Shown in pieces: positions 1 through 64,000 of a stretch of DNA of 64,000 nucleotides. A model generated the notes under the pieces. The model was given only the letters and a program-made list of their open reading frames with translations, ran no database searches and was not told the DNA's origin. Made by a program: the position numbers and the translations under genes. The stretch's first letter is position 1; each line of letters begins with the position of its first letter. The DNA is taken from assembly GCF_003234795.2 (NCBI RefSeq), contig NZ_CP126268.1, forward strand, positions 2,852,001 to 2,916,000, read 5' to 3'. The DNA comes from Curtobacterium sp. MCLR17_032 (GTDB lineage: Bacteria > Actinomycetota > Actinomycetes > Actinomycetales > Microbacteriaceae).

Positions 1-26
1 GTGTTCATGTCCTGGAGGTCGCTCAT
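1..26 (-). CDS. N-terminal end of an unknown gene running off the left edge
   Basis: An ATG at 26-24 overlaps the TGA of the HTH gene at 23-265 as ATGA, and the reading frame continues leftwards out of the window, starting MSDLQDMN. Only eight codons are visible, so no function can be given. The overlap says it is translated with the HTH gene, which makes that gene the first of a leftward operon of the integrated element. Confidence 0.5.
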
Positions 27-265
27 CCCGTTGCCTCGAGTGAGGGGATGGGGAGCCAGTTGGCGTAGTTCTCGTTGAGGACTTTGCCGATGGCGATGAG
101 TTCGAGCATCCGGAATCCGGGTCCTCGGCCGGCTAGGGACCGGGTGAGGGTTGTTCGGGCGATTCCGGTAGCGTTGGCGAGCTGCATCTTGTTGATGCCT
201 GCTTGCTCCATCGAGGACGTGACGCGTTTGCCGATCTCTTCGTTGATCCACGTCGCGGTGTCCAT
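23..265 (-). CDS. small helix-turn-helix protein, first gene of the leftward operon (Cro/repressor-like)
   Basis: This 80-residue protein has an XRE-type helix-turn-helix at about residues 15-55 (MQLANATGIARTTLTRSLAG), typical of phage Cro or repressor proteins that bind palindromic operators. The ATG at 265 is 6 nt after a -10 box (TAGAGT, 272-277), so the mRNA is probably leaderless. The spacer of that promoter contains the palindrome AGTGACCGTTTGGTCACT, and the stop codon overlaps the start of a further leftward gene. It is divergent from the HTH gene at 396-650. Being at the head of an operon, it looks more like an early or Cro gene than the resident repressor, but the roles could be reversed. 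Confidence 0.75.
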   Translation of the reverse strand: MDTATWINEEIGKRVTSSMEQAGINKMQLANATGIARTTLTRSLAGRGPGFRMLELIAIGKVLNENYANWLPIPSLEATG

Positions 266-270
266 ACGGC

Positions 271-300
271 AACTCTAGTGACCGTTTGGTCACTTTGCAA
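271..300 (-). promoter_or_regulatory. leftward promoter with operator palindrome in its spacer
   Basis: Reading the minus strand, a -35 box TTGCAA (300-295) is followed by 17 bp and a -10 box TAGAGT (277-272). The spacer is filled by the inverted repeat AGTGACC-GTTT-GGTCACT (277-294, 7-bp perfect arms). Fifteen bases of it (277-291) recur at 3485-3499 in front of the integrase operon. A repressor bound here would block polymerase. Confidence 0.7.
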
Positions 301-358
301 CACGGCTTGTCCGCATTTTGGGGTACAAAAAGGTGGACAGAAAGACCCGTCTGTTCAC

Positions 359-388
359 TTGCGCGTTGTCCAGTATGGGCCATATAGT
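359..388 (+). promoter_or_regulatory. rightward promoter of the second HTH gene
   Basis: A -35 box TTGCGC (359-364), an 18-bp spacer and a -10 box TATAGT (383-388) would start transcription at about 395-396, exactly on the GTG at 396. The upstream in-frame ATG (375) and GTG (387) lie before or within the -10, so they are unlikely starts. Confidence 0.55.
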
Positions 389-395
389 GTCCATC

Positions 396-650
396 GTGAC
401 CAACGAGACCCCTGCTGAGATCGACCCCTACACCGCCGCGTTCGCTGCCGAGCTGCGCGCCGAGCGTGGACGCAAGCAGATCGGGTTCGACGAGATCGCC
501 GCGAAGACCGGCATCAACAAGCGCACCCTGTTCCGCCTCTTCGACGGCGAGCGGGACCTGCGGGCCAAGCACCTGATCCTCATCGCAGACGCGCTCGGCA
601 TCGACGCGCAGGAGATCATCACCCGGGTTGAGGCGACGGTCGGCGAGTAG
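396..650 (+). CDS. small XRE-type HTH regulator, candidate resident repressor
   Basis: This 84-residue protein has an XRE helix-turn-helix at about residues 18-70 (FDEIAAKTGINKRTLFRLF). It starts at GTG 396, chosen because the promoter places the transcript start there; ATG 375 would overlap the -10 box. It is a one-gene transcription unit closed by a strong terminator at 667-703 and is divergent from the leftward early gene. A stand-alone regulator between an early operon and an integrase operon that share an operator is what a lysogeny repressor would look like, but DNA binding is inferred only from the fold. Confidence 0.75.
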   Translation: MTNETPAEIDPYTAAFAAELRAERGRKQIGFDEIAAKTGINKRTLFRLFDGERDLRAKHLILIADALGIDAQEIITRVEATVGE

Positions 651-666
651 CGCCCTCCCCCAACGA

Positions 667-703
667 AAGAAGCCCCCCGGCTGGTTAGGCCGGGGGGCTT
701 CTT
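667..703. terminator. bidirectional terminator between convergent genes
   Basis: Perfect 15-bp arms (AAGAAGCCCCCCGGC at 667-681, its complement at 689-703) enclose a 7-nt loop. The outer A/T pairs supply a short T-run on both strands. It separates the rightward HTH gene (ends 650) from the leftward SOS-box gene (ends 712). Confidence 0.85.
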
Positions 704-711
704 CGTGTGGC

Positions 712-894
712 TCAGCAGCTGACTGCGGTGTCCACTGCGTCGAACAGGGTGCACATGCTGACTCCGAGTCGCCGTGCTTCCCATGCGAGTTCCGTGACGC
801 TTGGGTTGTCGTGGTCACTCAGTGTCATGCCGGCGCGTTCGGCTGCGATGCCGATGATGACGCCTTGGTCGTGTGCTTGGTCCAGGGTCCCCAC
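712..894 (-). CDS. 60-residue protein under an SOS box, unknown function
   Basis: I do not recognise this family. The product is 60 residues, has a possible helix-turn-helix-like stretch near the C-terminus (ELAWEARRLGVSMCTLFDAV) and strong GC bias at third codon positions, which supports coding. It starts at GTG 894 behind an AGAGAGGA ribosome site, with a leader of about 30 nt from a promoter overlapped by a perfect LexA-type box at 928-943. It lies just past the 3' end of the integrase gene on the same strand. Damage-induced expression beside an integrase suggests an antirepressor, an excisionase-type directionality factor or another induction trigger; the sequence does not decide between them. 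Confidence 0.65.
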   Translation of the reverse strand: MGTLDQAHDQGVIIGIAAERAGMTLSDHDNPSVTELAWEARRLGVSMCTLFDAVDTAVSC

Positions 895-927
895 TTGCTG
901 ATCCTCTCTCGAGTCCTTGTGATGCGT

Positions 928-959
928 TCGAACATACGTTCGACTACCGACAGTGGCAA
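928..959 (-). promoter_or_regulatory. LexA SOS box overlapping a promoter
   Basis: TCGAACATACGTTCGA at 928-943 is a perfect match to the actinobacterial SOS consensus TCGAAC-N4-GTTCGA. On the minus strand a -35 box TTGCCA (959-954), 17 bp and a -10 box TATGTT (936-931) place the LexA site over the -10. Transcription would start near 924 and read into the 60-codon gene at 894. Confidence 0.85.
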
Positions 960-981
960 CCCCCTTCGCGTGGGTGGATAG

Positions 982-2226
982 TCACGACTCGATCTCGGGC
1001 AGCGCACCAGCCATCGCCACCTGCACCGCCAGCGCCGCGGCTGTCAGGTTGTCGGGCGACAGGTGGCCGTAGCGGTCGACAGTGGTGGTGATCGACTCGT
1101 GGCCGAGCCGCCGCTGGATGACCGGCAGGGGTGTGCCACCGTTGATCAACCATGATGCATGCGTGTGCCGGAGGTCGTGGATGCGGGGCTCCTTATGGAT
1201 CCGGTCCCCCACCGAGGCGGGCTCCTGATGCCACTCGTGACCGCCCCGGTTCGGGACCCAGTGCGGCTTGTGGTCCTTCACGATGTCGAATGCCGGCCGT
1301 CCGTTGGCGAGGTTCCGTGCGGGTGCCCAAACCTCCTTGTGGAACGTCTGCTGCAGGATGGCGTTGCCGTGCCGGTTGGTGAACACGAGCTCCCCGCGCT
1401 GCTCGACGAGCGGCCGCAGGAGGGTGATCAGTCCGGGTGGCAGGGAGATCGTGCGCTTGGACCGGCTGGTCTTCGGTGCGCCCAGGTAGCGGCCCTTCGC
1501 GATGCTGTCCTTCCATGCTCGGGACACGCGGACGACGCCTGCCTCGAGGTCGAAGTCGCCGGGGCGTAGCGCGGTCGCTTCGGACCAGCGCATGCCGGTG
1601 CCGGCGAGGGTCTGCACGAGCGGCTGCCAGTACGGCGGGATGAAGGACAGCAGCCGGGTGTACTCGTCGCCGGACAGGAACGTCATCTCCCGCGACTCGG
1701 ACGCGGGCATGTTGGTGCCCTCGCAGGGGTTCCGGTCGACGACACCACGCTGCACGGCGTGCTGGAACATGGCGTAGAGGAACCCGTGGCGGTTCTTGAT
1801 CGTCTTCGCGCCGAGCGGTCGGGGCAGCTTCCCGTCGACCTCACGGGTCGGCGCGGCCTGTTCGTTGATCCACCCCGCGATGACTTCCGGGGTCACCATG
1901 TTCAGCGGCAGGTGACCCATCCACGGGCCGATCGACCGTCGCATGAACATCCGGTAGTGGTCGAGCGTCTTCCCTTCCACACCCGACTTCGACGCGATGT
2001 ACGTGTCCGCGTACTCGGCCACGGTCGGCGTCGTCGGCCCGACGTCGCGCTTCACCCACGTCAGGGCGAACTCAGGGCCGTGCTGACGGACCAGACCGGC
2101 CCACTCACGGGCACGCGCCTCATCGCCGAATGCGAGGGTCTTAGACGCCCCGTCGAGTCGGTAGCGGACGTCGTAGGAGACGCCCTTGCTGGTCGGGCGG
2201 ATGCGGAGACTAGCGGCGTGGGTCAT
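982..2226 (-). CDS. tyrosine recombinase / phage integrase
   Basis: A 414-residue site-specific recombinase that would integrate or excise the element at the neighbouring tRNA-Ser. The catalytic set is complete: Arg213 (GTGMRWSEA), His350-x-x-Arg353 (IHDLRHTHASW), His376 (RRLGHE) and nucleophile Tyr386 (TTVDRYGHL). An N-terminal arm-binding region and a core-binding SAM-like domain precede the catalytic domain. I chose ATG 2226 because it overlaps the preceding stop codon as TGATG; an upstream in-frame ATG at 2247 would run into that gene. It is the last of seven tightly linked minus-strand genes whose promoter lies at about 3478-3499, so its expression is probably tied to the shared operator. 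Confidence 0.95.
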   Translation of the reverse strand: MTHAASLRIRPTSKGVSYDVRYRLDGASKTLAFGDEARAREWAGLVRQHGPEFALTWVKRDVGPTTPTVAEYADTYIASKSGVEGKTLDHYRMFMRRSIGPWMGHLPLNMVTPEVIAGWINEQAAPTREVDGKLPRPLGAKTIKNRHGFLYAMFQHAVQRGVVDRNPCEGTNMPASESREMTFLSGDEYTRLLSFIPPYWQPLVQTLAGTGMRWSEATALRPGDFDLEAGVVRVSRAWKDSIAKGRYLGAPKTSRSKRTISLPPGLITLLRPLVEQRGELVFTNRHGNAILQQTFHKEVWAPARNLANGRPAFDIVKDHKPHWVPNRGGHEWHQEPASVGDRIHKEPRIHDLRHTHASWLINGGTPLPVIQRRLGHESITTTVDRYGHLSPDNLTAAALAVQVAMAGALPEIES

Positions 2227-2336
2227 CAGTCCCCTCTCCGGTCGCACGACGGGCAGTCACACTCGAGAGCACCGCATGTGATGTAGTGCAGCCACTCGAA
2301 CTCTCCTGGGTACGTCGGACGCCTTGCGCAGATCAC
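2226..2336 (-). CDS. 36-residue cysteine-rich mini-protein
   Basis: A GTG at 2336 opens a 36-codon frame. It overlaps the previous gene's stop as GTGA, and its own TGA overlaps the integrase ATG as TGATG. The product has six cysteines; the last four (TCGALECDCPSCDRRGD) resemble a zinc-ribbon knuckle. The two perfect start/stop overlaps argue that it is translated. Function unknown; small Cys-rich proteins of this type are common in actinophage genomes. Confidence 0.5.
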   Translation of the reverse strand: MICARRPTYPGEFEWLHYITCGALECDCPSCDRRGD

Positions 2337-2461
2337 CTTTCGTCAGCCTTCCATCGTTCGAGCCGTGCTCGCGCTTCATCCCGGCGCTGCTTGGCTCGTG
2401 CCGCTTCGATCCAGCCGCGACGCCATGCCAAGTGGGCGCGAGACAGCCAGCGACGAACCAC
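2333..2461 (-). CDS. 42-residue basic helical mini-protein
   Basis: A GTG at 2461 overlaps the TAG of the upstream gene (TAGTG), and the TGA overlaps the next GTG. The product is rich in Arg, Ala, Trp and Glu, with an alternating pattern suggestive of one long amphipathic helix (for example IEAARAKQRRDEARARLER). No family recognised. It fills what would otherwise be a gap in a fully overlapping gene chain. Confidence 0.5.
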   Translation of the reverse strand: MVRRWLSRAHLAWRRGWIEAARAKQRRDEARARLERWKADER

Positions 2462-2688
2462 TACTCCCGCTTCCAGTCGCCGTGCGCATCGAGCATCCGC
2501 TCCGGCCCGTACTTCTGGGTGTTAACGCCGCGGCTGAACGCAATGCGGATCAGTGTCTCAATCGACGTCCAATCACCTTGAGAACTCCGAGGAAGCCGGG
2601 TGTGCATCGCTGCAGCGTCCCGCAGGGCAGCATCTTCAGCAGCACCCAGCCACGAGTGCTTCGGCTGGAAGTCATTGTCATCATTCAT
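2461..2688 (-). CDS. small hypothetical protein of the integrase operon
   Basis: 75 residues starting at ATG 2688, which has an AAGG ribosome site and lies 14 nt past the previous stop; an earlier in-frame start would overlap the upstream gene. The sequence is soluble and mixed-charge (MNDDNDFQPKHSWLG...), with no motif I recognise. It ends in TAG overlapping the next gene's GTG. Confidence 0.6.
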   Translation of the reverse strand: MNDDNDFQPKHSWLGAAEDAALRDAAAMHTRLPRSSQGDWTSIETLIRIAFSRGVNTQKYGPERMLDAHGDWKRE

Positions 2689-2702
2689 GTCACTACCTTG
2701 AC

Positions 2703-3020
2703 TCACAGCGCGTCCGCTTTCCAGCAGGTGCAGCCCACGTCGCTGGTACCGCCGCTGATCGCCCACACTTCGCAGAGATCATCGTGGGGGCGTGCGGCGA
2801 TCACGGAACGCAGGCGGTCTCGCTGGACAAGCGCATCTTTCAGGCGCGCCATCTCCGCGTGGAACCAAACGCGCGGCACTGTTTCCTTCCGCAGTCGGTC
2901 CAACTCGTCAGCGGCAGCACGGAGAGCAGACGCCGCCTCTTCGAACTCCTCGTCGAGCGGCGAGACCCCGACCACTGCGGTCGCCAGCGCACGCATCTGC
3001 TCCGGGGTGGGGGCGGTCAT
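2703..3020 (-). CDS. hypothetical coiled-coil protein of the integrase operon
   Basis: 105 residues. Residues about 20-75 are rich in Ala, Glu, Leu and Arg with heptad-like spacing, and the C-terminus carries a CTCW motif. The ATG at 3020 overlaps the preceding stop by 4 bp. Function unknown; the layout suggests a small accessory gene of a temperate phage. Confidence 0.6.
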   Translation of the reverse strand: MTAPTPEQMRALATAVVGVSPLDEEFEEAASALRAAADELDRLRKETVPRVWFHAEMARLKDALVQRDRLRSVIAARPHDDLCEVWAISGGTSDVGCTCWKADAL

Positions 3021-3229
3021 ACGTCAGCCTCGTCTTCCGTGAGGTTGCGCCCCATCACTTCACGCTTGGCCCGGAGCAGTTCTGCCTCAGCGCGGTAGTT
3101 CGCGGCACGGTGCTTGTACCTTGCACGATCTGCCCAAGACCGAAAAATCACCCCGATGACGTAGGCGGTGGCGATGACCGCCAAGGTCCAGATGAATGCT
3201 GCGTCCGCGGGCGCTAGTGTCACGCTCAA
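3017..3229 (-). CDS. small single-pass membrane protein of the integrase operon
   Basis: 70 residues with one hydrophobic segment at about 11-29 (AFIWTLAVIATAYVIGVIF), followed by a basic, helical cytoplasmic tail. Start and stop both overlap neighbours by 4 bp. Function unknown; superinfection exclusion is one role such phage proteins can have, but nothing here proves it. Confidence 0.6.
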   Translation of the reverse strand: MSVTLAPADAAFIWTLAVIATAYVIGVIFRSWADRARYKHRAANYRAEAELLRAKREVMGRNLTEDEADV

Positions 3230-3471
3230 CGCTCCAACGCTCCCTCGCGGTATGGGTTGACGAAACGGGGGCCGTCTTCGCCTTCAGCTTCGCGTCGGAG
3301 GCCATCCGCGTACCCCTCCTCATAGGCAGATGCTCGTGCTTCACGGTCGGGCATTCGGAGGCGAGAGAACCACTCGTCGAAGTCAGCCGGCGCGACCTTC
3401 GCGTCGTACTCAGTGGCGGAACTGCGGACAGCCTTCGTGCGCAGCTGACGAGGGTTGTGAGTATCGGTCAT
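3226..3471 (-). CDS. first gene of the integrase operon, hypothetical
   Basis: 81 residues, hydrophilic, rich in Glu, Arg and Ala. ATG 3471 was chosen because a -10 box TACTAT (3483-3478) places the transcript start on it; a longer frame would cross the operator and the tRNA gene. The last four bases overlap the next start codon. No family recognised. Its position makes it the immediate target of the repressor thought to bind 3485-3499. Confidence 0.6.
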   Translation of the reverse strand: MTDTHNPRQLRTKAVRSSATEYDAKVAPADFDEWFSRLRMPDREARASAYEEGYADGLRREAEGEDGPRFVNPYREGALER

Positions 3472-3477
3472 AGTGAC

Positions 3478-3499
3478 ATAGTACGACCAAACGGTCACT
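3478..3499 (-). promoter_or_regulatory. integrase-operon promoter with the shared operator
   Basis: Minus-strand reading gives AGTGACCGTTTGGTC (3499-3485), identical to 15 bases of the operator at 277-291, followed by a -10 box TACTAT (3483-3478) seven bases before ATG 3471. The right arm is shortened to GGTC, so the site is asymmetric and may bind more weakly. No good -35 box is visible. Confidence 0.65.
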
Positions 3500-3514
3500 T
3501 TCGCGACCGTCCGC

Positions 3515-3576
3515 TGCCACGCTGCCACACGTGCGTTCGGCGGACATCTGCGTCCTGGTGGCAGAAAGCCGTGGCA
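3515..3576. repeat. four TGCCAC hexamers, two in each orientation, beside the attachment region
   Basis: TGCCAC occurs at 3515-3520 and 3523-3528 as two GCTGCCAC units in tandem, and its complement GTGGCA at 3558-3563 and 3571-3576. Paired short sites between an integrase operon and a tRNA target are the expected place for integrase arm-type or excisionase sites. This is inference from position and symmetry. Confidence 0.4.
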
Positions 3577-3582
3577 TCCAGT

Positions 3583-3603
3583 GTGGTTGATCCCACTAAC
3601 CAC
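3583..3603. repeat. short inverted repeat at the element-tRNA boundary
   Basis: GTGGTT (3583-3588) and AACCAC (3598-3603) form a 6-bp inverted repeat 22 bp outside the tRNA 3' end. The crossover core probably lies in the tRNA 3' half (3626-3650), but the partner att site is outside the window, so the core cannot be delimited. Confidence 0.3.
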
Positions 3604-3625
3604 CTGCTGATCAGGGGTTCCTACG

Positions 3626-3710
3626 CGGAGGGTGTGGGATTCGAACCCACGAGACATCTCTGCCCACCTGTTTTCAAGACAGGCTCCATCGGCCACTCGG
3701 ACAACCCTCC
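3626..3710 (-). tRNA. tRNA-Ser (anticodon UGA)
   Basis: An 85-nt class II tRNA. The acceptor arms GGAGGGT/ACCCTCC pair (3704-3710 with 3627-3633) and the discriminator is G. The anticodon loop CTTGAAA reads UGA (plus-strand 3674-3676). A long variable arm follows, and the T-loop is GTTCGAATC. No CCA is encoded. The 3' end faces the integrase element, the usual geometry for integration into a tRNA gene. A -10-like TAGACT lies upstream at 3756-3751. Confidence 0.97.
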
Positions 3711-3806
3711 GTGACCCGACCACGTGGCGAGACGTGACCGGGTCCCGAGCAGTCTACCGAGCCTCCCGGCCCGCGCGCAGCCAGCGCCCGTCAGCCGGAA
3801 CAGCCG

Positions 3807-4700
3807 TCAGCGCGGCAACGTGTCCAGTGCCGCCGCGAGCCCGTCGTCCGTGACGCCGCCCGTCAGCTCGTTGCCCGCGTCCACGACGTCGTCGGGCGCC
3901 TGCCCCATGACGACCCCGCGACCCGAGGTAGAGGCCCACCGCAGCATGTCGATGTCGTTGCGTCCGTCACCGGCCGCGAAGACGCGGGAGCGCGGGATGT
4001 CGAGCCACTCACGGACGCGCTCCATGGCCGTCGCCTTGGTGACCCCTTCGGGTGCGATGTCGAGCCACGCGGTCCAACCGACCGTGTACGAGACCTTGTG
4101 CAGCCCCATCTTGTCGACGATGTCCAGGAACTCCTCGAGGCCGTGCTCCGGGGAGATCACGACGACACGGGTGGCCTGGACACCGAGCAGGCGCTCGAAC
4201 TCGACGTGGTCGCCGGACGCCGTCATCGTGTCGTCGGGGAAGTCGCCGGAGAGCAGGTAGTGCCCGGTCTCGTCCTCGACCCCGTAGGCCCCGTTCTCGA
4301 GGGCGCCGCGGATCGTCTGCAAGACCTCGGTCGGGTCGAACGTCTCGACGTGCACCCGCTCGTACGCGCCGGACTCGGTGCGCTTCAGGGTCAGTGCACC
4401 GTTGGCGCAGACCAGGTACTTCGGCTGGATGCCGAGCCGTTCGAGCAGCGGGACGGTCATGCCCTCGCTGCGACCGGTGGAGAGCATGACCTCGTGCCCG
4501 GCGGCTTCGGTGTCGAGGAGCGCCTGGATGACGGTGTCGGTGACGACCCCGTCCTCGCGCATGGTGGTGCCGTCGATGTCGAGGGCGACGAGCCAGCGCT
4601 TGACGCGCGCGGGCACCGCGGCTTCGGCCGACCCCGAAGCCGCAGCGAGGCCCGAGCCCGACGCCTCGGAACCGTCGACGAATCCGCGTGAGGAGCTCAT
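3807..4700 (-). CDS. HAD-superfamily hydrolase, Cof-type phosphatase
   Basis: 297 residues. Cof-type HAD phosphatases remove phosphate from sugar phosphates, nucleotides or cofactors via an aspartyl-phosphate. Motif I is LDIDGTTM with Asp41 and Asp43, motif II lies in MLSTGRS, and motif IV is GDGRNDIDM near residue 250. The first 30 residues are a low-complexity Ser/Ala/Gly extension. ATG 4700 overlaps the serS stop as ATGA, so the gene is translated with serS; this pairing is common in actinobacteria. The substrate is not predictable. Confidence 0.9.
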
Positions 4701-5968
4701 CGGGGCTCGATCACCTCGACGCCGCCGAGGTACGGACGGAGCACCTCGGGGATGACGACGGAGCCGTCCTCCTGCTGGTGGGTCTCGAGGATCGCGACGA
4801 GCCAGCGGGTGGTGGCGAGGGTGCCGTTGAGCGTGGCGACCGGGGCGGTCTTGCCGCTCTCGGTGCGGTACCGGATGTCGAGGCGACGGGCCTGGAAGGT
4901 CGTGCAGTTCGACGTCGAGGTGAGCTCGCGGTAGGTGCCCTGCGTCGGCACCCATGCTTCGAGGTCGTACTTGCGCGCAGCGCTCGTGCCGAGGTCGCCG
5001 GCCGCGGTCTCGATGACGCGGTAGTGCAGCCCGAGGTCCTGCAGCATCGACTCCTGGTAGGACATCAGCCGCTGGTGCTCGGCGTCGGCCTGGTCCGGGT
5101 GGACGTAGGCGAACATCTCGAGCTTGTTGAACTGGTGCACGCGGAGGATGCCGCGGTTGTCGCGACCCGCGGACCCGGCTTCGCGGCGGTAGCAGGTGGA
5201 CCAGCCGGCGTAGCGGAGGGCCTGGTCGTCGCCGTCCGGGAACTGCAGGATCTCGTCGGCGTGGTACCCGGCGAGGGCGACCTCGCTGGTGCCGGTCAGG
5301 TACAGGTCGTCGGCTTCGAGGCGGTAGACCTCGGCCGCGTGCTCGCCGAGGAAGCCGGTGCCGGCCATCGTCTCGGGGCGCACGAGCGTCGGCGTGATGA
5401 GCGGCTCGAACCCGTGCGCGACGGCACGGTCGAGGCCGAGCGACATCAGCGCGATCTCGAGTCGGGCACCCATCCCGCGCAGGAAGTAGAAGCGCGAGCC
5501 GGAGACCTTGACACCGCGGGCGATGTCGATGATGCCCAGGGACTCACCGAGGTCGGCGTGGTCCTTCGGCTCGAACGAGAACTCCGGCTTGGTGCCGACG
5601 GTGCGGAGGGTGACGAAGTCGTCCTCGCCCCCGGCGGGCACGTCGGGCATGACGACGTTCGGGATCGAGCGGACGACGGTGTTGAAGGTGTCCTCGGCCG
5701 CGGTGACGGTGGCCTGCGCCTCCTTCACCTTCGCGGAGAGCGCCTGGGCCTGCTGCACGAGAGCGGCCTTCTCGTCCTTCGGCGCCTTGGCGACGGTCTT
5801 GCCGAACGCGTTCTGCTCGGCGCGGAGCGCCTCGAACGCGGTGATGGCCGCCCGTCGGGCGGAGTCGGCTGCGACGGCCTGGTCGACGACGTCGACGGAG
5901 GCGCCGCGCGCCGCCTGCGAGGCCTTGATGAGGTCCGGTTCGTCGCGCAACAGCTGGGGGTCGATCAC
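4697..5968 (-). CDS. serS: seryl-tRNA synthetase
   Basis: 423 residues, the usual length. It charges tRNA-Ser and tRNA-Sec with serine in the cytoplasm. The N-terminal 110 residues form the tRNA-binding coiled coil. Class II motif 2 is seen in [20 protein letters not shown], and motif 3 in the C-terminal [15 protein letters not shown] segment, followed by the family ending [11 protein letters not shown]. The start is GTG 5968, 6 nt after a TAAGCT -10 box, so it is probably leaderless. No T-box is visible. It overlaps the downstream HAD gene by 4 bp. Confidence 0.97.
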
Positions 5969-6012
5969 CGGCCCAGCTTACCCAGCCACGGATGACCAGC
6001 CGGTGAACCACC

Positions 6013-6054
6013 GGACGGGAGGCCCGTGGCACGGCCGATCCGCGCCTCCCGTCC
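6013..6054. repeat. 42-bp palindromic repeat, copy 1
   Basis: Outer arms GGACGGGAGGC (6013-6023) and GCCTCCCGTCC (6044-6054) match those of six other copies in the window. This copy lies between the divergent starts of serS and the lipid kinase gene, where it cannot terminate either gene. Confidence 0.85.
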
Positions 6055-6107
6055 GTCTCGTGGCCGCGTTCCGGACCGCGCAGCACCTGTTCGGTAGCGT
6101 TGATCGC

Positions 6108-7175
6108 ATGTCGACGCCCTCGGATGCCACCGCTGTGCCGGAGGACGCCCCCGCAACGGAGCAGCGCACCGCCGCAGTCATCTACAACCCCGTCAAGGTC
6201 CACCTGCCGACGCTGAAGCGCACCGTGAACCGGTACCAGCGCGAAGCCGGCTGGGCCGAGACCAAGTGGTACGCCACGAGCGAGGAAGACCCAGGCGGCG
6301 GCATGGCCCGCGAGGCCCTCGACGCCGGCGTCGACGTGATCGCCGCTGCGGGCGGCGACGGCACGGTCCGTGCGGTCGCCGAGGTCGTGCACGGCTCCGA
6401 CGCGGCCCTCGCGCTGCTGCCGAGCGGCACCGGCAACCTGCTCGCCCGCAACATCCCGGCGCCCATCGACGACCTGGGTGCGAGCGCGCACACGATCTTC
6501 CACGGCGAGGACCGACCGATCGACTTCGGCACCGTCGGGGTCGAGCGGGAGGACGGTTCGCGCGAGCAGTTCGGCTTCCTCGTGATGGCCGGCCTGGGCC
6601 TCGACGCCCGGATGCTCGCGAACACGAACGACGACCTGAAGAAGAAGGTCGGCTGGCTCGCCTACGTCGACTCGCTGGTCCGCTCGCTGCGGGACGCCAG
6701 CGCGTTCGAGTTCCGGTACCGCCTGGACGGTGAGTCCAACCGGTCGGTCCGCGCGCACTCCCTGATCGTCGGCAACTGCGGCATGCTGCAGGCCGGCGCG
6801 ACGCTGCTGCCCGATGCCGAGATCGACGACGGCGTGTTCGACATCGTCGTGATGCGTCCCCGGGGCTTCTTCGGCTGGGTCCGGATCGCCGCCCGGATGC
6901 TGTGGGAGAACGCGATCCTCCGCTCCGTCCGCCGCTCGGCGCTCGGCAACACCGAGATCGGCAAGCGCATCGTCACGAAGGCGCGTGAGGAGCGTCCGTT
7001 GCGCTACCTGCGCGGCGAGGAGTTCACGGCCCGCCTGGAGCGTCCGGACGAGTTCGAGATCGACGGCGACCCCGTGGGCGAGGTCGTGGCGTTCCGTGCG
7101 CGCATCGACCCGGGCGGGTTGACCGTCCGTGTCGCGGGCCCGGAAGACCAGACGCGGGCGACCCGCCGCCGCTGA
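6108..7175 (+). CDS. diacylglycerol/lipid kinase family protein
   Basis: 355 residues. The DAGK catalytic domain covers about residues 22-150, with the nucleotide-binding motif GGDGTVRAVAEVV and the loop PSGTGNLLARN; the C-terminal half is the beta-sandwich typical of YegS/DgkB proteins. These soluble enzymes phosphorylate membrane lipids such as diacylglycerol or sphingoid-like lipids with ATP. I took ATG 6108 because a TAGCGT -10 box (6095-6100) lies 7 nt before it; longer in-frame starts would run back into serS. The exact lipid is unknown. Confidence 0.9.
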   Translation: MSTPSDATAVPEDAPATEQRTAAVIYNPVKVHLPTLKRTVNRYQREAGWAETKWYATSEEDPGGGMAREALDAGVDVIAAAGGDGTVRAVAEVVHGSDAALALLPSGTGNLLARNIPAPIDDLGASAHTIFHGEDRPIDFGTVGVEREDGSREQFGFLVMAGLGLDARMLANTNDDLKKKVGWLAYVDSLVRSLRDASAFEFRYRLDGESNRSVRAHSLIVGNCGMLQAGATLLPDAEIDDGVFDIVVMRPRGFFGWVRIAARMLWENAILRSVRRSALGNTEIGKRIVTKAREERPLRYLRGEEFTARLERPDEFEIDGDPVGEVVAFRARIDPGGLTVRVAGPEDQTRATRRR

Positions 7176-7199
7176 CGACGCGCCGGACCGCGGACTGTT

Positions 7200-7216
7200 C
7201 CGTTCCGGCGGAACGG
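7200..7216. terminator. short hairpin between convergent genes
   Basis: CCGTTCC (7200-7206) and GGAACGG (7210-7216) pair across a 3-nt loop in the 51-bp gap between the lipid kinase gene and pheA. There is no T-run, so it is a weak candidate terminator. Confidence 0.45.
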
Positions 7217-7226
7217 GCCGGGAGGC

Positions 7227-8186
7227 TCAGCTCGCGTCCGGCTCGCCGCTCACGATCGCGCGCAGCCAGTCACGCGCCTCGACGAACGCCTGGTCGGAGT
7301 AGCGCGGCGACACCTCGGAGCGGACACCGTCCGCCCGGGGGTACGACCCGAGGAACGTCACACGCGGGCTGAAGCGCCGCAGTCCGAGCAGCGCGTCCGC
7401 GACCCGTTCGTCCCGCACGTGGCCGTCGAGGTCGATGACGAACCGGTACCGACCGAGTTCGTCACCGATCGGCCGCGACGACAGCAGGCCCATGTTGATG
7501 CCCCGGGTGGCGAACTGCTCGAGCATGTCGACCAGGGCGCCGGGGTGTTCGTTCGGCAGTTCGACGACGACGCTGGTCTTGTCCGCACCCGTGCGCTCCG
7601 GCAGCGCGAGCGTCTTCGAAACGAGCACGAACCGGGTCACGGCGCTGGCGTTCTCGCCGATGGAGTCCGCGAGCACCGCCAGGTCGTAGTGGTCGGTGAT
7701 GCCGGGCGGGGCGACGGCCGCGTCTGCGACCGAGTGCTCCGCGAGCAGTTCCGCGGCCGCGGCGACGTTCGACGAGGCCGGGATGTGCCCGTGCCCGGGG
7801 ACGTTCGCCTCGAGCCACCGGTGCGTCTGCGCGTAGGCGACGGGGTGGGCGTTGACGGTGCGGACGTCGGCGAGCGCGGTGCCGGGTCGGGCGACGAGGA
7901 CGAAGTCGACGGGGACCAGGTACTCCCCCACGATCCGCACGCCGGGGATCCGGGCCAGGGCGTCCTGCGTGGCGCTGACCCCGCCGTCGACGCTGTTCTC
8001 GATCGCGATGACCGCGCCGACCGAGCGTCCGGTGACGACGTCGTCGAGTGCTTCGCCGACGTTGTTGACGCTCCGCCAGGGCTTGCCGACGGCGGCCTCG
8101 ACGAGCTTGAGGGCCGCCTCGGTGAAGGTGCCGGCCGGTCCGAGGTAGCTGTAGGTCTCGGCGGGCTGGTCGGCGGCATGGCTCAT
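7227..8186 (-). CDS. pheA: prephenate dehydratase
   Basis: 319 residues, a stand-alone PheA. It converts prephenate to phenylpyruvate in phenylalanine synthesis. The N-terminal catalytic domain opens with YSYLGPAGTFTEAAL and includes the IAIENSVDGGV substrate loop and the TRFVLVSK motif. The ACT regulatory domain begins at about residue 200, with NEHPGALVDMLEQFATRGIN and the phenylalanine-site element LSSRPIG, so feedback inhibition is expected. ATG 8186 follows a TAGGCT -10 box by 7 nt; longer frames would run into the next gene. Confidence 0.95.
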   Translation of the reverse strand: MSHAADQPAETYSYLGPAGTFTEAALKLVEAAVGKPWRSVNNVGEALDDVVTGRSVGAVIAIENSVDGGVSATQDALARIPGVRIVGEYLVPVDFVLVARPGTALADVRTVNAHPVAYAQTHRWLEANVPGHGHIPASSNVAAAAELLAEHSVADAAVAPPGITDHYDLAVLADSIGENASAVTRFVLVSKTLALPERTGADKTSVVVELPNEHPGALVDMLEQFATRGINMGLLSSRPIGDELGRYRFVIDLDGHVRDERVADALLGLRRFSPRVTFLGSYPRADGVRSEVSPRYSDQAFVEARDWLRAIVSGEPDAS

Positions 8187-8206
8187 ACCGGGGAGCCTAG
8201 CGGCGG

Positions 8207-9298
8207 TCAGTACAGCAGCTGCAGGGTGTCGGAGTCGCCGTTGCGCCCGACCGTGCGGAAGCCTACGCGTTCGTAGAGGATCCGGGCACCGGTGTTGCCG
8301 TCCTCGACGCTCAGGCTGATCCCCGGCCAGCCCGCGCTCCGGCCGGCGGCGACGAGCCGGGCGAGCAGGGCCGAGCCGACACCACGGCCGCGCGCTCGGG
8401 CGTCGACGGCGAGGGTGAGCTCGGGGACGTCCTCGGCGACGAAGCCGTAGCCCGGGTCGCTCGCGGGCAGGTGCACGGCCCAGGCGACGCCGAGCGGCCC
8501 GTCGGGGTCGGAGGCCACGACGCCCAGGTCGGCGGGGCGACGGTCGGTCGGGTCGTCCGCGCTCCGGTCCGGTTCGTCCGTGGTCCGGTCCGGGTCGAAG
8601 GCGACGAAGTAGTGCGCGAACTCGGGCCGGTCGAGGTCGGCGTCGGTGAACCGCTCGGCCGACCAGTTCATCGCGTCGAGGCTCGCACGGCGCAGCAGGG
8701 GCAGGTCCTCCCGGGTGGCCGGCCGGTAGGTCACGCCGTCGACCACGTCCGGGAAGGCGTCGTCGGCGGTGCCGGTCAGCCGGGCCTCGCACACCGTCGG
8801 CTCGTCGTCGGGGATGTTCGCCACCGCGGCGAAGCGGCCCTCGGGGTCGACGCGGCTGAGGAGCACGCGGGAGATCCCGTCGAGTTCCGCGACCTGCTCG
8901 TCCGACAGCGCGTCGATGACCAGGCGCCGGGCGGTCCGGACGTGGCCGGGCGCCGCGGCGACGATGTGGTCGAAGCCGGCGTCGGTGAGCCGGACGTCAG
9001 TGGCACGGCGGTCCTCGGTCGAGGGGCACCGGGCGACGAGCCCGCGCTTCTCGAGCCGGGACACGACGTGCGACAACCGAGGCAACGAGGCGTTCGTCGC
9101 CGAGGCCAGGACCGACATCCGGAGCGTGTGGAGCTCGGTCTCGGACAGCATCGCGATGACCATGTAGTCGAACATCGTCAGGTCGGCGTCGCGCTGCAGC
9201 TGGTGGTCGAGCGCTGCCGGCAGGAGTTCCATGACGGCGACGAACCCCATCCACGCCCGGAGCTGCTCACGGGAGAGCCAGGGGGTGTCGTCGGTCAT
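8207..9298 (-). CDS. MarR-family regulator fused to a GNAT acetyltransferase
   Basis: 363 residues with two domains. Residues about 10-150 are a MarR winged helix (RLSHVVSRLEKRGLVARCPSTEDRRATDVRLTD is spread over the recognition helix and wing, about residues 73-105). Residues about 190-363 are a GNAT fold with the acetyl-CoA loop ARARGRGVGSALLARL and the late motif NTGARILYERVGFR. A linker near residue 230 is rich in Asp and Arg. The fusion suggests a regulator able to acetylate a small molecule or protein. The start follows a TAGGAT -10 box by 6 nt. Substrate unknown. Confidence 0.9.
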   Translation of the reverse strand: MTDDTPWLSREQLRAWMGFVAVMELLPAALDHQLQRDADLTMFDYMVIAMLSETELHTLRMSVLASATNASLPRLSHVVSRLEKRGLVARCPSTEDRRATDVRLTDAGFDHIVAAAPGHVRTARRLVIDALSDEQVAELDGISRVLLSRVDPEGRFAAVANIPDDEPTVCEARLTGTADDAFPDVVDGVTYRPATREDLPLLRRASLDAMNWSAERFTDADLDRPEFAHYFVAFDPDRTTDEPDRSADDPTDRRPADLGVVASDPDGPLGVAWAVHLPASDPGYGFVAEDVPELTLAVDARARGRGVGSALLARLVAAGRSAGWPGISLSVEDGNTGARILYERVGFRTVGRNGDSDTLQLLY

Positions 9299-9307
9299 GC
9301 CCTCATC

Positions 9308-9793
9308 CTAGGGAGAGGTTGTCCCTGCAACCACAGGTTGGTCCGACCGACGCCGAGCCGTGACCGCGCCCACCGCCAGGGCGATCACCACGACGGCCAC
9401 CAGGACCCCCTCGACCACGAGCAACCGCGTCGTGTAGTCGAACGGCAACACGGTGTCGTTCTTCGTGCCGTGTGCCTTCGCCGCGATCTCCGGCAGCACC
9501 ACCAGGGCCAGGACGCTACCGAGGACGACGGCCGCCTGCACCACGACGAGCACCCACGTGCGGAGGGCCCGGCCGGCCCGCCGGAGCCCCATGCCGACGG
9601 CCAGGACGAACGGGGACAGGATCGCGTCGTGCAGCACGACGGCGCCGAGGAGCCAGGTCGCCAGCCCACCGATCCGGTTCGGCCGGACGGTGGTCACGAG
9701 GACCCAGGCGCCGAACGCCAGGACCAGCACGCCCAGGACGACCAGCACGATGCGGGCCGTGCGGACCCGGTTGTCGACGACGACGGCGCTCAT
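9308..9793 (-). CDS. four-TM membrane protein coupled to the molybdopterin oxidoreductase
   Basis: 161 residues with four hydrophobic segments (about 13-35, 43-68, 80-102 and 125-146). ATG 9793 overlaps the stop of the molybdopterin oxidoreductase gene as ATGA, so they are translationally coupled. It lacks the residues needed to call it a haem protein with confidence, though His55 within TM2 (VVLHDAI) is noteworthy. It could help anchor or supply electrons to the oxidoreductase; that is inference from the overlap. Confidence 0.8.
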   Translation of the reverse strand: MSAVVVDNRVRTARIVLVVLGVLVLAFGAWVLVTTVRPNRIGGLATWLLGAVVLHDAILSPFVLAVGMGLRRAGRALRTWVLVVVQAAVVLGSVLALVVLPEIAAKAHGTKNDTVLPFDYTTRLLVVEGVLVAVVVIALAVGAVTARRRSDQPVVAGTTSP

Positions 9794-11139
9794 GCGATGA
9801 CCTCGATCCGTTCGATCCACTTCGTCTGCAGCACACCCGGACGGCCGGGCGCGATGATCCGGGCTGGGAACCCGTGTTCCAGGTCGAGCTTCTCGCCGTT
9901 GAGCTCGAGGGCGATCAGGGTCGTCGGGTCGGCGGTGTACTCCGGCCCCATCTCCATGATCCGGTAGCCGCCGTGCCGCTCCAGGCTCGTCACCCGGACG
10001 TGCACGTCCGGGTCGACCTGCACCGCGGCGAGCAGGTCGCGCATCCGGACCCCCTTCCACGTGGCCATCTGGCTCCAGCCCTCGACGCAGGAGATCGGCA
10101 GCCGCGCCTCGGTCTGGCCGAGGGCGATCAGCTCGGCACGTGAGAACGTCCGGCTGACCGAGGGGCCGGCGACCGTGAGCGCCCAGTCGGCGGCGGTCGC
10201 GGTGGCGAGGACACCGGCGGCGCGGGCGGTGCGGTTCACCGGCAGTCCGTTCTGGCCGAGGTGCCGCTTGCGGGGACCGAAGACGTTGAACGGTTCGCCG
10301 ACAGCCGAGGACTGTCCGACCGTCAGGGCGACGACGCCCGCGGTGGCCGCGGTGACGCCGGCGATGAACCCGCGGCGGGCGACGCGCTGACGGCGGCCGT
10401 CGGCGGACGCCGCGATCCGCGTCACCGGGACGGTGTCGGTCGCCGGTGCGACCGGACCGGGGGCGGGAGTGCCGTCGATCCAGCGGTGGAGGCGACCGAC
10501 GAACCCGCCGGAGGGCGAGGCGGAGCCGGGACGGGCCTCCTGTCCGGCCGGGTCGTTCGGATCGTGCTGGTTCGGATCCGGCAACTCGCTGCCCACCGTC
10601 GGGTTGGCGACGAAGCGGCCCTGCGCGTCGAAGGAGTCGCGCTTCCGCCAGTACCGCGCGATGATCTGCAGCTTCGTGCCGATGTGGATGAGCAGCGACC
10701 CGATCAGCACGTACGCCAGCGCGTTGTGCACCTGCTTGAACGGGAACGGCCACGGGTACCACTGGTAGGTGTTGAGCAGACCGGTGACGACCTGCACGAG
10801 TGCCGACGCCACGAACACCGCGATCGACGCACGCTCGAGCAGGTGCAGGACGCTCCGGACCGGCGGGGTCTGCACCAGCGCCGGCATCACGACGTTGAGC
10901 TTCGCGAGCAGCAGCGGGATGATCGCGATGCCCGCCGTGATGTGCAGGCCCTGTGTGAACTGGTAGAGCTGCACGGGCCGGGTCGGGAAGCGCATCCAGC
11001 CGAGGGGCTCCTGCAGCAGGTGGCTGTAGACGCCGGTCAGGAAGCAGACCAGGAACGCGATGCCGAGCAGGCGGCCGGTGACCACGGCGCTGCGGGCGGT
11101 GCGGTTCGGCGAGGCCATCGCGTCACGGGTGTGGCGCAT
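9790..11139 (-). CDS. membrane molybdopterin-dependent oxidoreductase with cytochrome-b-like N-terminus
   Basis: 449 residues. The N-terminal 200 residues hold four TM segments with histidines placed as in b-type cytochromes (GLHITAG, KQVHNALAYVLIGSLLIHIG). After a linker, RRGFIAGVTAATAGVVALTV is an internal Tat-like arginine motif plus TM segment. The C-terminal domain is a sulfite-oxidase-type Mo-cofactor domain with ligand Cys351 (PISCVEGWS). It would oxidise or reduce a small substrate outside the membrane and pass electrons through haem; the substrate is unknown. ATG 11139 is the first plausible start, with ATG 11118 as an alternative. The Mo-cofactor genes lie directly next door. Confidence 0.88.
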   Translation of the reverse strand: MRHTRDAMASPNRTARSAVVTGRLLGIAFLVCFLTGVYSHLLQEPLGWMRFPTRPVQLYQFTQGLHITAGIAIIPLLLAKLNVVMPALVQTPPVRSVLHLLERASIAVFVASALVQVVTGLLNTYQWYPWPFPFKQVHNALAYVLIGSLLIHIGTKLQIIARYWRKRDSFDAQGRFVANPTVGSELPDPNQHDPNDPAGQEARPGSASPSGGFVGRLHRWIDGTPAPGPVAPATDTVPVTRIAASADGRRQRVARRGFIAGVTAATAGVVALTVGQSSAVGEPFNVFGPRKRHLGQNGLPVNRTARAAGVLATATAADWALTVAGPSVSRTFSRAELIALGQTEARLPISCVEGWSQMATWKGVRMRDLLAAVQVDPDVHVRVTSLERHGGYRIMEMGPEYTADPTTLIALELNGEKLDLEHGFPARIIAPGRPGVLQTKWIERIEVIA

Positions 11140-11172
11140 CAGGCGCTGCACCCCCGCTACTGTCGTCGGACC

Positions 11173-12651
11173 ATGAGCGAACGACTGCGTCCGACCCGTC
11201 TCGACCGACGAGCGCTCGCCTCGAGCGTGCTCGTCCCGACCGCGCTCGCCGTCGTGGGCGTGCTGGTGCTCGGCATCGTCATCGCGGTGGGTGTCACGCA
11301 TCTGGGGTTCCTCCGGGAGGGTCATCGCTCTCCATTCGTTGCGTGGACCCTCATCGCTTGGACGGTCTTCGCAGGCGCCGTGCTGGCGCTCAGGTTCGTG
11401 CCCCCGCACCTGGTGACGCGGATCGTCCTCGGTGGAGCGGTGATCGTCGGCATCGCGGCCCTGATCGGACCACCGAACACCAGCACCGACTCCGCACGCT
11501 ACGCCTGGGACGGCATCGTGCAGCACGCGGGCATCTCGCCGTACCTGCACACCCCCCAGTCGGACGTGCTGCAGCACCTCCGCCCGGACTGGTTGTTCCC
11601 CGACAAGGTCAACGGCACGTGTGACGACATCAAGCCCCGGTTCCGCGGTCTGGGCGACGGCCGGCTCGGCCACTGCACGGCGATCAACCGTCCCGACGTC
11701 CCGACGATCTACCCGCCGATGGCCGAGCTGTGGTTCGCGCTGGTGCGGGCGTTCGTCCCCGCCACCGCGCAGTACCTGCCGTTCCAGTTCGCCGGGCTCG
11801 TCGTCTCGCTCGGCGTCACCGTCGGGCTGCTCGTCGTCCTCCGCCGCCTCGGCCGCCCGACCTGGTGGGCCGCACTCTGGGCCTGGTCGCCGCTCGTCGC
11901 CGCCGAGGCCGTCACGAACTCGCACGTCGACGTGGTCGGCGCGGCCCTGGCCACCGCGGGCGCCGTGCTCGTCGCGTTCGGTCGGCCGATCTGGGGCGGC
12001 ATCGCGCTCGGCGCCGCGACCGCGACGAAGCTCATCCCGGCGATCGTGTACCCGGCGCTGCTCGGGCGGTGGCGCAGCTGGTGGTCGATCCCGGTCGGCA
12101 TCGCCACGTTCGGGCTGCTCTACGTGCCCTACGTGCTGACGACGGGCCCGAAGGTCCTCGGCTACCTGCCCGGCTACCTGTCGGAAGAGGGGTACGAGGA
12201 CGGCTCTCGGTTCGCCCTGGTGGCGAAGGTCCTGCCCGGGGACGCCGCGACGATCGTGGTGGGGCTCGTCGTGCTCGTCGCCGCGGTGCTGGCCTGGCGG
12301 CTGTCCGACCCGGCGAACCCCTGGTCCGGCCAGGTGTTCATGATCGGCGTGACCTTCCTCGCCGTGACCCCGCGCTACCCCTGGTACGCGTTGCTGCTCA
12401 TCCCGTTCGTGGTGCTCTCCGGCCGGTGGGAGTGGCTGTCCCTGACGCTGGCGATCGCCCTGCGCGGGGTGTGGCCCTCGGTCGTCGCCTACCGGTGGTG
12501 GCTGCTCGCGGCGATCGCCGTCGTGCTCGTCGTCACCCTCGTCCGCACCCGCCGCGAGGACTGGCTGCGCTGGCGTGACCGGCTGCTCGGCCGAGACGCG
12601 GTGCGCCACGACACGGTCCACCCGGATCGCAGCGACGGCACCGTATCCTGA
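11173..12651 (+). CDS. GT87-like polyprenol-phosphate-mannose alpha-mannosyltransferase
   Basis: 492 residues with about 11 TM segments, matching DUF2029/GT87 membrane mannosyltransferases that take mannose from polyprenyl-phosphate-mannose on the outer membrane face. The first external loop carries acidic residues after TM3 (TDSARYAWDG), the usual site of the catalytic Asp in GT-C enzymes. ATG 11173 follows a TACTGT -10 box. moaA starts 5 bp after its stop, so the two are probably co-transcribed even though their functions are unrelated. Acceptor (lipoglycan or protein) unknown. Confidence 0.82.
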   Translation: MSERLRPTRLDRRALASSVLVPTALAVVGVLVLGIVIAVGVTHLGFLREGHRSPFVAWTLIAWTVFAGAVLALRFVPPHLVTRIVLGGAVIVGIAALIGPPNTSTDSARYAWDGIVQHAGISPYLHTPQSDVLQHLRPDWLFPDKVNGTCDDIKPRFRGLGDGRLGHCTAINRPDVPTIYPPMAELWFALVRAFVPATAQYLPFQFAGLVVSLGVTVGLLVVLRRLGRPTWWAALWAWSPLVAAEAVTNSHVDVVGAALATAGAVLVAFGRPIWGGIALGAATATKLIPAIVYPALLGRWRSWWSIPVGIATFGLLYVPYVLTTGPKVLGYLPGYLSEEGYEDGSRFALVAKVLPGDAATIVVGLVVLVAAVLAWRLSDPANPWSGQVFMIGVTFLAVTPRYPWYALLLIPFVVLSGRWEWLSLTLAIALRGVWPSVVAYRWWLLAAIAVVLVVTLVRTRREDWLRWRDRLLGRDAVRHDTVHPDRSDGTVS

Positions 12652-12655
12652 GGCG

Positions 12656-13789
12656 ATGCCGGCCCAGATGCTGCCCTCGACGGGCCAGCTCCTCCCCTCG
12701 TCGGACCTGATGCGTCGGGTCCACCCCGAGGCGCCGGTGCCCGGACCCCTGGACCGCACCGACCTGCCGCCGCGTCCCGCCGGTGACCCCGGCCTGGTGG
12801 ACCGCTTCGGCCGGTACGCGGTGGACCTCCGGGTCTCACTGACGGAGCGCTGCAACCTCCGCTGCACGTACTGCATGCCGGCCGAGGGGCTGCCCTTCGC
12901 GCCCGACGCCGCGCTGATGTCGGCGGACGAGATCGCCCGGCTGGTGGGCCTCGGCGCGGAGCATCTCGGCATCCGCAAGGTCCGCTTCACCGGCGGCGAA
13001 CCGCTGCTCCGCAAGGACCTGGTCGACGTGATCGCCCGGAGCGCAGCCGCCCACCCGGACCTCGAACTCTCACTCACCACGAACGCCATCGGACTCGCCG
13101 GACGCGCCGCCGCCCTCCGCGCCGCCGGACTGCACCGGCTCAACGTCTCGCTCGACACCGTCGACCCGGACGTCTTCGCCGAGGTCACCCGTCGGCCGTT
13201 CCTCGACCGGGTCCTCGAGGGCATCGCGGCCGCCGCCGACGCCGGACTCGGGGTGAAGGTCAACGCGGTCCTGATGCGCGGGGTCAACGACCACCTGGCC
13301 TCCGAGCTGCTGGCCTGGTGCCTCGAGCGCGGCCACGAACTGCGCTTCATCGAGCAGATGCCGCTGGACCCGGGCCACGCCTGGGACGCGTCGACGATGA
13401 TCACCGCCGTGCAGATCCGCGAGATCCTCAGCGTCGACTACGAGCTCACTCCCGACGAGGCCCCGCGGAACGGTGCCCCGGCCGAGCGCTACCGCGTGCG
13501 ATCGCGTGCGGACGGACAGGACCTCGGCACGGTCGGCATCATCGCGAGCATCACCGAGTCGTTCTGCGCCGACTGCACCCGCACCCGCCTGACCGCCGAC
13601 GGCCACGTCCGCAGCTGCCTGTTCTCGGACGACGAGGTCGATCTGCTCGGACCGCTGCGCGCCGGTGCCGCCGACGACGTGGTCCTCGACCGCTGGCGTC
13701 GGGCGATGTGGGCGAAGCCGCGCGACCACGGCGACGACAGCGACGGCTTCGTGCACCCCACCCGGGGCATGAGCGCGATCGGAGGATGA
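12656..13789 (+). CDS. moaA: GTP 3',8-cyclase MoaA
   Basis: 377 residues. MoaA is the radical-SAM enzyme that starts molybdopterin synthesis from GTP. The N-terminal [4Fe-4S] motif CNLRCTYC has Cys66, Cys70 and Cys73; the second cluster is at CADCTRTRLTADGHVRSC, and the protein ends in the required GlyGly (MSAIGG). I took ATG 12656 with an upstream GAGG; a later ATG (about codon 19) would also leave an intact enzyme. The stop overlaps moaD as ATGA. moaC, moaE, mobA and moeA are not in the window. Confidence 0.97.
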   Translation: MPAQMLPSTGQLLPSSDLMRRVHPEAPVPGPLDRTDLPPRPAGDPGLVDRFGRYAVDLRVSLTERCNLRCTYCMPAEGLPFAPDAALMSADEIARLVGLGAEHLGIRKVRFTGGEPLLRKDLVDVIARSAAAHPDLELSLTTNAIGLAGRAAALRAAGLHRLNVSLDTVDPDVFAEVTRRPFLDRVLEGIAAAADAGLGVKVNAVLMRGVNDHLASELLAWCLERGHELRFIEQMPLDPGHAWDASTMITAVQIREILSVDYELTPDEAPRNGAPAERYRVRSRADGQDLGTVGIIASITESFCADCTRTRLTADGHVRSCLFSDDEVDLLGPLRAGAADDVVLDRWRRAMWAKPRDHGDDSDGFVHPTRGMSAIGG

Positions 13790-14034
13790 CGGACATGACC
13801 ACGCTGCGCTTCTTCGCCGCCGCCCGTGCCGCGGTCGGGCTCGACGAGACGACCGTCACGGCGGACTCCCTCGCCGACGCCCTCCGGCAGGTCCCGGCCA
13901 CCGACGTCGAGCGCTGGACCGCACTGCAGGAGCGCTGCTCCTACCTGGTCGACGGGGTGACCACCCGTGACCGCTCGACGTCCCTCGTCGGGGTCGACGT
14001 CGTGGACGTCATGCCGCCCTTCGCCGGCGGCTGA
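13786..14034 (+). CDS. moaD: molybdopterin synthase small subunit MoaD
   Basis: 82 residues with a ubiquitin-like fold and the essential C-terminal GlyGly (PPFAGG) that is adenylated and thiocarboxylated by MoeB. The start ATG overlaps moaA's stop; a second ATG at 13795 (MTTLRFFAAAR) could also be used. The sulfur-transfer partner is probably the MoeB-rhodanese protein at 17024-18067. Its stop codon lies in the first unit of a 22-bp tandem repeat. Confidence 0.93.
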   Translation: MTDMTTLRFFAAARAAVGLDETTVTADSLADALRQVPATDVERWTALQERCSYLVDGVTTRDRSTSLVGVDVVDVMPPFAGG

Positions 14035-14115
14035 GACGGCCGGTCCCGACGGCTGAGACGGCCGGTTCCAGCGGCTGAGACGGCCGGTTCCAGCGGCTGG
14101 GACGGCCGGTCCCGG
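14028..14115. repeat. four tandem 22-bp units beginning at the moaD stop
   Basis: Units at 14028-14049, 14050-14071, 14072-14093 and 14094-14115 follow the pattern CGGCTGAGACGGCCGGTYCC, with a partial fifth after them. The first includes the last codons and stop of moaD. Each unit contains the small palindrome CGGCCG. It fills the gap between convergent moaD and modC and may act as a weak terminator. Confidence 0.9.
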
Positions 14116-14159
14116 CGGCTCGGACCGGGCCGCGGCCCGGCACCACGACGGCAGGCTCC

Positions 14160-15281
14160 TCAGCGCTCCCACACCGTGAGCTCGGCGGGCGGCACCCGCA
14201 CCCGCACGGGCGTCCCCGGCGTCAGTCCGAGCGCCGCGACCGCGGCGAGCGTCAGGTCCGCCGTGAGCTCCCCGGCCCGCACCCGGACCAGTCCGTCGCG
14301 GGGCTCCAGCTCGGTGACGGTCCGGAGCAGCCCGCCCCGGTCGTCCTGGTCCGCGCGGGTGACGACGGCCGCAGTGGGGTGGTGCGCGGCCGAGACGGCA
14401 CGGCCGGGAGGCACGCCGTGCGTCCTCGACACCAGCCTGCCCCCGCCGTCGGGCCGGCTCCCGGCACCGGGAACGGCACCGTCCAGCACGAGACCGTCCG
14501 CCGTCGCCGTGCCGTGCAGGACCACGAGGCCCGAGAACGTCGCCGCGAAGGCACTCCGGGGTCGGGCGAGGACGTCGGCGGGACGCCCCTCCTCGACCAC
14601 GCGGCCGTCCTCGAGCACGACGACACGATCCGCGAGGGCCATCACCTCGACCGGGTCGTGCGTCACGAGCAGGCTCGGGCGGCCGGCGACGGCGGTGCGC
14701 AGGGCAGCGCGGACCTCCTGCCGGGCGCCGACGTCGAGCGCCGAGGTCGGTTCGTCGAGCAGGACCACCGACGGGTCCGCCGCCAGGGCCCGGGCGATCG
14801 CGACGCGCTGGGCCTGACCACCCGAGAGGGTCCCGGGGGCGCGGTCTGCCAGGTCGGCCACCCCGACGGCGGCCAGGGCCTGGCGGGCGGCGTGGCGGGC
14901 CTCCCGGCCGGAGCGTCCGGCAGCCCGCGGACCGAAGGCGACGTTCGCCAGGACGCTCCGGTGCGGGAACAGGTCGGGGCGCTGGGCGACCAGGCCGACG
15001 CGGCGGCGGTGGGCCGGGACGCTGCGGCCCGGGCCGGCGAGCAGCCGACCGGCGGAGCGGACCTCGCCGTCGTCGAGGGCGAGGAGGCCCGCGACGGCGT
15101 CGACGACGGTGGACTTGCCGGCACCGTTCGGGCCGATCAGGGCGACGCACTCGGCCGGTCCGACCGTCAGGGCGACGTCGACGCCGCGGTCGTGCCGGAC
15201 GACGTGGGCGACCAGGCCGGCTGGGTCGGCTGGGTCGGCGAGGCCGGCCGGGTCGACCAGGCCGGCCGGGTCGGCGGTCAC
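14160..15281 (-). CDS. modC: molybdate ABC transporter ATP-binding protein
   Basis: 373 residues. ModC drives molybdate uptake by the ModB channel. Walker A is GPNGAGKST (about residue 49), the signature [15 protein letters not shown], Walker [13 protein letters not shown] and the switch histidine [11 protein letters not shown]. The C-terminal 70 residues form a TOBE domain that would sense molybdate. It starts at GTG 15281, overlapping the modB stop as GTGA. The first 25 residues are a repetitive Asp-Pro-Ala-Gly-Leu stretch of no known use. Confidence 0.95.
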
Positions 15282-16123
15282 AGCGCGCCTCCGCGGGTCC
15301 GGACCGAGGCCAGCCCGATCACCAGGACCGCGACGACGACGAGCACCAGCGCGAGTGCGACCGCGGTGTCCGGGTCGATCTCGCGCTGCAGGTACACCTC
15401 GAGCGGGAGAGTCCGGGTGACGCCCTGCAGGCTGCCCGCGAACGTGAGGGTCGCGCCGAACTCCCCGAGTGCCCGGGCGAAGCAGAGGACCAGGCCGGCC
15501 GTGATGCCGGGCAGCACCCGGGGCGTGGTGACCGTCAGGAACGTGCGGGTCGGACCGGCGCCGAGCGTGGCGGCGACCCGCTCGTACCGGTCGCCCTCGA
15601 CGCGGAGCGCCCCCTCGATCGACGACACCAGGAACGGCATCGCCACGAACGTCTGCGCGATCACGACCGCCGCCGTGGTGAACGCGATCCGCAACCCGTG
15701 CTCGTCGAGGAACGCGCCGACGACCCCGAGCCGACCGAACGCGGCGAGCAGGGCCAACCCGCCGACCACGGGTGGCAGGACCAGCGGCAGCAGCACCACG
15801 GCCCGCGCCACCCCGGTCCAGCGTGAGCGTGACCGGGCGAACAGGACCGCCAGCGGGTACCCGAGGACGAACGCGATGCCGGTCGCCGCGGTCGCCGTGC
15901 CGAGGCTCAGCCCGAGTGCGGTCAGCGACGCGGGCGAGGTCACCAGCGCGACGAAGGACCCCCACTGGACCCGACCGACCATCGCGAGCACCGGGACGAC
16001 GACGAACAGGCCGCCGAGCACCGCGGGGACCGGCAGCCACCACGGGACCGGGCCGCGGACCGCCGGGCGGCTGCGGCGGCTGCGGCGGCCGTCCCGGTGG
16101 CCACTGGGCTGTGCGTCCGGCAC
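15278..16123 (-). CDS. modB: molybdate ABC transporter permease
   Basis: 281 residues with about six TM segments and the permease EAA-like loop ([21 protein letters not shown], about residues 172-192) that contacts ModC. The start is GTG 16123, five bases after the modA stop; no ATG is available between them. Its stop overlaps modC. The order modA-modB-modC is standard. Confidence 0.93.
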
Positions 16124-16128
16124 GGGGC

Positions 16129-16950
16129 TCAGGGCCTGCCGAAGCCGGCGTTGCCCAGGGTCCGCTGGCCGGCGGACGACAGGACGTACGACGTGAAGGC
16201 CCGGGCGAGCGCGGGGTTCGCCGCGTCGCGCAGGACGCTGATCGGGTAGGTGTTCACCGCGTCGGCCGCGGCCGCGAACGGCACCCCGTCGACGTCCGCA
16301 CCAGCACCCTGCACGTCGGTGCGGTAGACGATGCCGGCATCGGCCTGGCCGGAGCGCACCTTGCCGAGGACGTCGGTGACGGACTGCTCCTCGCTGACCG
16401 GGTGCAGGTCGACGCCGCTCGAGCGTTCCACCGCGGCCGTCGCAGCGCCGCACGGCACCGGGGCGGCACAGGTCACGAGCTGCACACCGGAGTCGTCCAG
16501 GTCCGCCAGGTCCCGGATGTGGTGCGGGTTGCCCGGGGCCACGGCGATCTCGAGCGTGTTCGTCGCGAAGTCCTGCGGTGAACCGCTGGCCAGGCTCTGC
16601 TTGCCGAGCTTCGCCGTCGTGGCCTGGTCGGCCGAGGCGATGACGTCGGCGGGGGCGCCGTTCTGGATCTGGGAGACCAGGTCGCTCGACCCGGCGAACG
16701 AGAACGTGACGGTGGTGCCCGGGTGCGCCTGCTCGAAGTCGTGTCCCAGCGCGGTGAAGGTCTTCTGGAGCGACGCCGCGGCGAAGACCGTGATCGAGCC
16801 CGTGGGTACGGCGTTCGACGATGTGCCCGACGACGGGCCCGGCGTCGTGCTGGCACCCCCTGCTGCTGTCGTGCTCGCGCAACCACCGAGCGTCAGCGCC
16901 AGCAGCACGCCGGTCGTCAGAGCGGTCGTCAACTGCGTTCGCTGTCGCAT
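16129..16950 (-). CDS. modA: molybdate-binding lipoprotein
   Basis: 273 residues. It starts with a lipoprotein signal ([13 protein letters not shown], lipobox Cys24), so it is anchored outside the membrane. The mature part matches Mod[14 protein letters not shown] opens the first lobe, and [16 protein letters not shown] and IVYRTDV line the oxyanion pocket. It delivers molybdate or tungstate to ModB. A GGAAGG ribosome site lies upstream, unlike the leaderless genes around it. No Mo riboswitch or ModE palindrome was evident. Confidence 0.95.
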
Positions 16951-17023
16951 CGGGGGGCCTTCCCACGGACCTACATGGTCCGCAGGTGCGGGCCGGTGTG
17001 GAGATCCTACCCGCAGGAGCGGA

Positions 17024-18067
17024 TCAGTTCAGTGCGAGGGGCAGCCCCTCGCGCCGCCAGGCGTCGACACCGCCGTCGAGGACGGTGACGGGCCTCCCGA
17101 CGGTCCGCGCCCACGCGTCGGCCCGCGGCCCGCGCGCGCAGGTGACGACGACGTCCCCGTCCGGCAGGGCGGCGTCCCCGTGGACCGACCCGGCGATCAC
17201 GCCGGTGGCCCACTCCTCGGCGGTGCGGACGTCGACGAGGGTCAGGGTGTCGGCCGGGTCGGCCAGGCGGGCGGCGAGTGCCGCGGGCGAGATGCGTGGG
17301 GCGGCAGCGGCCGCGGCCGCTGCGGCCTGGAGGCCCGTGGGACGTCGCGACGTCGGCCCGCGTCGGATCGGGCTCTCGGTCCACCGCCAGCGCCGGGCGT
17401 CGACCGTCAGGAGTCGGCCGAGCAACGGTTCGCCGAGGCCGGCGACGAGGGCCGTCACCTGCGCGGCCATCACCGACCCGACCGCCCCGCAGAGCGCCGG
17501 CAGCACACCGTCGATCGCGCACGAGCCCTCGTCGGGCAGGACCTCGGGGTGCAGGTCGTGGAAGTCGACGCAGTCGTCCCCCGCGTCGCGGAAGACCGAG
17601 ACCTGGCCGTCGTAGGACAGCACGGTGCCCCAGACGAACGGGATCCCGAGCGGTGCACAGGCGTCCGAGATCGCCCGCGTGACGTCCACCGCGTCGGCGG
17701 CGTCGACCACGACATCGTGCCCGGCGACGTGCTCGGGCCGGAAGCGACCGACGACCGCGACCACGTCGAGCTCGGGGTCGACCGCGCGGGCCCGGGCCGC
17801 AGCGACCTCGGCCTTCGCGGCGCCGACGTCCGCGGTGGTGAAGAGCGTCTGTCGGGACAGGTTCGAGCCGTCCACGACGTCGTCGTCCACGATCGTCAGG
17901 CGTCCGAGCCCACTGCCCGCCAGGTAGGAGACCACCGGCGCGCCGAGCCCACCGGCACCGACGACCAGGACCCGCGCCCGACCGAGACGCTCGAGCACGT
18001 CCTGGCCGGAGCCCGCGAGCGCCGCCGTCCGCGAGCCGAGTCGGCGGCGTGCGGTACTGACGGTCAT
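17024..18067 (-). CDS. moeB: MoeB/ThiF-type adenylyltransferase with rhodanese domain
   Basis: 347 residues. The N-terminal E1-like domain (residues about 15-240) has the nucleotide loop VVGAGGLGAPVVSYLAGSG and the motif DDDVVDGSNLSRQTLF; it adenylates the C-terminal glycine of MoaD. Residues about 260-347 are a rhodanese domain with candidate sulfur-carrying Cys in VVTCARGP. This fusion lets one protein both activate and sulfurate MoaD. A run of nine alanines links the domains. Given moaD nearby, MoeB is more likely than ThiF. The ATG overlaps the upstream TOBE gene. Confidence 0.88.
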   Translation of the reverse strand: MTVSTARRRLGSRTAALAGSGQDVLERLGRARVLVVGAGGLGAPVVSYLAGSGLGRLTIVDDDVVDGSNLSRQTLFTTADVGAAKAEVAAARARAVDPELDVVAVVGRFRPEHVAGHDVVVDAADAVDVTRAISDACAPLGIPFVWGTVLSYDGQVSVFRDAGDDCVDFHDLHPEVLPDEGSCAIDGVLPALCGAVGSVMAAQVTALVAGLGEPLLGRLLTVDARRWRWTESPIRRGPTSRRPTGLQAAAAAAAAAPRISPAALAARLADPADTLTLVDVRTAEEWATGVIAGSVHGDAALPDGDVVVTCARGPRADAWARTVGRPVTVLDGGVDAWRREGLPLALN

Positions 18068-18474
18068 GCGTCCTCCTCAGGACCCGGTGTCTCGACCGTG
18101 ACCATCGTGGCCTTGACCGAGGCGACGGCGACCGACCCGATCTCGAGTCCGAGGTCGCGGACGGCCTCGGAGCTCATCAGCGAGACCACCCGGTGCGGGC
18201 CGCACTGCAGCTCGACCTGGGCCATCACGGTGTCGACGACGAGCCCGGTGACGATGCCGACGAAGCGGTTCCGTGCCGAGCTCCGGACGCCCGACGGGTC
18301 GGCGAGCTGGTCGCCCCGCGAACGGGCGTACTCCGCGAGCTCCCGACCGTCGACGACCGCCCGTCCGACGGCGTCCGTCGCGCGGCTGAAGGTGCCACCC
18401 TCGACCAGGCGGCGCACGGTGTCGTCGCTGACCCCGAGGTACGTCGCGGCGTCACGGATCCGGAGCTGCGTCAT
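18064..18474 (-). CDS. HTH-TOBE molybdopterin-binding protein
   Basis: 136 residues. Residues 1-45 form an excisionase/MerR-like helix-turn-helix (IRDAATYLGVSDDTVRRLVE). Residues about 70-130 are a TOBE/Mop domain (NRFVGIVTGLVVDTVMAQVEL) that in relatives binds molybdate or tungstate. It may act as a molybdate-responsive regulator or store. ATG 18474 follows a TAGGGT -10 box by 7 nt, and the stop overlaps moeB as ATGA, so the pair forms one operon. Confidence 0.85.
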   Translation of the reverse strand: MTQLRIRDAATYLGVSDDTVRRLVEGGTFSRATDAVGRAVVDGRELAEYARSRGDQLADPSGVRSSARNRFVGIVTGLVVDTVMAQVELQCGPHRVVSLMSSEAVRDLGLEIGSVAVASVKATMVTVETPGPEEDA

Positions 18475-18582
18475 GACGACGACCCTAACTGTGGAACGCC
18501 GACCATCGGCTTGTGGACACTCACCGGCTCGGGGGGCACTATGTGCGGTTCCCGTCCAGCGGCGCTCGGTACCGTCTCCGGC

Positions 18583-20235
18583 GTGAGTTCTCCCCGTACC
18601 GGCAGCATCGGCGTCCCGCACGCGGTCCGCCACGTGCCGGTCCGTGCCGGTCTCCGCGGCGCCGTCTCGGCCGCCGCGACCACCGCTGTCCGTACCCCGG
18701 AGCTCACCATCGGTGCACTCGGCGTCGTCATCGCGGCGGCCTTCTCGTGGGTCCCGTCAGTCTGGTACGACGAGGCCGCGACCGTCACCAGCGCGCAGCG
18801 TTCCTGGCCCCAGCTGTGGGCCGAGCTGCATACCGTCGACGCGGTGCACGGTCTCTACTACGCACTCATCCACACCTGGTTCTGGCTGGTCGGCTACACG
18901 CCGTTCACGCTGCGACTGCCGAGCGCGCTGGCCATCGGCGTCGCCGCCGCACTCGTGGTCGCCCTCGGTCGTCGGATCGGCGGCAAGCGCCTCGGGATCA
19001 CCGCGGGCATAGTGTTCCTGCTCCTGCCCCGGGTGCAGTGGGCCGGCACCGAGGGCCGCCCCTACGCCACCATCACGACCCTCTCCGTCTGCCTGACGCT
19101 CGTCGGACTGACCGCGCTCCGTCGCAGCCGACGGGGCCGGGCGACCGGCTGGTGGGTGGCGTACGGCGTGCTCGCCGTCGTCGCGGTCGCGTTCAACGTG
19201 TACCTCTCGCTCGCGGTCGTCGCACACGCCGTGGCCCTCGCCTGGACGCTGCTCGCCGAGCGGCACGCCCTCCGCCGGGCCACCGTCTCGCGCACCGGCC
19301 GGATGCCCGGCGCCCCGCTCGTCACCCGTCGCGTCCTGGTCCGGTGGGTCGCAGCAGCAGCGACCGCCGCGGTCGTCGTCGCGCCGTTCGTCCTCGTGGT
19401 GTCGTCCCAGGCGAAGCAGATCGGCTGGATCAAGGGCATCGGCACCGGCACGTTCCGGCAGGTCTTCTCGACGGCGTGGTTCGGCGCCTCCGGCCCGTAC
19501 GCCGCGATGGCGTGGACGCTCATGGCGATCGGCGTCGCCACCGCCCTGGTGCACGCGCGTCGTCAGGCTCCGTCCGCCCGGGCCGTCGTCCGGGCGCAGG
19601 CCGTCCGTGTGGCGCTCCCGCTCGTCGTCGTCCCGACCACGATCCTCCTGCTCGCGACCGCACTGGGCGAGCGTCTCTACTCCCCGAAGTACGCGTCACT
19701 GAGCCTGCCGTTCGTCGCGGTCCTCATCGCCCTGGCGCTGACGTTGATCCGGCCGAAGGCGCTGCTCGCGGTCGCCGTCGCCGCGCTCGTCGTCCTGTCG
19801 GTCCCCGCCGCCGTCGTCGTGAAGGGGCCGGAGGCCAAGTCCGACTCGACCTGGGCCCAGGCCGCGTCGATCATCAGCACCGAGCGCGCCGCCCGCCCGA
19901 GCGCGAACGAGGGCGTCGTGTTCGGCAGTGTCTACCGCCACCCGACCACGACGGCGGAGATCATCAAGGTCTCCTACCCGGAGGCGTTCGCCGGGCTCAC
20001 CGACCTGGCCGTCGGCGCGAACGGTGCCGACCAGGGCGTGCTGTGGAACCGGAACGCGGACCTCGCCTCGACGGTCCCCGCCCGTCTCGGCGACATCGAC
20101 ACCGTCTGGTACGTCGGCGGCACGTCGCGCACGATCCGGCCCGAACTGAAGGCCGTGCTCGCGGAACAGGGGTTCCGTCCGGTGCACAACTGGCAGACCG
20201 GCAAGGTCATCATGACGGAGTTCGTCCGCTCCTGA
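18583..20235 (+). CDS. GT-C type membrane glycosyltransferase (GT39-like)
   Basis: About 550 residues with some 10 TM segments. The loop after TM1 has VPSVWYDEAATVTSAQRSW, where the paired Asp-Glu matches the catalytic acid position of GT39-like enzymes that use polyprenyl-phospho-sugars. GTG 18583 was chosen because a TACCGT -10 box (18570-18575) lies 7 nt upstream; ATG 18541 lies ahead of that box. A C-terminal extracytoplasmic domain (about residues 430-550) follows the membrane part. The donor and acceptor are unknown; cell-envelope mannosylation is likely. Confidence 0.78.
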   Translation: MSSPRTGSIGVPHAVRHVPVRAGLRGAVSAAATTAVRTPELTIGALGVVIAAAFSWVPSVWYDEAATVTSAQRSWPQLWAELHTVDAVHGLYYALIHTWFWLVGYTPFTLRLPSALAIGVAAALVVALGRRIGGKRLGITAGIVFLLLPRVQWAGTEGRPYATITTLSVCLTLVGLTALRRSRRGRATGWWVAYGVLAVVAVAFNVYLSLAVVAHAVALAWTLLAERHALRRATVSRTGRMPGAPLVTRRVLVRWVAAAATAAVVVAPFVLVVSSQAKQIGWIKGIGTGTFRQVFSTAWFGASGPYAAMAWTLMAIGVATALVHARRQAPSARAVVRAQAVRVALPLVVVPTTILLLATALGERLYSPKYASLSLPFVAVLIALALTLIRPKALLAVAVAALVVLSVPAAVVVKGPEAKSDSTWAQAASIISTERAARPSANEGVVFGSVYRHPTTTAEIIKVSYPEAFAGLTDLAVGANGADQGVLWNRNADLASTVPARLGDIDTVWYVGGTSRTIRPELKAVLAEQGFRPVHNWQTGKVIMTEFVRS

Positions 20236-20296
20236 CGGTCGCCCCGATCGACGGCCGCCGCTGATGACAGTCGCGCCGATCCACGGCCGTCGTCAG
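20233..20296. repeat. two imperfect 32-bp direct repeats between convergent genes
   Basis: TGACGGTCGCCCCGATCGAC (from 20233) recurs as TGACAGTCGCGCCGATCCAC (from 20265), each followed by a similar 12-nt tail. The first copy contains the stop codon of the glycosyltransferase gene, and the second reaches the ispE stop. This is a local tandem duplication of a gene end. Confidence 0.75.
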
Positions 20297-21225
20297 TGCA
20301 GGACGCGGGCGCCGTGCACCGGGCCGTTCGCCCGCAGTGCCACGAAGCCGGACGCACTGAGCGCGACCTGCACCTCGAGCGCGGCGTCGCGGTCCGGCAC
20401 GAGGAACGCCACCGTCGGCCCGCTGCCGGACACCAGTCCGGCGAGGGCACCGGAGCGCTCCCCCAGCTCCAGCGTCTCCGCCAAGGCCGGCTGCAGCCGC
20501 ATGGCGGGGGCCTGCAGGTCGTTGTGCAGGTTCTCGGCCAGGAGCTCGGCGTCACCGGCTCGGAGGGCCTGCAGCACCTGCGCCTCGACGACGGGGGTGC
20601 GCGGTGCGGGCGAGATGTCGGCCCGGTAGCGCTCCCGGTGCTCGTCGAGCGCGCGGTACACCGCCGGGGTCGAGAGACCGGTCTCGCTGAGCGCGAGGAC
20701 CCAGTGGAACTCGCCCTTCGCCAGCGCCGGGCTGAGTTCGTCACCACGACCGGTGCCGACGGCGGTGCCCCCGGCGAAGGCGAACGGCACGTCGGCGCCG
20801 AGTTCGGCCGCCAGGCGCAGCAGTTCGTCCCGCCCGAGGCCGGTGCCCCACAGGGTGTCGACGGCCAGGAGGGTCGCGGCGGCGTCCGCCGAGCCTCCGC
20901 CCATGCCACCGGCGACCGGCACCTGCTTGTCGATCGTCAGGTGCACGCCGCCGCGGTGGCCCGCGGTCCGGGCGACCAGACGGGCGGCGCGGATCGCCAG
21001 GTTCGTGTCGTCCGTCGGCACGGACGAGGTGTCGATCGGCCCGGTGAACCGTACCGAGAAGTCGTCGGCGCGCTCGGCGGTGACGTCCTCGTACAGGGAC
21101 ACGGCCTGGTAGGCGGTGGCGATGTCGTGGTAGCCGTCGTCCTGCAGCGCCCCGACGGACAGGTGGACGTTGATCTTGCCCGGTGCGCGCGTCCGCACCC
21201 GATCCGGAGCGGGCGTCGACGTCAT
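20293..21225 (-). CDS. ispE: 4-diphosphocytidyl-2-C-methyl-D-erythritol kinase
   Basis: 310 residues, GHMP kinase family. It phosphorylates CDP-methylerythritol in the MEP isoprenoid pathway. Motifs: [13 protein letters not shown] at the N-terminus, the ATP loop [16 protein letters not shown] near residue 100, and the third motif [16 protein letters not shown] 21225 follows a TAGGTT -10 box by 6 nt. Downstream of rsmA is a frequent position for ispE; here it lies next to metY instead. Confidence 0.96.
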
Positions 21226-21234
21226 GCGACCAAC

Positions 21235-22563
21235 CTATCCCCGTCCGGGTCGGGCTCCGGTCGCGTCGGCCGCTGCGGCGAACCCGCGCCGCAGGTCCGC
21301 GATGACGTCGTCGACGTGTTCCAGGCCGATCGACAGCCGGATCAGCCCCTCGCCGACACCGGCGGCGGCGCGCTCGGACGGGGTCATCTGCACGTGGGTG
21401 GTCGACGCCGGGTGCACCACCAGGGACCGGACGTCCCCGATGTTCGAGACGTGGTCGAAGAGCTCGAGCGCGGCGACGAACCGGCGCCCGGCCGCGACCC
21501 CGCCGATCAGGTCGAACGCCAGGACGCTCGACGGCCCCTTCGGCACGTAGCGCTGCTGCAGGTGGTGCCAGGGCGAGCTCGGCAGGCCGGCGTAGTGCAC
21601 GTGCTCGACCTGCTCGTGCCCGTCCAGCCAGGACGCCACCGTCGCCGCGTTCGACACGTGCCGGTCCATCCGGAGCGACAGGGTCTGGATGCCCTGCAGC
21701 ACCAGGAACGCGTTGAACGGGGCGATCGCCGGACCGAGGTCCGCCGACAGCTTCGACCGGGTGCGCTGGATGAAGGCGCGGCGCCCGAACTTCTCAGCGA
21801 AGTTCGTGCCCGAGAACCCCGAGTGCTCGGTCGTCGTCAGCTGCGGGTACTTCTCCGGGTACGCGGCCCAGTCGAACGAGCCGGCGTCGACGATGAGCCC
21901 GGCGATCGCACTGCCGTGTCCGGCGAGGTACTTCGTCGCCGAGTGCACGACGATGTCCGCGCCGTGCTCGATCGGACGGACCAGGTACGGCGTCGCGATG
22001 GTGTTGTCGACGATCAGCGGGACCCCGGCGTCGTGGGCGACCCCGGCCACCCCGGCGAAGTCCAGGACGTCGCCGCGCGGGTTCGGGATCGACTCCCCGA
22101 AGAACGCCCGGGTCTCGGGGCGCAAGGCGGCGGCCCACTCGTCCAGGTCGGTCGGGTCCTGCACGAAGGTGAACGCGATCCCCAGGTCCTTCAGGGTCGA
22201 CGCGAAGAGCGTGTAGGTCGCGCCGTACAGCGACGCGCTCGAGACGACGTGGTCCCCGGCTCGGGCGAGGCCCAGCACCGCCAACGACGTCGCCGCCTGC
22301 CCGGACGCCAGCGCCAGGGCGGCGACCCCGCCCTCGAGGTCGGCGATCCGACGCTCGAGCGCCGCCGCCGAGGGGTTGTTCACGCGGGAGTACGTGTGCC
22401 CGGGCGCGTTCAGTAGGAACCGGTCGGCCGCGTCCTCGCCGGACGGGTACACGAACGCAGCGGTCTGCGCGATCGGGGGCACGTTCCCGCCGAAGCCCGG
22501 GTCGGCTTTGAAGCCAGCCCGGATCTGCCGGGTCTCGAAGGCCCAGTCGTCCTCGGCGGCCAT
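21235..22563 (-). CDS. metY: O-acetylhomoserine sulfhydrylase-type PLP enzyme
   Basis: 442 residues, the length of MetY rather than the shorter MetB/MetZ. It joins sulfide (or methanethiol) to O-acetylhomoserine to make homocysteine. The PLP lysine is in HSATKYLAGHGS; TYSRVNNPSAAALERRIADL and ASGQAATSLAVL are family signatures. ATG 22563 overlaps the monooxygenase stop by one base (TGATG), so the two are coupled. Other Cys/Met gamma-lyase family activities are possible, but length and motifs favour MetY. Confidence 0.9.
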   Translation of the reverse strand: MAAEDDWAFETRQIRAGFKADPGFGGNVPPIAQTAAFVYPSGEDAADRFLLNAPGHTYSRVNNPSAAALERRIADLEGGVAALALASGQAATSLAVLGLARAGDHVVSSASLYGATYTLFASTLKDLGIAFTFVQDPTDLDEWAAALRPETRAFFGESIPNPRGDVLDFAGVAGVAHDAGVPLIVDNTIATPYLVRPIEHGADIVVHSATKYLAGHGSAIAGLIVDAGSFDWAAYPEKYPQLTTTEHSGFSGTNFAEKFGRRAFIQRTRSKLSADLGPAIAPFNAFLVLQGIQTLSLRMDRHVSNAATVASWLDGHEQVEHVHYAGLPSSPWHHLQQRYVPKGPSSVLAFDLIGGVAAGRRFVAALELFDHVSNIGDVRSLVVHPASTTHVQMTPSERAAAGVGEGLIRLSIGLEHVDDVIADLRRGFAAAADATGARPGRG

Positions 22564-23633
22564 CAGGACACCGCCTCGGCTTCGGCTTCGGCCTCCGCGT
22601 CTGCCGGCACCGACGCGCGGACGAGCGGGATGACCTGCTCGCCGAAGCGCTCCATCTCCTCGAGCTGCGGCGAGAACTGCAGCAGCAGCGTGTCGACCCC
22701 GGCGTCCTCGTACTCGCGGATCCGCGCGGCGACCTGCTCCGGCGTGCCGACGAACTGCGGACGGAGGCCCCGGTTCGACACCGAGTAGTCCTCGAGCGAG
22801 GGGACGTGCTCGAGCTGCGACTTCGAGATGAAGTCCTGGTACGACTCGTACGCCTTGCCGTGCTGCACGTCGGTGATGCGGGCCAGCTCGGCCTGCGCTT
22901 CCTCCTCGGTTTCGCGGACGATCGCGTAGGCCGCCATCCCGAACGCCTCGAACGGCGGCAGCCCGGCGTCCTCGCGACGCTGACGCATCTCGGCGATCTT
23001 CGTCCGGAGTTCCTCGACCGTGCCACCGTGGGTCAGGTAGGCGTCGGCGTAGTGGGTGATGCTCGCCTTGCCGACCTCGCTCTCGCCGCCGGCGTAGATG
23101 CGCGGGGTGACGCGGGGCTTCGGCTCGAGGTGGGCGTTCTCGACGTCGTAGTACTCGCCGTGGAAGCTGTACGGGGTGTCCCGCCACAGGCCCTTCAGGA
23201 TCTCGACGAACTCGGCGGTGCGCTTGTAGCGGTCGTCGTGCTCGGAGAAGATGCCGCCGTACTGCCGTGCTTCTTCCGCCCACCAGGCGCTCACCACGTT
23301 GAAGGTGAACCGGCCGCCGGAGATGTCGTCGATCGTCGCCGCCTGCTTCGCGGTCACCGCCGGCAGGTGGTACCCGGGACGCATCGCCGCCATGATCTCG
23401 AGGCGCTCGGTGGTCGCCGCGATCGCCGCCGCCAGGGCCCACGCCTCGAGACTCGGCGCCGCGACGCCCTTGATGTCGTTGAGGTTCAGCTCCGGCACGA
23501 GCGTCAGGTCGAACCCGATCCGCTCGGCGCGCTGCGCCAGGAGCTTCACGTAGTCGAACGTGACCGGCATCTGCTCGTCGTCGACGTTGCGCAGCCAGCC
23601 GCCGAAGAGCGGGGTCCAGTATCCGAATCGCAC
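22563..23633 (-). CDS. LLM-class flavin-dependent monooxygenase (SfnG/SsuD-like)
   Basis: 356 residues. It is a bacterial-luciferase-like TIM barrel using reduced flavin. MRFGYWTPLFGGWLR opens the barrel; SGGRFTFNVVSAWW and EHDDRYKRTAEFVEILKGLW match the SfnG/SsuD branch that releases sulfite from alkanesulfonates or dimethylsulfone. Its place in front of metY fits sulfur scavenging. The C-terminus is a run of Ala-Glu. No flavin reductase or transporter gene is nearby. Exact substrate unknown. Confidence 0.87.
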   Translation of the reverse strand: MRFGYWTPLFGGWLRNVDDEQMPVTFDYVKLLAQRAERIGFDLTLVPELNLNDIKGVAAPSLEAWALAAAIAATTERLEIMAAMRPGYHLPAVTAKQAATIDDISGGRFTFNVVSAWWAEEARQYGGIFSEHDDRYKRTAEFVEILKGLWRDTPYSFHGEYYDVENAHLEPKPRVTPRIYAGGESEVGKASITHYADAYLTHGGTVEELRTKIAEMRQRREDAGLPPFEAFGMAAYAIVRETEEEAQAELARITDVQHGKAYESYQDFISKSQLEHVPSLEDYSVSNRGLRPQFVGTPEQVAARIREYEDAGVDTLLLQFSPQLEEMERFGEQVIPLVRASVPADAEAEAEAEAVS

Positions 23634-23664
23634 GGGAGAGGTTCCTTGGGTGGTGAGGAGGGAC

Positions 23665-23707
23665 GGACGGGAGGCTCGTCCCGGGTGGTGGGGCGGGCCT
23701 CCCGTCC
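23665..23707. repeat. 43-bp palindromic repeat, copy 2
   Basis: GGACGGGAGGC (23665-23675) pairs with GCCTCCCGTCC (23697-23707); the inner 21 nt pair only partly. It sits between the ATP-grasp gene and the monooxygenase start on the same strand, so inside the presumed operon. Confidence 0.85.
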
Positions 23708-23762
23708 GGTGGATGGTCAGGACGGTGCGGCGGGGGCCGCGCGGGCTGCTGGCCGCGTCGGG

Positions 23763-24761
23763 TCAGGCGTGCGCTGCGGCGGCCGCGTACTCCGCGTCGA
23801 GCAGGCCGCCGAGGAAGCGGGCGATCGAGCGCGGCCCGGAGGCGGGCGCGACCGCCTCGACGGCGGGGTTGTAGTTCGTGTTCGTGTTGATGTCGTACAC
23901 GACGGTGCGGCCGTCGGCGGTCTCCATGAACTCGACGCCGGCGATCTGGATGCGCTGGTCGGCGAGGAAGCCGCGCAGCTGCTGGACCAGCGGGTGGTCC
24001 GCGGTGACCTCGGTGCGGACCGAGAACGTCTCGGTGGCACCGCCGTCGGTACCCGGGACGTCGCACACCGCACCCGCGATGGTCTGCGGGACCTCGCACG
24101 CGTCCGCCGGGCAGAGCTCGAAGCTGCCGGCGCTCGTGTCGACGCGGACCGCGTAGACGAACTCGCCACCGACGAACTCGGCCCGGGTGATGAACGGCTC
24201 GCGCGCCGTCAGGTACTCCTGCAGCAGCGTGATGCCGTCGACCGGCGCCTCGAACTCGGGGCTGTCCACGTACCCGTCGAACTCGGCCAGCGAGTCGAAG
24301 CGGCGGACGCCGAGGCCCTTGCCGCCCTGGTTGTGCTTCGTGATGAACGGGACGTCCTGGCCGTTCGTGAAGGTGGCCGCGGACTGCTTGAGCGTCGTCG
24401 TGCCGAACACCGCGGTCGTCCGGGGCACGTCGAAGCCCGCGGCGCGGAGCAGTCCGTGCTGGGCGACCTTCGACACCTCGAGCTCGAGGACGTGGCTGCC
24501 GCCGACGACCTGTCGCCCGGCGCGCTCGAGCCAGCCGAGCAGCGCCCGGGTGTACTCCTTGCTGTGCTCGTGCCCGCGGGTGTGGCTGCTGGCCGACATG
24601 CGGCTCCAGTAGACGCCCGGCTCCGGCTCGGCAGCCAGGTCGATCTGCCCCTCGGTCAGGAGGATCTCCTGCACCGGGACGCCCTCGGCCTCGAAGGCGG
24701 CGGCGAGCGGCGGGAACCACTCGGGGTTCTCGTGGATGACGTACACGCGCGGAGTGCTCAC
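23763..24761 (-). CDS. ATP-grasp domain protein
   Basis: 332 residues with a RimK-like ATP-grasp fold. FITKHNQGGKGLGVRRF is the glycine-rich ATP loop and lysine, QEYLTAREPFITRAEFVGGEFVYAV the central strands, and VEFMETADGRTVVYDINTN the metal-binding end with Glu, Asp and Asn. Such enzymes ligate an amino group to a carboxylate via acyl phosphate. GTG 24761 follows a TAGGGT -10 box by 6 nt, so it is probably leaderless. It heads an operon with a flavin monooxygenase and MetY, which hints at sulfur-compound handling, but substrates cannot be read from the sequence. Confidence 0.85.
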   Translation of the reverse strand: MSTPRVYVIHENPEWFPPLAAAFEAEGVPVQEILLTEGQIDLAAEPEPGVYWSRMSASSHTRGHEHSKEYTRALLGWLERAGRQVVGGSHVLELEVSKVAQHGLLRAAGFDVPRTTAVFGTTTLKQSAATFTNGQDVPFITKHNQGGKGLGVRRFDSLAEFDGYVDSPEFEAPVDGITLLQEYLTAREPFITRAEFVGGEFVYAVRVDTSAGSFELCPADACEVPQTIAGAVCDVPGTDGGATETFSVRTEVTADHPLVQQLRGFLADQRIQIAGVEFMETADGRTVVYDINTNTNYNPAVEAVAPASGPRSIARFLGGLLDAEYAAAAAHA

Positions 24762-24788
24762 CGCACCACCCTAGGCACGGTGTCGTCG

Positions 24789-24801
24789 CACCTGCCAGGT
24801 G
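24789..24801. promoter_or_regulatory. small inverted repeat upstream of the ATP-grasp operon
   Basis: CACCT-GCC-AGGTG, 28 bp upstream of the start and about where the -35 region should be. A second imperfect palindrome, GGTGT...ACACC, lies about 20 bp further out. An operator for a sulfur-responsive regulator is possible; no known box matched. Confidence 0.35.
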
Positions 24802-24846
24802 TGTGACGTGGTGTTGCAGGCACACCACACTGCTGCCCCCACGACA

Positions 24847-24873
24847 CAACGCCCCGCACTCGGCGGGGCGTTG
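24847..24873 (-). terminator. terminator of the XRE/MmyB-type regulator gene
   Basis: Arms of 11 bp (CAACGCCCCGC at 24847-24857 and its complement at 24863-24873) enclose a 5-nt loop, 49 bp past the regulator stop. It insulates the downstream ATP-grasp operon. Confidence 0.75.
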
Positions 24874-24921
24874 GCTGGGTGCGGGAGGCCCGGAGGCGTC
24901 CTGCACCCCCAGGATACCAGT

Positions 24922-25779
24922 TCAGTGGGGCGCAGCCGAAGCGTCGAAGGACTGCTGGCCGACGACTCCGAGCAGCTCGAGCTTCTGCGCGTCCTCGCTG
25001 CCCGCGGGAGCGGTGAACAGCAGGAGCGCCTGCGCCTGGTCGTCCGTGTGCAGGACCTGGCAGTCGACGGTGATCCGGCCGAGTTCGGGCTGCACGATGG
25101 TCTTGTTGTCCGACCAGCGACTCGCGACCTCGTGCAGGGCCCAGAGCTCGGCGAACTCGGGGCTCCGCCGTTCGAGTTCCGCGATGAGTTCGCTCACCCG
25201 TCGGTCCCCCGGGCCGGCCAGCCCGACCGCGGCCCGGAGCGACGCCACCACGACCCGGCCCAGGTGTTCGTGCTGCTCGGCCGCGTACTTCGCCCGTTCG
25301 GTGCCGCTCACGAACCACCGCCACGCCTGGTACCGCTCGTTGCCGGCCAGACCCACGGACGTGCCGAGGAGCGCCGCCGCCATCGGGTTCTCGACGAGAG
25401 TTTCCCCCAGGTGGTTCACGACGATCGCCGGGGTGTCCGCCAGCCGGTCCAGCACGCGGAGGATCGCGGGGTCGACGTGGTCGGCGCGGTGCATCCGGAC
25501 GGGCGCGTTCTGCCCGGTCAGGTGGAACAGGTGGTCGCGTTCGTCGAGCGAGCACCGGAGGGCACGGGCGATCGCGGCGACCATCTGCTCCGACGGCTGC
25601 GGGCCGCGCTGCTGTTCGAGCCGCGTGTAGTAGTCGACGGACATGCCGGCGAGGGCCGCCACCTCTTCACGACGGAGGCCCGGGGTGCGCCGCCGAGCGC
25701 CGGCCCCGATCCCGACGTCCTCCGGGCGGAGCAGCTCCCGTCGGCGGCGGAGGAAGTCGGCGAGGGCTGCACGGTCCAT
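24922..25779 (-). CDS. XRE-family regulator with MmyB-like ligand domain
   Basis: 285 residues. The N-terminal HTH spans about residues 28-85 (TPGLRREEVAALAGMSVDYYTRLEQ), a hallmark of this actinobacterial family. The C-terminal part (about 105-265) is the PAS-like MmyB domain, which in relatives binds a fatty-acid-like ligand. It is transcribed divergently from the dehydrogenase at 25881-26621, whose expression it probably controls. The start ATG follows a CAAACT -10-like box. Confidence 0.9.
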   Translation of the reverse strand: MDRAALADFLRRRRELLRPEDVGIGAGARRRTPGLRREEVAALAGMSVDYYTRLEQQRGPQPSEQMVAAIARALRCSLDERDHLFHLTGQNAPVRMHRADHVDPAILRVLDRLADTPAIVVNHLGETLVENPMAAALLGTSVGLAGNERYQAWRWFVSGTERAKYAAEQHEHLGRVVVASLRAAVGLAGPGDRRVSELIAELERRSPEFAELWALHEVASRWSDNKTIVQPELGRITVDCQVLHTDDQAQALLLFTAPAGSEDAQKLELLGVVGQQSFDASAAPH

Positions 25780-25880
25780 GCCCCCAGTTTGCTGCGTCCG
25801 TCACGCCGGAGCCAGGGAGCGCCGGTCCCCCGATGACCGCGCTCTGGTTGCCCCGACCCGCACGGCGCATCGTGGTGGTC

Positions 25881-26621
25881 ATGGACATCACGAACAGCAC
25901 CGTCTTCATGCCCGGCGCGACCTCGGGCATCGGCCTGGCCCTCGCGCTCCGCCTGCAGCAGGCCGGCAGCACCGTCGTCGTCGGCGGCCGTCGCCAGGCC
26001 CTCCTCGACTCGATCGCCGCCGAGCACGGCCTGGACACCGTGCAGGTCGACGTCGCCGACGCGGAGTCGATCCAGCAGGCGGCCGAGACCGTCCTCGCCG
26101 CCCACCCCGCACTCGACACCCTGGTGACGATGTCGGGCATCATGCGCAACGAGGACCTCCGCGACCCGGCGCACATCTCGGACGCCGTCGAGATCGTCGA
26201 GACGAACCTGGTCGGCACGATCCGGCTGATCGACGCGTTCCTGCCGCACCTGCTCGGCCGCCCGAGCGCGACGGTGATGACGGTGTCGTCGGGTCTGGCG
26301 TTCGTACCGCTGACCGCCACCCCGACCTACAGCGCGACCAAGGCCGGCGTGCACGCGTACACGCAGGCGCTCCGGCAGCAGCTCGTCGGCTCGTCGGTCG
26401 AGGTCCTCGAGCTCGCGCCGCCGGCCGTCGCCACCGACCTGATGGGTGGGCAGGACTTCGGCGGGATGCCGCTCGAGGTGTTCATCGACGAGGTCGTCGG
26501 CCTGATCGAGTCCGGTGCGGCTCCGGAGATCCTGGTGCAGAACGTCCAGCCGCTGCGGTGGGCCGAGCGCGACGGCAACCACCAGCAGATCCTCGAGATG
26601 ATGGCTTCGCGCGAGCACTGA
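25881..26621 (+). CDS. short-chain dehydrogenase/reductase (DltE-like)
   Basis: 246 residues, classical SDR length. The cofactor loop is PGATSGIGLALALRL and the catalytic pair is YSATK (Tyr, Lys) with an upstream Ser-rich VSSGL. It resembles the DltE-type oxidoreductases often paired with MmyB-like regulators. I chose ATG 25881, since a longer in-frame start would place the promoter inside the gene. The substrate, a carbonyl or alcohol, is unknown. Confidence 0.88.
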   Translation: MDITNSTVFMPGATSGIGLALALRLQQAGSTVVVGGRRQALLDSIAAEHGLDTVQVDVADAESIQQAAETVLAAHPALDTLVTMSGIMRNEDLRDPAHISDAVEIVETNLVGTIRLIDAFLPHLLGRPSATVMTVSSGLAFVPLTATPTYSATKAGVHAYTQALRQQLVGSSVEVLELAPPAVATDLMGGQDFGGMPLEVFIDEVVGLIESGAAPEILVQNVQPLRWAERDGNHQQILEMMASREH

Positions 26622-26627
26622 CCCACT

Positions 26628-26682
26628 CCACCCGTCCTGACATGTAGCACATCATGCTGCTCCGGCATGTCAGGATGGGTGG
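26628..26682 (+). promoter_or_regulatory. long hairpin ending exactly at the next start codon
   Basis: Seventeen-base arms with one mismatch (26628-26644 and 26666-26682) frame a 21-nt interior that can pair further (AGCA/TGCT). It fills almost the whole gap after the dehydrogenase gene, and its last base abuts ATG 26683. It may terminate the upstream gene, or control access to a CAGGAT -10 box that lies in the right arm. Confidence 0.7.
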
Positions 26683-27180
26683 ATGCGACGAGCACCGTAC
26701 GAGGAAGCCCTGCCGTCCGGACGCCTGATGCCCGTGGTCGGCATCGCCGTGATCGCCATCGCGGTCGCCGCGGTCGCACTCCCGCTCGTCCTGCCGCCGT
26801 CACCCGGTCGCGGCCTCGATCCGGGAGACGTCGCGGTCCTCCTCGGGACACTCGTCGTCACGGTCGTCCTCGGCATCGGCGTCGTCCGGATGCGACAGAC
26901 GATCCGTATCGACGACGTGCTGGAGGTCCGCGTCAGCCCGTTCTGGTACCGACGCCGCATCCCGCTCGACCGGATCGCGTCGGTGACGCCGATGGAGATG
27001 AACGGCCTGAACTCGGGCGGCTGGGGCATCCGACTGATCCCGAGCGGGACCGCGATCCTGCTCGACAACGGGCCGGGCGTGCACGTCACCGTCCGCGGCA
27101 AGCGTGCACTGCGGTTCCGCTGCGACGATCCGGACGCGCTCGTCGCCGCTCTGGAGGCACGGGGCGCGTCCGTCCGCTGA
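26683..27180 (+). CDS. membrane-anchored PH-like domain protein
   Basis: 165 residues. Two TM helices (about 16-38 and 50-70) are followed by a cytoplasmic beta-rich domain (IRIDDVLEVRVSPFWYRRRIPLDRI...) resembling bacterial PH domains of small actinobacterial membrane proteins. Function unknown. ATG 26683 follows the hairpin directly, and a CAGGAT -10-like box lies 6 nt upstream. Confidence 0.75.
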   Translation: MRRAPYEEALPSGRLMPVVGIAVIAIAVAAVALPLVLPPSPGRGLDPGDVAVLLGTLVVTVVLGIGVVRMRQTIRIDDVLEVRVSPFWYRRRIPLDRIASVTPMEMNGLNSGGWGIRLIPSGTAILLDNGPGVHVTVRGKRALRFRCDDPDALVAALEARGASVR

Positions 27181-27204
27181 GTCGCGTCCGTCGGGCGGGC
27201 TCGG

Positions 27205-28065
27205 TCAGTCGCTCGTGCCGGCGGCTGCGAGGACGGTCCTGCCGAGACGCACGAAGTCGTCGACGCCGAGCTCCTCGCCGCGGGCGGTCGGCGCGATGCC
27301 GGCGGCTTCGAGGACCTCCGACGCGTGCGCGCTGCCGCCCAGGACACCGGAGAGCGCCTGGCGGAGCATCTTCCGACGCTGCTGGAACGCCGCGTCGACC
27401 AGGGTGAACACCCGCGATCGCAGCTGTTCGTCGCCCGGGGGCTCGTGCCGGTCGAAGCCGACCAGGACACTGTCGACGTTCGGCACCGGCCAGAACACCT
27501 GCCGGCTGACCTGTCCGGCGATCCGCCACGACCCGTACCAGGCGGCCTTGACGCTCGGTGAGCCGTAGACCTTGCTGCCCGGGTCGGCGGCCAGGCGGTA
27601 GCCGACCTCGGCCTGCACCATGACGAGCGACCGGACCAGGGACGGGAAGGTCGCGAGCAGGTGCAGGAGCACCGGCACGGACACGTTGTAGGGCAGGTTC
27701 GCCACGAGGTGCGTCGGCGCGACGGGCAGGTCCTCTGCCGAGACCTGCATGGCGTCCTGGTGGACGACGGTCAGGCGGGCGTCGGGCTGCATCGCGGAGA
27801 CGGTCGTCGGCAGGTGCGCGGCGAGCCGGGCGTCGATCTCGACAGCCGTCACAGCAGCGCCGGTCTCGGTCAGGCCGAGGGTCAGCGACCCGAGCCCGGG
27901 CCCGACCTCGAGCACCGCCGACTCGGGCGTGACGCCGGCGATCGACACGATGCGTCGGACGGTGTTGGCGTCGTGCACGAAGTTCTGGCCGAGCTTCTTG
28001 GTGGGCGTGACGTCGAGCGTCGCCGCGAGTTCCCGGATCTCCGCCGGGCCGAGGAGCGCACCCAC
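27205..28065 (-). CDS. rsmA: 16S rRNA dimethyladenosine transferase
   Basis: 286 residues. RsmA (KsgA) dimethylates A1518 and A1519 of 16S rRNA during small-subunit assembly, and its loss gives kasugamycin resistance. Motifs: [14 protein letters not shown], the SAM loop [11 protein letters not shown], acidic VEIDARL, and the catalytic [13 protein letters not shown] 28065 lies 2 bp after the TatD stop. It is the last gene of a metG-tatD-rsmA operon, a conserved actinobacterial order. Confidence 0.96.
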
Positions 28066-28067
28066 GG

Positions 28068-28991
28068 CTACTGCACCACCGTGACGGGTTCGGCGTCCCA
28101 CATGCCGTAGACGAGTTCGGTGTTCGAGGTGATCTGCGCCGCGAGCATCGACACGTCGGTCCCCAGCGTCTCGGCCATCGACCGCAGCGTGTGCGGGATC
28201 AGGTACGGCGCGTTCGGCCGACCGCGGAACGGCGTCGGGGTGAGGAACGGTGCGTCCGTCTCGACCATGATCAGGTGGCGCGGTGCGACGTGCAGGGCGT
28301 CGCGCAGGTTCTGCGCGTTCTTGAACGTCACGGTGCCGGCGAACGACATGTACCAGCCGCGCTCGGCACACAGGCGTGCGAGCTCGGGGCCGCCCGAGAA
28401 GCAGTGGAAGACCGTGCGCTCCGGGGCCCCGACACGCTCGAGGACCTCGACCACGGCGTCGTGGGCGTCCCGGTCGTGGATCGTCAGCGCCAGGTCGTGG
28501 TCCTTCGCGATGCGGATGTGCTCCTCGAAGGAGCGGATCTGCGCCGCCCGGCCGTCGTCACCCGTGCGGAAGAAGTCGAGCCCGGTCTCCCCGATCGCCC
28601 GGACCCGGGGCAGGGCCGCGAGCTCGGCGATGCCGGCCAGGTGTTCGTCGAGCAGGCCCTGTTCGTCGAGGACGGGGGCTTCGTTCGGGTGCAGGGCGAC
28701 CGCGGCGAGGACCCGGGGTTCCCGTGCCGCGATCGACGCCGACCACTGCGAGGTGGCCAGGTCCGTGCCGACCTGCACGACACCGCGGACGCCGACGCTC
28801 GAGGCACGGTCGAGGTGCTCCCGGTAGTCGAGCGGACCGTCGCCACCGTCCCCGACACCGTCGGCGATCTCCATGTGCGTGTGGTTGTCGTACACCGGCA
28901 CGGTGAGGGCCTGCGGCAACGGCGGGTACGTCAGGTCCCGCTTCTGCCCGCCACCGTCGCCGCCGCGAGCGCGGACGTGCGCGTCGGTCAC
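28068..28991 (-). CDS. TatD-family metal-dependent deoxyribonuclease
   Basis: 307 residues. A TIM-barrel metallohydrolase with the metal ligands YDNHTHME (His-x-His), [10 protein letters not shown] (Glu), [10 protein letters not shown] (His), VFHCFSGG (His) and [10 protein letters not shown] (Asp). TatD/YcfH proteins are 3'-5' exonucleases used in DNA repair and RNA quality control. GTG 28991 overlaps the metG stop as GTGA. The first 40 residues are a variable extension. Confidence 0.93.
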
Positions 28992-30565
28992 GCGGCGCCC
29001 TGCTCCGGCTGCTCGATGCGCGGGAACAGCCCGGCCGCGAGGGGCGTCACCGTCTCCGAGCCCTGCCACTCCCAGGCGCGGTCGATGCGCTGCTCGGCGA
29101 TGGTCCCGCCCGCACCGATCGAGGCCCAGAGCTTCTCGGTCGCCTTCGGCATCACCGGGGACACGAGCACGGCCACCGTGCCGAGGCCCCGGAGTGCGGT
29201 GACGAGCACGGTCGCCAGTCGCTCGCGCTGGGCGTCGTCCTTCGCCAGGGCCCAGGGCTCCTGCTCGGTGATGTAGCCGTTCAGGACGTCGACGAGTTCC
29301 CAGACCGTGGTGATCGCGTCGTGCGGGGCGAACGCGGCGATCGACGCGTCGGCCCGCTCGGTGACGGCCTGCGCGAGGGCGTCGACGGCCGCGTCAGACT
29401 CGGTCAGTTCGCCACGCTCCGGGACGGCACCGTCGAAGTACCGGTTCAGCATCGCGACGATGCGGGAGGCCAGGTTGCCGAAGCCGTTCGCCAGTTCGGC
29501 CTGGTACCGCGCCGAGATGTCTTCCCAGCTGAAGTTGCCGTCCTGCCCGAAGGTGATCGCGCGGAGGAAGTAGTAGCGGAAGGCGTCGGAGCCGAACGTG
29601 TCGGTGATCTCGCTGGGGGCGATGCCGGTCAGCTTCGACTTGGACATCTTCTCGCCGCCGACGAGCAGCCAGCCGTGGCCGAACACGCGCTCCGGCACCG
29701 GGAGCCCCGCGGCCATGAGCATCGCGGGCCAGATCACGGCGTGGAAGCGGGCGATGTCCTTGCCCACGATGTGCACGCTGGGCCAGAGGCGCTGGAAGGC
29801 CTCGTCGTCGTCGGTGCCGTAGCCGAGCGCGGTGATGTAGTTCAGCAGCGCGTCGAACCAGACGTAGAGGACGTGGTCGGAGTCCCACGGGATCTGGATG
29901 CCCCAGTCGAAGCTCGACCGCGAGATCGACAGGTCACGCAGGCCCTGCTTGACGAAGGAGACGATCTCGTTGCGGACGCTCTCCGGCTGGATGAACTGCG
30001 GGTTCGACTCGTACAGGTCGAGCAGGCGCTGCTCGAAGTCGGACATCCGGAAGAAGTAGTTGCGCTCGGCCAGGACCTCCACCGGGATGGAGTGGATCGC
30101 ACAGACCTGCTGGCCCTCGTACGGACCGGTGCCGGGCACCAGGTCACTCGGCTGCTTGTACTCCTCGCACCCCACGCAGTAGAAGCCCTCGAACTCGCCG
30201 GCGTAGATGTAGCCGTCGTCGTACAGCTTCTGCAGGAACGCGGTCACGCCACGCTCGTGACGCTCGTCGGTCGTGCGGATGAAGTCGTCGTTCGCGACGT
30301 CGACGGTGTCGAGCAGCGGCTTCCACGCGTCGGTGACCAGGCGGTCCGCCCACTCCTTCGGGGTCACGTCGTTCGCCGAGGCGGTGCGCAGGATCTTCTG
30401 CCCGTGCTCGTCGGTGCCCGTGAGCAGCCAGGTGTCGTCGCCGCGCTGGCGGTGCCAGCGCGCGAGGACGTCCGCGGCGACCTCCGTGTACGCGTGCCCG
30501 ATGTGGGGCACGTCGTTGACGTAGAAGATCGGCGTGGTGATCGAGAACGAGCTGCCGTCGGCCAT
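28988..30565 (-). CDS. metG: methionyl-tRNA synthetase
   Basis: 525 residues, the short form without the C-terminal dimerisation domain. HIGH is at residues 21-24 (DVPHIGHAYTEV) and KMSKS near residue 305 (GGEKMSKSKLTG). A CxxC knuckle is present at YCVGCEEY. ATG 30565 was preferred to the in-frame codon three residues earlier because a TAGGAT -10 box lies 7 nt upstream of it. It heads the metG-tatD-rsmA operon. No T-box seen. Confidence 0.97.
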   Translation of the reverse strand: MADGSSFSITTPIFYVNDVPHIGHAYTEVAADVLARWHRQRGDDTWLLTGTDEHGQKILRTASANDVTPKEWADRLVTDAWKPLLDTVDVANDDFIRTTDERHERGVTAFLQKLYDDGYIYAGEFEGFYCVGCEEYKQPSDLVPGTGPYEGQQVCAIHSIPVEVLAERNYFFRMSDFEQRLLDLYESNPQFIQPESVRNEIVSFVKQGLRDLSISRSSFDWGIQIPWDSDHVLYVWFDALLNYITALGYGTDDDEAFQRLWPSVHIVGKDIARFHAVIWPAMLMAAGLPVPERVFGHGWLLVGGEKMSKSKLTGIAPSEITDTFGSDAFRYYFLRAITFGQDGNFSWEDISARYQAELANGFGNLASRIVAMLNRYFDGAVPERGELTESDAAVDALAQAVTERADASIAAFAPHDAITTVWELVDVLNGYITEQEPWALAKDDAQRERLATVLVTALRGLGTVAVLVSPVMPKATEKLWASIGAGGTIAEQRIDRAWEWQGSETVTPLAAGLFPRIEQPEQGAA

Positions 30566-30628
30566 GCGGACCATCCTAGAGGCGAGCCCGAGCCCCGTGA
30601 CGCGCGGTCACCCGGCCTGTGGACAACC

Positions 30629-30670
30629 GGACGGGAGGCCCGTGGCGGCGCCGCCACGGGCCTCCCGTCC
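30629..30670. repeat. 42-bp palindromic repeat, copy 3 (perfect palindrome)
   Basis: All 42 bases are self-complementary without a loop: GGACGGGAGGC (30629-30639) and its complement (30660-30670) frame a fully paired 20-bp interior centred on GGCGCC. It lies between the 3' end of rsmI and the metG promoter. Confidence 0.9.
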
Positions 30671-30688
30671 GACAGGTGTCGGGTCCGG

Positions 30689-31510
30689 TCAGCGTGCGGC
30701 GAGCGCACCCTCGTAGAGGTCCCGCTTGGACAACCCGGTCGCGTCGGCGACCGCTGCGGCGGCCTCCTTCATGCGTGCGCCGGCGGCCACGCGCTCGAGG
30801 ACCAGGCGCACGCCGTCCTCGATCGTGGCGTCCTCACCCGACCCCGTCGAGCCCGCGACGACGATGCAGATCTCGCCGCGGACGCCGTCGGCCGCCCACT
30901 CGGTCAGCTCGGCGAGGGTACCGCGTCGGATCTCCTCGTGCAGCTTCGTGAGCTCCCGGCAGACGGCGGCGCGCCGGTCGGCTCCGAACCCGGCGGCCAT
31001 GTCGCCGAGCGTGTCGGCGATCCGGTGCGGCGACTCGAAGAAGACCATGGTCCGCTGCTCCCCCGCCAGCGCGGCGAAGACACGACGACGCTCGCCGCCC
31101 TTGCGGGTCGGGAAGCCCTCGAACGTGAACCGGTCCGTCGGCAGCCCCGACAGCGCGAGGGCGGTGAGGACGGCACTCGGGCCGGGGATCGCGGTGACGG
31201 TGACGCCCGCGGCGGCGGCGGCCTCCACCAACGGGAAGCCGGGGTCGCTGATGGCGGGCATGCCCGCGTCGGTCAGCACGACGACGTCGTCCTCCCGCGC
31301 CAGTTCGACGACCTCGGCCGCACGCTCCCGCTCGTTGTGCTCGTGCAGCGCGATGAGCCGCGGCCGGTTCTCGATGCCGAGTGCGCGCATGAGGTGGATC
31401 GCGGTCCGGGTGTCCTCGGCGGCCACGACGGAGGCGTTCGACAGCGTCTCCACGAGTCGACGGGAGGCATCACCGAGGTTGCCGATGGGGGTTGCTGCGA
31501 GGACGATCAC
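30689..31510 (-). CDS. rsmI: 16S rRNA (cytidine-1402-2'-O)-methyltransferase
   Basis: 273 residues. RsmI methylates the ribose of C1402 in the decoding centre. Family signatures: LAATPIGNLGDASRRLVETL at the N-terminus, AEDTRTAIHLM, TDAGMPAISDPG and IPGPSAVLTALALSGLPTDR. It starts at GTG 31510, 6 nt after a CACAAT -10 box. It is divergent from the mannosyltransferase at 31590, an arrangement common in actinobacteria. Confidence 0.95.
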   Translation of the reverse strand: MIVLAATPIGNLGDASRRLVETLSNASVVAAEDTRTAIHLMRALGIENRPRLIALHEHNERERAAEVVELAREDDVVVLTDAGMPAISDPGFPLVEAAAAAGVTVTAIPGPSAVLTALALSGLPTDRFTFEGFPTRKGGERRRVFAALAGEQRTMVFFESPHRIADTLGDMAAGFGADRRAAVCRELTKLHEEIRRGTLAELTEWAADGVRGEICIVVAGSTGSGEDATIEDGVRLVLERVAAGARMKEAAAAVADATGLSKRDLYEGALAAR

Positions 31511-31589
31511 GACCCCATTGTGGTCGTCGTGCCCGTGCCCTGTGGACGAGGCGGGCCAGCGGCGAGGTCGCGTCCGTAGGATGCTGCGA

Positions 31590-33221
31590 ATGACCACGGA
31601 CCTGGCCGACCTGCAGAAGACCGTGCCGGACGTCCCGCGCGGCTCGCGGCTCGACGACTGGTGGGGCCGCGTGCTGTCCGTCGGCTGGCGGGTCGCCGCC
31701 TGGCGCTGGGGCGGTCCGATCGCGGTGACCGTGCTGGCGGCGCTGCTCCGACTGGTCGACCTGGGCCGGCCGCACACGCTCGTGTTCGACGAGACGTACT
31801 ACGTCAAGGACAGCTGGTCCCTGGTGCACCTCGGGTACGAGGGCACGTGGCCGGCGAACCCGACCGGCGACGGCGCGGTGACGACCGACCAACGGTTCGC
31901 CGACGGGCAGACCGACATCTACTCGCGCGCCGCGGAGTTCATCGCGCACCCGCCGCTCGGCAAGTACCTCATCGGCCTCGGCATGCTGCTCTTCGGGCCG
32001 GACAACGCCTTCGGCTGGCGGTTCACGGTCGCGGTCCTCGGCATCGCCACCGTCTTCCTCACCGCGGTGATCGCCCGCTCGCTGTTCCGCTCGACCTTCA
32101 TCGGCACGCTGGCCGGCGGCTTCCTGGCGGTGGACGGGCAGGCGATCGTGATGTCGCGGGTGTCGCTGCTCGACGGCATCGTCACGTTCTTCGTCGTGCT
32201 CGGCTTCGGCGCGCTCCTGCTCGACCGGCGGTCGTCGGCCCGACAGCTCGACCGGTGGATCGACCGGAAGGCCGCGGCCGGCCGGCCGACGCTCTGGGGT
32301 CCGGTGCTGTGGCGGCGGCCCTGGCTGGTCGCGATGGGCTTCTCGCTCGGGCTCGCGACGGCGACGAAGTGGACCGGGCTGTACTTCCTGGCGTTCTTCG
32401 CCGTGTACTCGGTGGTCAGCGACATGCTGCTGCGCCGGCGGGCCGGTGTGGCGTTCTGGTCGTCGAGTGCCGCGCTGCAGCAGGCCCCGGTGACGTTCCT
32501 GCTCACCGTGCCGATCGCGGCCGTCACCTACGTGGCGTCGTGGACCGGGTGGTTCGTGACCCGCGGCGGCTGGGACCGGAACTGGATCGGGACCGGTGGT
32601 CAGCGCTGGACCGGCGTGCTCGCCTGGGTGCCCGACAGCCTGCAGAACTGGTGGCACTACCAGGCAGAGATCTACGGCTTCAACATCGGCCTGCACACGC
32701 CGCACTCGTACCAGGCGAACCCGCTGCTCTGGCTCTTCATGCAGCGGCCGACCTCGATGTACTACGTCGGGGTCGACGCGGGCCAGGACGGCTGCGCGGC
32801 CGACCGCTGCGGAGCGGCGATCACCGGCATCGCGAACCCGTTCGTCTGGTACGCCTCGGTGATCGCGGCCGTGGTGCTGCTCGTACTGCTCGTCACCCGG
32901 CGGCGGTGGGAGTACGGCATCGTGCTGATGGGCATCGCCGCGGGGTACCTGCCGTGGCTGATGTACCTCGACCGCACGGTCTTCCAGTTCTACACGATCG
33001 CCTTCGAGCCCTTCCTCGTGATGGCGCTGGCTGCCGTGATCGGGCACCTGCTCGGGTCACGGGAGGACCCACGGCCACGGCGGACCCGGGCGCTGATCTG
33101 GCTCGGGGTCTACCTGGTGGTCGTGGTGCTCGCGTCGGCCTACTGGTACCCCCTGTGGTCGGCGATCCAGGCGCCGTGGGACTTCATCCGGTCCCACTAC
33201 TGGCTGCCCAGCTGGTTGTAG
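31590..33221 (+). CDS. dolichyl-phosphate-mannose-type protein mannosyltransferase
   Basis: 543 residues with about 11 TM segments. It belongs to the GT39 Pmt family, which O-mannosylates secreted proteins using polyprenyl-phosphate-mannose. The first loop has VFDETYYVKDSWSLV with the catalytic Asp-Glu, and IAHPPLGKYLIGLG is a family signature. ATG 31590 follows a TAGGAT -10 box by 7 nt. The rsmI-pmt divergence is conserved in Mycobacterium and relatives. It is the third GT-C-type glycosyltransferase in the window. Confidence 0.93.
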   Translation: MTTDLADLQKTVPDVPRGSRLDDWWGRVLSVGWRVAAWRWGGPIAVTVLAALLRLVDLGRPHTLVFDETYYVKDSWSLVHLGYEGTWPANPTGDGAVTTDQRFADGQTDIYSRAAEFIAHPPLGKYLIGLGMLLFGPDNAFGWRFTVAVLGIATVFLTAVIARSLFRSTFIGTLAGGFLAVDGQAIVMSRVSLLDGIVTFFVVLGFGALLLDRRSSARQLDRWIDRKAAAGRPTLWGPVLWRRPWLVAMGFSLGLATATKWTGLYFLAFFAVYSVVSDMLLRRRAGVAFWSSSAALQQAPVTFLLTVPIAAVTYVASWTGWFVTRGGWDRNWIGTGGQRWTGVLAWVPDSLQNWWHYQAEIYGFNIGLHTPHSYQANPLLWLFMQRPTSMYYVGVDAGQDGCAADRCGAAITGIANPFVWYASVIAAVVLLVLLVTRRRWEYGIVLMGIAAGYLPWLMYLDRTVFQFYTIAFEPFLVMALAAVIGHLLGSREDPRPRRTRALIWLGVYLVVVVLASAYWYPLWSAIQAPWDFIRSHYWLPSWL

Positions 33222-33264
33222 GCGGGCACGCGCTCGTCGCGCGGGCGATCGGGTCCGGACCACC

Positions 33265-33306
33265 GGACGGGAGGCTCGCTGCCAGGCCGCCACGGGCCTC
33301 CCGTCC
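33265..33306. repeat. 42-bp palindromic repeat, copy 4
   Basis: GGACGGGAGGC (33265-33275) pairs with GCCTCCCGTCC (33296-33306). It lies between the convergent mannosyltransferase and TetR genes, where it could also act as a terminator. Confidence 0.85.
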
Positions 33307-33308
33307 GA

Positions 33309-33348
33309 CACGGCCCGCCGCCGGCACGGCCCGCCGCCGGCACGGCGG
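33309..33348. repeat. tandem 16-bp repeat after palindrome copy 4
   Basis: CACGGCCCGCCGCCGG occurs twice in tandem (33309-33324 and 33325-33340), followed by a half unit. The rest of the gap to 33450 contains a further pair of loosely similar 28-bp stretches and no ORF I can support. Confidence 0.8.
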
Positions 33349-33450
33349 TCCGGAACTTGGCCGGTCGGCGGACGTGAACGGTGGGTCCTGACCAGCCGGG
33401 AGCCCGGTGGCGGTGGGCGCCGGCGGACCTGAGCGGTGTGTCGTGACCGG

Positions 33451-34110
33451 TCAGGACTGGGCGTGCAGGGCGCGTTCGATGGTCTCGCGGTCGAGGGGGT
33501 CGCCGAGCATGCCGTCCGGGTCGGCCGGCGGCAGGACGCCGTCGATGACGACCTTGGCGTACCGACGCCAGGCGTCCGGGTCGTGGGCGCGGGTCGCGTC
33601 GGCGACGGCGCCGATCATCGTGGTCAGCATCGGCAGGTCGCGGTAGTCGAAGCCGTCGCGGACGACCCCGGCGTCATGCGCGCGGCCGATGATCGTGGAG
33701 ACCTGGCGTTCGAGCCGGTCGCGCTCGTGCACGATGGACGGCCGGGCCTTGCCGGCTCGGACGATCGCGTCGGCGAGGGCGCGGTCGCGCGCCCGGAACT
33801 CGAACACGCCCATCAGGTAGAGGCGGAGCGACTCGCGCGGGTCGATCTCGGCGGCGGCACGTTCGGCCGCGGCGTTCATGGCCTCGAACTTCGTCGCGAG
33901 CAGGGCCTCGATCAGGGAGTCCTTGTCGGCGAAGCGCCGGTAGACCGTGCCGACGCCGACTCCGGCTTCGTGCGCGATGTCGTTCAGCGTCACGGACAGT
34001 CCGCGCTCGGCGAAGCACTTGCGTGCGGTCTGGAGGATCAGCTCGCGGTTGCGTGCCGCGTCAGCTCGGAGAGGCCGTTCGAGGTCGGCGTGCTGATCGG
34101 TGGTGCTCAC
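33451..34110 (-). CDS. TetR-family repressor of the adjacent efflux pump
   Basis: 219 residues. The HTH is at about residues 35-62 (VTLNDIAHEAGVGVGTVYRRF), and the C-terminal ligand domain is typical of TetR proteins. GTG 34110 follows a TACGGT -10 box by 7 nt; an upstream ATG at 34143 would overlap that promoter. It is divergent from an MFS drug transporter, with a strong palindrome between them. It probably represses the transporter until a drug binds. Confidence 0.93.
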   Translation of the reverse strand: MSTTDQHADLERPLRADAARNRELILQTARKCFAERGLSVTLNDIAHEAGVGVGTVYRRFADKDSLIEALLATKFEAMNAAAERAAAEIDPRESLRLYLMGVFEFRARDRALADAIVRAGKARPSIVHERDRLERQVSTIIGRAHDAGVVRDGFDYRDLPMLTTMIGAVADATRAHDPDAWRRYAKVVIDGVLPPADPDGMLGDPLDRETIERALHAQS

Positions 34111-34180
34111 GGTGACGACCGTAGTTGAACTTTCTGGGAACAAGCGGATGCACCTGCTCCGTTTTGGTCTACAGTGGTCC

Positions 34181-34205
34181 GAAGCGGATGCCTGGCATCC
34201 GGTTC
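34181..34205. promoter_or_regulatory. operator palindrome in front of the MFS transporter
   Basis: A 25-bp palindrome with 12-base arms and one mismatched pair, centred on CGGATGCCTGGCATCCG (34185-34201). It starts at the likely transcript start set by a TACAGT -10 box (34170-34175). A second half-site AAGCGGATGC at 34142-34151 lies nearer the repressor gene, so both directions may be controlled. Confidence 0.75.
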
Positions 34206-34276
34206 CACCACACCATTACAGTGCCCGACGGCGCGCGCTGCGAACACCCTCCACCCCTTCTCGAAGGAGGTCTGTC

Positions 34277-35848
34277 GTGACGGCAGAACAGACAGCGCCC
34301 GCACCCACCGGTTCGGCGCCCACGACATCCGATGCGACCGCATCCGGTGGCACTGCATCCGGTGCCACCGCACCGCGCAAGGACCACCGCTGGATCACCC
34401 TGGCGGTCATCGCCCTCGCGCAGCTCATGGTCGTGCTCGACGCGACCATCGTGAACATCGCGCTGCCCTCGGCGCAGCAAGACCTCGGGTTCGGGACCGA
34501 CCAGCGACAGTGGGTCGTCACGGCCTACTCGCTGGCGTTCGGCTCCCTGCTGCTGCTCGGCGGCCGGCTGGGTGACCTCTTCGGCCGCAAGAACACCTTC
34601 ATCATCGGACTCGTCGGGTTCGCCCTGGCCTCGGTGCTCGGTGGCCTGGCCGACTCGTTCGGTCTACTCGTCGCCGCCCGTGCGCTGCAGGGTGCCTTCG
34701 GCGCGCTGCTCGCCCCGTCCGCGCTCGGCATGCTGACGACGACCTTCCGGGACCCGAAGGAACGCGGTCGCGCGTTCGGCATCTTCGGCTCGATCGCCGG
34801 TTCCGGTGCGGCCATCGGCCTGCTGCTCGGTGGCGTCCTGACCGAGTACACCTCGTGGCGCTGGTGCCTCTACGTCAACGTCGTCTTCGCCGTGCTCGGG
34901 GTCATCGGTGCGCTGGTCTTCATGGTGAAGCCCCCGAAGGCCGACCGCCCCCGCATCGACGTCCTCGGCGTCCTCACGATCACCCTCGGTCTGGTCGGCG
35001 TCGTCTACGGCTTCTCGAACGCCGAGACCAACGGCTGGGACGACCCCGTCACGATCGCGATGCTCGCCGTCGGTGTCGTGCTGATCGCGGCCTTCGTGTT
35101 CATCGAGACCCGCGTCGCACACCCGCTGCTGCCCCTGCGCGTCGTGCTCGACCGTGACCGCGGTGGCTCGTTCGTCGCGATCGGCCTCGTGGCGATCGGC
35201 ATGTTCGGGATCTTCCTGTTCCTGACCTACTACCTCGAGCAGACCCTCGGCTTCTCGGCGCTGCAGACCGGCCTGGCGTTCCTGCCGATGCCGCTGTCGA
35301 TCATGATCTCGGCCACGCAGATCGGCGGCCGCCTGCTGCCCCGCGTCGGCCCGAAGATCCTGATCTTCGCCGGTGGCCTCGTCGCCGCGACCGGGCTCCT
35401 GCTGCTGCTCCGCACCGATCTCGACAGCTCCTACGCGGGGACCGTCCTGCCGGCGCTGATCGTCATCGGGCTCGGCATGGGCACGATCTTCTCGTCCGCG
35501 ATGAACACCGCGACGACCGGTGTGGCTCGCTCCGACGCCGGTGTGGCCTCCGCGACCGTGAACACCATGCAGCAGATCGGTGGCTCGATCGGGACGGCGC
35601 TGCTGTCGACGATCTTCGCCGACGTGGTGAAGAACAGCCTCTCCGGGCTGAACGCAGCGCCCACGAAGCTGCAGCAGGCGCAGGCCACGCTCGACGGCTA
35701 CCACGCAGCCTTCGGCATCTCGGCCGGCGTGCTCGTGCTCGTCGCGATCGCCAGCGGGTTGCTCATCAACCGGCAGTCGGTCCGTCTGGCCCGCCTCGCG
35801 CGTGCCGGCTCGGACACGACCGGCAGCGTCCCGGTCGCCGCGCACTGA
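34277..35848 (+). CDS. MFS drug efflux transporter, DHA2 (14-TM) family
   Basis: 523 residues with 14 predicted TM segments. The DHA2 signatures are LMVVLDATIVNIALPSAQQD, GRLGDLFGRKNTF and the motif around RALQGAFGALLAPSALG. It would export toxic compounds using the proton gradient. The N-terminal 35 residues are a Thr/Ala-rich cytoplasmic tail. It starts at GTG 34277, 6 nt after GAAGGAGG, one of the few strong Shine-Dalgarno sites in the window, with a leader that includes the TetR operator. Confidence 0.93.
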   Translation: MTAEQTAPAPTGSAPTTSDATASGGTASGATAPRKDHRWITLAVIALAQLMVVLDATIVNIALPSAQQDLGFGTDQRQWVVTAYSLAFGSLLLLGGRLGDLFGRKNTFIIGLVGFALASVLGGLADSFGLLVAARALQGAFGALLAPSALGMLTTTFRDPKERGRAFGIFGSIAGSGAAIGLLLGGVLTEYTSWRWCLYVNVVFAVLGVIGALVFMVKPPKADRPRIDVLGVLTITLGLVGVVYGFSNAETNGWDDPVTIAMLAVGVVLIAAFVFIETRVAHPLLPLRVVLDRDRGGSFVAIGLVAIGMFGIFLFLTYYLEQTLGFSALQTGLAFLPMPLSIMISATQIGGRLLPRVGPKILIFAGGLVAATGLLLLLRTDLDSSYAGTVLPALIVIGLGMGTIFSSAMNTATTGVARSDAGVASATVNTMQQIGGSIGTALLSTIFADVVKNSLSGLNAAPTKLQQAQATLDGYHAAFGISAGVLVLVAIASGLLINRQSVRLARLARAGSDTTGSVPVAAH

Positions 35849-35872
35849 CCCGGCCCCACCACAGCAGCACGT

Positions 35873-35920
35873 CGAACGCCGACCGGCCCCGCAGCAACAT
35901 GCGGAGCGGGTCGGCGTTCG
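35873..35920 (+). terminator. terminator after the MFS transporter
   Basis: Perfect 12-bp arms (CGAACGCCGACC at 35873-35884, complement at 35909-35920) enclose a 24-nt interior with some inner pairing. There is no long T-run. It closes the transporter transcript before the sulfurtransferase promoter. Confidence 0.7.
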
Positions 35921-36047
35921 TCATGTCGCAAGCCACCGTGCTGTCGCAGGCCACATCGCGCGGACGCCCAGAGTCCTGTCCGTGCCCTGTTCCGAACTGT
36001 TGCTGAATCTCTGTCATCAGTCGGAGGTCTCGATTAGCGTTTGGCTC

Positions 36048-36893
36048 ATGGCACCCGTCCTGACCTCGCCGCTCGTGTCGACGCAGTGGCTCGCCGACCA
36101 CCTGGGTGCGGACGACCTCCTCGTCCTCGACGCCTCGGTGCACACGGACGGCATCGGCTTCGACATGTCGTGGCACTCCGCCCGCGACGCCCACGAGCGT
36201 CGCGGACACGTCCCGGGTGCCGTCTACGCCGACCTCATCGATGAGTTCTCGGCTACCGAGGCTGACCTGCCACTCACCCGTCCCGGGGTCGACCGCTTCG
36301 AGTCCGCAGCCCGCGCGCTCGGGGTGAGCCGGGCCTCCACGGTCGTGGTCTACGACGACGGCATCGGTGAGTGGAGCGCTCGCCTGTGGTGGATCTTCCG
36401 GTCCTTCGGCTTCGACGCCGTCGCCGTGCTCGACGGCGGCTTCCCGAAGTGGCGCGACGAAGGTCGCCCGGTCCGCGTCGGCGCGCTGTCCCGCACGCCC
36501 CGACCGTCCGTGGACGCGTTCGTCGCGGGAGAAGAGCGTCCGCTCTGGGCCGACCGCGCGCGGGTCCTCCGTGCGGTCGACGGGTCCGAACCTGCTGCGC
36601 TCGTCATGGCTGCCGACCCGGCCGTCCTGGGCGACGACCACCCGCCGATCGTCCCGGGCAGCACCACCATCGGTGTCCGTGCGCTGCTCGACGGGTCGAA
36701 CGCGCTCCTCCGGCAGCCCGAGCTGAAGCGGGCCCTCGCACCGGTCCTCTCGGCGGACGAGGTCGTGACCTACTGCGGTGTCGGCAGCGCTTCGTGCGTG
36801 GACGCCCTGGCCCTCACGGTGCTGGGCCACAAGAAGGTCCGGGTCTACGACGGGTCGCTCGCCGAGTGGTGGCGGGAGCCGATCGCTTCCTGA
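36048..36893 (+). CDS. thiosulfate/3-mercaptopyruvate-type sulfurtransferase
   Basis: 281 residues with two rhodanese domains. The N-terminal domain is inactive (VVVYDDGIGEWSARLWW); the C-terminal one has the catalytic Cys in VVTYCGVGSASC. These enzymes move sulfane sulfur to cyanide or other thiophiles. CGVGSA fits neither the classical thiosulfate loop (CRKGVT) nor the mercaptopyruvate loop (CGSGVT) exactly, so the donor is unclear. ATG 36048 follows a TAGCGT -10 box by 7 nt. Confidence 0.88.
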   Translation: MAPVLTSPLVSTQWLADHLGADDLLVLDASVHTDGIGFDMSWHSARDAHERRGHVPGAVYADLIDEFSATEADLPLTRPGVDRFESAARALGVSRASTVVVYDDGIGEWSARLWWIFRSFGFDAVAVLDGGFPKWRDEGRPVRVGALSRTPRPSVDAFVAGEERPLWADRARVLRAVDGSEPAALVMAADPAVLGDDHPPIVPGSTTIGVRALLDGSNALLRQPELKRALAPVLSADEVVTYCGVGSASCVDALALTVLGHKKVRVYDGSLAEWWREPIAS

Positions 36894-36903
36894 CCGGCCG
36901 ACG

Positions 36904-37010
36904 CCCCCTGCTCGGCTGGCGCTGCCCGTCCCCCCGCGGCGGGCTCGCGCTGCCCGTCCCCCTGCTCGGCTGGCGCTGCCGGTCCCCCGCGGCGGGCTAG
37001 CGTTGCCCGC
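36904..37010. repeat. two copies of a ~54-bp direct repeat
   Basis: The stretch beginning CCCCCTGCTCGGCTGGCGCT near 36904 recurs from about 36958 with a few changes. The second copy ends in the TAGCGT -10 box (36998-37003) and start codon of the next gene, while the first ends in the non-functional variant TCGCGC. The duplication may therefore have created or displaced a promoter. Confidence 0.75.
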
Positions 37011-38078
37011 ATGAGCAGCAGACGCGCGGTCGTCCTCGGCGGTACCGGCGGCATCGGGTCCCAGGTCGCCCGCGAACTCCTCGACGTGTCCGGCCGGGGC
37101 GGCGACGACTGGGAGGTCGAAGTCGTCTCCCGCACCGGTGGGCCGGTCGCCGACGAACTGCTGGCCCGCGGTGCGGTCGGCCGTCCGGGAGACCGACGCG
37201 ACACCGCGTTCCTGCGCGAACTGCTGCGTCCCGGCGCAGACCTGCTCGTCGACACGGTCGGCGTGACCCGCGACGATGCCCTGCAGCTGGCCCCGTTCCT
37301 CGACGACGTCGGATCGACCGTCTTCGTCTCGTCCAAGGCGGTCTACGCCGACGAGCAGGGGCGGCACGCGAACTCGGTCGACAAGCCGGTGTTCGGCGGC
37401 GCGGTCACCGAACTCCAGCCCACGGTGGCCCCGGGCGACGCCGACCCGACGAGCCGCGACGGGTACGGCGCCGCGAAGGTCGCCGCCGAACAGGTCCTGC
37501 TCGACCACGGTGCCCCCGTCACGGTCCTGCGTCCCTCGAAGGTGTACGGCGTCGGCATCGGCCGGCCCCGCGAGTGGTTCGTCGTCCGCCGGGTGCTCGA
37601 CGGCCGCGAGCGCATCCTGCTCGCTGACGAGGGCCGCGGCGTCGACCACACCACGGCGGCGTCGGGCATCGCATCCCTGGTCCGACTCGTCGCCGACGCA
37701 CCCGACCGCCGGATCCTCAACGTCGCCGACGACACGGCGCCCAGCGTCCTCGAGATCGTCCGCACCGTCGGCGGCCACCTCGGTCACACGTTCGACGAGG
37801 TCCTGCTCGGCGAGGACGCCCCCGCGTTCGTCGGCCTCACGCCGTGGTCCGTGCCGTCGCCGTTCGTGCTCGACACCACCGCAGCCCGGTCCCTCGGCTG
37901 GGTGCCGCCGCGCTTCGCGGACGCGGTCGTGCCGGAGATCGACTGGCTGGTCGAGACCGCGCACCGTACGCCGGCCGACGGTGACGTCCCGTGGGCCGCG
38001 GACCCGTTCTGGGACCGGATGTTCGACTACGGGCCGGAGGACGCGGCGCTGGTGCTGCTGTCGCTCGGGCTCGACTGA
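37011..38078 (+). CDS. NAD-dependent epimerase/dehydratase family protein
   Basis: 355 residues with an extended SDR fold. The nucleotide loop is [18 protein letters not shown], and a Tyr-x3-Lys-like site is seen in [30 protein letters not shown] is the usual catalytic Ser region. Such proteins epimerise or reduce nucleotide sugars, but no specific activity can be assigned. ATG 37011 follows a TAGCGT -10 box by 7 nt. Confidence 0.82.
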
Positions 38079-38181
38079 CGTCGGACCTGGCAGGGGCGCG
38101 CTGCGCTGTGGACAGCGGCCACTCGTCCACAGATCGGCCTGGAGGCCCGCCCACACAGGGCGCGCGGGGCACGCTGGGTGC

Positions 38182-40038
38182 ATGAACGACAACCGGCTCG
38201 GGGCCGCCGTCAGCCCCTACCTCCGCCAGCACGCCGCCAACCCGGTGGACTGGCGTGAGTGGGGAGCGGACGCCTTCGTCGAGGCGCGGGAGCGTGACGT
38301 GCCCGTCCTGGTGTCGATCGGCTACGCCACGTGCCACTGGTGTCACGTCATGGCGCGCGAGAGTTTCTCCGACCCGGAGATCGGCGCGATGCTCCGACAG
38401 GACTTCGTCGCCGTGAAGGTGGACCGTGAAGAGCGGCCCGACGTCGACTCGAGCGCGATGGCCGCGGCGAGCGCCTTCACGGAACAGCTCGGGTGGCCGT
38501 TGACGGTCTTCATGACGCCGGACGCGCAGGTGTTCTACGCCGGCACCTACTACCCGCCGCAGCCGGTCGGCGACCACCCGTCGTTCCGGCAGGTCACGGC
38601 GGCGGTGCTCGATGCGTGGCAGGACCGCCGGCACGAGGTCGATGCGAACGCGACGGCCGTCGCCCGGGCGATCCGGCAGGGTGCCGAGGCGGACGCGGCG
38701 GCCGCGCAGGCCGGGCGGCCTGGCGGGGGTGGGGCGGGCCTCCCGTCAGCGGATGCGATCCACGGCGTCGTCGCGGACCTCGAGCGCGCAGAAGACGCGA
38801 CGTACGGCGGGTTCGGTGGAGCGCCGAAGTTCCCGAACGCCCCGTTGCTGGAGTTCCTCGGCGACGCGGCCGCGGACGGCGACGCCGCTGCCGGCGCCCT
38901 TCTCTCGCGTGCGCTGGACGCGATCGCCGGGTCGGAGCTGACCGACCCCGACGGCGGGGTCTTCCGGTACGCGACCCGTCGTGACTGGTCCGTCCCGCAC
39001 TACGAGCGGATGCTCTACGACAACGCCGGGCTGCTCGCGGTGGCCGACGCGGACCGGGCCCGGGGCATCGCGGACTTCCTCCGGGACACCCTGCGCCGAC
39101 CGGACGGCGCGTTCGTGGCGGCACAGGACAGCGAGTCGACGATCGACGGCCGTCGGGTGGAGGGCGAGTGGTACCGGCTGCCCCGCGATGAACGCGCCCG
39201 GCTCGATCCGCCGCCGCTGGACGACCAGGTGCTCACCGGCTGGAACGGACTCGCGATCCGGGGGCTGGTGCTGGCGGGCATTCGCGCGGGCGACGACGAG
39301 ATGATCACCCTCGCAGGTGCCGCGGCCGACGCCGTGATCGACCGGCACCTCGGCGACGGCCACGTCGTCGTCCGGTCGAGCACGCCGCGCGGTGTCTCGT
39401 CCGCGCCGGCGACCGTGGAGGACCTCGGGTTGTTCGCGGAGGGGCTGCTCGAACTCGCCCTCGCGACCGGTGAACTGCGGTACGCGACGATCGCCCGGAC
39501 CCTGGTGGACGACGGACTCTCCGGTGCGCTCGAGGTCGACCCCGTCCTGGCTGCCGCGGGCACCGCGACCGGCGAACAGCCGCAGACGGCCCTGCGATCG
39601 GGGACGGTGGCGCTGGCCGGTGCTGCGGCGACACTGTCCGCCCTCACTGGTGACGACGAGCTCCGTCACGCTGCCGAGCGGCTCGTCGCCGAGCGCGCCC
39701 GGACGGGTGTCGAGCGGCCGCTCGGGCACGCCGACGCCCTGGGTCTGGCGCTGGCGCTGCAGCGGCCCTCACGAGAGGTCGTCCTGGTGGCGGACCAGCG
39801 GTCAGACCCCACGGTCGCGGGCATGCTCGACGCCGTCCGGACCGCCCGACGTCCAGGAACACTCGTCGCCGTGCTCACGCGAGCGCAGGCGGCAGAGTGG
39901 GCCGCGGCGGGCTTCTCGCTGTTCGACGGCCGAGACGGACTCGACGGCGTGACCTACGTGTGCCACGACCGGGTGTGTGCGCTGCCGGTACGGAACACGG
40001 ACGACCTGCTGGGCCAGCTCGCTGTCCGGCACGGCTGA
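38182..40038 (+). CDS. YyaL/DUF255 thioredoxin-domain protein
   Basis: 618 residues. Residues about 5-125 form the DUF255 thioredoxin-like domain with the CxxC site in [18 protein letters not shown]. The rest is an (alpha/alpha)6 barrel like N-acylglucosamine epimerases, with [20 protein letters not shown] and [15 protein letters not shown] as conserved blocks. It is shorter than many homologs (about 650-700). A Gly/Pro-rich insertion near residue 180 coincides with half of the 42-bp palindrome. The cellular role is unknown. ATG 38182 follows a CACGCT -10-like box. Confidence 0.9.
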
Positions 40039-40072
40039 GCACGGCGCGCCCGGACGGTATCCTGGAATGCTC

Positions 40073-43000
40073 ATGTCGAATCCCCCCGTCATCACGTACC
40101 CGCCCGAGTTGCCCGTCTCGCAGCGGCGGGACGACATCGCCGCTGCGATCCGCGACAACCAGGTCGTCATCGTCGCCGGTGCCACCGGGTCGGGCAAGAC
40201 GACGCAGCTGCCGAAGATCTGCCTCGAACTCGGGCGCGAGAGCATCGGCCACACCCAGCCCCGACGCATCGCGGCGCGCACGATCGCGGAACGGGTGTCG
40301 GAAGAACTCGGCGGCGAGCTCGGCGACCTCGTCGGGTACCAGGTGCGCTTCACCGACAAGGTCAGTGCCGCCACCCGGATCAAGGTGATGACCGACGGCA
40401 TCCTGCTCAACGAGATCCACTTCGACCGCGACCTGAAGCGGTACGACACGATCATCATCGACGAGGCGCACGAGCGGTCCCTGACGATCGACTTCCTGCT
40501 CGGTTACCTCAAGCGGCTCCTCACACGGCGCCCCGACCTCAAGCTCATCATCACGAGTGCCACGATCGACCCGGGGTCCTTCTCCAGGCACTTCGACGAC
40601 GCCCCGATCATCGAGGTCTCCGGCCGCACGTACCCGGTGGAGATCCGGTACCGGCCGCTCGTGGCCGAGGACACCGGCGACGACTCCGACGACGACGAGT
40701 CCGACTCCCGCACCGGCGACAGCGGCAGCAACGCCGACGACCGCGACACCCTGCAGGGCATCACCGACGCACTCGACGAACTCGCGCGGGAAGACCCGGG
40801 CGACGTCCTGGTGTTCCTGTCCGGCGAGAACGAGATCCGCGACGCGCAGGACGCCATCGAGGGCAAGCACTACCCGGGCACCGAGGTCCTCCCCCTCTAC
40901 GGACGACTGTCCGCAGCGGACCAGCACCGGGTGTTCCAGCGGTCGAACACCCCGGGCCTCCGCCGACGTGTCGTGCTCGCCACGAACGTCGCCGAGACCT
41001 CGCTGACCGTCCCCGGCATCAAGTACGTCGTCGACACCGGCACCGCCCGCATCTCGCGGTACTCCCCGCGGGCGAAGGTGCAGCGGCTGCCGATCGAGGC
41101 GATCTCGCAGGCGTCCGCCAACCAGCGCTCTGGCCGTGCCGGTCGCACGAGTGCGGGCATCGCGATCCGGCTCTACTCGGAAGACGACTTCGACCGCCGT
41201 CCGGAGTACACCGACCCGGAGATCCTCCGCACGAACCTGGCAGCCGTCATCCTGCAGATGATCTCGCTCGGGTTCGGGGACATCGAGTCGTTCCCGTTCC
41301 TGCAGCCGCCGGACTCCCGTGGTGTGAAGGACGGTCTGGACCTGCTCCGTGAGCTCCGTGCCGTCGACACCGAGGGCGCGATCACGAAGACCGGCAAGCA
41401 GCTCACCCGCCTGCCGATCGACCCGCGGCTCGGCCGGATGGTGCTCGAGGCGAGCCGGCAGGGTGTCGGGCGTGAGGTCATCGCGATCGTCTCGGCGCTG
41501 AGCATCCAGGACCCCCGCGAGCGTCCGCTCGAGAAGCGTGCCCAGGCCGATCAGCTGCACAGCCGCTTCGCCGACCCGACCAGTGACTTCCTGACGCTGC
41601 TCGGCCTCTGGAACTACCTGGAAGAGAAGCAGGACGAACTGTCGTCGAGCGCGTTCCGCCGGATGTGCAAGGCCGAGTTCCTCAACCACCTGCGGATCCG
41701 CGAGTGGCAGGACCTGTACCGCCAGCTGTCCCGCGCGGCCAAGCAGGTCGGCATCCACGTCGGCACGGAACGCAAGGACGACCCGGACTCGGTCCACCGC
41801 GCCCTGCTCGCGGGACTCCTCAGCCAGATCGGGCTCCGCGACCGCGAGAAGCGCGACTACCTCGGTTCGCGCAACACCCGGTTCGTGGTCTTCCCCGGCA
41901 GCGTCCTGGCGAAGAAGCAGCCGGACGCCGTGATGGCCGCCGAGCTCGTCGAGACCAGTCGACTGTTCGCCCGGACCGTCGGCCGCATCGACACCGCCTG
42001 GGTCGAACCGCTGGCCGGTGACCTGCTCAAGCGCACATACGGCGAACCACACTGGGAGAAGAAGCAGGGCGCCGTCGTCGCCTTCGAACGGGTGACCCTG
42101 TTCGGCGTCCCGATCGTGCAGCGTCGACGCGTGCAGTACAACCGGATCGACCCGGTGCACTCGCGTGAGCTGTTCATCCGGCACGCCCTGGTCGAGGGCG
42201 AGTGGGAATCACAGCAGGCGTTCGACCGGTCGAACCGGAAGCTCCGCCGCGAACTCGAACAGCTCGAGGAGCGCACGCGCCGCCGCGACATCCTGCTCGA
42301 CGACGAGACGGTCGTCGAGTTCTACGACGCGCGGATCCCGGCCGAGATCGCCACCACCCGGGACTTCGAGGGCTGGTGGCGTCGGACCCGGCGTGACCAG
42401 CCGGACCTCCTCACCATGCGGCGCGAGGACCTGCTCGACGAGTCCGCTGCTTCGGCCGCCGAGGACGACGCCGAGTACCCGACCCAGTGGCGGAGCGGCG
42501 ACCAGCGCCTCGCCGTCCGGTACCGGTTCGAGCCGGGCGCCGAGGACGACGGCGTCAGCGTGCAGGTGCCACTCGCCGTCCTGCCGCGGATGCGCGAAGA
42601 GGGCTTCGACTGGCAGGTGCGCGGCCTCCGCAAGGAGCTGGTGACCGCGCTCATCAAGGCCCTGCCGAAGCAGATCCGGAAGAACGTCGTCCCGGCTGCC
42701 GACTGGGCCGAGAAGATCGTCACCGAACTCCCCGACGACGCCCCGACGACGCCGACCGAGAGCTTCCGCGCCACCCTGGCGAAGACGATCCAACGGCTCG
42801 TGCACGTGCCCGTGTCGGAGACGGACTTCGACATGTCCCGGGTGCCGTCGCACCTGCTGCCCACCTACGCGGTCGTCGACGAACGCGGGCGCCGGGTCGA
42901 GGCCGGCAAGGACCTGTCCGCCCTGCAGACGAAGCTGAAGGACCGGACCCAGCAGAGCGTCGCCGCCGCCACGCAGCGGACGGGAGGCTCATCCCGCGTC

Positions 43001-43912
43001 GCCGACGCCGGTTCCGGCCGCCGCATCGAACGCTCCGGCCTCACCGCGTGGCCGGACCAGGACCTGCCCGAGGTCCTCGACACGAAGCAGGCGGGCGGCG
43101 TCATCCGCGCGTACCCGGCCCTGGTCGAGGAGGGCTCCGGCCCGAAGGCGACGGTCGGCGTGCAGCTCCTCGCGACGCCGGGCGACCGCGCCGTGCAGAT
43201 GCCCGCCGGGGTCCGGCGCCTCGTGATGCTCGCCGTGCCCTCCCCGGTGTCGTACATCCAGCAGCACCTCACTGCGCAGGAGAAGCTCGCCCTGGCCGCG
43301 AGCCCGTACCCGTCGACGAACGCACTGTTCGACGACGTCCTGGCCGCCGTCGTCGACGCCGGGATCCGCCGGACGCACCCCGACGGGATGGTGTTCACAC
43401 GGGTGGCGTTCGACCAGGTGCGCGACACCGTGTCGTCGACGGTCGTCGACACGATGTTCACCGCCGTGTCCGAGGTCGCCGCCGTCCTGAGCGCGCAGCG
43501 GAACGCCGAACGGGCGATGAAGCAGGCGACGAACATGGCGCTGCTGCCCGCGCTGTCGGACATGCGGCAGCAGATGGAGCGCCTGGTGTTCGCCGGGTTC
43601 GTCTCGGTGGCCGGACTCGACCGGCTCCGACGCATCCGGGTGTACCTGCAAGGCATCGAGGCCCGCGTGACGAAGCTGCTGCAGAACCCGGGCCGTGATG
43701 CCTCGTGGATGCGCGAGGTCACCGGGGCCACCGACCGCTACATCGAGGCGGGTGGGGCCTTCCCGCCGTCGGTCGGCTCGCACCCGGAGCTCGTGCACGC
43801 GCGGTGGATGCTCGAGGAGTTCCGCCTCAGTCTCTTCGCGCAGGAGCTCGGCACGGCGGAGACCGTGTCACTGCAGCGGATCACGAAGGCGCTGACCGCC
43901 GCCAGCCGCTGA
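40073..43912 (+). CDS. hrpA: ATP-dependent RNA helicase HrpA
   Basis: 1279 residues, full HrpA length. A DEAH-box helicase that acts on RNA, recently linked to rescue of stalled ribosomes. Walker A is GATGSGKTTQLPK (about residues 36-48), the DEAH box IIIDEAHERS, motif III ITSATID and motif VI NQRSGRAGRT, followed by HA2, OB and a long DUF3418 C-terminal domain. A 35-residue acidic insertion after residue 200 is rich in Asp and Ser. ATG 40073 follows a TATCCT box; ATG 40067 is an alternative. One left arm of the palindromic repeat is embedded at 42978-42988. Confidence 0.95.
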   Translation: MSNPPVITYPPELPVSQRRDDIAAAIRDNQVVIVAGATGSGKTTQLPKICLELGRESIGHTQPRRIAARTIAERVSEELGGELGDLVGYQVRFTDKVSAATRIKVMTDGILLNEIHFDRDLKRYDTIIIDEAHERSLTIDFLLGYLKRLLTRRPDLKLIITSATIDPGSFSRHFDDAPIIEVSGRTYPVEIRYRPLVAEDTGDDSDDDESDSRTGDSGSNADDRDTLQGITDALDELAREDPGDVLVFLSGENEIRDAQDAIEGKHYPGTEVLPLYGRLSAADQHRVFQRSNTPGLRRRVVLATNVAETSLTVPGIKYVVDTGTARISRYSPRAKVQRLPIEAISQASANQRSGRAGRTSAGIAIRLYSEDDFDRRPEYTDPEILRTNLAAVILQMISLGFGDIESFPFLQPPDSRGVKDGLDLLRELRAVDTEGAITKTGKQLTRLPIDPRLGRMVLEASRQGVGREVIAIVSALSIQDPRERPLEKRAQADQLHSRFADPTSDFLTLLGLWNYLEEKQDELSSSAFRRMCKAEFLNHLRIREWQDLYRQLSRAAKQVGIHVGTERKDDPDSVHRALLAGLLSQIGLRDREKRDYLGSRNTRFVVFPGSVLAKKQPDAVMAAELVETSRLFARTVGRIDTAWVEPLAGDLLKRTYGEPHWEKKQGAVVAFERVTLFGVPIVQRRRVQYNRIDPVHSRELFIRHALVEGEWESQQAFDRSNRKLRRELEQLEERTRRRDILLDDETVVEFYDARIPAEIATTRDFEGWWRRTRRDQPDLLTMRREDLLDESAASAAEDDAEYPTQWRSGDQRLAVRYRFEPGAEDDGVSVQVPLAVLPRMREEGFDWQVRGLRKELVTALIKALPKQIRKNVVPAADWAEKIVTELPDDAPTTPTESFRATLAKTIQRLVHVPVSETDFDMSRVPSHLLPTYAVVDERGRRVEAGKDLSALQTKLKDRTQQSVAAATQRTGGSSRVADAGSGRRIERSGLTAWPDQDLPEVLDTKQAGGVIRAYPALVEEGSGPKATVGVQLLATPGDRAVQMPAGVRRLVMLAVPSPVSYIQQHLTAQEKLALAASPYPSTNALFDDVLAAVVDAGIRRTHPDGMVFTRVAFDQVRDTVSSTVVDTMFTAVSEVAAVLSAQRNAERAMKQATNMALLPALSDMRQQMERLVFAGFVSVAGLDRLRRIRVYLQGIEARVTKLLQNPGRDASWMREVTGATDRYIEAGGAFPPSVGSHPELVHARWMLEEFRLSLFAQELGTAETVSLQRITKALTAASR

Positions 43913-43973
43913 CCCGCGCCGTCCCGCTCTCCGTCGGTGGCCGCGACGCGGTGGGGCGGCGGCGCGGCGAGGC

Positions 43974-44435
43974 TCACCCAGGCTCGACCAGGCACTCGGT
44001 GCTGATGAACACCTCGCCAGAGGTCGTGGCGACGGCACGGACGGTCCACGGCGACGAGCCGTTCAGCTCCCCCGGATGCTCAGCACTCGGCGGATCCTGG
44101 CTGATGCCCGCACCCGACCAGAGCGCGGCCACGGCGTCGAACCGGGTCCGCTCCTCGGCTGTCGGTGCCGTCGGTGCCGTCGGTGCCGCCGTCGAACCCT
44201 CATCGGGGCGGCGGAGGTCGTAGATGAAGGACGTGCCCGGCTGGTCGTTGCGGAGCTGGCACTCCTGCCTGGTCACCTCGGCGCCCGCGGGGTCCAGGTC
44301 CGCAGCGGTGCGGGCACCCAGCTTCCGAAGCTCCCCGGAAGCGTCTCGGTCACCGAAGTGGCGTTCCGCCGCGGTGGCCGGCTGGGCGCGTCGCTGGGCG
44401 TCCTGGGCGGTGGTGCCGACCGTGCTGAGCAGCGC
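43974..44435 (-). pseudogene. C-terminal fragment of a membrane protein gene split by an insertion
   Basis: The open frame up to 44435 encodes about 153 residues that look extracytoplasmic: a helical start (LLSTVGTTAQDAQRRAQ), a cysteine (RQECQLRND), a Thr-Ala-Pro linker and a second Cys near the end (STECLVEPG). There is no start codon with a ribosome site; codons upstream of 44436 have different character. It can be rejoined in frame with the fragment ending near 47323, restoring a two-TM protein of about 293 residues. The family is not recognised. Confidence 0.55.
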
Positions 44436-44572
44436 CGTTCCGGGTGAAGATGGGCCGTTGCTGAACGACCACCCCGTTGACCCTCGGCTGACCTGCAGGT
44501 GTCGTGCAAGAAATTTGCTGGCCCTTGTGGAAAGATTTAGTGTCCGCCTGAGGGCGGCGAGGCTGACGGAGC

Positions 44573-45607
44573 ATGATGACATCTCGATCCCAAGAGGCTC
44601 TCCCGCGGAGACGATTCACGCGTCCGGGTAAGGCCCGCGGAAGTGTATCGATCGTCCTGACGGCGATATCAGTGTTACTGCTGCTTGTTGGCGTCTTGGC
44701 TCCGCACACCGGTGGCGGCAAGTTACCCGTGCTGTACCTGCTAGTAGCGTTCCATTCGCTTTTCATGGTGGGTGTCACCGCCTTTACACTTTTGGCCGTC
44801 ATTGTCGTTGCGGCGCTCCGCTGGCGATGGGTGACCATAGTCATCGCACTCATAGCTCTTGTGGCGAGCGTGAGCGTTATGGTTCCGAGCTTGAACCGTT
44901 CGCCAAGAGTGGAGCCGGCTCGCGTCGCTTCATCGGGTGCCGGAACACTCCGGGTGCTTGAATGGAACACTGGCGAGCAGGACGTCGACACTACGGTTCT
45001 GCAGACGCTAATCAAGCAGACCGATCCAAACATCATTGTGCTCCCGGAGTATTTTACGCAGCTCGCGAAAGGAACGTTGGCTGATGTCGCAAAGCAGCGA
45101 GATATGCAGATCCTTGGCTGGAACGGTTCATCGGCGACGGCGTTGATCTCGCGATCGCTTGGCAACTACCGGGTCGACCACTCCGGGACCCCGCCTTGGG
45201 CTGGATTCGTCGCGGTACCTGCGAACCCTCAATCGCCGCGCTTAGTGATCACTCACCTGCAGCGCCCCAGCCTGACGAGCACGTCGCTGTGGCGTGAACA
45301 CGTCGAGTGGGCTGCCGCTCAGTGCCAGCAAGGCACTATCGCAGTTGGGGATTTCAACGCGACAGCGCCGAATATCAATCCGTCGACGAAGCTTGGCAAG
45401 TGCTCCGACAGCGCGGCAGCACTTGGCGAGAGCCCTCAGGGCACCTGGCCTACAGCGTTGCCTGGCTCGCTTGGTGCGACAATTGACCATGTGTTCGTCG
45501 GCCCCGGCTGGAAGGCGGCAGCGTTCTCTGTTCTCGATGGCCTCGACGAAGCCGGGTCGGACCATCGACCGACGTTTGCCGTGGTCACCCCTGCCCGCCG
45601 AACATAG
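44573..45607 (+). CDS. membrane-anchored endonuclease/exonuclease/phosphatase-family protein
   Basis: 344 residues. Three TM helices (about 25-45, 52-75 and 82-103) are followed by an EEP domain with the metal and catalytic motifs VLEWNTGEQ, VGDFNATAPN (Asp, Asn), ATIDHVFV and GSDHRPTFAV (Asp, His). It is predicted to hydrolyse a phosphodiester or phosphomonoester at the membrane, with the domain probably outside. GGAG lies 1 nt before ATG 44573 and 4 nt before ATG 44576, so the second ATG may be the true start. A TTTAGT -10 box lies at 44536-44541. Codon use differs from core genes. Nucleic acid, lipid or nucleotide substrates are all possible. Confidence 0.85.
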   Translation: MMTSRSQEALPRRRFTRPGKARGSVSIVLTAISVLLLLVGVLAPHTGGGKLPVLYLLVAFHSLFMVGVTAFTLLAVIVVAALRWRWVTIVIALIALVASVSVMVPSLNRSPRVEPARVASSGAGTLRVLEWNTGEQDVDTTVLQTLIKQTDPNIIVLPEYFTQLAKGTLADVAKQRDMQILGWNGSSATALISRSLGNYRVDHSGTPPWAGFVAVPANPQSPRLVITHLQRPSLTSTSLWREHVEWAAAQCQQGTIAVGDFNATAPNINPSTKLGKCSDSAAALGESPQGTWPTALPGSLGATIDHVFVGPGWKAAAFSVLDGLDEAGSDHRPTFAVVTPARRT

Positions 45608-45641
45608 AAAGGGCGGTCGGCGTGTGCCGACCGCCCTTTCT
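45606..45641. terminator. bidirectional terminator inside the island
   Basis: Perfect 16-bp arms (AGAAAGGGCGGTCGGC at 45606-45621, complement at 45626-45641) with a 4-nt loop and A/T ends on both sides. It lies between the convergent EEP gene (stop at 45607) and secreted-protein gene (stop at 45651). Confidence 0.9.
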
Positions 45642-45650
45642 GTGAGGAGG

Positions 45651-46115
45651 TCAGTAGTTGACCGCGACCTTGCTTGCGTTGAGGAACGTGTTTCGGTTAG
45701 AACCGGAAGTGTTCCCGTTGATTGCGGTGATGACGAACTGGTAGGTGCCCGAACCCGGGTTCCCGAAGGAGTACGTGCCACAAGCGTGCGTGGCGCTACC
45801 GTCGGCGCGTCCGTTCCGGTACAGGGTGACCTTGACGCTCGACAGCTTCGTCGAGCCCGGCGTCTTGCCGGCCGCGTTCACCTCGCAGCTGGAAAGCGTC
45901 ACAGTGGTTGTCGCGTTGTCCGATCCGTTGTCGATCCACTGACGGCTCGAGAACGTCGGCTGAACCTGGTTCAGAGAGCTCGTGAAGCTCCCCTCCGCGA
46001 ACGCCGAGCCCGTCAGGCCGCCTACTGCGAGTGCCGGAGCGCCGACCGCGATGACCCCGCCTGCGATCAGCTTCATCCTGAGACTAAGCCCCTTTGCCTT
46101 GCTCTTTACTACCAT
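45651..46115 (-). CDS. small secreted protein, unknown family
   Basis: 154 residues from ATG 46115, which has GGGGA five bases upstream; ATG 46127 is possible. A clear signal peptide (basic start, hydrophobic VIAVGAPALAVGGLTG, cleavage after SAFA) is followed by a mature domain of about 113 residues rich in Ser, Thr, Asn and Gly, with two cysteines (SSCEVN, THACGTY) that could form a disulfide. The pattern suggests an Ig-like beta-sandwich. It is divergent from a signal peptidase gene, a common pairing of substrate and processing enzyme. No toxin or adhesin motif recognised. Confidence 0.75.
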   Translation of the reverse strand: MVVKSKAKGLSLRMKLIAGGVIAVGAPALAVGGLTGSAFAEGSFTSSLNQVQPTFSSRQWIDNGSDNATTTVTLSSCEVNAAGKTPGSTKLSSVKVTLYRNGRADGSATHACGTYSFGNPGSGTYQFVITAINGNTSGSNRNTFLNASKVAVNY

Positions 46116-46247
46116 GAGAATCCCCATTCTTCTAGGTGAGGCCCGCCTACGAGCGGCGCCAACCTGACAGTATGGGCAAGACTCGTCGCAGCACAAGAGA
46201 GGTGCTCAGAATGACGAGGCCGCCTGCACGCACGTACAGAAAATGCC

Positions 46248-46934
46248 ATGGACCGGGAGAGCGACGTGGACACCTCCAAGTCAGGCCAAACCAGCCGAGC
46301 GCGTGTTCTCCGCGACATCGTCGTACTGCTGCTCGTAGCGGTGATCGTGCTGATGGGCCTGAGAACGTACGTGGTCCGTGCGCTCGTAGTCCCCTCTCAG
46401 TCGATGCAACCGACGCTTTTGGAGGGCAGCCGTATTTATGTCAACCAGCTGAGCCCGCGCCTTGCCGCTGTGCACCGCGGTGACATCGTCGTGTTTCGCG
46501 ACCCGGGAGGATGGCTCCCGGAGCACCCGAACTCACATCTGAGCGATGGGAGTGTCCTTGGAAATATATGGTCTTCATTCACTCAATTCATCGGTTTTCA
46601 GCCTCGGGCGAATGACGCGCAGATTGTTAAGCGGGTGATCGGAATACCCGGAGACACTGTTTCCTGCTGCACGGATGATGGGCTCCTCAAAGTGAACGGC
46701 AAGGCAATCGATGAGCCTTATCTTGCCAGCGCTGCATCAGCTCGGCTGCCGGCGAGCACGCCATTTGCGGTGAAAGTGCCCGCCGGGAAGCTATGGGTTC
46801 TTGGCGACAATCGTGTTCACTCTCAAGATTCTCGTAGCCATGTCCTCGCTTCTGATCAAGGGTTCGTCCCCGAGAAAAACGTGACTGGATTGGTTGTCGC
46901 AACTACTTCAGGGGGTTTCCGATGGCTTGACTAG
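46248..46934 (+). CDS. signal peptidase I
   Basis: 228 residues. One N-terminal TM (about 22-44) is followed by catalytic Ser52 (VVPSQSMQPTL), Lys128 (DAQIVKRVIGIPGD) and box E (LWVLGDNRVHSQDSR). It cleaves signal peptides on the outer face of the membrane. The Ser-Lys dyad and length are those of a standard type I enzyme, not the SipW/ER type. GTG 46266 has a better ribosome site (GGGAGAG) than ATG 46248, so the protein may start there. As an extra, island-borne peptidase it may serve the neighbouring secreted protein. Confidence 0.92.
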   Translation: MDRESDVDTSKSGQTSRARVLRDIVVLLLVAVIVLMGLRTYVVRALVVPSQSMQPTLLEGSRIYVNQLSPRLAAVHRGDIVVFRDPGGWLPEHPNSHLSDGSVLGNIWSSFTQFIGFQPRANDAQIVKRVIGIPGDTVSCCTDDGLLKVNGKAIDEPYLASAASARLPASTPFAVKVPAGKLWVLGDNRVHSQDSRSHVLASDQGFVPEKNVTGLVVATTSGGFRWLD

Positions 46935-46936
46935 GT

Positions 46937-46959
46937 GAATACTGATTAGGGAAGTATTC
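46937..46959 (+). terminator. AT-rich hairpin after the signal peptidase gene
   Basis: GAATACT (46937-46943) and AGTATTC (46953-46959) form a 7-bp stem with a 9-nt loop just past the stop codon. No T-run follows, so it is a moderate terminator candidate. From here to 47187 I see no gene with solid support; a plus-strand frame from GTG 47104 has good codon bias but no homology I recognise. Confidence 0.5.
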
Positions 46960-47187
46960 GTATCGCCGCGCTTCGTAGCCAGCCAGCCAGCTTCCTGCAT
47001 TCCTTATTGCTGGGTTGTGCGCCGCGCTCGGGTCGCTGCTCGCTATCGTTTCGGATCCGTCAAATGAGGCGCGAATGAACTCGGAAGAACGTTCCTCCCC
47101 GAGGTGCTCAACAGTTCGCACGCCTCACTGTGTCGGCCCACACGATACTGGCGTGACCGCTTGCCGCCGGAGCTTCGCACCGACGTT

Positions 47188-47745
47188 TCAGACCAACAAC
47201 TCATGGCGCAGGCGTTCCCGACGGCTCTCCCCGAGCCAGGCAAGCCCCGTCTCCTGCGTCCAGGCGAAGACACCGACCTCACAGGGTCGGTTAGCCACCC
47301 GAACACGTCTGTGATCATCCAACGCGCCGGCGATGCAGAGGACGACGATCGCCGCGATCATCGCTGCCGACGACCGGCTTCGGTCCTTCCGGCGTTCGCG
47401 GACCTCGACGACGAGCACGGCTGCCGGGATCCCGACGGCGATGGCGACGCCCAACAGGACGGCCAGCGTGGTGCCCGGGGTCGGCTCTCCGGACCCGAAG
47501 GTCTGCTGCAGGCTCGCCCGGAGTTGGAACGCGAAGCCCACGACGAGTGCAACGGGCATCAGCAACGCCACGACGACGCTCGACGACCGGTTGGTCACCT
47601 GTGTGGATTGGGCGGGCGGCGCCGGGGTCGTCCGCCCCGGGACGGCGGCGTCGAGCCCGTAGGGACCTGGTGAGCCCCGGTCCTCGTCCGGCTGCGACTC
47701 GGGTCCGTCGTCCGGTCCGCGGGCGTGATCGCGTGCATCGTTCAT
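47188..47745 (-). pseudogene. N-terminal fragment of the split membrane protein gene
   Basis: ATG 47745 has a strong GGGGGGA site. The frame encodes an acidic, Pro-rich cytoplasmic start, a TM helix (about residues 48-66, VVVALLMPVALVVGFAFQL), a second (about 83-100), and a third hydrophobic stretch AAMIAAIVVLCIAGA that is cut at about 47323. The remaining codons to the stop at 47188 appear to be read-through into the inserted DNA. Joining at the shared GCG codon gives IAGA-LLSTVGTTAQ in frame with the fragment at 43974-44435. Confidence 0.5.
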
Positions 47746-47792
47746 GTTCCCCCCGAGACCCATCTTGCCGGACCAGGACTACGGTGACCGCC

Positions 47793-48161
47793 ATGATCGG
47801 CTCACTCGACGTCGTCGTCCTGGACTGCCCGGACACCCGCGCCCTCGCTCGCTTCTACGCCGAAGTCCTCGGCGGGGAGATCGTCGCCTACGACGAGGAC
47901 TGGGCCGAGGTGGTCCTGCCCTTCGCCGGACACCGACCGTTGCTCGCCCTGCAGCGGGTCGACGACTACCGGGCTCCGGACTGGCCGGGGCAGGACGTCC
48001 CGCAGCAGCTCCACCTCGACGTGAAGGTGGACGACCTCGACATCGGAGAACAGGCCGTGCTGGCGATCGGCGCGCGGGCGACGGGCGAGGGCACCGACAC
48101 CTTCCGGGTCTACCTCGACCCGGCGGGGCACCCGTTCTGCCTGGTCCGCCCCCAGGACTGA
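47793..48161 (+). CDS. VOC/glyoxalase-family protein
   Basis: 122 residues with the paired beta-alpha-beta-beta-beta units of the vicinal oxygen chelate fold: LDVVVLDCPDTRALARFYAEVLGG opens the first and QLHLDVKVDDLD the second. It ends DPAGHPFCLVR, a typical VOC terminus. Members include glyoxalases, dioxygenases and antibiotic-binding proteins; the activity is unassigned. ATG 47793 follows a TACGGT -10 box by 7 nt. Confidence 0.88.
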   Translation: MIGSLDVVVLDCPDTRALARFYAEVLGGEIVAYDEDWAEVVLPFAGHRPLLALQRVDDYRAPDWPGQDVPQQLHLDVKVDDLDIGEQAVLAIGARATGEGTDTFRVYLDPAGHPFCLVRPQD

Positions 48162-48171
48162 CCCGCGCCGG

Positions 48172-48777
48172 TCAGGCCGACGTCGCCGGCTCGGCCGGCC
48201 CGGTCGGCGAGGCAGGCGAGGCGGGCGACGCGGGCGAGCCGGGCTCGACCGCCAGCCCCTCGACCACCTCGACCCGCGGCAGTTCCGCGAGCAGCGCACC
48301 CGGCAGGAACAGCTTTGCCCCGCGGACGCCCGCCCCGATGACGACCTCGGGCGCCTCGAGCACCCGGGAGTCGACGTACACCGCCCAGTCCGCGGGCAGC
48401 CCGATCGGCGTGATCCCGCCGTACTCCATCCGGGTGCGCTCGACCGCGTCGTCCATCGGTGCGAAGCTGACCTTCCGGGCGCCGAGCAGCCCCTTGACGG
48501 TCCGGTTGACGTCGAGCTTCGTGGACGCGAGCACGACGCACGCCGCGTAGGTCACGGTGTCGCCGCGCTTGCCCGCGACGACGATGCAGTTCGCACCACC
48601 GGACACCGGGAACCCGTAGGCCTCGGAGAACGCTGCCGTGTCCGCCAGGTCCGGGTCGATCGGCGACGCCTCGATCCGCTGCAGCACGGCGGAGGGCAGG
48701 GCGACCAGGGCCTCCGCGACGGGGATGGCGATCGAGCCGGTGGCGAGCAGGACGGGCATGCGGTTCAACGTCGGCAT
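48172..48777 (-). CDS. YbaK/ProX-type aminoacyl-tRNA deacylase
   Basis: 201 residues. The YbaK fold hydrolyses mischarged tRNAs such as Cys-tRNA-Pro or Ala-tRNA-Pro. Signatures are SGGANCIVVAGKRGD, the conserved Lys in TKLDVNRTVKGLLG, and EYGGITPIGLP. The last 30 residues are a Ser-Pro-Ala repeat produced by a GC-rich tandem sequence (48190-48250). ATG 48777 follows a TAGGGT -10 box by 6 nt. Confidence 0.9.
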   Translation of the reverse strand: MPTLNRMPVLLATGSIAIPVAEALVALPSAVLQRIEASPIDPDLADTAAFSEAYGFPVSGGANCIVVAGKRGDTVTYAACVVLASTKLDVNRTVKGLLGARKVSFAPMDDAVERTRMEYGGITPIGLPADWAVYVDSRVLEAPEVVIGAGVRGAKLFLPGALLAELPRVEVVEGLAVEPGSPASPASPASPTGPAEPATSA

Positions 48778-48849
48778 CGCTCCACCCTAGGGACGCCCAC
48801 CACGACGACGTGTCAGCCGGAACGCGGACGAAGCGACCCGACCCGACCC

Positions 48850-50076
48850 TCACCGCGAGCCGACCACCCGCCGCCGGTCCCGCGCCGATGCCCAGACCTG
48901 CACGACCAGCCCGAGCGCGATGAACCCCGCCATCATCCCGCCCATCGCCGTCGCGGTGCCGCCGAGCGCCCCGGCGAGCGGCGTCGCCAACCCACCGAGC
49001 CCGAACGTCAGCCCACCAGCCAGCGCCGAGGCGGTCCCGGGGTGCCGGTGGCCGAGTGCCTGCGTCAGCGTGATCGACCCGGGGATCACCCAGCCCCACG
49101 CGGCGGTGACGAGTGCCAGCGCCGGCCAGACCACGGCCGCGCCGGCACCGCTGACCGCGCCGAGCAGGACGAACACCGACCCGACGGTGCCGACGGCGAG
49201 GCCGATCGTGTAGAGCCGGTCCTCGGCGACGCGGCCGACGAGCTGCCGGAACACCAGTGTCGACACGATCATGCACGACGCGTTCGAGGCGAAGACGAGC
49301 GTGTAGAGCCCCTCGCCGAAGCCGTACTGCTGCTGGAACACGAACGACGACGTGGCGATGTACGAGAAGAACCCGATGGTCCCGCAGCACCCGGTGACGA
49401 GGTACCAGCGGAACCGCGGGATGCGCAGCAGCTCGGCCATCCGTTCGAGCACGGCGCGGGGCGACCGGCCGCCCGGGGTCGGCTCGACGAGGGTCTCCGG
49501 CAGGGACCGTGCGGCCGCGATGGTGAGGACGGCGCCGAGGACCGCGAGCACGACGAACGCCCCGCGCCAGGTCGAGAACGACAGCACGACCCCGCCCGCG
49601 AGCGGTGCGACGACCGGCCCGACCGAGTTCACGACCGCGAGCGTCGAGTACAGCCGGCTGCGCTCGGTCCCGGTGGCCGCGTCACCGACCATCGCCCGAC
49701 CCGCCACCGCGGCGGCGGCTCCACCGAGGCCCTGCACGACCCGGGCGACGACCAGGGTCACGATGTCCGGGGCGATCGCGCAGACCAGTCCGGCGACGGC
49801 GAACAGCGCCGTCCCGCCGAGCATGATCCGGCGCCGTCCGACCCCGTCGCTGATCGGTCCGACGACGATCTGCCCGACCGCGAAGGCGACGAGGAACGCG
49901 GTCAGCGTGAGCTGGACGGCGGCGGTCGAGACGTCGAGGTCACGGGCGATGGCCGGCAGCCCCGGGATGTACATGTCGGTCGCGAAGGGCGACACCCCGA
50001 CGATCAGGCTGAGGGTCAGCAACGGTCCCCGGCGCCCGGTCCAGGACGTGCGGGCCGGATCGGCAACGCTGCTCAT
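48850..50076 (-). CDS. MFS multidrug transporter, Bcr/CflA family
   Basis: 408 residues with 12 TM segments. VSPFATDMYIPGLPAIARDL in TM1 and VGPISDGVGRRRIMLGG after TM2 are family signatures. It would export drugs such as bicyclomycin or chloramphenicol. ATG 50076 follows a TAGGGT -10 box by 6 nt; an upstream ATG at 50133 would cover that promoter. No regulator gene is adjacent. Confidence 0.93.
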   Translation of the reverse strand: MSSVADPARTSWTGRRGPLLTLSLIVGVSPFATDMYIPGLPAIARDLDVSTAAVQLTLTAFLVAFAVGQIVVGPISDGVGRRRIMLGGTALFAVAGLVCAIAPDIVTLVVARVVQGLGGAAAAVAGRAMVGDAATGTERSRLYSTLAVVNSVGPVVAPLAGGVVLSFSTWRGAFVVLAVLGAVLTIAAARSLPETLVEPTPGGRSPRAVLERMAELLRIPRFRWYLVTGCCGTIGFFSYIATSSFVFQQQYGFGEGLYTLVFASNASCMIVSTLVFRQLVGRVAEDRLYTIGLAVGTVGSVFVLLGAVSGAGAAVVWPALALVTAAWGWVIPGSITLTQALGHRHPGTASALAGGLTFGLGGLATPLAGALGGTATAMGGMMAGFIALGLVVQVWASARDRRRVVGSR

Positions 50077-50162
50077 CGCCGCCACCCTAGCCCGCGCACA
50101 CCCCGTGGCGACAGGGCCGACCACGGCCGGCACGGGTCCGGATCGGCACCCGGCCGCATGAC

Positions 50163-50204
50163 GGACGGGAGGCCCGTGACCAGCTGGTCACGGGCCTCCC
50201 GTCC
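50163..50204. repeat. 42-bp palindromic repeat, copy 5 (perfect palindrome)
   Basis: Fully self-complementary over 42 bases. The outer arms equal those of copy 3, while the six central bases on each side differ (GACCAG-CTGGTC instead of GGCGGC-GCCGCC) and still pair. It lies between the MFS promoter and the end of the GH3 gene. Confidence 0.9.
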
Positions 50205-50251
50205 GACGGCCCCGCGCTCCCCCGCGGCGGCCGTCACCGGCCGGTTCCCCG

Positions 50252-52705
50252 TCAGCCGACGACCTCCCACGTGACGAGTCGCGCGTCACGGGTGGTGACC
50301 TCGTGCACGGGTCCCTCGACCGCGAGGAGCGCTCGCGGTGTCGCGGTGCCGGGCAGGACCCGGGCGGCGGTGGCGCGCTCGTTGACGATGACGCCACCGG
50401 TCGCGGTGTCGGCGTCCGCCACTGAGGCCGAGGCCGCCGCGTGCGAGCCGACCCAGACCTCCACGTCGCCGGGTTCCACGATCCGGACCATGCGCCGGTC
50501 GCTGAACGCCAGGCGGGTGGTGGGGACGGTGAAGGCGAGCCGCACGGACGCGCCGGCGTCGAGGTCGACGCGGGCGTAGCCGAGCAGCTGCACGACCGGA
50601 CGGGTGACCGATCCGGCGACGTCGTGCCCGAACAGCTGCACAACGTGGGCGCCGGCGACCGAGCCGGTGTTCGTCACCGTGACGCTGGCACTGAACGCTG
50701 ACCCGGCACGGACCGACTCGTCGACGACCAGGTCGGCGTACTCGAAGGACGCGTACGACAGGCCGAAGCCGAACGGCCGCACTGGGGTGGAGTCGGTCGC
50801 GGTGACGTCCGACGGACCACCGAGGGCCGGGTGCAGGTACGAGTACGGCTGCGCGCCGGCGGAGCGGGGCAAGGACACCGGCAGTCGACCGGAGGGGTTC
50901 ACCCGACCGGTGACGACGTCGGCGATCGCGAGCCCGCCGCCCTCACCGGGGAAGAACGCCTGCAGGACGGCGGCGGGCCGCGGCCCCTCGCCGTCGAGCG
51001 CCCAGCTGACGGCGTACGGCCGCCCGGTGAGGAGCACCAGGACGACCGGCGTACCGGTGGCGACCACGGCCTCCACCAGGTCGCGCTGCACGCCGGGCAG
51101 GTCGAGCGACTCGGAGTCGTTGCCCTCGCCGACGGTGCCACGGCCGAACAGGCCGGCCTGGTCGCCGACGACGACGACGGCGAGCTCGGCCTCCGTCGCG
51201 GCGGCGACGGCGTCCGCGATGCCGGTGCGGTCCTCCCCCTCGACCGTGCAGCCCTCGACGACCCGGACCGACGCGCCGGCGAACGCGTCGGTCAGCGCCT
51301 CGGCGACGGTCGGGATCGAGAACCCGAGCGGCAGTCCGGGGTGGGCGGCCAGGACGTGGTTCGCGAACGAGTAGCAGCCCTGCAGCGCCTCGGCCCGGTC
51401 GGCGTTGGGGCCGATGACGGCGACGGTGCCGGGGGTCTGCCGGACCGGCAGGACCCCGTCGTTGCCGAGCAGCACGATCGACTCCTCGGCGAGACGTCGG
51501 GCGAGCGCCTGGTGCCGGGGCGAGTCGAGGTCGACGCCGGTGGGCGGTTCGTCCTCGTACGCCTCGGGGTCGAGCAGGCCCAGGGCCTCCTTCTGCGCGA
51601 GGGCACGGAGGACCGCGCGGTCGACGTACGCCTCGTCGAGCTGGCCGGACCGGACGCGCTCCAGCAGGGGCTGCAGGTACGCGTCGCCGGTGGGCAGCTC
51701 GACGTCGATGCCGGCCTCGAGGGCGAGCGCCGCCGCTTCCCCACGGTCGGCGGCGACGGCGTGCATGACCTCGAGGAAGGCGATCGCGAAGTAGTCCGCG
51801 ACGACGGTGCCGTCGAAGCCGAGCTGTTCGCGGAGCACGCCCGTCAGGTACTCGGGGTTGGCGGCCATCGGGACGCCGTCGGTCTCGGTGTACGAGTTCA
51901 TCACCGAGCGGGCACCGCCGTCGAGCAGCGCCATCTCGAACGGCGGCAGGAACACGTCGCGGATCTCGCGCGGCCCGGCGGAGACGGGCGCGTGGTTGCG
52001 TCCGGCGCGGGACGCCGAGTAGCCGAGGAAGTGCTTCAGGGTGGCGTGCACGCCGGCGTCCTGCAGGCCGCGGACGTAGGCGGTGCCGACCGTGCCGACC
52101 AGGTACGGGTCCTCACCGATGCACTCGTCGACGCGGCCCCAGCGGGGGTCGCGGACGACGTCGAGCACCGGGGCGAGCCCCTGGTGGATGCCGAGCTCAC
52201 GCATCGAGTCGCCGATCGCACGGCCGACCTGTTCGACGAGTTCCGGGTCGAACGAGGCACCCCACGCGAGCGGGGTCGGGAAGGTCGCGGCCTTCCAGGC
52301 GGCCAGTCCGGTGAGGCACTCCTCGTGCACGAGGGCGGGGATGCCGAGCCGCGTCTCCCGCTTCAGGCGGCGCTGCTCCTGCCAGAGCCACGCGGCTCGC
52401 TCCTCGGCGTCGACCGGGCGGGTTCCGTAGACGCGGGTGTAGTGCCCGATGCCGTCACGGGTGACGTCGGGCAGCGTGGCCCGGTCGTCCTGCGCGGCCG
52501 CCATCTCGCCCTGCATGGGTGCGACGACGCCGTTCTGATCGAGCCAGTAGCCGACGATCTGCGCCGTCTTCTCCTCGAGCGTCATCCGGGCGAGCAGGTC
52601 GCGGACACGGTCGCTCACCTCGGGGACGGCCGGGAGGCCCGTGGCCGGGTCCGACAGTTCGGTGCGGACCGTGTCGACCTGTCGGGGTTCGTTGGTGATC
52701 GTCAT
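50252..52705 (-). CDS. GH3 beta-glucosidase/beta-xylosidase
   Basis: 817 residues, without a signal peptide, so cytoplasmic. The N-terminal TIM barrel has TLKHFLGYSA (Lys224-His225) and the nucleophile Asp304 in VVADYFAIAF. The second alpha/beta domain and a C-terminal fibronectin-III-like domain (about 690-780) follow. It would release glucose or xylose from imported oligosaccharides. The ATG overlaps the permease stop as ATGA, so it is the last gene of the ABC operon. The order binding protein-permease-permease-GH3 resembles the Streptomyces bxlEFGA operon for xylobiose. Confidence 0.93.
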   Translation of the reverse strand: MTITNEPRQVDTVRTELSDPATGLPAVPEVSDRVRDLLARMTLEEKTAQIVGYWLDQNGVVAPMQGEMAAAQDDRATLPDVTRDGIGHYTRVYGTRPVDAEERAAWLWQEQRRLKRETRLGIPALVHEECLTGLAAWKAATFPTPLAWGASFDPELVEQVGRAIGDSMRELGIHQGLAPVLDVVRDPRWGRVDECIGEDPYLVGTVGTAYVRGLQDAGVHATLKHFLGYSASRAGRNHAPVSAGPREIRDVFLPPFEMALLDGGARSVMNSYTETDGVPMAANPEYLTGVLREQLGFDGTVVADYFAIAFLEVMHAVAADRGEAAALALEAGIDVELPTGDAYLQPLLERVRSGQLDEAYVDRAVLRALAQKEALGLLDPEAYEDEPPTGVDLDSPRHQALARRLAEESIVLLGNDGVLPVRQTPGTVAVIGPNADRAEALQGCYSFANHVLAAHPGLPLGFSIPTVAEALTDAFAGASVRVVEGCTVEGEDRTGIADAVAAATEAELAVVVVGDQAGLFGRGTVGEGNDSESLDLPGVQRDLVEAVVATGTPVVLVLLTGRPYAVSWALDGEGPRPAAVLQAFFPGEGGGLAIADVVTGRVNPSGRLPVSLPRSAGAQPYSYLHPALGGPSDVTATDSTPVRPFGFGLSYASFEYADLVVDESVRAGSAFSASVTVTNTGSVAGAHVVQLFGHDVAGSVTRPVVQLLGYARVDLDAGASVRLAFTVPTTRLAFSDRRMVRIVEPGDVEVWVGSHAAASASVADADTATGGVIVNERATAARVLPGTATPRALLAVEGPVHEVTTRDARLVTWEVVG

Positions 52706-53583
52706 CCCTTGACCGCCCCGGTGAGACCGCCGACGATCCGGCGCTGGAAGATCGTGAAGAAGACCAGCGCGGGGATCATCGACATGGACGTGAACGCCAG
52801 CACCTTCGCCGTGTCGACGGAGTACTGCGACGAGAACGCCTGCACACCGAGCGGCAGCGTGTAGCTGCCCTCGTTGTTGAGGATGAACAGCGGCAGGATG
52901 TAGCTGTTCCAGCTGGCGATGAACGCCAGGATCCCGACGGTGACGACGCCCGGCAGGGACAGCGGCACGATCATCCGGAAGAAGAACCCGAGGCGGCTGG
53001 CACCGTCGATGGACGCCGCTTCCTCGAGCTCGTCGGGGATCGCCCGGAGGAACGGCACCAGGATGATGACGGTCGTCGGCAGGGCGAAGGCGATCTGCGG
53101 CAGGATCACACCGGCCAGGCTGTCCGTCAGACCGAGGTCCTTGATGAGCAGGTACAGCGGGGTGATCGCGACGGTGATCGGGAACATCAGGCCGGCGGCG
53201 AACAGCGCGTACAGGGCACCGCGGCCGGCGAACCGGTAGCGGGCCAGGATGTAGCTGACCATCAGGCCGAGCACGACGACACCGACGGTCGTCGCGATCG
53301 CGCTGATCGCCGAGTTGCTGAGCTCCCGCCAGAAGATCGAGCTGCCGAGGACCGAGCCGTAGTTGCCCAGTTCGAACGGAGCCGGCAGACCGGCGGGGCT
53401 GGTGGTGATCTGCGAGTTCGTCCGGAAGCCGCCCAGCACGATGTACAGCACCGGGGCGAGGTTCGCGGCGACGAACAGGATCGCCACGACGTAGGTGAGC
53501 GGGTTGGCGCGACCGATGGCCGCGCTCGACCGGCGGTCACGCGTCGCCCGGCGCCCGGGGGCGACGATGCTCGTGGTGGCCAT
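52702..53583 (-). CDS. ABC sugar transporter permease, MalG type
   Basis: 293 residues with six TM segments. The ATPase-contact EAA loop is EEAASIDGASRLGFFFRMIVPLS near residue 200. It pairs with the MalF-type permease, whose stop overlaps its start (TGATG). It imports oligosaccharides delivered by the binding protein at 54617-55918. Confidence 0.93.
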   Translation of the reverse strand: MATTSIVAPGRRATRDRRSSAAIGRANPLTYVVAILFVAANLAPVLYIVLGGFRTNSQITTSPAGLPAPFELGNYGSVLGSSIFWRELSNSAISAIATTVGVVVLGLMVSYILARYRFAGRGALYALFAAGLMFPITVAITPLYLLIKDLGLTDSLAGVILPQIAFALPTTVIILVPFLRAIPDELEEAASIDGASRLGFFFRMIVPLSLPGVVTVGILAFIASWNSYILPLFILNNEGSYTLPLGVQAFSSQYSVDTAKVLAFTSMSMIPALVFFTIFQRRIVGGLTGAVKG

Positions 53584-54614
53584 CACTTCTTCCCTTCGGT
53601 GATCGCACCGGCGGTGTCCCGGCGGAGCACGAATCGTTGGTAGATGAGCGCGACGGCCAGGGAGATGATGAACATCACGACGGCGACGGCGCTGCCGAAC
53701 CCGTAGTTCCCGGAAGTACGGCCGTTCGCCACCATGTAGGTCGCCATGGTCGACGTGCCTGCGGTGGAGGCGATGTACTGCCCCCAGATGATGTAGACGA
53801 GGTCGAACAGCTGCAGCGACCCGATGATCGACAGGAACGCCCAGATGCGGATGGTCGGTCCGAGCAGCGGCAGGGTGATGCGCCGCTGGATCTGCCAGTA
53901 GCCGGCGCCGTCGATCGCAGCGGCCTCGAAGAGCTCCTCGGGGATGCTCTGCAGGCCGGCGAGGAACAGGATCACCGCGAAGCCGATGTACTTCCACGAG
54001 ATGATCACGAGCAGCGTCCAGATGGCGATGTCCGGGTTGGACAACCAGTCCGCGCGGAGACCACCGAGGCCGATGCCCTGGAGCAGGTCGTTCACGGCGC
54101 CGTTCGACTGGAGCAGCAGGCTCCAGCCGGTGCCGACGATGACCTCGGAGATCACGTACGGCACGAAGACCAGGACGCGGATGAGACCGCGGCCGTGCAT
54201 CTTCTGGTTGAGCAGGAGCGCGAGGACGATGGCGATCGGCCCCTGCAGCACCAGCGACAGGACGACGATGAAGCCGTTGTGCATGAGGACCGACCGGAAG
54301 GCCTGGTCCTGGAAGATGATGACGTAGTTCTGCAGGCCGACGAAGTCGGTGGGCGGGCCGTAGCCCTGCCACTTGAAGAACCCGTAGTACGCGGCCATGG
54401 CCACGGGCAGGATCACGAACGTGACGAAGACGATCACGGCGGGTCCGGCGAGGACGGCGATCTCCGCGCGCTGCCGCCAGTCCGCGAGCCGCTTGGCGGG
54501 CCGACGCCCGGCGGGGCGCGGTGCCGTGGAGGCACCGCGCCCTGCCTGCGTGGACCCCGCGCCGCGGTCCGACCCGGTGGCCGGGTCCGTGCCGAGCGAG
54601 GTGTCGAGGGTCAT
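53583..54614 (-). CDS. ABC sugar transporter permease, MalF type
   Basis: 343 residues. A Ser/Gly/Pro-rich cytoplasmic tail of 50 residues precedes six TM segments. The EAA loop is EAAAIDGAGYWQIQRRITLPLL. It starts 2 bp after the binding-protein stop. The operon contains no ATPase gene, as usual for actinobacterial CUT1 systems that share a common MsiK-type ATPase encoded elsewhere. Confidence 0.93.
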   Translation of the reverse strand: MTLDTSLGTDPATGSDRGAGSTQAGRGASTAPRPAGRRPAKRLADWRQRAEIAVLAGPAVIVFVTFVILPVAMAAYYGFFKWQGYGPPTDFVGLQNYVIIFQDQAFRSVLMHNGFIVVLSLVLQGPIAIVLALLLNQKMHGRGLIRVLVFVPYVISEVIVGTGWSLLLQSNGAVNDLLQGIGLGGLRADWLSNPDIAIWTLLVIISWKYIGFAVILFLAGLQSIPEELFEAAAIDGAGYWQIQRRITLPLLGPTIRIWAFLSIIGSLQLFDLVYIIWGQYIASTAGTSTMATYMVANGRTSGNYGFGSAVAVVMFIISLAVALIYQRFVLRRDTAGAITEGKK

Positions 54615-54616
54615 GG

Positions 54617-55918
54617 TCAGCCCTTGGCCGCAGCCTGGTTGGTGGTGGTGACGATGTCCTTGGCGTTGCCCTTGCCGGCGAGGACGTCCACGACGCTGGT
54701 GTTCAGCGCGTTGCCGACGTTCTGGCCGTAGAGGGTGTCGAGGTACTGCGACACGAAGGGGGCGTCCTTGTACGCGGCGAGCGCCGTCTTCAGGTACGAC
54801 TCCGACACGACGGACTGGGCGTCCTGGTTGACGGGGATCGCCTGGAAGGCCTTGTAGTAGCCCTCCTGGTTGTCCTTCTGCACGATGAAGTTGAGGAAGT
54901 CGGTGCAGGCCTTCTTCGGGGCCTTCGCGGTGCAGGAGTAGCCGTCGACGCCACCCATCATCGACTTGGGGTCACCCTTGCCGCCGGACACGGCGGGGAA
55001 CGGGAACCAGCCGAGGTCCGGCAGCGGCTTGGCGTCCGGGGTCAGGGAGGAGATCACGCCCGGGTCCCACGCGCCCATGAGTTCCATGGCCGCCTTGTGG
55101 TTGGCGAGGAGACCGGCGGAGCTGCCGGCGCCCTGCTGTGCGGCGGTGGTGAGGAAGCCGTCGTTGAACGGCTTGGTGTCGTTGAAGGCCTCGAGGTCCT
55201 TGCCGGCCTTGGTCCAGCACGCGTTGTCGAACTTCAGCGACTCGGCGGCACCGGTCAGGGTCTTCTCGCTGCAGGCGCGGAGGGCGAAGTTGTAGTACCA
55301 GTGCGCGGCGGGCCAGGCGTCCTTCGCACCGACGGCGACCGGGTCGACGCCGGAGTCCTTGAGCTTGGCGATGTCGTCGTTGAGCTCGTCCATCGTGGTG
55401 GGCGTGCCCGTGATGCCGGCCTTCTCGAACAGGTCCTTCGAGTACCAGATGCCCTCGGGGAGCACGGCGACGGGCATGGCGTAGGTGCCGTCCTTCGCGT
55501 CGTAGCCCGAGAACGTGCCGGCGCTGATCGACTTCTTGGCGTCGGCGCTGATCGAGTCCTTGATGTCGAGCAGCTGTCCGGCGTTGATCATGGCGTTGAG
55601 CTTGCCGCCACCGCGCTGCAGGAAGACGTCGGGGCCGTCGCCGGAGTTCAGCGCGGTCTGGAGCTTGCCGTCCAGGTCCTCGTTCTGGATCGCCTGGATC
55701 TTGATCGTGACGTTCGGGTTCTTCTTCTCGAACGCCTTGACCGTGTCGGCCCAGTAGGCCTTGCCCGGACCGGTGGTGGAGTTGTGCCAGAAGGTCATCG
55801 TGACCTTGCCGTTGCCGCTGCCGTCGTCGGCGGCTCCGCCGCTCGAGCAGCCCGTGGCGAGCAGTGCGGTGCCGGCTGCGATGGCGATGGCCGCCGCGAA
55901 CCTGTTCTTCCTCGTCAT
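54617..55918 (-). CDS. sugar-binding lipoprotein of the ABC transporter
   Basis: 433 residues. A lipoprotein signal with Cys24 (TALLATGCSSGG) anchors it outside the membrane. The mature part is a CUT1 solute-binding protein (TFWHNSTTGPGKAYWADTV, two-lobe fold) for oligosaccharides. GAGGGAC precedes ATG 55918. Transcription from the intergenic region shared with the LacI gene is probably repressed by it. Confidence 0.93.
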   Translation of the reverse strand: MTRKNRFAAAIAIAAGTALLATGCSSGGAADDGSGNGKVTMTFWHNSTTGPGKAYWADTVKAFEKKNPNVTIKIQAIQNEDLDGKLQTALNSGDGPDVFLQRGGGKLNAMINAGQLLDIKDSISADAKKSISAGTFSGYDAKDGTYAMPVAVLPEGIWYSKDLFEKAGITGTPTTMDELNDDIAKLKDSGVDPVAVGAKDAWPAAHWYYNFALRACSEKTLTGAAESLKFDNACWTKAGKDLEAFNDTKPFNDGFLTTAAQQGAGSSAGLLANHKAAMELMGAWDPGVISSLTPDAKPLPDLGWFPFPAVSGGKGDPKSMMGGVDGYSCTAKAPKKACTDFLNFIVQKDNQEGYYKAFQAIPVNQDAQSVVSESYLKTALAAYKDAPFVSQYLDTLYGQNVGNALNTSVVDVLAGKGNAKDIVTTTNQAAAKG

Positions 55919-56000
55919 TGTGGAGTCCCTCGGTAGTCGTCGTTGACATGCGACCGCGAGGCCGCACGGAGAGCATGCCTGGCGCTCATTCGGCTTGTCA

Positions 56001-56066
56001 ATCGATTTCGATAACGATTTCGGTCCGTGGCGGTCCGCGGCTGAGGACCCCTCGGCGGGGTACGGT
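56001..56066. promoter_or_regulatory. LacI-type operator region and leaderless LacI promoter
   Basis: CGATTTCG occurs at 56003-56010 and 56015-56022, separated by ATAA, and ATCGA-TT-TCGAT forms a small inverted repeat (56001-56012). This A/T-rich island in GC-rich DNA lies between the binding-protein gene and the LacI gene. A TACGGT -10 box at 56061-56066 sits 6 nt before GTG 56073. Confidence 0.6.
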
Positions 56067-56072
56067 GTCGAC

Positions 56073-57107
56073 GTGGATGCCATCGCCCGTCCGGCTCCCC
56101 TGCGGGGGCGGACCACCATCAGCGATGTCGCGCGGGCTGCCGGGGTCTCCGTCCCGACCGTGTCGAAGGTCATCAACGGACGCGACGGTGTCGCCGCCGC
56201 CACCTCGCAACGCGTGCTCGCGGTGATCGAGTCGCTCGGGTACGAGAGCTCCCTGGTCGCCCGCAGTCTCCGCCGCAGCCGCACGGACGTGATCGGCATC
56301 CTGGTCACCGAGTTCGAGCCGTTCTCGACCGAGTTGCTCAAGGGCATCTCGTCCGCCGCCGACGGCACCGGGTACGAGCTGCTCGCCTACGCCGGACTGG
56401 TCAGCGGCGAGGCACGCCCCGGCTGGGAGCGCCGCTCACTCTCCCGGCTCGCCGGCACCCTGATCGACGGCGCGATCGTCGTCACCCCCACCACCCTCAT
56501 GGCGAGCACCCCGATCCCCGTCGTGTCGATCGACCCGCACACCGGACCCGAGGGCCACGCCGCGATCGACTCCGACAACGTCGGCGGGGCGCGTGCCGCG
56601 ACCGAGCACCTCATCGCCCTCGGACACCGCCGGATCGCGCACATCCGCGGACGTGCCGACCTGGCCTCGGCCGAACTGCGCGAACTCGGGTACCGCCAGT
56701 CCCTCGAGGCCGCCGGCATCCCCTTCGACCCCGACCTGGTGTGCGTCGGCGACTACCAGACCGCCGCCACCGCCGAGGTCGCCCGCGAGCTGCTCTCCCG
56801 CCACGACCGGCCGACCGCGGTGTTCGCGGCCAACGACAGCTCGGCGATCGGGGTCCTGCAGGTCGCCGGCGAACTCGGGCTCCGCGTACCGCAGGACCTG
56901 TCCGTCGTGGGCTTCGACGACGTCCCCCAGGCCGCGAACGCCACTCCACCGCTGACGACGGTCGCGCAGCCGCTGCACGACCTCGGTGCCGAGGCGCTCC
57001 GCATGCTGCTGGAACTGCTCGGCGGCCGCGACGTGCCGGCGCACGTGCAGCTGCCGGCGTCGCTCGTGGTCCGCGCGAGCACGGCGCCGCCCCCGCCCGG
57101 TTCCTGA
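56073..57107 (+). CDS. LacI-family regulator of the ABC-GH3 operon
   Basis: 344 residues. The HTH with hinge is at about residues 15-70 (TTISDVARAAGVSVPTVSKVINGRDG), and the periplasmic-binding-like sensor domain follows (DVIGILVTEFEPFSTELLKGI). GTG 56073 was chosen over ATG 55995 because the -10 box lies 6 nt before it and the ATG would put the operator region inside the gene. It is divergent from the sugar transporter operon and probably derepresses it when an oligosaccharide binds. Confidence 0.93.
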   Translation: MDAIARPAPLRGRTTISDVARAAGVSVPTVSKVINGRDGVAAATSQRVLAVIESLGYESSLVARSLRRSRTDVIGILVTEFEPFSTELLKGISSAADGTGYELLAYAGLVSGEARPGWERRSLSRLAGTLIDGAIVVTPTTLMASTPIPVVSIDPHTGPEGHAAIDSDNVGGARAATEHLIALGHRRIAHIRGRADLASAELRELGYRQSLEAAGIPFDPDLVCVGDYQTAATAEVARELLSRHDRPTAVFAANDSSAIGVLQVAGELGLRVPQDLSVVGFDDVPQAANATPPLTTVAQPLHDLGAEALRMLLELLGGRDVPAHVQLPASLVVRASTAPPPPGS

Positions 57108-57130
57108 GGGCCCGGGCGCGGGACGCCGGC

Positions 57131-57357
57131 GTCTTCGCGAGACGCCGCGGACGTCGCGAGACGCCGCCACATTCCGCGGCGTCGCCGACACTCGGCGGCG
57201 TCACCCACGGACGGGGCGACGGACGGGAGGCGCGCAGCCCGCTCGCCCCGCGCCTCCCGTCCGCACCGCGAAACGCCCGCGTCTGCGCGAGACACCGCGA
57301 TCCTCCCGAGACGCCGCCACATTCCGCGGCGTCTCCCGCACCCGGCGGCGTCCCTCA
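57131..57357. repeat. duplicated palindromic stretch flanking palindrome copy 6
   Basis: The intergenic gap 57108-57545 has no gene. It contains a 24-bp element, GACGCCGC plus an 8-nt loop plus GCGGCGTC, at 57160-57183 and identically at 57310-57333, each inside a similar stretch of about 70 bp with further GACGCC/GGCGTC palindromes. The 42-bp palindrome at 57221-57262 lies between the two copies. Confidence 0.8.
57221..57262. repeat. 42-bp palindromic repeat, copy 6
   Basis: GGACGGGAGGC (57221-57231) pairs with GCCTCCCGTCC (57252-57262); the next bases GCG/CGC also pair. It lies between the LacI gene and the lipoprotein gene, both on the plus strand. Confidence 0.85.
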
Positions 57358-57545
57358 CAGACGACGGGCAGTCGGTCGCTTCGCGGGCCCATGGCACTCG
57401 GTCGAACCCATGGAACGTCTCGTCGGCCGGTCGCCCGTCGAGACAGTGCTCGGCCGGACTTGGTCGTGTCCGGCCGAGCTCCGTCTCACGCGATCCCCGC
57501 CGAACGGTCGATGCGTCGGGTCGTCTGGGCCCGTACGGTCGGAAG

Positions 57546-58370
57546 ATGCTCCAGCGAACCGCCGCAGTCACCGCAGCCCTCGTGATCACGCTCGTCTCGG
57601 TCACGGGGTGCGCAGCCGGGCCGGGAGGCGCGGCCTCCTCCGCCACGACGGCGGAGGTCCCGCAGCTGGACCCGCAGGTCGCGTCCACGCTCGACGACGC
57701 ACTCCGCACCGTGCAGGCGAGCCCCGGCGTCGCGAGCGCGACGAACCGGATCGAGCTGCACCAGCGCTACACGGCCGCCGACGGAACGGACGTCACGCCC
57801 CCCGGCCTCGACGCATGGGACAACCGCGACGCCGGCCCGGCTGCACCGCCGCCCATCGGCGGTGTCTCCCCGGACGATCCCGTGCTCCCGCCGGTGCCCA
57901 CGCCCTCAGCTCGTCCCACACCCCCGGTCGGTGCGACCGAGACGCACTCGTTCTCGAGCGCCTTCGTGGTCACGATGGACCCAGACGCAACCCCTTCGGA
58001 AGCGACGGCGGTCCCGGTCGCGATGGCGGAGCGGATCGCCTGGACCGGTGTCACCCTCACGCTGCAGGTGCCGGCCGGGCCGGGACACGTCCTCTCCACC
58101 GTCACCTACTCGGGCACGTTCGACCAGCAGATCCCTGACGAAACGGCCCTCGGTGTCGCGTCCGGACTGGCGACGCTCGCCGCCACGCCAGGCGTGACCG
58201 GACTCGAGGCGAGCATTCCGCAGACGATGCGCATCGACTACGGCTCGCTGACGATCGGGGTCTCCCCGGCGGACGACGCCACGCTCGCGCGGGTACACGG
58301 GGTGATCGACGGGACCGCGTTCGCCGGGACGACGCTGCACGGGTCGTTCGGGAACGGGGCGAAGCCCTAG
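57546..58370 (+). CDS. hypothetical lipoprotein
   Basis: 274 residues. The lipobox is VSVTGCAAG (Cys22). The mature protein has a Pro-rich middle (about residues 95-125), then a mixed alpha/beta region with a repeated VTLTLQVPAGPG / LTIGVSPADD pattern. No family recognised; it resembles poorly described actinobacterial surface lipoproteins. ATG 57546 follows a TACGGT -10 box by 6 nt. Confidence 0.8.
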   Translation: MLQRTAAVTAALVITLVSVTGCAAGPGGAASSATTAEVPQLDPQVASTLDDALRTVQASPGVASATNRIELHQRYTAADGTDVTPPGLDAWDNRDAGPAAPPPIGGVSPDDPVLPPVPTPSARPTPPVGATETHSFSSAFVVTMDPDATPSEATAVPVAMAERIAWTGVTLTLQVPAGPGHVLSTVTYSGTFDQQIPDETALGVASGLATLAATPGVTGLEASIPQTMRIDYGSLTIGVSPADDATLARVHGVIDGTAFAGTTLHGSFGNGAKP

Positions 58371-58532
58371 TCGGAGGCACGACTGCTGCTCGGCGCGCTC
58401 GTCGCTCTGGTGCTCCTGCAGGGCGGGGTCGCCTCGGTTGTGGCGGCGACAGTGGGTACCGCGATCCAACGCTCGCTGGCACCAGTCCAGGTCGCCGGCG
58501 GCAGCACATGCAAATCGGTGAGCGACGACTGA
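58371..58532 (+). CDS. possible small secreted or membrane peptide, start unclear
   Basis: The frame continues directly after the lipoprotein's TAG. It encodes a hydrophobic segment (RLLLGALVALVLLQGGVASV) followed by a short polar tail ending STCKSVSDD and TGA. GGAGG lies near 58373, but only CTG codons follow at the right distance; the first GTG is well inside the hydrophobic part. It may be a real peptide with an unusual start, or the remnant of a longer gene. Confidence 0.35.
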   Translation, partial: SEARLLLGALVALVLLQGGVASVVAATVGTAIQRSLAPVQVAGGSTCKSVSDD

Positions 58533-58808
58533 ATGCGTCTCTCTCGGTCGGCTGTCGAGGAGAAAACCGGCACGGTGCTCCCGCGAGGCGCCCACCTCGT
58601 CGCCTCTGGCACCCGGCATACGCTCAAGTCATTCGAAGCGTGGGCTGTGGCGTGTGTCCCCGATGCACCGCGCTTGTTCGCGGAGGCGAGACGCAGCGGG
58701 TTCGTCGACGCAGATTCGGCGTTCTCGCCCTCACGCAACGACTGGTCAGGCAAGGGACCGGTGTCGCTTGAGCTCTGCAGGACCACGCAGTCAGACGGCG
58801 ATCAGTAG
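58533..58808 (+). CDS. small hypothetical protein
   Basis: 91 residues. The ATG directly follows the TGA of the preceding peptide frame. Composition is normal for a soluble protein (EKTGTVLPRGAHLVASGTRH...). No motif recognised and no clear ribosome site. It may be a decayed gene; the stretch after it to 58970 holds no ORF I can support. Confidence 0.35.
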   Translation: MRLSRSAVEEKTGTVLPRGAHLVASGTRHTLKSFEAWAVACVPDAPRLFAEARRSGFVDADSAFSPSRNDWSGKGPVSLELCRTTQSDGDQ

Positions 58809-58970
58809 ATCGATCTCGAGGGACGCTGCGACCAAGGCTCGTACGTCCATCTCGGGTACTTCCTCGACAAGTGAGGACGCTCTGGTCTCACTCAACCATC
58901 CGCCACCGCGACGGTTCTCTCACTCCTTCGACGGATCCCCCACTGGTGTCGGTTGCGCCAGGCTCGATGC

Positions 58971-59360
58971 GTGAGTCAGATTCGACGTGCGCGGGTGTTC
59001 GCGTGGGGCATGCCTTCCATCGCCCTCGTCCTCATCGCCGGCCAAACGTTGGCGTGCGTCCTGGCGTACTTGCACACCGCTCCGATCGATGCTGCGTACC
59101 GAGCCACCGACGAGAGCGGCCGCGGGATCCTTCGTGCGCCGCCCGCCGACGTCATGGCTGCTGATCGGGCCCAGGGCATCACTTGGATGGCCTCGTTCCC
59201 GGTGGCTGTCGTGGCGACGCTCCTGGCAGCCCGGGCACTGGAGCGAGCTCGAGTTGCGGGTGACGCGTTGGTGTTCGCGTACCTCGTGACGGTCGTCGGC
59301 ATCTTCGGATGCGTCGCGGGTCTCGGCGTCGCCGCATTCGGAGTCCTCGAGATCCTGTGA
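58971..59360 (+). CDS. hypothetical membrane protein
   Basis: 129 residues with three hydrophobic segments (about 12-32, 67-85 and 97-125) and a short external loop with YRATDESGRG. GTG 58971 lies 6 nt after a CAGGCT -10-like box. No family recognised. It may belong with the following two small genes. Confidence 0.65.
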   Translation: MSQIRRARVFAWGMPSIALVLIAGQTLACVLAYLHTAPIDAAYRATDESGRGILRAPPADVMAADRAQGITWMASFPVAVVATLLAARALERARVAGDALVFAYLVTVVGIFGCVAGLGVAAFGVLEIL

Positions 59361-59404
59361 CGCGGACTTCTCCAGACTGCAGCGAACGGGTTCACGACGC
59401 ACTC

Positions 59405-59581
59405 GTGAGCGGTGACCGCAGCGGCGTCCCCCGAGCCGATCGTCGACCGGGCACTGCTGTCGGAACTGACCGGGACGACCTCGTCCTCGCCGCGACCGGT
59501 GGACCGGCGTTCGGTGTCAGGGGCATCCTGTTCGCCATGCAACTCATCACCTCCAGGCGGAAGAAAGCGAAACGCGCATGA
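59405..59581 (+). CDS. short ORF coupled to a DUF3592-like gene
   Basis: 58 codons from GTG 59405, ending in TGA that overlaps ATG 59578 as ATGA. The product has a weakly hydrophobic C-terminal part and a basic tail (ITSRRKKAKRA). The overlap is the main support; it may be only a translational coupler. Confidence 0.4.
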   Translation: MSGDRSGVPRADRRPGTAVGTDRDDLVLAATGGPAFGVRGILFAMQLITSRRKKAKRA

Positions 59582-60159
59582 CCGAGCCGACGGCAACGAC
59601 GAAGCCGTGGTTCCGAGACAGGTACACCTGGAAGTTCCTCGGCGGCGCAGCACTGTTCCTCGCCGGGTTCATCGTCGCCCCGGTCTTCGGTGTCGTGTCC
59701 GTCTTCGGCTGCGTGTTCGGTCTCGTCGCGGACAACCACGCCATGCACGCTGACTCGCACCTGCGCAGCATCAGCGAGGTCACCACGGGGACCGTCATCG
59801 ACATCGACGTCCGGCACTACTCCGGCGCAGGCAAGACCGGAGGCCACACCGAATGCATCCCCATCGTGAAAGGTGAGGCCAACGGTTCACCCCACAGGTG
59901 GGAGCTGACGAACCACCCCGCCTGCAACGACTACTACACGGTCGGTGAACGGCTGCAGGTGATGTACGACCCGACTGACGTCGACCACGCTGGCGTCCGC
60001 TCGGACAAGATCCTCGCCACCTACCGGCACAACCTCGGCGTTGAGGTGCAGATCGGACTCATCGGCCTCGGGCTCAGCGCTGTTGGCGCTGCCTGCTGGA
60101 CATGGCTCCTCCGCCGAGAGAAGCGGAAGAAGAGAGGTGCCCAGCTCCGGCAGAGCTGA
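59578..60159 (+). CDS. DUF3592-like membrane protein
   Basis: 193 residues. Two TM helices near the N-terminus (about 20-37 and 38-52), an extracytoplasmic beta domain (TGTVIDIDVRHYSGAGKTGGHTECIPIV...), the DUF3592 signature YTVGERLQVMYDPTD, and a last TM (about 158-176) with a basic tail. Function unknown; such proteins are common near secretion or toxin loci but have no assigned role. Confidence 0.75.
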   Translation: MTEPTATTKPWFRDRYTWKFLGGAALFLAGFIVAPVFGVVSVFGCVFGLVADNHAMHADSHLRSISEVTTGTVIDIDVRHYSGAGKTGGHTECIPIVKGEANGSPHRWELTNHPACNDYYTVGERLQVMYDPTDVDHAGVRSDKILATYRHNLGVEVQIGLIGLGLSAVGAACWTWLLRREKRKKRGAQLRQS

Positions 60160-60280
60160 CGAGGTGGAGACCGCCGATGCACCTAGCCCGACATCGTCAT
60201 GCCCGACATGGAGGGACACGGTCGATTCCACCACCCCGACCTGATAAGTTCCCGCTCACAACAAATGCGGGAGGCCGTCG

Positions 60281-61519
60281 ATGGAGACGCAGCACGACAC
60301 AGCACACCGGTCCGGCGAGCTCATCGTCACCGTGACCGACGCCGACGGCACACCCCGGGCAGGCACCGAGGTCGTCGTGGAACAGCGGCGTCACGAGTTC
60401 GGGTTCGGCAACATCGGGTTCGACTTCATCGGCCTCGCGAACGGCGAGCACGACCCCGACGACGTCGGCACCCCCGAGCTCGCCGACCTCTGGCTCGACG
60501 TCTTCAACACCGCCACCCTGCCGTTCTACTGGGGCCGCTTCGAACCCGAGCGCGGCCGCCCCGACACCGAGCGGCTCCAGCGGACGGCCGCGTGGTTCCG
60601 TGACCGCGGCGTCGCGACGAAGGGCCACCCGCTGGTCTGGCACACCGTGCAGCCGGACTGGTTGCTCGGGCTGGACACCGACGAGGTCGAGCGGCTGCAG
60701 CGCGAACGGATCCGCCGCGAGGTGCGGGACTTCACCGGCCTCGTGGACACCTGGGACGCGATCAACGAGGTCGTGATCATGCCGCACTTCGCGAACGGCG
60801 ACAACGGGATCACGCCCCTCGCCCTGGCCCGCGGCCGCCTGGCGATGATCCGGATGGCGGTCGACGAGGCCCGCGCCACGAACCCGTCCGTCACGCTGCT
60901 GCTCAACGACTTCGACCTGTCGGACGCGTACGAGTGCCTGATCGAAGGCGTCCTGGAAGCCGGGATCGGCATCGACGCCATCGGCCTGCAGACCCACATG
61001 CACCAGGGCTACTGGGGCGAGGACACCATGCTCGCGATGGTGGACCGCTTCGCCCGGTACGGCCGGCCGCTGCACCTGACCGAGACCTCGCTGGTGTCCG
61101 GCGACCTGATGCCCGCACACATCGTCGACCTCAACGACCACCAGGTGGACTCGTGGCCCTCGACGCCCGAGGGCGAGGCACGCCAGGCCGACGAGCTGGA
61201 ACGGCACTACCGCAGCCTGGTCGGGCACCCCGCGGTCGAGGCGATCACCTACTGGGGCATCACCGACCGGGGCGCCTGGCTGAACGCGCCGATCGGCCTG
61301 GTGCGAGCAGACGGCACGCCGAAGCCGTCCTACGACGCCCTCCGTCGCCTGGTGAAGGACGATTGGTGGACGGGGCCGACGACCCTCCGCACGGACGACT
61401 CCGGGCGCGCACGGCTGCGCGGGTTCCGGGGCGAGTACGCGGTGCGCGCCGGCAGCGCGGAGTCCACGGTCACGATCGGGCGGGACGCGCCGACGGCGGT
61501 CCGGCTGACCGCGGACTGA
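60281..61519 (+). CDS. intracellular GH10 endo-1,4-beta-xylanase
   Basis: 412 residues without signal peptide. A GH10 TIM barrel with GHPLVWHT, acid/base Glu163 (DTWDAINEVV) and nucleophile Glu268 (LHLTETSLV). The first 35 residues form a beta strand region (ELIVTVTDADGTPRAGTEVVV) seen in other intracellular GH10 enzymes. It would trim imported xylo-oligosaccharides. GGGAGG lies 7 nt before ATG 60281, and an AT-rich TGATAAGTT box lies near 60241. The LacI gene downstream probably regulates it. Confidence 0.93.
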   Translation: METQHDTAHRSGELIVTVTDADGTPRAGTEVVVEQRRHEFGFGNIGFDFIGLANGEHDPDDVGTPELADLWLDVFNTATLPFYWGRFEPERGRPDTERLQRTAAWFRDRGVATKGHPLVWHTVQPDWLLGLDTDEVERLQRERIRREVRDFTGLVDTWDAINEVVIMPHFANGDNGITPLALARGRLAMIRMAVDEARATNPSVTLLLNDFDLSDAYECLIEGVLEAGIGIDAIGLQTHMHQGYWGEDTMLAMVDRFARYGRPLHLTETSLVSGDLMPAHIVDLNDHQVDSWPSTPEGEARQADELERHYRSLVGHPAVEAITYWGITDRGAWLNAPIGLVRADGTPKPSYDALRRLVKDDWWTGPTTLRTDDSGRARLRGFRGEYAVRAGSAESTVTIGRDAPTAVRLTAD

Positions 61520-61566
61520 CGGCCGACGACGGACTGCCGGTGCGGGATGCCGACGCGACCGCCGTC

Positions 61567-61607
61567 GGACGGGAGGCGCGGGACCGGTCGTGACGCGCCT
61601 CCCGTCC
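61567..61607. repeat. 41-bp palindromic repeat, copy 7
   Basis: GGACGGGAGGC (61567-61577) pairs with GCCTCCCGTCC (61597-61607), with GCG/CGC continuing inward. It lies between the xylanase gene and the LacI gene. Confidence 0.85.
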
Positions 61608-61675
61608 GACACGGACCCGGTTCCCCCGCGCGGCGACCCGCCGAGCGGCTGCCGCCACCGCGCTACGGTGCTCTC

Positions 61676-62683
61676 ATGCGCGCCACCGTGCGGGACGTGG
61701 CCGCCCTCGCAGGGGTGTCCCCGAAGACCGTCTCCAACGTCGTCAACGGCGGTGTCGTCGTGCGCCCGGAGACCCGCGCCCGCGTCGAGGCGGCGGTCGT
61801 CGAACTCGGGTACGTGCCGAACCTGTCCGCCCGGGGGCTGCGGAACGGCCGGACCGGCGCGATCGCAGTGACGTTGCCGGAGCTCGCGAGTGCGTACTCG
61901 GCCGACCTCGCCCGCTGGTTCGTGGTCCTCGCGCACGACCGCGGCCTGGTCGTGCAGCTCGAACAGACCGCGACCGACCCGGAGCGGGAGCGTGACCTGG
62001 TCTCCCGGGCGCGGGCGCACCTGGTCGACGGGCTGGTCCTCAACCCGGTGTCGCTCGATGCCAGCACCCTCGCGAACACCGCCGGACTGCCGCCCACCGT
62101 CGTGATCGGCGAGGTCGAACCGGAGCACGTCGACCAGGTGCACGTCGACAGCCGGGCGGCGGCGCGCGAGGTCACGACGATGCTGCTCGACCGCGGGCAC
62201 CGACGGATCGCGATCGTCGGTGCCGAGCAGGACGACGCGGTCACCGCAACCGCCCGCCTGCGGCAGCTCGGCCACGAGGACGCGCTCGCCGCACAGCTGG
62301 TCCCCGTCGACCCGGCCCTGCGGGTCCCGCTGCCGGAGTGGACGACCTCGGCCGCAGCGAGGACGTTCGGCGAGTGGCTCGACCGGAACCCGCTGCCCGA
62401 CGCGGTGTTCGCGTTCACCGATTCGATCGCGTTCGGCGTGCTGCACGTCCTGGCCAGCCGGGGCGTCCGTGTGCCGGAGCAGGTGAGCGTCGTCGGGTTC
62501 GACGACGTCGACCAAGCGGCGTTCGCGGTGCCCGCGCTGACGACGGTGTCGTTCGACCGGCGGGACTTCGCGGCGGCGGCCCTCGACCTGCTCGAGCGGC
62601 GCATCGAGGACCGGGAGGCGCCGGTCCGGACCGTCGTCGTGCCGCACCGGATCGTCGAGCGCGCGAGCGTCGCGGGGCACTGA
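61676..62683 (+). CDS. LacI-family regulator, probably of the xylanase gene
   Basis: 335 residues. HTH and hinge at residues 3-55 (TVRDVAALAGVSPKTVSNVVNGG), then the sugar-binding domain with DAVFAFTDSIAFGVLHVL and VSVVGFDDVDQA. ATG 61676 follows a TACGGT -10 box by 6 nt. It lies directly downstream of the GH10 gene. It is distinct from the other LacI (56073-57107), so the two clusters may respond to different sugars. Confidence 0.93.
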   Translation: MRATVRDVAALAGVSPKTVSNVVNGGVVVRPETRARVEAAVVELGYVPNLSARGLRNGRTGAIAVTLPELASAYSADLARWFVVLAHDRGLVVQLEQTATDPERERDLVSRARAHLVDGLVLNPVSLDASTLANTAGLPPTVVIGEVEPEHVDQVHVDSRAAAREVTTMLLDRGHRRIAIVGAEQDDAVTATARLRQLGHEDALAAQLVPVDPALRVPLPEWTTSAAARTFGEWLDRNPLPDAVFAFTDSIAFGVLHVLASRGVRVPEQVSVVGFDDVDQAAFAVPALTTVSFDRRDFAAAALDLLERRIEDREAPVRTVVVPHRIVERASVAGH

Positions 62684-62718
62684 GGACGCTCGGGGTGACG
62701 GGTCCGGGGGCGTCCTCA

Positions 62719-62788
62719 GCCCCGAGGTCGCATGAACTGCTGCCACCGGGTACCCGCGACGGCAGATTGTGCGACCTCAGCTCGGGGC
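62719..62788. repeat. long interrupted palindrome
   Basis: GCCCCGAGGTCGCA (62719-62732) faces TGCGACCTC-AGC-TCGGGGC (62770-62788), which matches apart from a 5-nt bulge; an inner CTGCC/GGCAG (62740-62744 and 62761-62765) can also pair. It may act as a terminator for the LacI gene, or be a remnant of a mobile sequence. Confidence 0.65.
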
Positions 62789-62795
62789 GGCCGGC

Positions 62796-62909
62796 ATGTC
62801 GTGCGACCACGGCAGGAGCGTCGCCGTCGTGAGTGACCTGGAGGAGGACATCGCGACCGGCCACATCCCGTCCCGGCGCGCGGCGGTCGACGGCGTCCTC
62901 GACATCTGA
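62796..62909 (+). CDS. 37-residue ORF, possibly a gene remnant
   Basis: An ATG at 62796 opens a short frame ending SDLEEDIATGHIPSRRAAV and DGVLDI. The C-terminal half has the look of a real, charged protein end, and the codon bias is good. A GTG at about 62830 is another start. It may be what is left of a larger gene interrupted near the palindrome. Confidence 0.3.
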   Translation: MSCDHGRSVAVVSDLEEDIATGHIPSRRAAVDGVLDI

Positions 62910-62918
62910 CCCGGACGG

Positions 62919-63590
62919 CTACGTCCGCGCCTCGGTCCGCCGCGGCTTCAACCGCTCGGGGGCGTCCGTCGCCGGCACCCATTCGCAGGTGAACGACCCG
63001 CGGTAGCCGAAGAGGAACCCGAACAGCCGGTTGCGGACCTCGAGGTCGACGTGGAACGACTCGTCCTCGTCCGACCACCACTCGTGCAGGGTCGCCCGCC
63101 CGCTGAACAGCATCGGGAACCGGAACGACAGCGGTCCCTCGTGGAACCGCTGCGCGTCCGAGGTCAGGACGAGTCCACCGCGCTCGTCGACGGCCAGGTC
63201 GAGGTCGACCGCCAGGTGCTGGTGCGAGCCCAGGTAGTCGAGCACCCGACCGTCGACGAGCACCATCGTCGCGTCGAACCGTGCCGTGCGGCCGGAGCGG
63301 ACGGAGTACGTCCGCACGAAGGTCACCGTCTCGCGGCCGAGGGCATCGCGGTACGGGTAGTTCTCGATCGTGAACGGGACGTCGTCACCGACGTCGGGGA
63401 CCAAGATGTTCCGGAGCCGGCCGATCTGCAGGAACGGCACCGTCCACCAGGGCCCGCGGCGGATCGACTGCATGACACCGCGTCCGACGCACGCCTCGGC
63501 GGCGTCGAGTCCGACGCCGAACCGGCGCTGCATCATCGGGTGCAGCCGGTCGAAGTCGGCACCGAGCGCCTCCTGGAACACCGAGGTCAT
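62919..63590 (-). CDS. DUF4166-family protein
   Basis: 223 residues. Conserved features of the family include the start FQEALGADFDRLHPMMQRRFGV and a C-terminal half rich in beta strands (LSFRFPMLFSGRATLHEWW). Function unknown; in actinobacteria it is often linked to SRPBCC or NAD(P)-binding proteins. ATG 63590 overlaps the stop of the upstream gene as ATGA, and no TM segments are evident. Confidence 0.82.
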   Translation of the reverse strand: MTSVFQEALGADFDRLHPMMQRRFGVGLDAAEACVGRGVMQSIRRGPWWTVPFLQIGRLRNILVPDVGDDVPFTIENYPYRDALGRETVTFVRTYSVRSGRTARFDATMVLVDGRVLDYLGSHQHLAVDLDLAVDERGGLVLTSDAQRFHEGPLSFRFPMLFSGRATLHEWWSDEDESFHVDLEVRNRLFGFLFGYRGSFTCEWVPATDAPERLKPRRTEART

Positions 63591-64000
63591 GCCGTTCCTC
63601 CGGGTCGGGACGTCGCACTGGGTCGGGCGAGGGACGCCAGGCTCGCCGGGGCGTCCCGCAGGTGGTCGGCTCGGCGCGTCCCGCCGGCGGGTGCGCGGAG
63701 CGTCCGGGAGGCCCGTGGCCGGTCCCGCCGCCAGACCGCCAGCACGCTGCCGAGCGGCCACGCCTCCGGCGCGGCTCCGCCCTCGAGCCAGATGCGGAGC
63801 CGGTCGAAGCTCCAGGCGGTCGCCCACCCGAGCAGCGGCCGGACGACGAGGTCGAGCGGCCCCCATCCGGATTCGTAGTCGTAGCCGGTGATGAACCGCG
63901 TCCGGCCGTCGTCGGTGGGCATGTACCGCCAGTAGCCGCGGCCGGTCCGGATCGGGGACAGCCGGTCCTCGGTGGCGAAGCGGAGAGCCGAGGTGCGCGT
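63587..64000 (-). CDS. SRPBCC-like protein, cut by the right window edge
   Basis: 137 codons are visible and the start lies beyond 64000, as the frame stays open upstream of ATG 63922 (TSALRFATEDRLSPIRTGRG precedes it). RYMPTDDGRTRFITGYDYES and the WGPLDLVVRPLLGWATAWSF helix resemble SRPBCC/START-type ligand-binding proteins. The C-terminal 50 residues are Arg/Ala/Pro-rich and contain half of the GGGAGGC palindrome sequence near 63705. The gene is coupled to the DUF4166 gene by a 4-bp overlap. Confidence 0.65.
   Translation of the reverse strand, partial: TRTSALRFATEDRLSPIRTGRGYWRYMPTDDGRTRFITGYDYESGWGPLDLVVRPLLGWATAWSFDRLRIWLEGGAAPEAWPLGSVLAVWRRDRPRASRTLRAPAGGTRRADHLRDAPASLASLARPSATSRPGGTA

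Follow-up and report, generated by a model that had tools for sequence, protein, structure and literature searches.

Genes and signals at the right end of the prophage

The stretch of DNA analysed here, to which we refer as the window, comprises 64,000 nucleotides of the Curtobacterium sp. MCLR17_032 chromosome and contains the last 3.65 kb of a 39,964-bp prophage bounded by two att repeats (Table 1). Reading leftward from the att core within the window, we find small genes, the integrase gene (minus strand), a LexA box, a 60-codon gene that we call ORF60 (minus), a hairpin, the repressor gene (plus), a cro-like gene (minus) and an HTH_17 gene (minus). Beyond the latter lie early genes, including those for a YqaJ recombinase and a Dam methylase, together with a RusA-like gene that stays below the Pfam cut-off.

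Table 1. Features at the right end of the prophage, in window coordinates
Feature	Position	Strand	Basis
Excisionase-like HTH_17 gene, start (80 aa)	1..26, running left out of the window (L013:15784-16026)	-	
Cro-like HTH protein, 80 aa, divergent from the repressor	23..265	-	HTH_26, 21.8 bits
Immunity repressor, 91 aa, XRE/Cro-C1 HTH only	375..650	+	HTH_3, 6e-8
Hairpin separating ORF60 from the convergent repressor gene	~665..704	.	Folding; nearly unchanged in G035
ORF60, candidate LexA-controlled antirepressor, 60 aa	712..894	-	Box, codon constraint, G035 copy
Shine-Dalgarno-like AGAGGA before the ORF60 GTG	902..907	-	Identical in the G035 prophage
Perfect LexA (SOS) box TCGAACGTATGTTCGA	928..943	-	Contains the promoter -10
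Sigma-70-type promoter TTGCCA-17-TATGTT	931..959	-	Promoter scan
Tyrosine integrase, 421 aa	982..2247	-	Phage_integrase 1.6e-22; phrog_1 5.5e-72
att core, 26 bp, 3' end of tRNA-Ser(TGA)	3625..3650	.	Direct repeat at chromosome 2815687

The repressor is related, by tblastn, to the annotated immunity repressors of the Propionibacterium phages E1, Anatole and E6 and of the Arthrobacter phages Sarge and Maja. The best Pfam match of the Cro-like protein (HTH_26) falls just below the cut-off of 22 bits, and the gene directly behind it matches Pfam HTH_17 at E 3.4e-11, as would be expected of an excisionase-like protein. A preliminary description of this DNA had proposed that both small HTH proteins lack a LexA-like protease domain, and Pfam and PHROG searches detected no protease domain in the repressor (searched as a 110-aa frame) or in the Cro-like protein.

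ORF60 immediately follows the integrase gene, shares its strand and converges toward the repressor gene. The hairpin that separates the two convergent genes folds with -39.5 kcal/mol (z -5.1) on the ORF60 strand and -41.1 kcal/mol on the other, and is likely a bidirectional terminator; a terminator scan does not list it, presumably because its T-tract is poor. ORF60 is the only complete gene between the promoter and this strong hairpin.

The LexA box and its promoter

The sequence TCGAACATACGTTCGA at 928-943 fits the actinobacterial LexA motif tCGAAC-N4-GNNCGa, as given in PMC9380542, with no mismatches. The motif search, allowing up to three mismatches, returned four matches where 0.41 were expected, two of the four being the two strands of this single site, and none of 100 shuffles reached four. 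The box contains the -10 element of TTGCCA-17-TATGTT, the sole promoter-like site in window 200-1100 (shuffle mean 0.1), so that the originally described overlap between a perfect SOS box and this promoter holds.

The site is also rare in the host. The chromosome, one contig of 3,710,209 bp in which the window spans 2852001-2916000, has six occurrences of the 6+6 palindrome TCGAACN4GTTCGA and none of the reversed control pattern. Within the prophage, 928-943 is the only perfect LexA site, and three further sites have two mismatches. Downstream of two of the other five chromosomal sites there is a gene that, from its translation read by eye, we take to be imuA'/imuB. The host has one LexA_DNA_bind match (PF01726, 80.2 bits), that is, lexA, and upstream of it, in a gap common with a divergent gene, lies the box TCGAACGTATGTTCGG, which is identical to the prophage box (minus strand) at 15 of 16 positions and thus differs from it by one base.

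ORF60 as a gene and its copies within the genus

ORF60 starts with GTG. A second species of the genus (G035) carries the integrase gene, box, ORF60, hairpin, repressor and cro-like genes in identical order, with ORF60 93% and the integrase 91% identical and the box unchanged. The eight substitutions that separate the two ORF60 copies comprise five synonymous codons and three nonsynonymous changes, the latter against 6.2 expected if randomly placed (P = 0.009). Judging from this pattern of codon changes, ORF60 is a coding gene evolving under protein-level constraint. Its start, ribosome-binding site and frame are all intact, and the stretch from the box to the start codon is identical in the two species.

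Of 66 genomes of the genus, only two, that of the window and G035, have ORF60 or its integrase at the thresholds used. The IMG/VR contig L007, whose features and spacing match, appears to be the G035 prophage itself and no independent case. In G035 there is also a distant ORF60 homolog of 50 aa (40% identity), encoded at the opposite end of the prophage, ~46 kb away, with the nearest box of up to two mismatches ~930 bp distant. Homologs lying far from integrases in unrelated genomes had been named beforehand as evidence against the proposed induction switch; the 50-aa homolog points in that direction. The 50-aa relative (L010:1510-1662; G035 chromosome ~2568335-2568487, minus) sits near the attL end and falls just outside the coordinates of the IMG/VR contig, as placed here.

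Searched against annotated phages, ORF60 gave no match with E <= 1, and it has no family match in Pfam and PHROGs, including no excisionase family such as HTH_17. A search of genome contigs with ORF60 and a two-integrase alignment returned nothing in a collection where the window's own and very near genomes are possibly absent. At the family level, ORF60 matched in 20 of 398 genomes, the window's own included. The 19 other matches (E 6e-4 to 0.01) fall in stop-to-stop frames of 104-654 aa, longer than 200 aa in 17 cases, as compared with 89 aa for the window's own frame. We regard them as weak domain-level matches.

Phages with related repressors

Phages were picked by similarity to the repressor of the window or of Sarge, ignoring boxes, which yielded 19 loci (9 + 10). 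The first search gave 16 records, nine of which were fetched, the remaining seven being Anatole or second records of fetched phages. The second gave 47, ten of which were fetched, with seven phages already included; second records, five close kin of Judy, Streptococcus/Moineauvirus and Pseudomonas records and one unannotated record were omitted. Two loci were left out of the tally: Mbo4, where the box fronts a metallopeptidase-integrase pair instead, and JustASigh, where the matching gene is an HTH gene adjoining the annotated repressor.

In 15 of the 17 tallied loci, the first 400 bp past the repressor stop (0-400 bp) contain a LexA-like box with up to two mismatches; the figure is 15 of 19 if the two loci left out are scored as misses. 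This slot holds 15 boxes in 6,817 positions against 6 in 78,717 outside it, a ~29-fold density (Fisher p 1e-12), and after removal of near-duplicates (10 of 12 loci) 10 in 4,812 against 2 in 55,711 (p 6e-10), both p-values being descriptive because the slot was defined once the first loci were known. Five of the 15 boxes (E1, E6, Sarge, Bauer and BrayBeast) have one mismatch, the other ten have two, and none is perfect. The slot is without a box of up to two mismatches in Maja, whose best site has three, and in ctl617. As far as these genomes tell, a LexA-like box beside a protease-less repressor is a recurrent feature of phages with this related repressor type.

Behind the box, 12 of the 15 loci have a short convergent ORF of 41-78 codons, often unannotated. 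The annotated ones are those of Sarge and Bauer (41 aa each), ArV2 (42 aa), and Zucker and Shoya (61 aa each). The others are found in Hestia (42 aa), Judy, RootBeer and Eileen (49 aa each), BrayBeast (46 aa), MargaretKali (78 aa; the printed DNA of Kumotta is the same) and the Rhodococcus phage ReT1v-1 (44 aa), and are missing from public annotation in all seven named phages. A core like TVRELGELAELHGLTLLDVL is common to the Arthrobacter small-protein set. In leave-one-out profile tests, Judy and BrayBeast were recovered (none of 2000 shuffles scored as high), and E1 and ReT1v-1 were not. Several Arthrobacter phages also have an annotated 'excise' gene behind cro.

In E1 and E6, the annotated gene 29 follows the box on the repressor's strand and is not convergent. 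Right behind the one-mismatch box of both phages there is, in addition, an unannotated convergent frame of 67 aa (L242:3076-3279 and L250:3076-3279), which runs ~140 nt antisense into the repressor gene. Its likeness to the Arthrobacter family is insignificant, with 164 of 2000 shuffles scoring as high.

Phages selected by integrase or by box

As a negative set, eight phages were chosen by integrase similarity alone, out of 24 matches listed from 522 records: Efra2, phiT46-1, Samman98, Phistory, Suscepit, Anekin, Ardmore and prophiT48-1. The 60,762 bases fetched contain no box with zero or one mismatch and seven scattered sites with two. From this comparison, the arrangement goes with this type of repressor and is not a trait of actinophages generally.

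Exact scans of IMG/VR found the 16-mer in 57 contigs and TCGAACRTRTGTTCGA in at least 120. The matches listed in the two scans yielded a box-selected set of 137 distinct stretches, the window included, 72 of them high-GC. Eight of the 137 have the box at a distance of 0-500 bp past an XRE stop, where 2.46 would be expected from random positions in the same loci (~3-fold enrichment): the window, L101 (the same as G035), L066, L123, L137, L166, L071 and the low-GC L068. The order of integrase, box, small ORF and convergent repressor is repeated in L066/L081, which represent a single phage and have an additional ORF separating integrase from box, in L123, whose integrase is a contig-edge fragment, and in L137; the small ORFs of these phages look different in sequence. 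The slot of L166 holds a small HTH_17-like protein (E 0.0016, below the Pfam cut-off), and its upstream DNA is too short to reveal an integrase. A scan with the reversed pattern found 39 contigs and is a poor control for actinophages, since only 3 of the 33 distinct ones are high-GC. The XRE and integrase profiles applied to the box-selected set were built from few seeds and miss genes; an HTH-like gene beside the L090 box, for instance, was missed by the XRE profile and read by eye.

The boxes of other IMG/VR contigs adjoin many kinds of genes. In L090, L174 and L200, an ATG inside the perfect box opens an ImmA-like metallopeptidase frame, assigned to Peptidase_M78 above the Pfam cut-off in L090 and L174 and by eye in L200. 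In the Rhodococcus phage Mbo4 (L245:153-648), a perfect box is followed by an annotated metallopeptidase gene (Peptidase_M78 E 0.005, below the cut-off) and then by the integrase. An integrase follows the metallopeptidase in L174 and L200, as in Mbo4. In L071, the start of an integrase frame (8424-9431; Phage_integrase E 2.2e-11) overlaps a perfect LexA box, which suggests direct SOS control of an integrase.

What ORF60 resembles

A profile built from 16 repressor- and cro-like XRE proteins gave ORF60 9.7 bits, a score that none of 2000 shuffles reached, the best being 9.4. The 50-aa relative scored 11.8 bits (best shuffle 4.8) with the last part of the fold, by our reading helices 4-5; this protein (P0001) also matches Pfam HTH_26 at positions 33-59 (E 0.013, below the cut-off), whereas ORF60 has no Pfam HTH match at E <= 10. 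Against the same profile, the small proteins of Zucker, Shoya and Maja reached 15.0, 12.7 and 17.3 bits, respectively, and those of Sarge, Bauer, Hestia and ArV2 at most 1.9, the latter being tied to the former through their common core.

Three profiles were tried in all. ORF60 is not clearly a member of the Arthrobacter gene-31 family, whose profile gave 3.9 bits, with 20 of 2000 shuffles as high, and a core-only HMM gave 9.1 bits, which no shuffle of 2000 reached, aligning residues 15-27 where the segment 31-52 was expected. AlphaFold, run on two sequences, modelled ORF60 as three helices with a pLDDT of 56.7, and the best Foldseek match of this model had E 2.3 (none at E <= 0.001), so that we dropped structural inference from it. 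The low-GC viral contig L041 proved to carry an ordinary XRE gene, from which it became clearer what portion of the HTH fold is similar to ORF60.

Taken together, these comparisons suggest that the small proteins are repressor-like proteins that have lost the DNA-reading helices, which for ORF60 is a hint only, because the family profiles align a different segment and its model is of low confidence. Reading ORF60 as a repressor mimic on account of its weak Cro/C1 resemblance is speculative.

Proposed role of ORF60

ORF60 is probably the SOS trigger of the prophage, that is, a LexA-controlled antirepressor. The release of a small protein by the SOS response is the best reading because the box recurs beside protease-less repressors, usually fronting a small convergent ORF. 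The preliminary description had regarded LexA release of this protein as a possible induction switch, acting as antirepressor or as directionality factor; the recurrence in phages with related repressors supports the switch and, of the two roles, the antirepressor is favoured and the directionality factor disfavoured.

In the lysogen, host LexA bound at the -10 of the ORF60 promoter would keep this promoter off, and the 91-aa repressor would hold the early promoter of the cro-like gene off. Upon DNA damage, activated RecA would promote the self-cleavage of LexA, and a short transcript, terminated at the hairpin, would be translated into the 60-aa protein. This protein would then bind its presumed target, the repressor, and remove it from its operators, freeing the expression of cro, the excisionase-like gene and the early genes. 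The most speculative part is the mode of binding, in which ORF60 would present a Cro/C1-like surface, but no functional recognition helix, and form mixed dimers with the repressor that cannot hold DNA. In its general form, we put forward only tentatively, as a possibility that is rather doubtful, that actinophages with short protease-less repressors share a box-driven, fast-diverging convergent microprotein, derived from a Cro/C1 fold by loss of the recognition helix, which disarms the repressor by mixed dimerisation and of which ORF60 would be one, with ImmA-type proteases at LexA boxes as a second solution.

The convergent arrangement itself would allow the SOS transcript to act by antisense or transcriptional interference on the repressor gene, with the small ORF mattering little. 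In the Arthrobacter phages examined the transcripts must overlap, since the small ORF ends inside the 3' end of the repressor gene, and the sequences of the small ORFs are diverse. In the prophage, however, the two genes are set apart by a highly stable hairpin, ORF60 is under protein-level constraint and the genes of Zucker, Shoya and Maja score 12.7-17.3 bits against the XRE profile, all of which renders this explanation unlikely. Alternatively, ORF60 could assist the integrase in excision upon DNA damage, as a partner protein or recombination directionality factor; its gene immediately follows that of the integrase on one strand, and the small protein in the L166 slot is HTH_17-like. We consider this very unlikely, as such a role is unnecessary given the separate HTH_17 excisionase candidate behind the cro-like gene, a place where several Arthrobacter phages have 'excise', and ORF60 matches no excisionase family.

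ORF60 might also have an accessory SOS function that has nothing to do with induction, for example as a division inhibitor or a host-takeover peptide, in line with the many kinds of genes near LexA boxes in other IMG/VR contigs; the specific recurrence of the box in the slot beside the repressor, in phages selected by their repressor, makes this quite unlikely. Even though the existence of only two copies in the genus and the lack of a family match could reflect a real box whose gene has decayed and no longer has a function, the intact start, ribosome-binding site and frame, the constraint (P 0.009) and the unchanged box-to-start stretch between two species speak against decay, which we regard as highly improbable.

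Relation to known systems

LexA-controlled small antirepressors paired with non-cleavable repressors have a precedent in enterobacterial phages. According to PMC3121763, Tum of phage 186, GfoA/GftA of the Gifsy prophages and AntC of N15 combine a LexA-repressed promoter, a small protein and a non-cleavable HTH repressor, as proposed for ORF60, following the logic that a phage borrows LexA because its repressor cannot cut itself. The Gifsy antirepressor frame starts with GUG, as ORF60 does with GTG; however, it forms a separate unit behind a dinI homologue, whereas ORF60 adjoins the repressor gene, convergent with it and alone before the hairpin. Having no Pfam or PHROG family match, ORF60 seems unrelated in sequence to these proteins.

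The closest likenesses in arrangement are Sarge gene 31, Bauer gene 42, ArV2 gp33, Zucker gene 41, Shoya gene 38 and Maja gene 31, all short and convergent with a related repressor. A LexA-like box with one or two mismatches precedes five of the six, the box of Maja gene 31 having three. Contrary to ORF60, these Arthrobacter genes overlap the 3' end of the repressor gene.

ImmA is known to inactivate repressors. Genes of the ImmA/IrrE type (Peptidase_M78) lie at or behind a perfect LexA box in L090, L174 and Mbo4, as ORF60 does, but ORF60 is far too small for such a protein and has no HExxH-type motif.

For the proposed mode of action, a likeness can be drawn to SinI from Bacillus subtilis, a small protein that has surface residues in common with its repressor and disrupts the DNA-binding assembly (PMC3163267). 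SinI pairs with the separate C-terminal helices of SinR and is under Spo0A control, whereas the box of ORF60 is that of LexA and its mimicry is putative.

LexA control of prophage genes has been measured in an actinobacterium: in Streptomyces venezuelae, genes of a predicted prophage cluster rank with the LexA targets that mitomycin C induces most strongly (PMC9380542). The prophage Samy of Streptomyces ambofaciens, on the other hand, is reported in PMC11302927 as most likely SOS-independent. In the open-access literature we found no description of LexA-controlled antirepressors in actinophages. What is known is, thus, the LexA-antirepressor logic of the enterobacterial phages, and what we did not find described are these proteins, their convergent place and their recurrence in Arthrobacter, Propionibacterium and Rhodococcus phages. 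ORF60 would offer an answer to how temperate actinophages with tiny protease-less repressors could sense DNA damage. The analysis names sequenced phages with the same slot, such as Sarge, Bauer, Hestia and Judy, and draws attention to short ORFs, absent from current annotations, that follow LexA-like boxes.

Start codons within the box

An ATG inside the LexA box of the window opens a second frame of 36 aa (MFERITR...; 825-935, minus) that overlaps ORF60, with two nonsynonymous and no synonymous changes between the window and G035. Starting from the in-box ATG, gene 31 of Sarge would be lengthened in frame to 52 aa. Since an in-box ATG opens the metallopeptidase frames of L090, L174 and L200 and extends gene 31 of Sarge, some phages may initiate leaderless translation at the SOS box.
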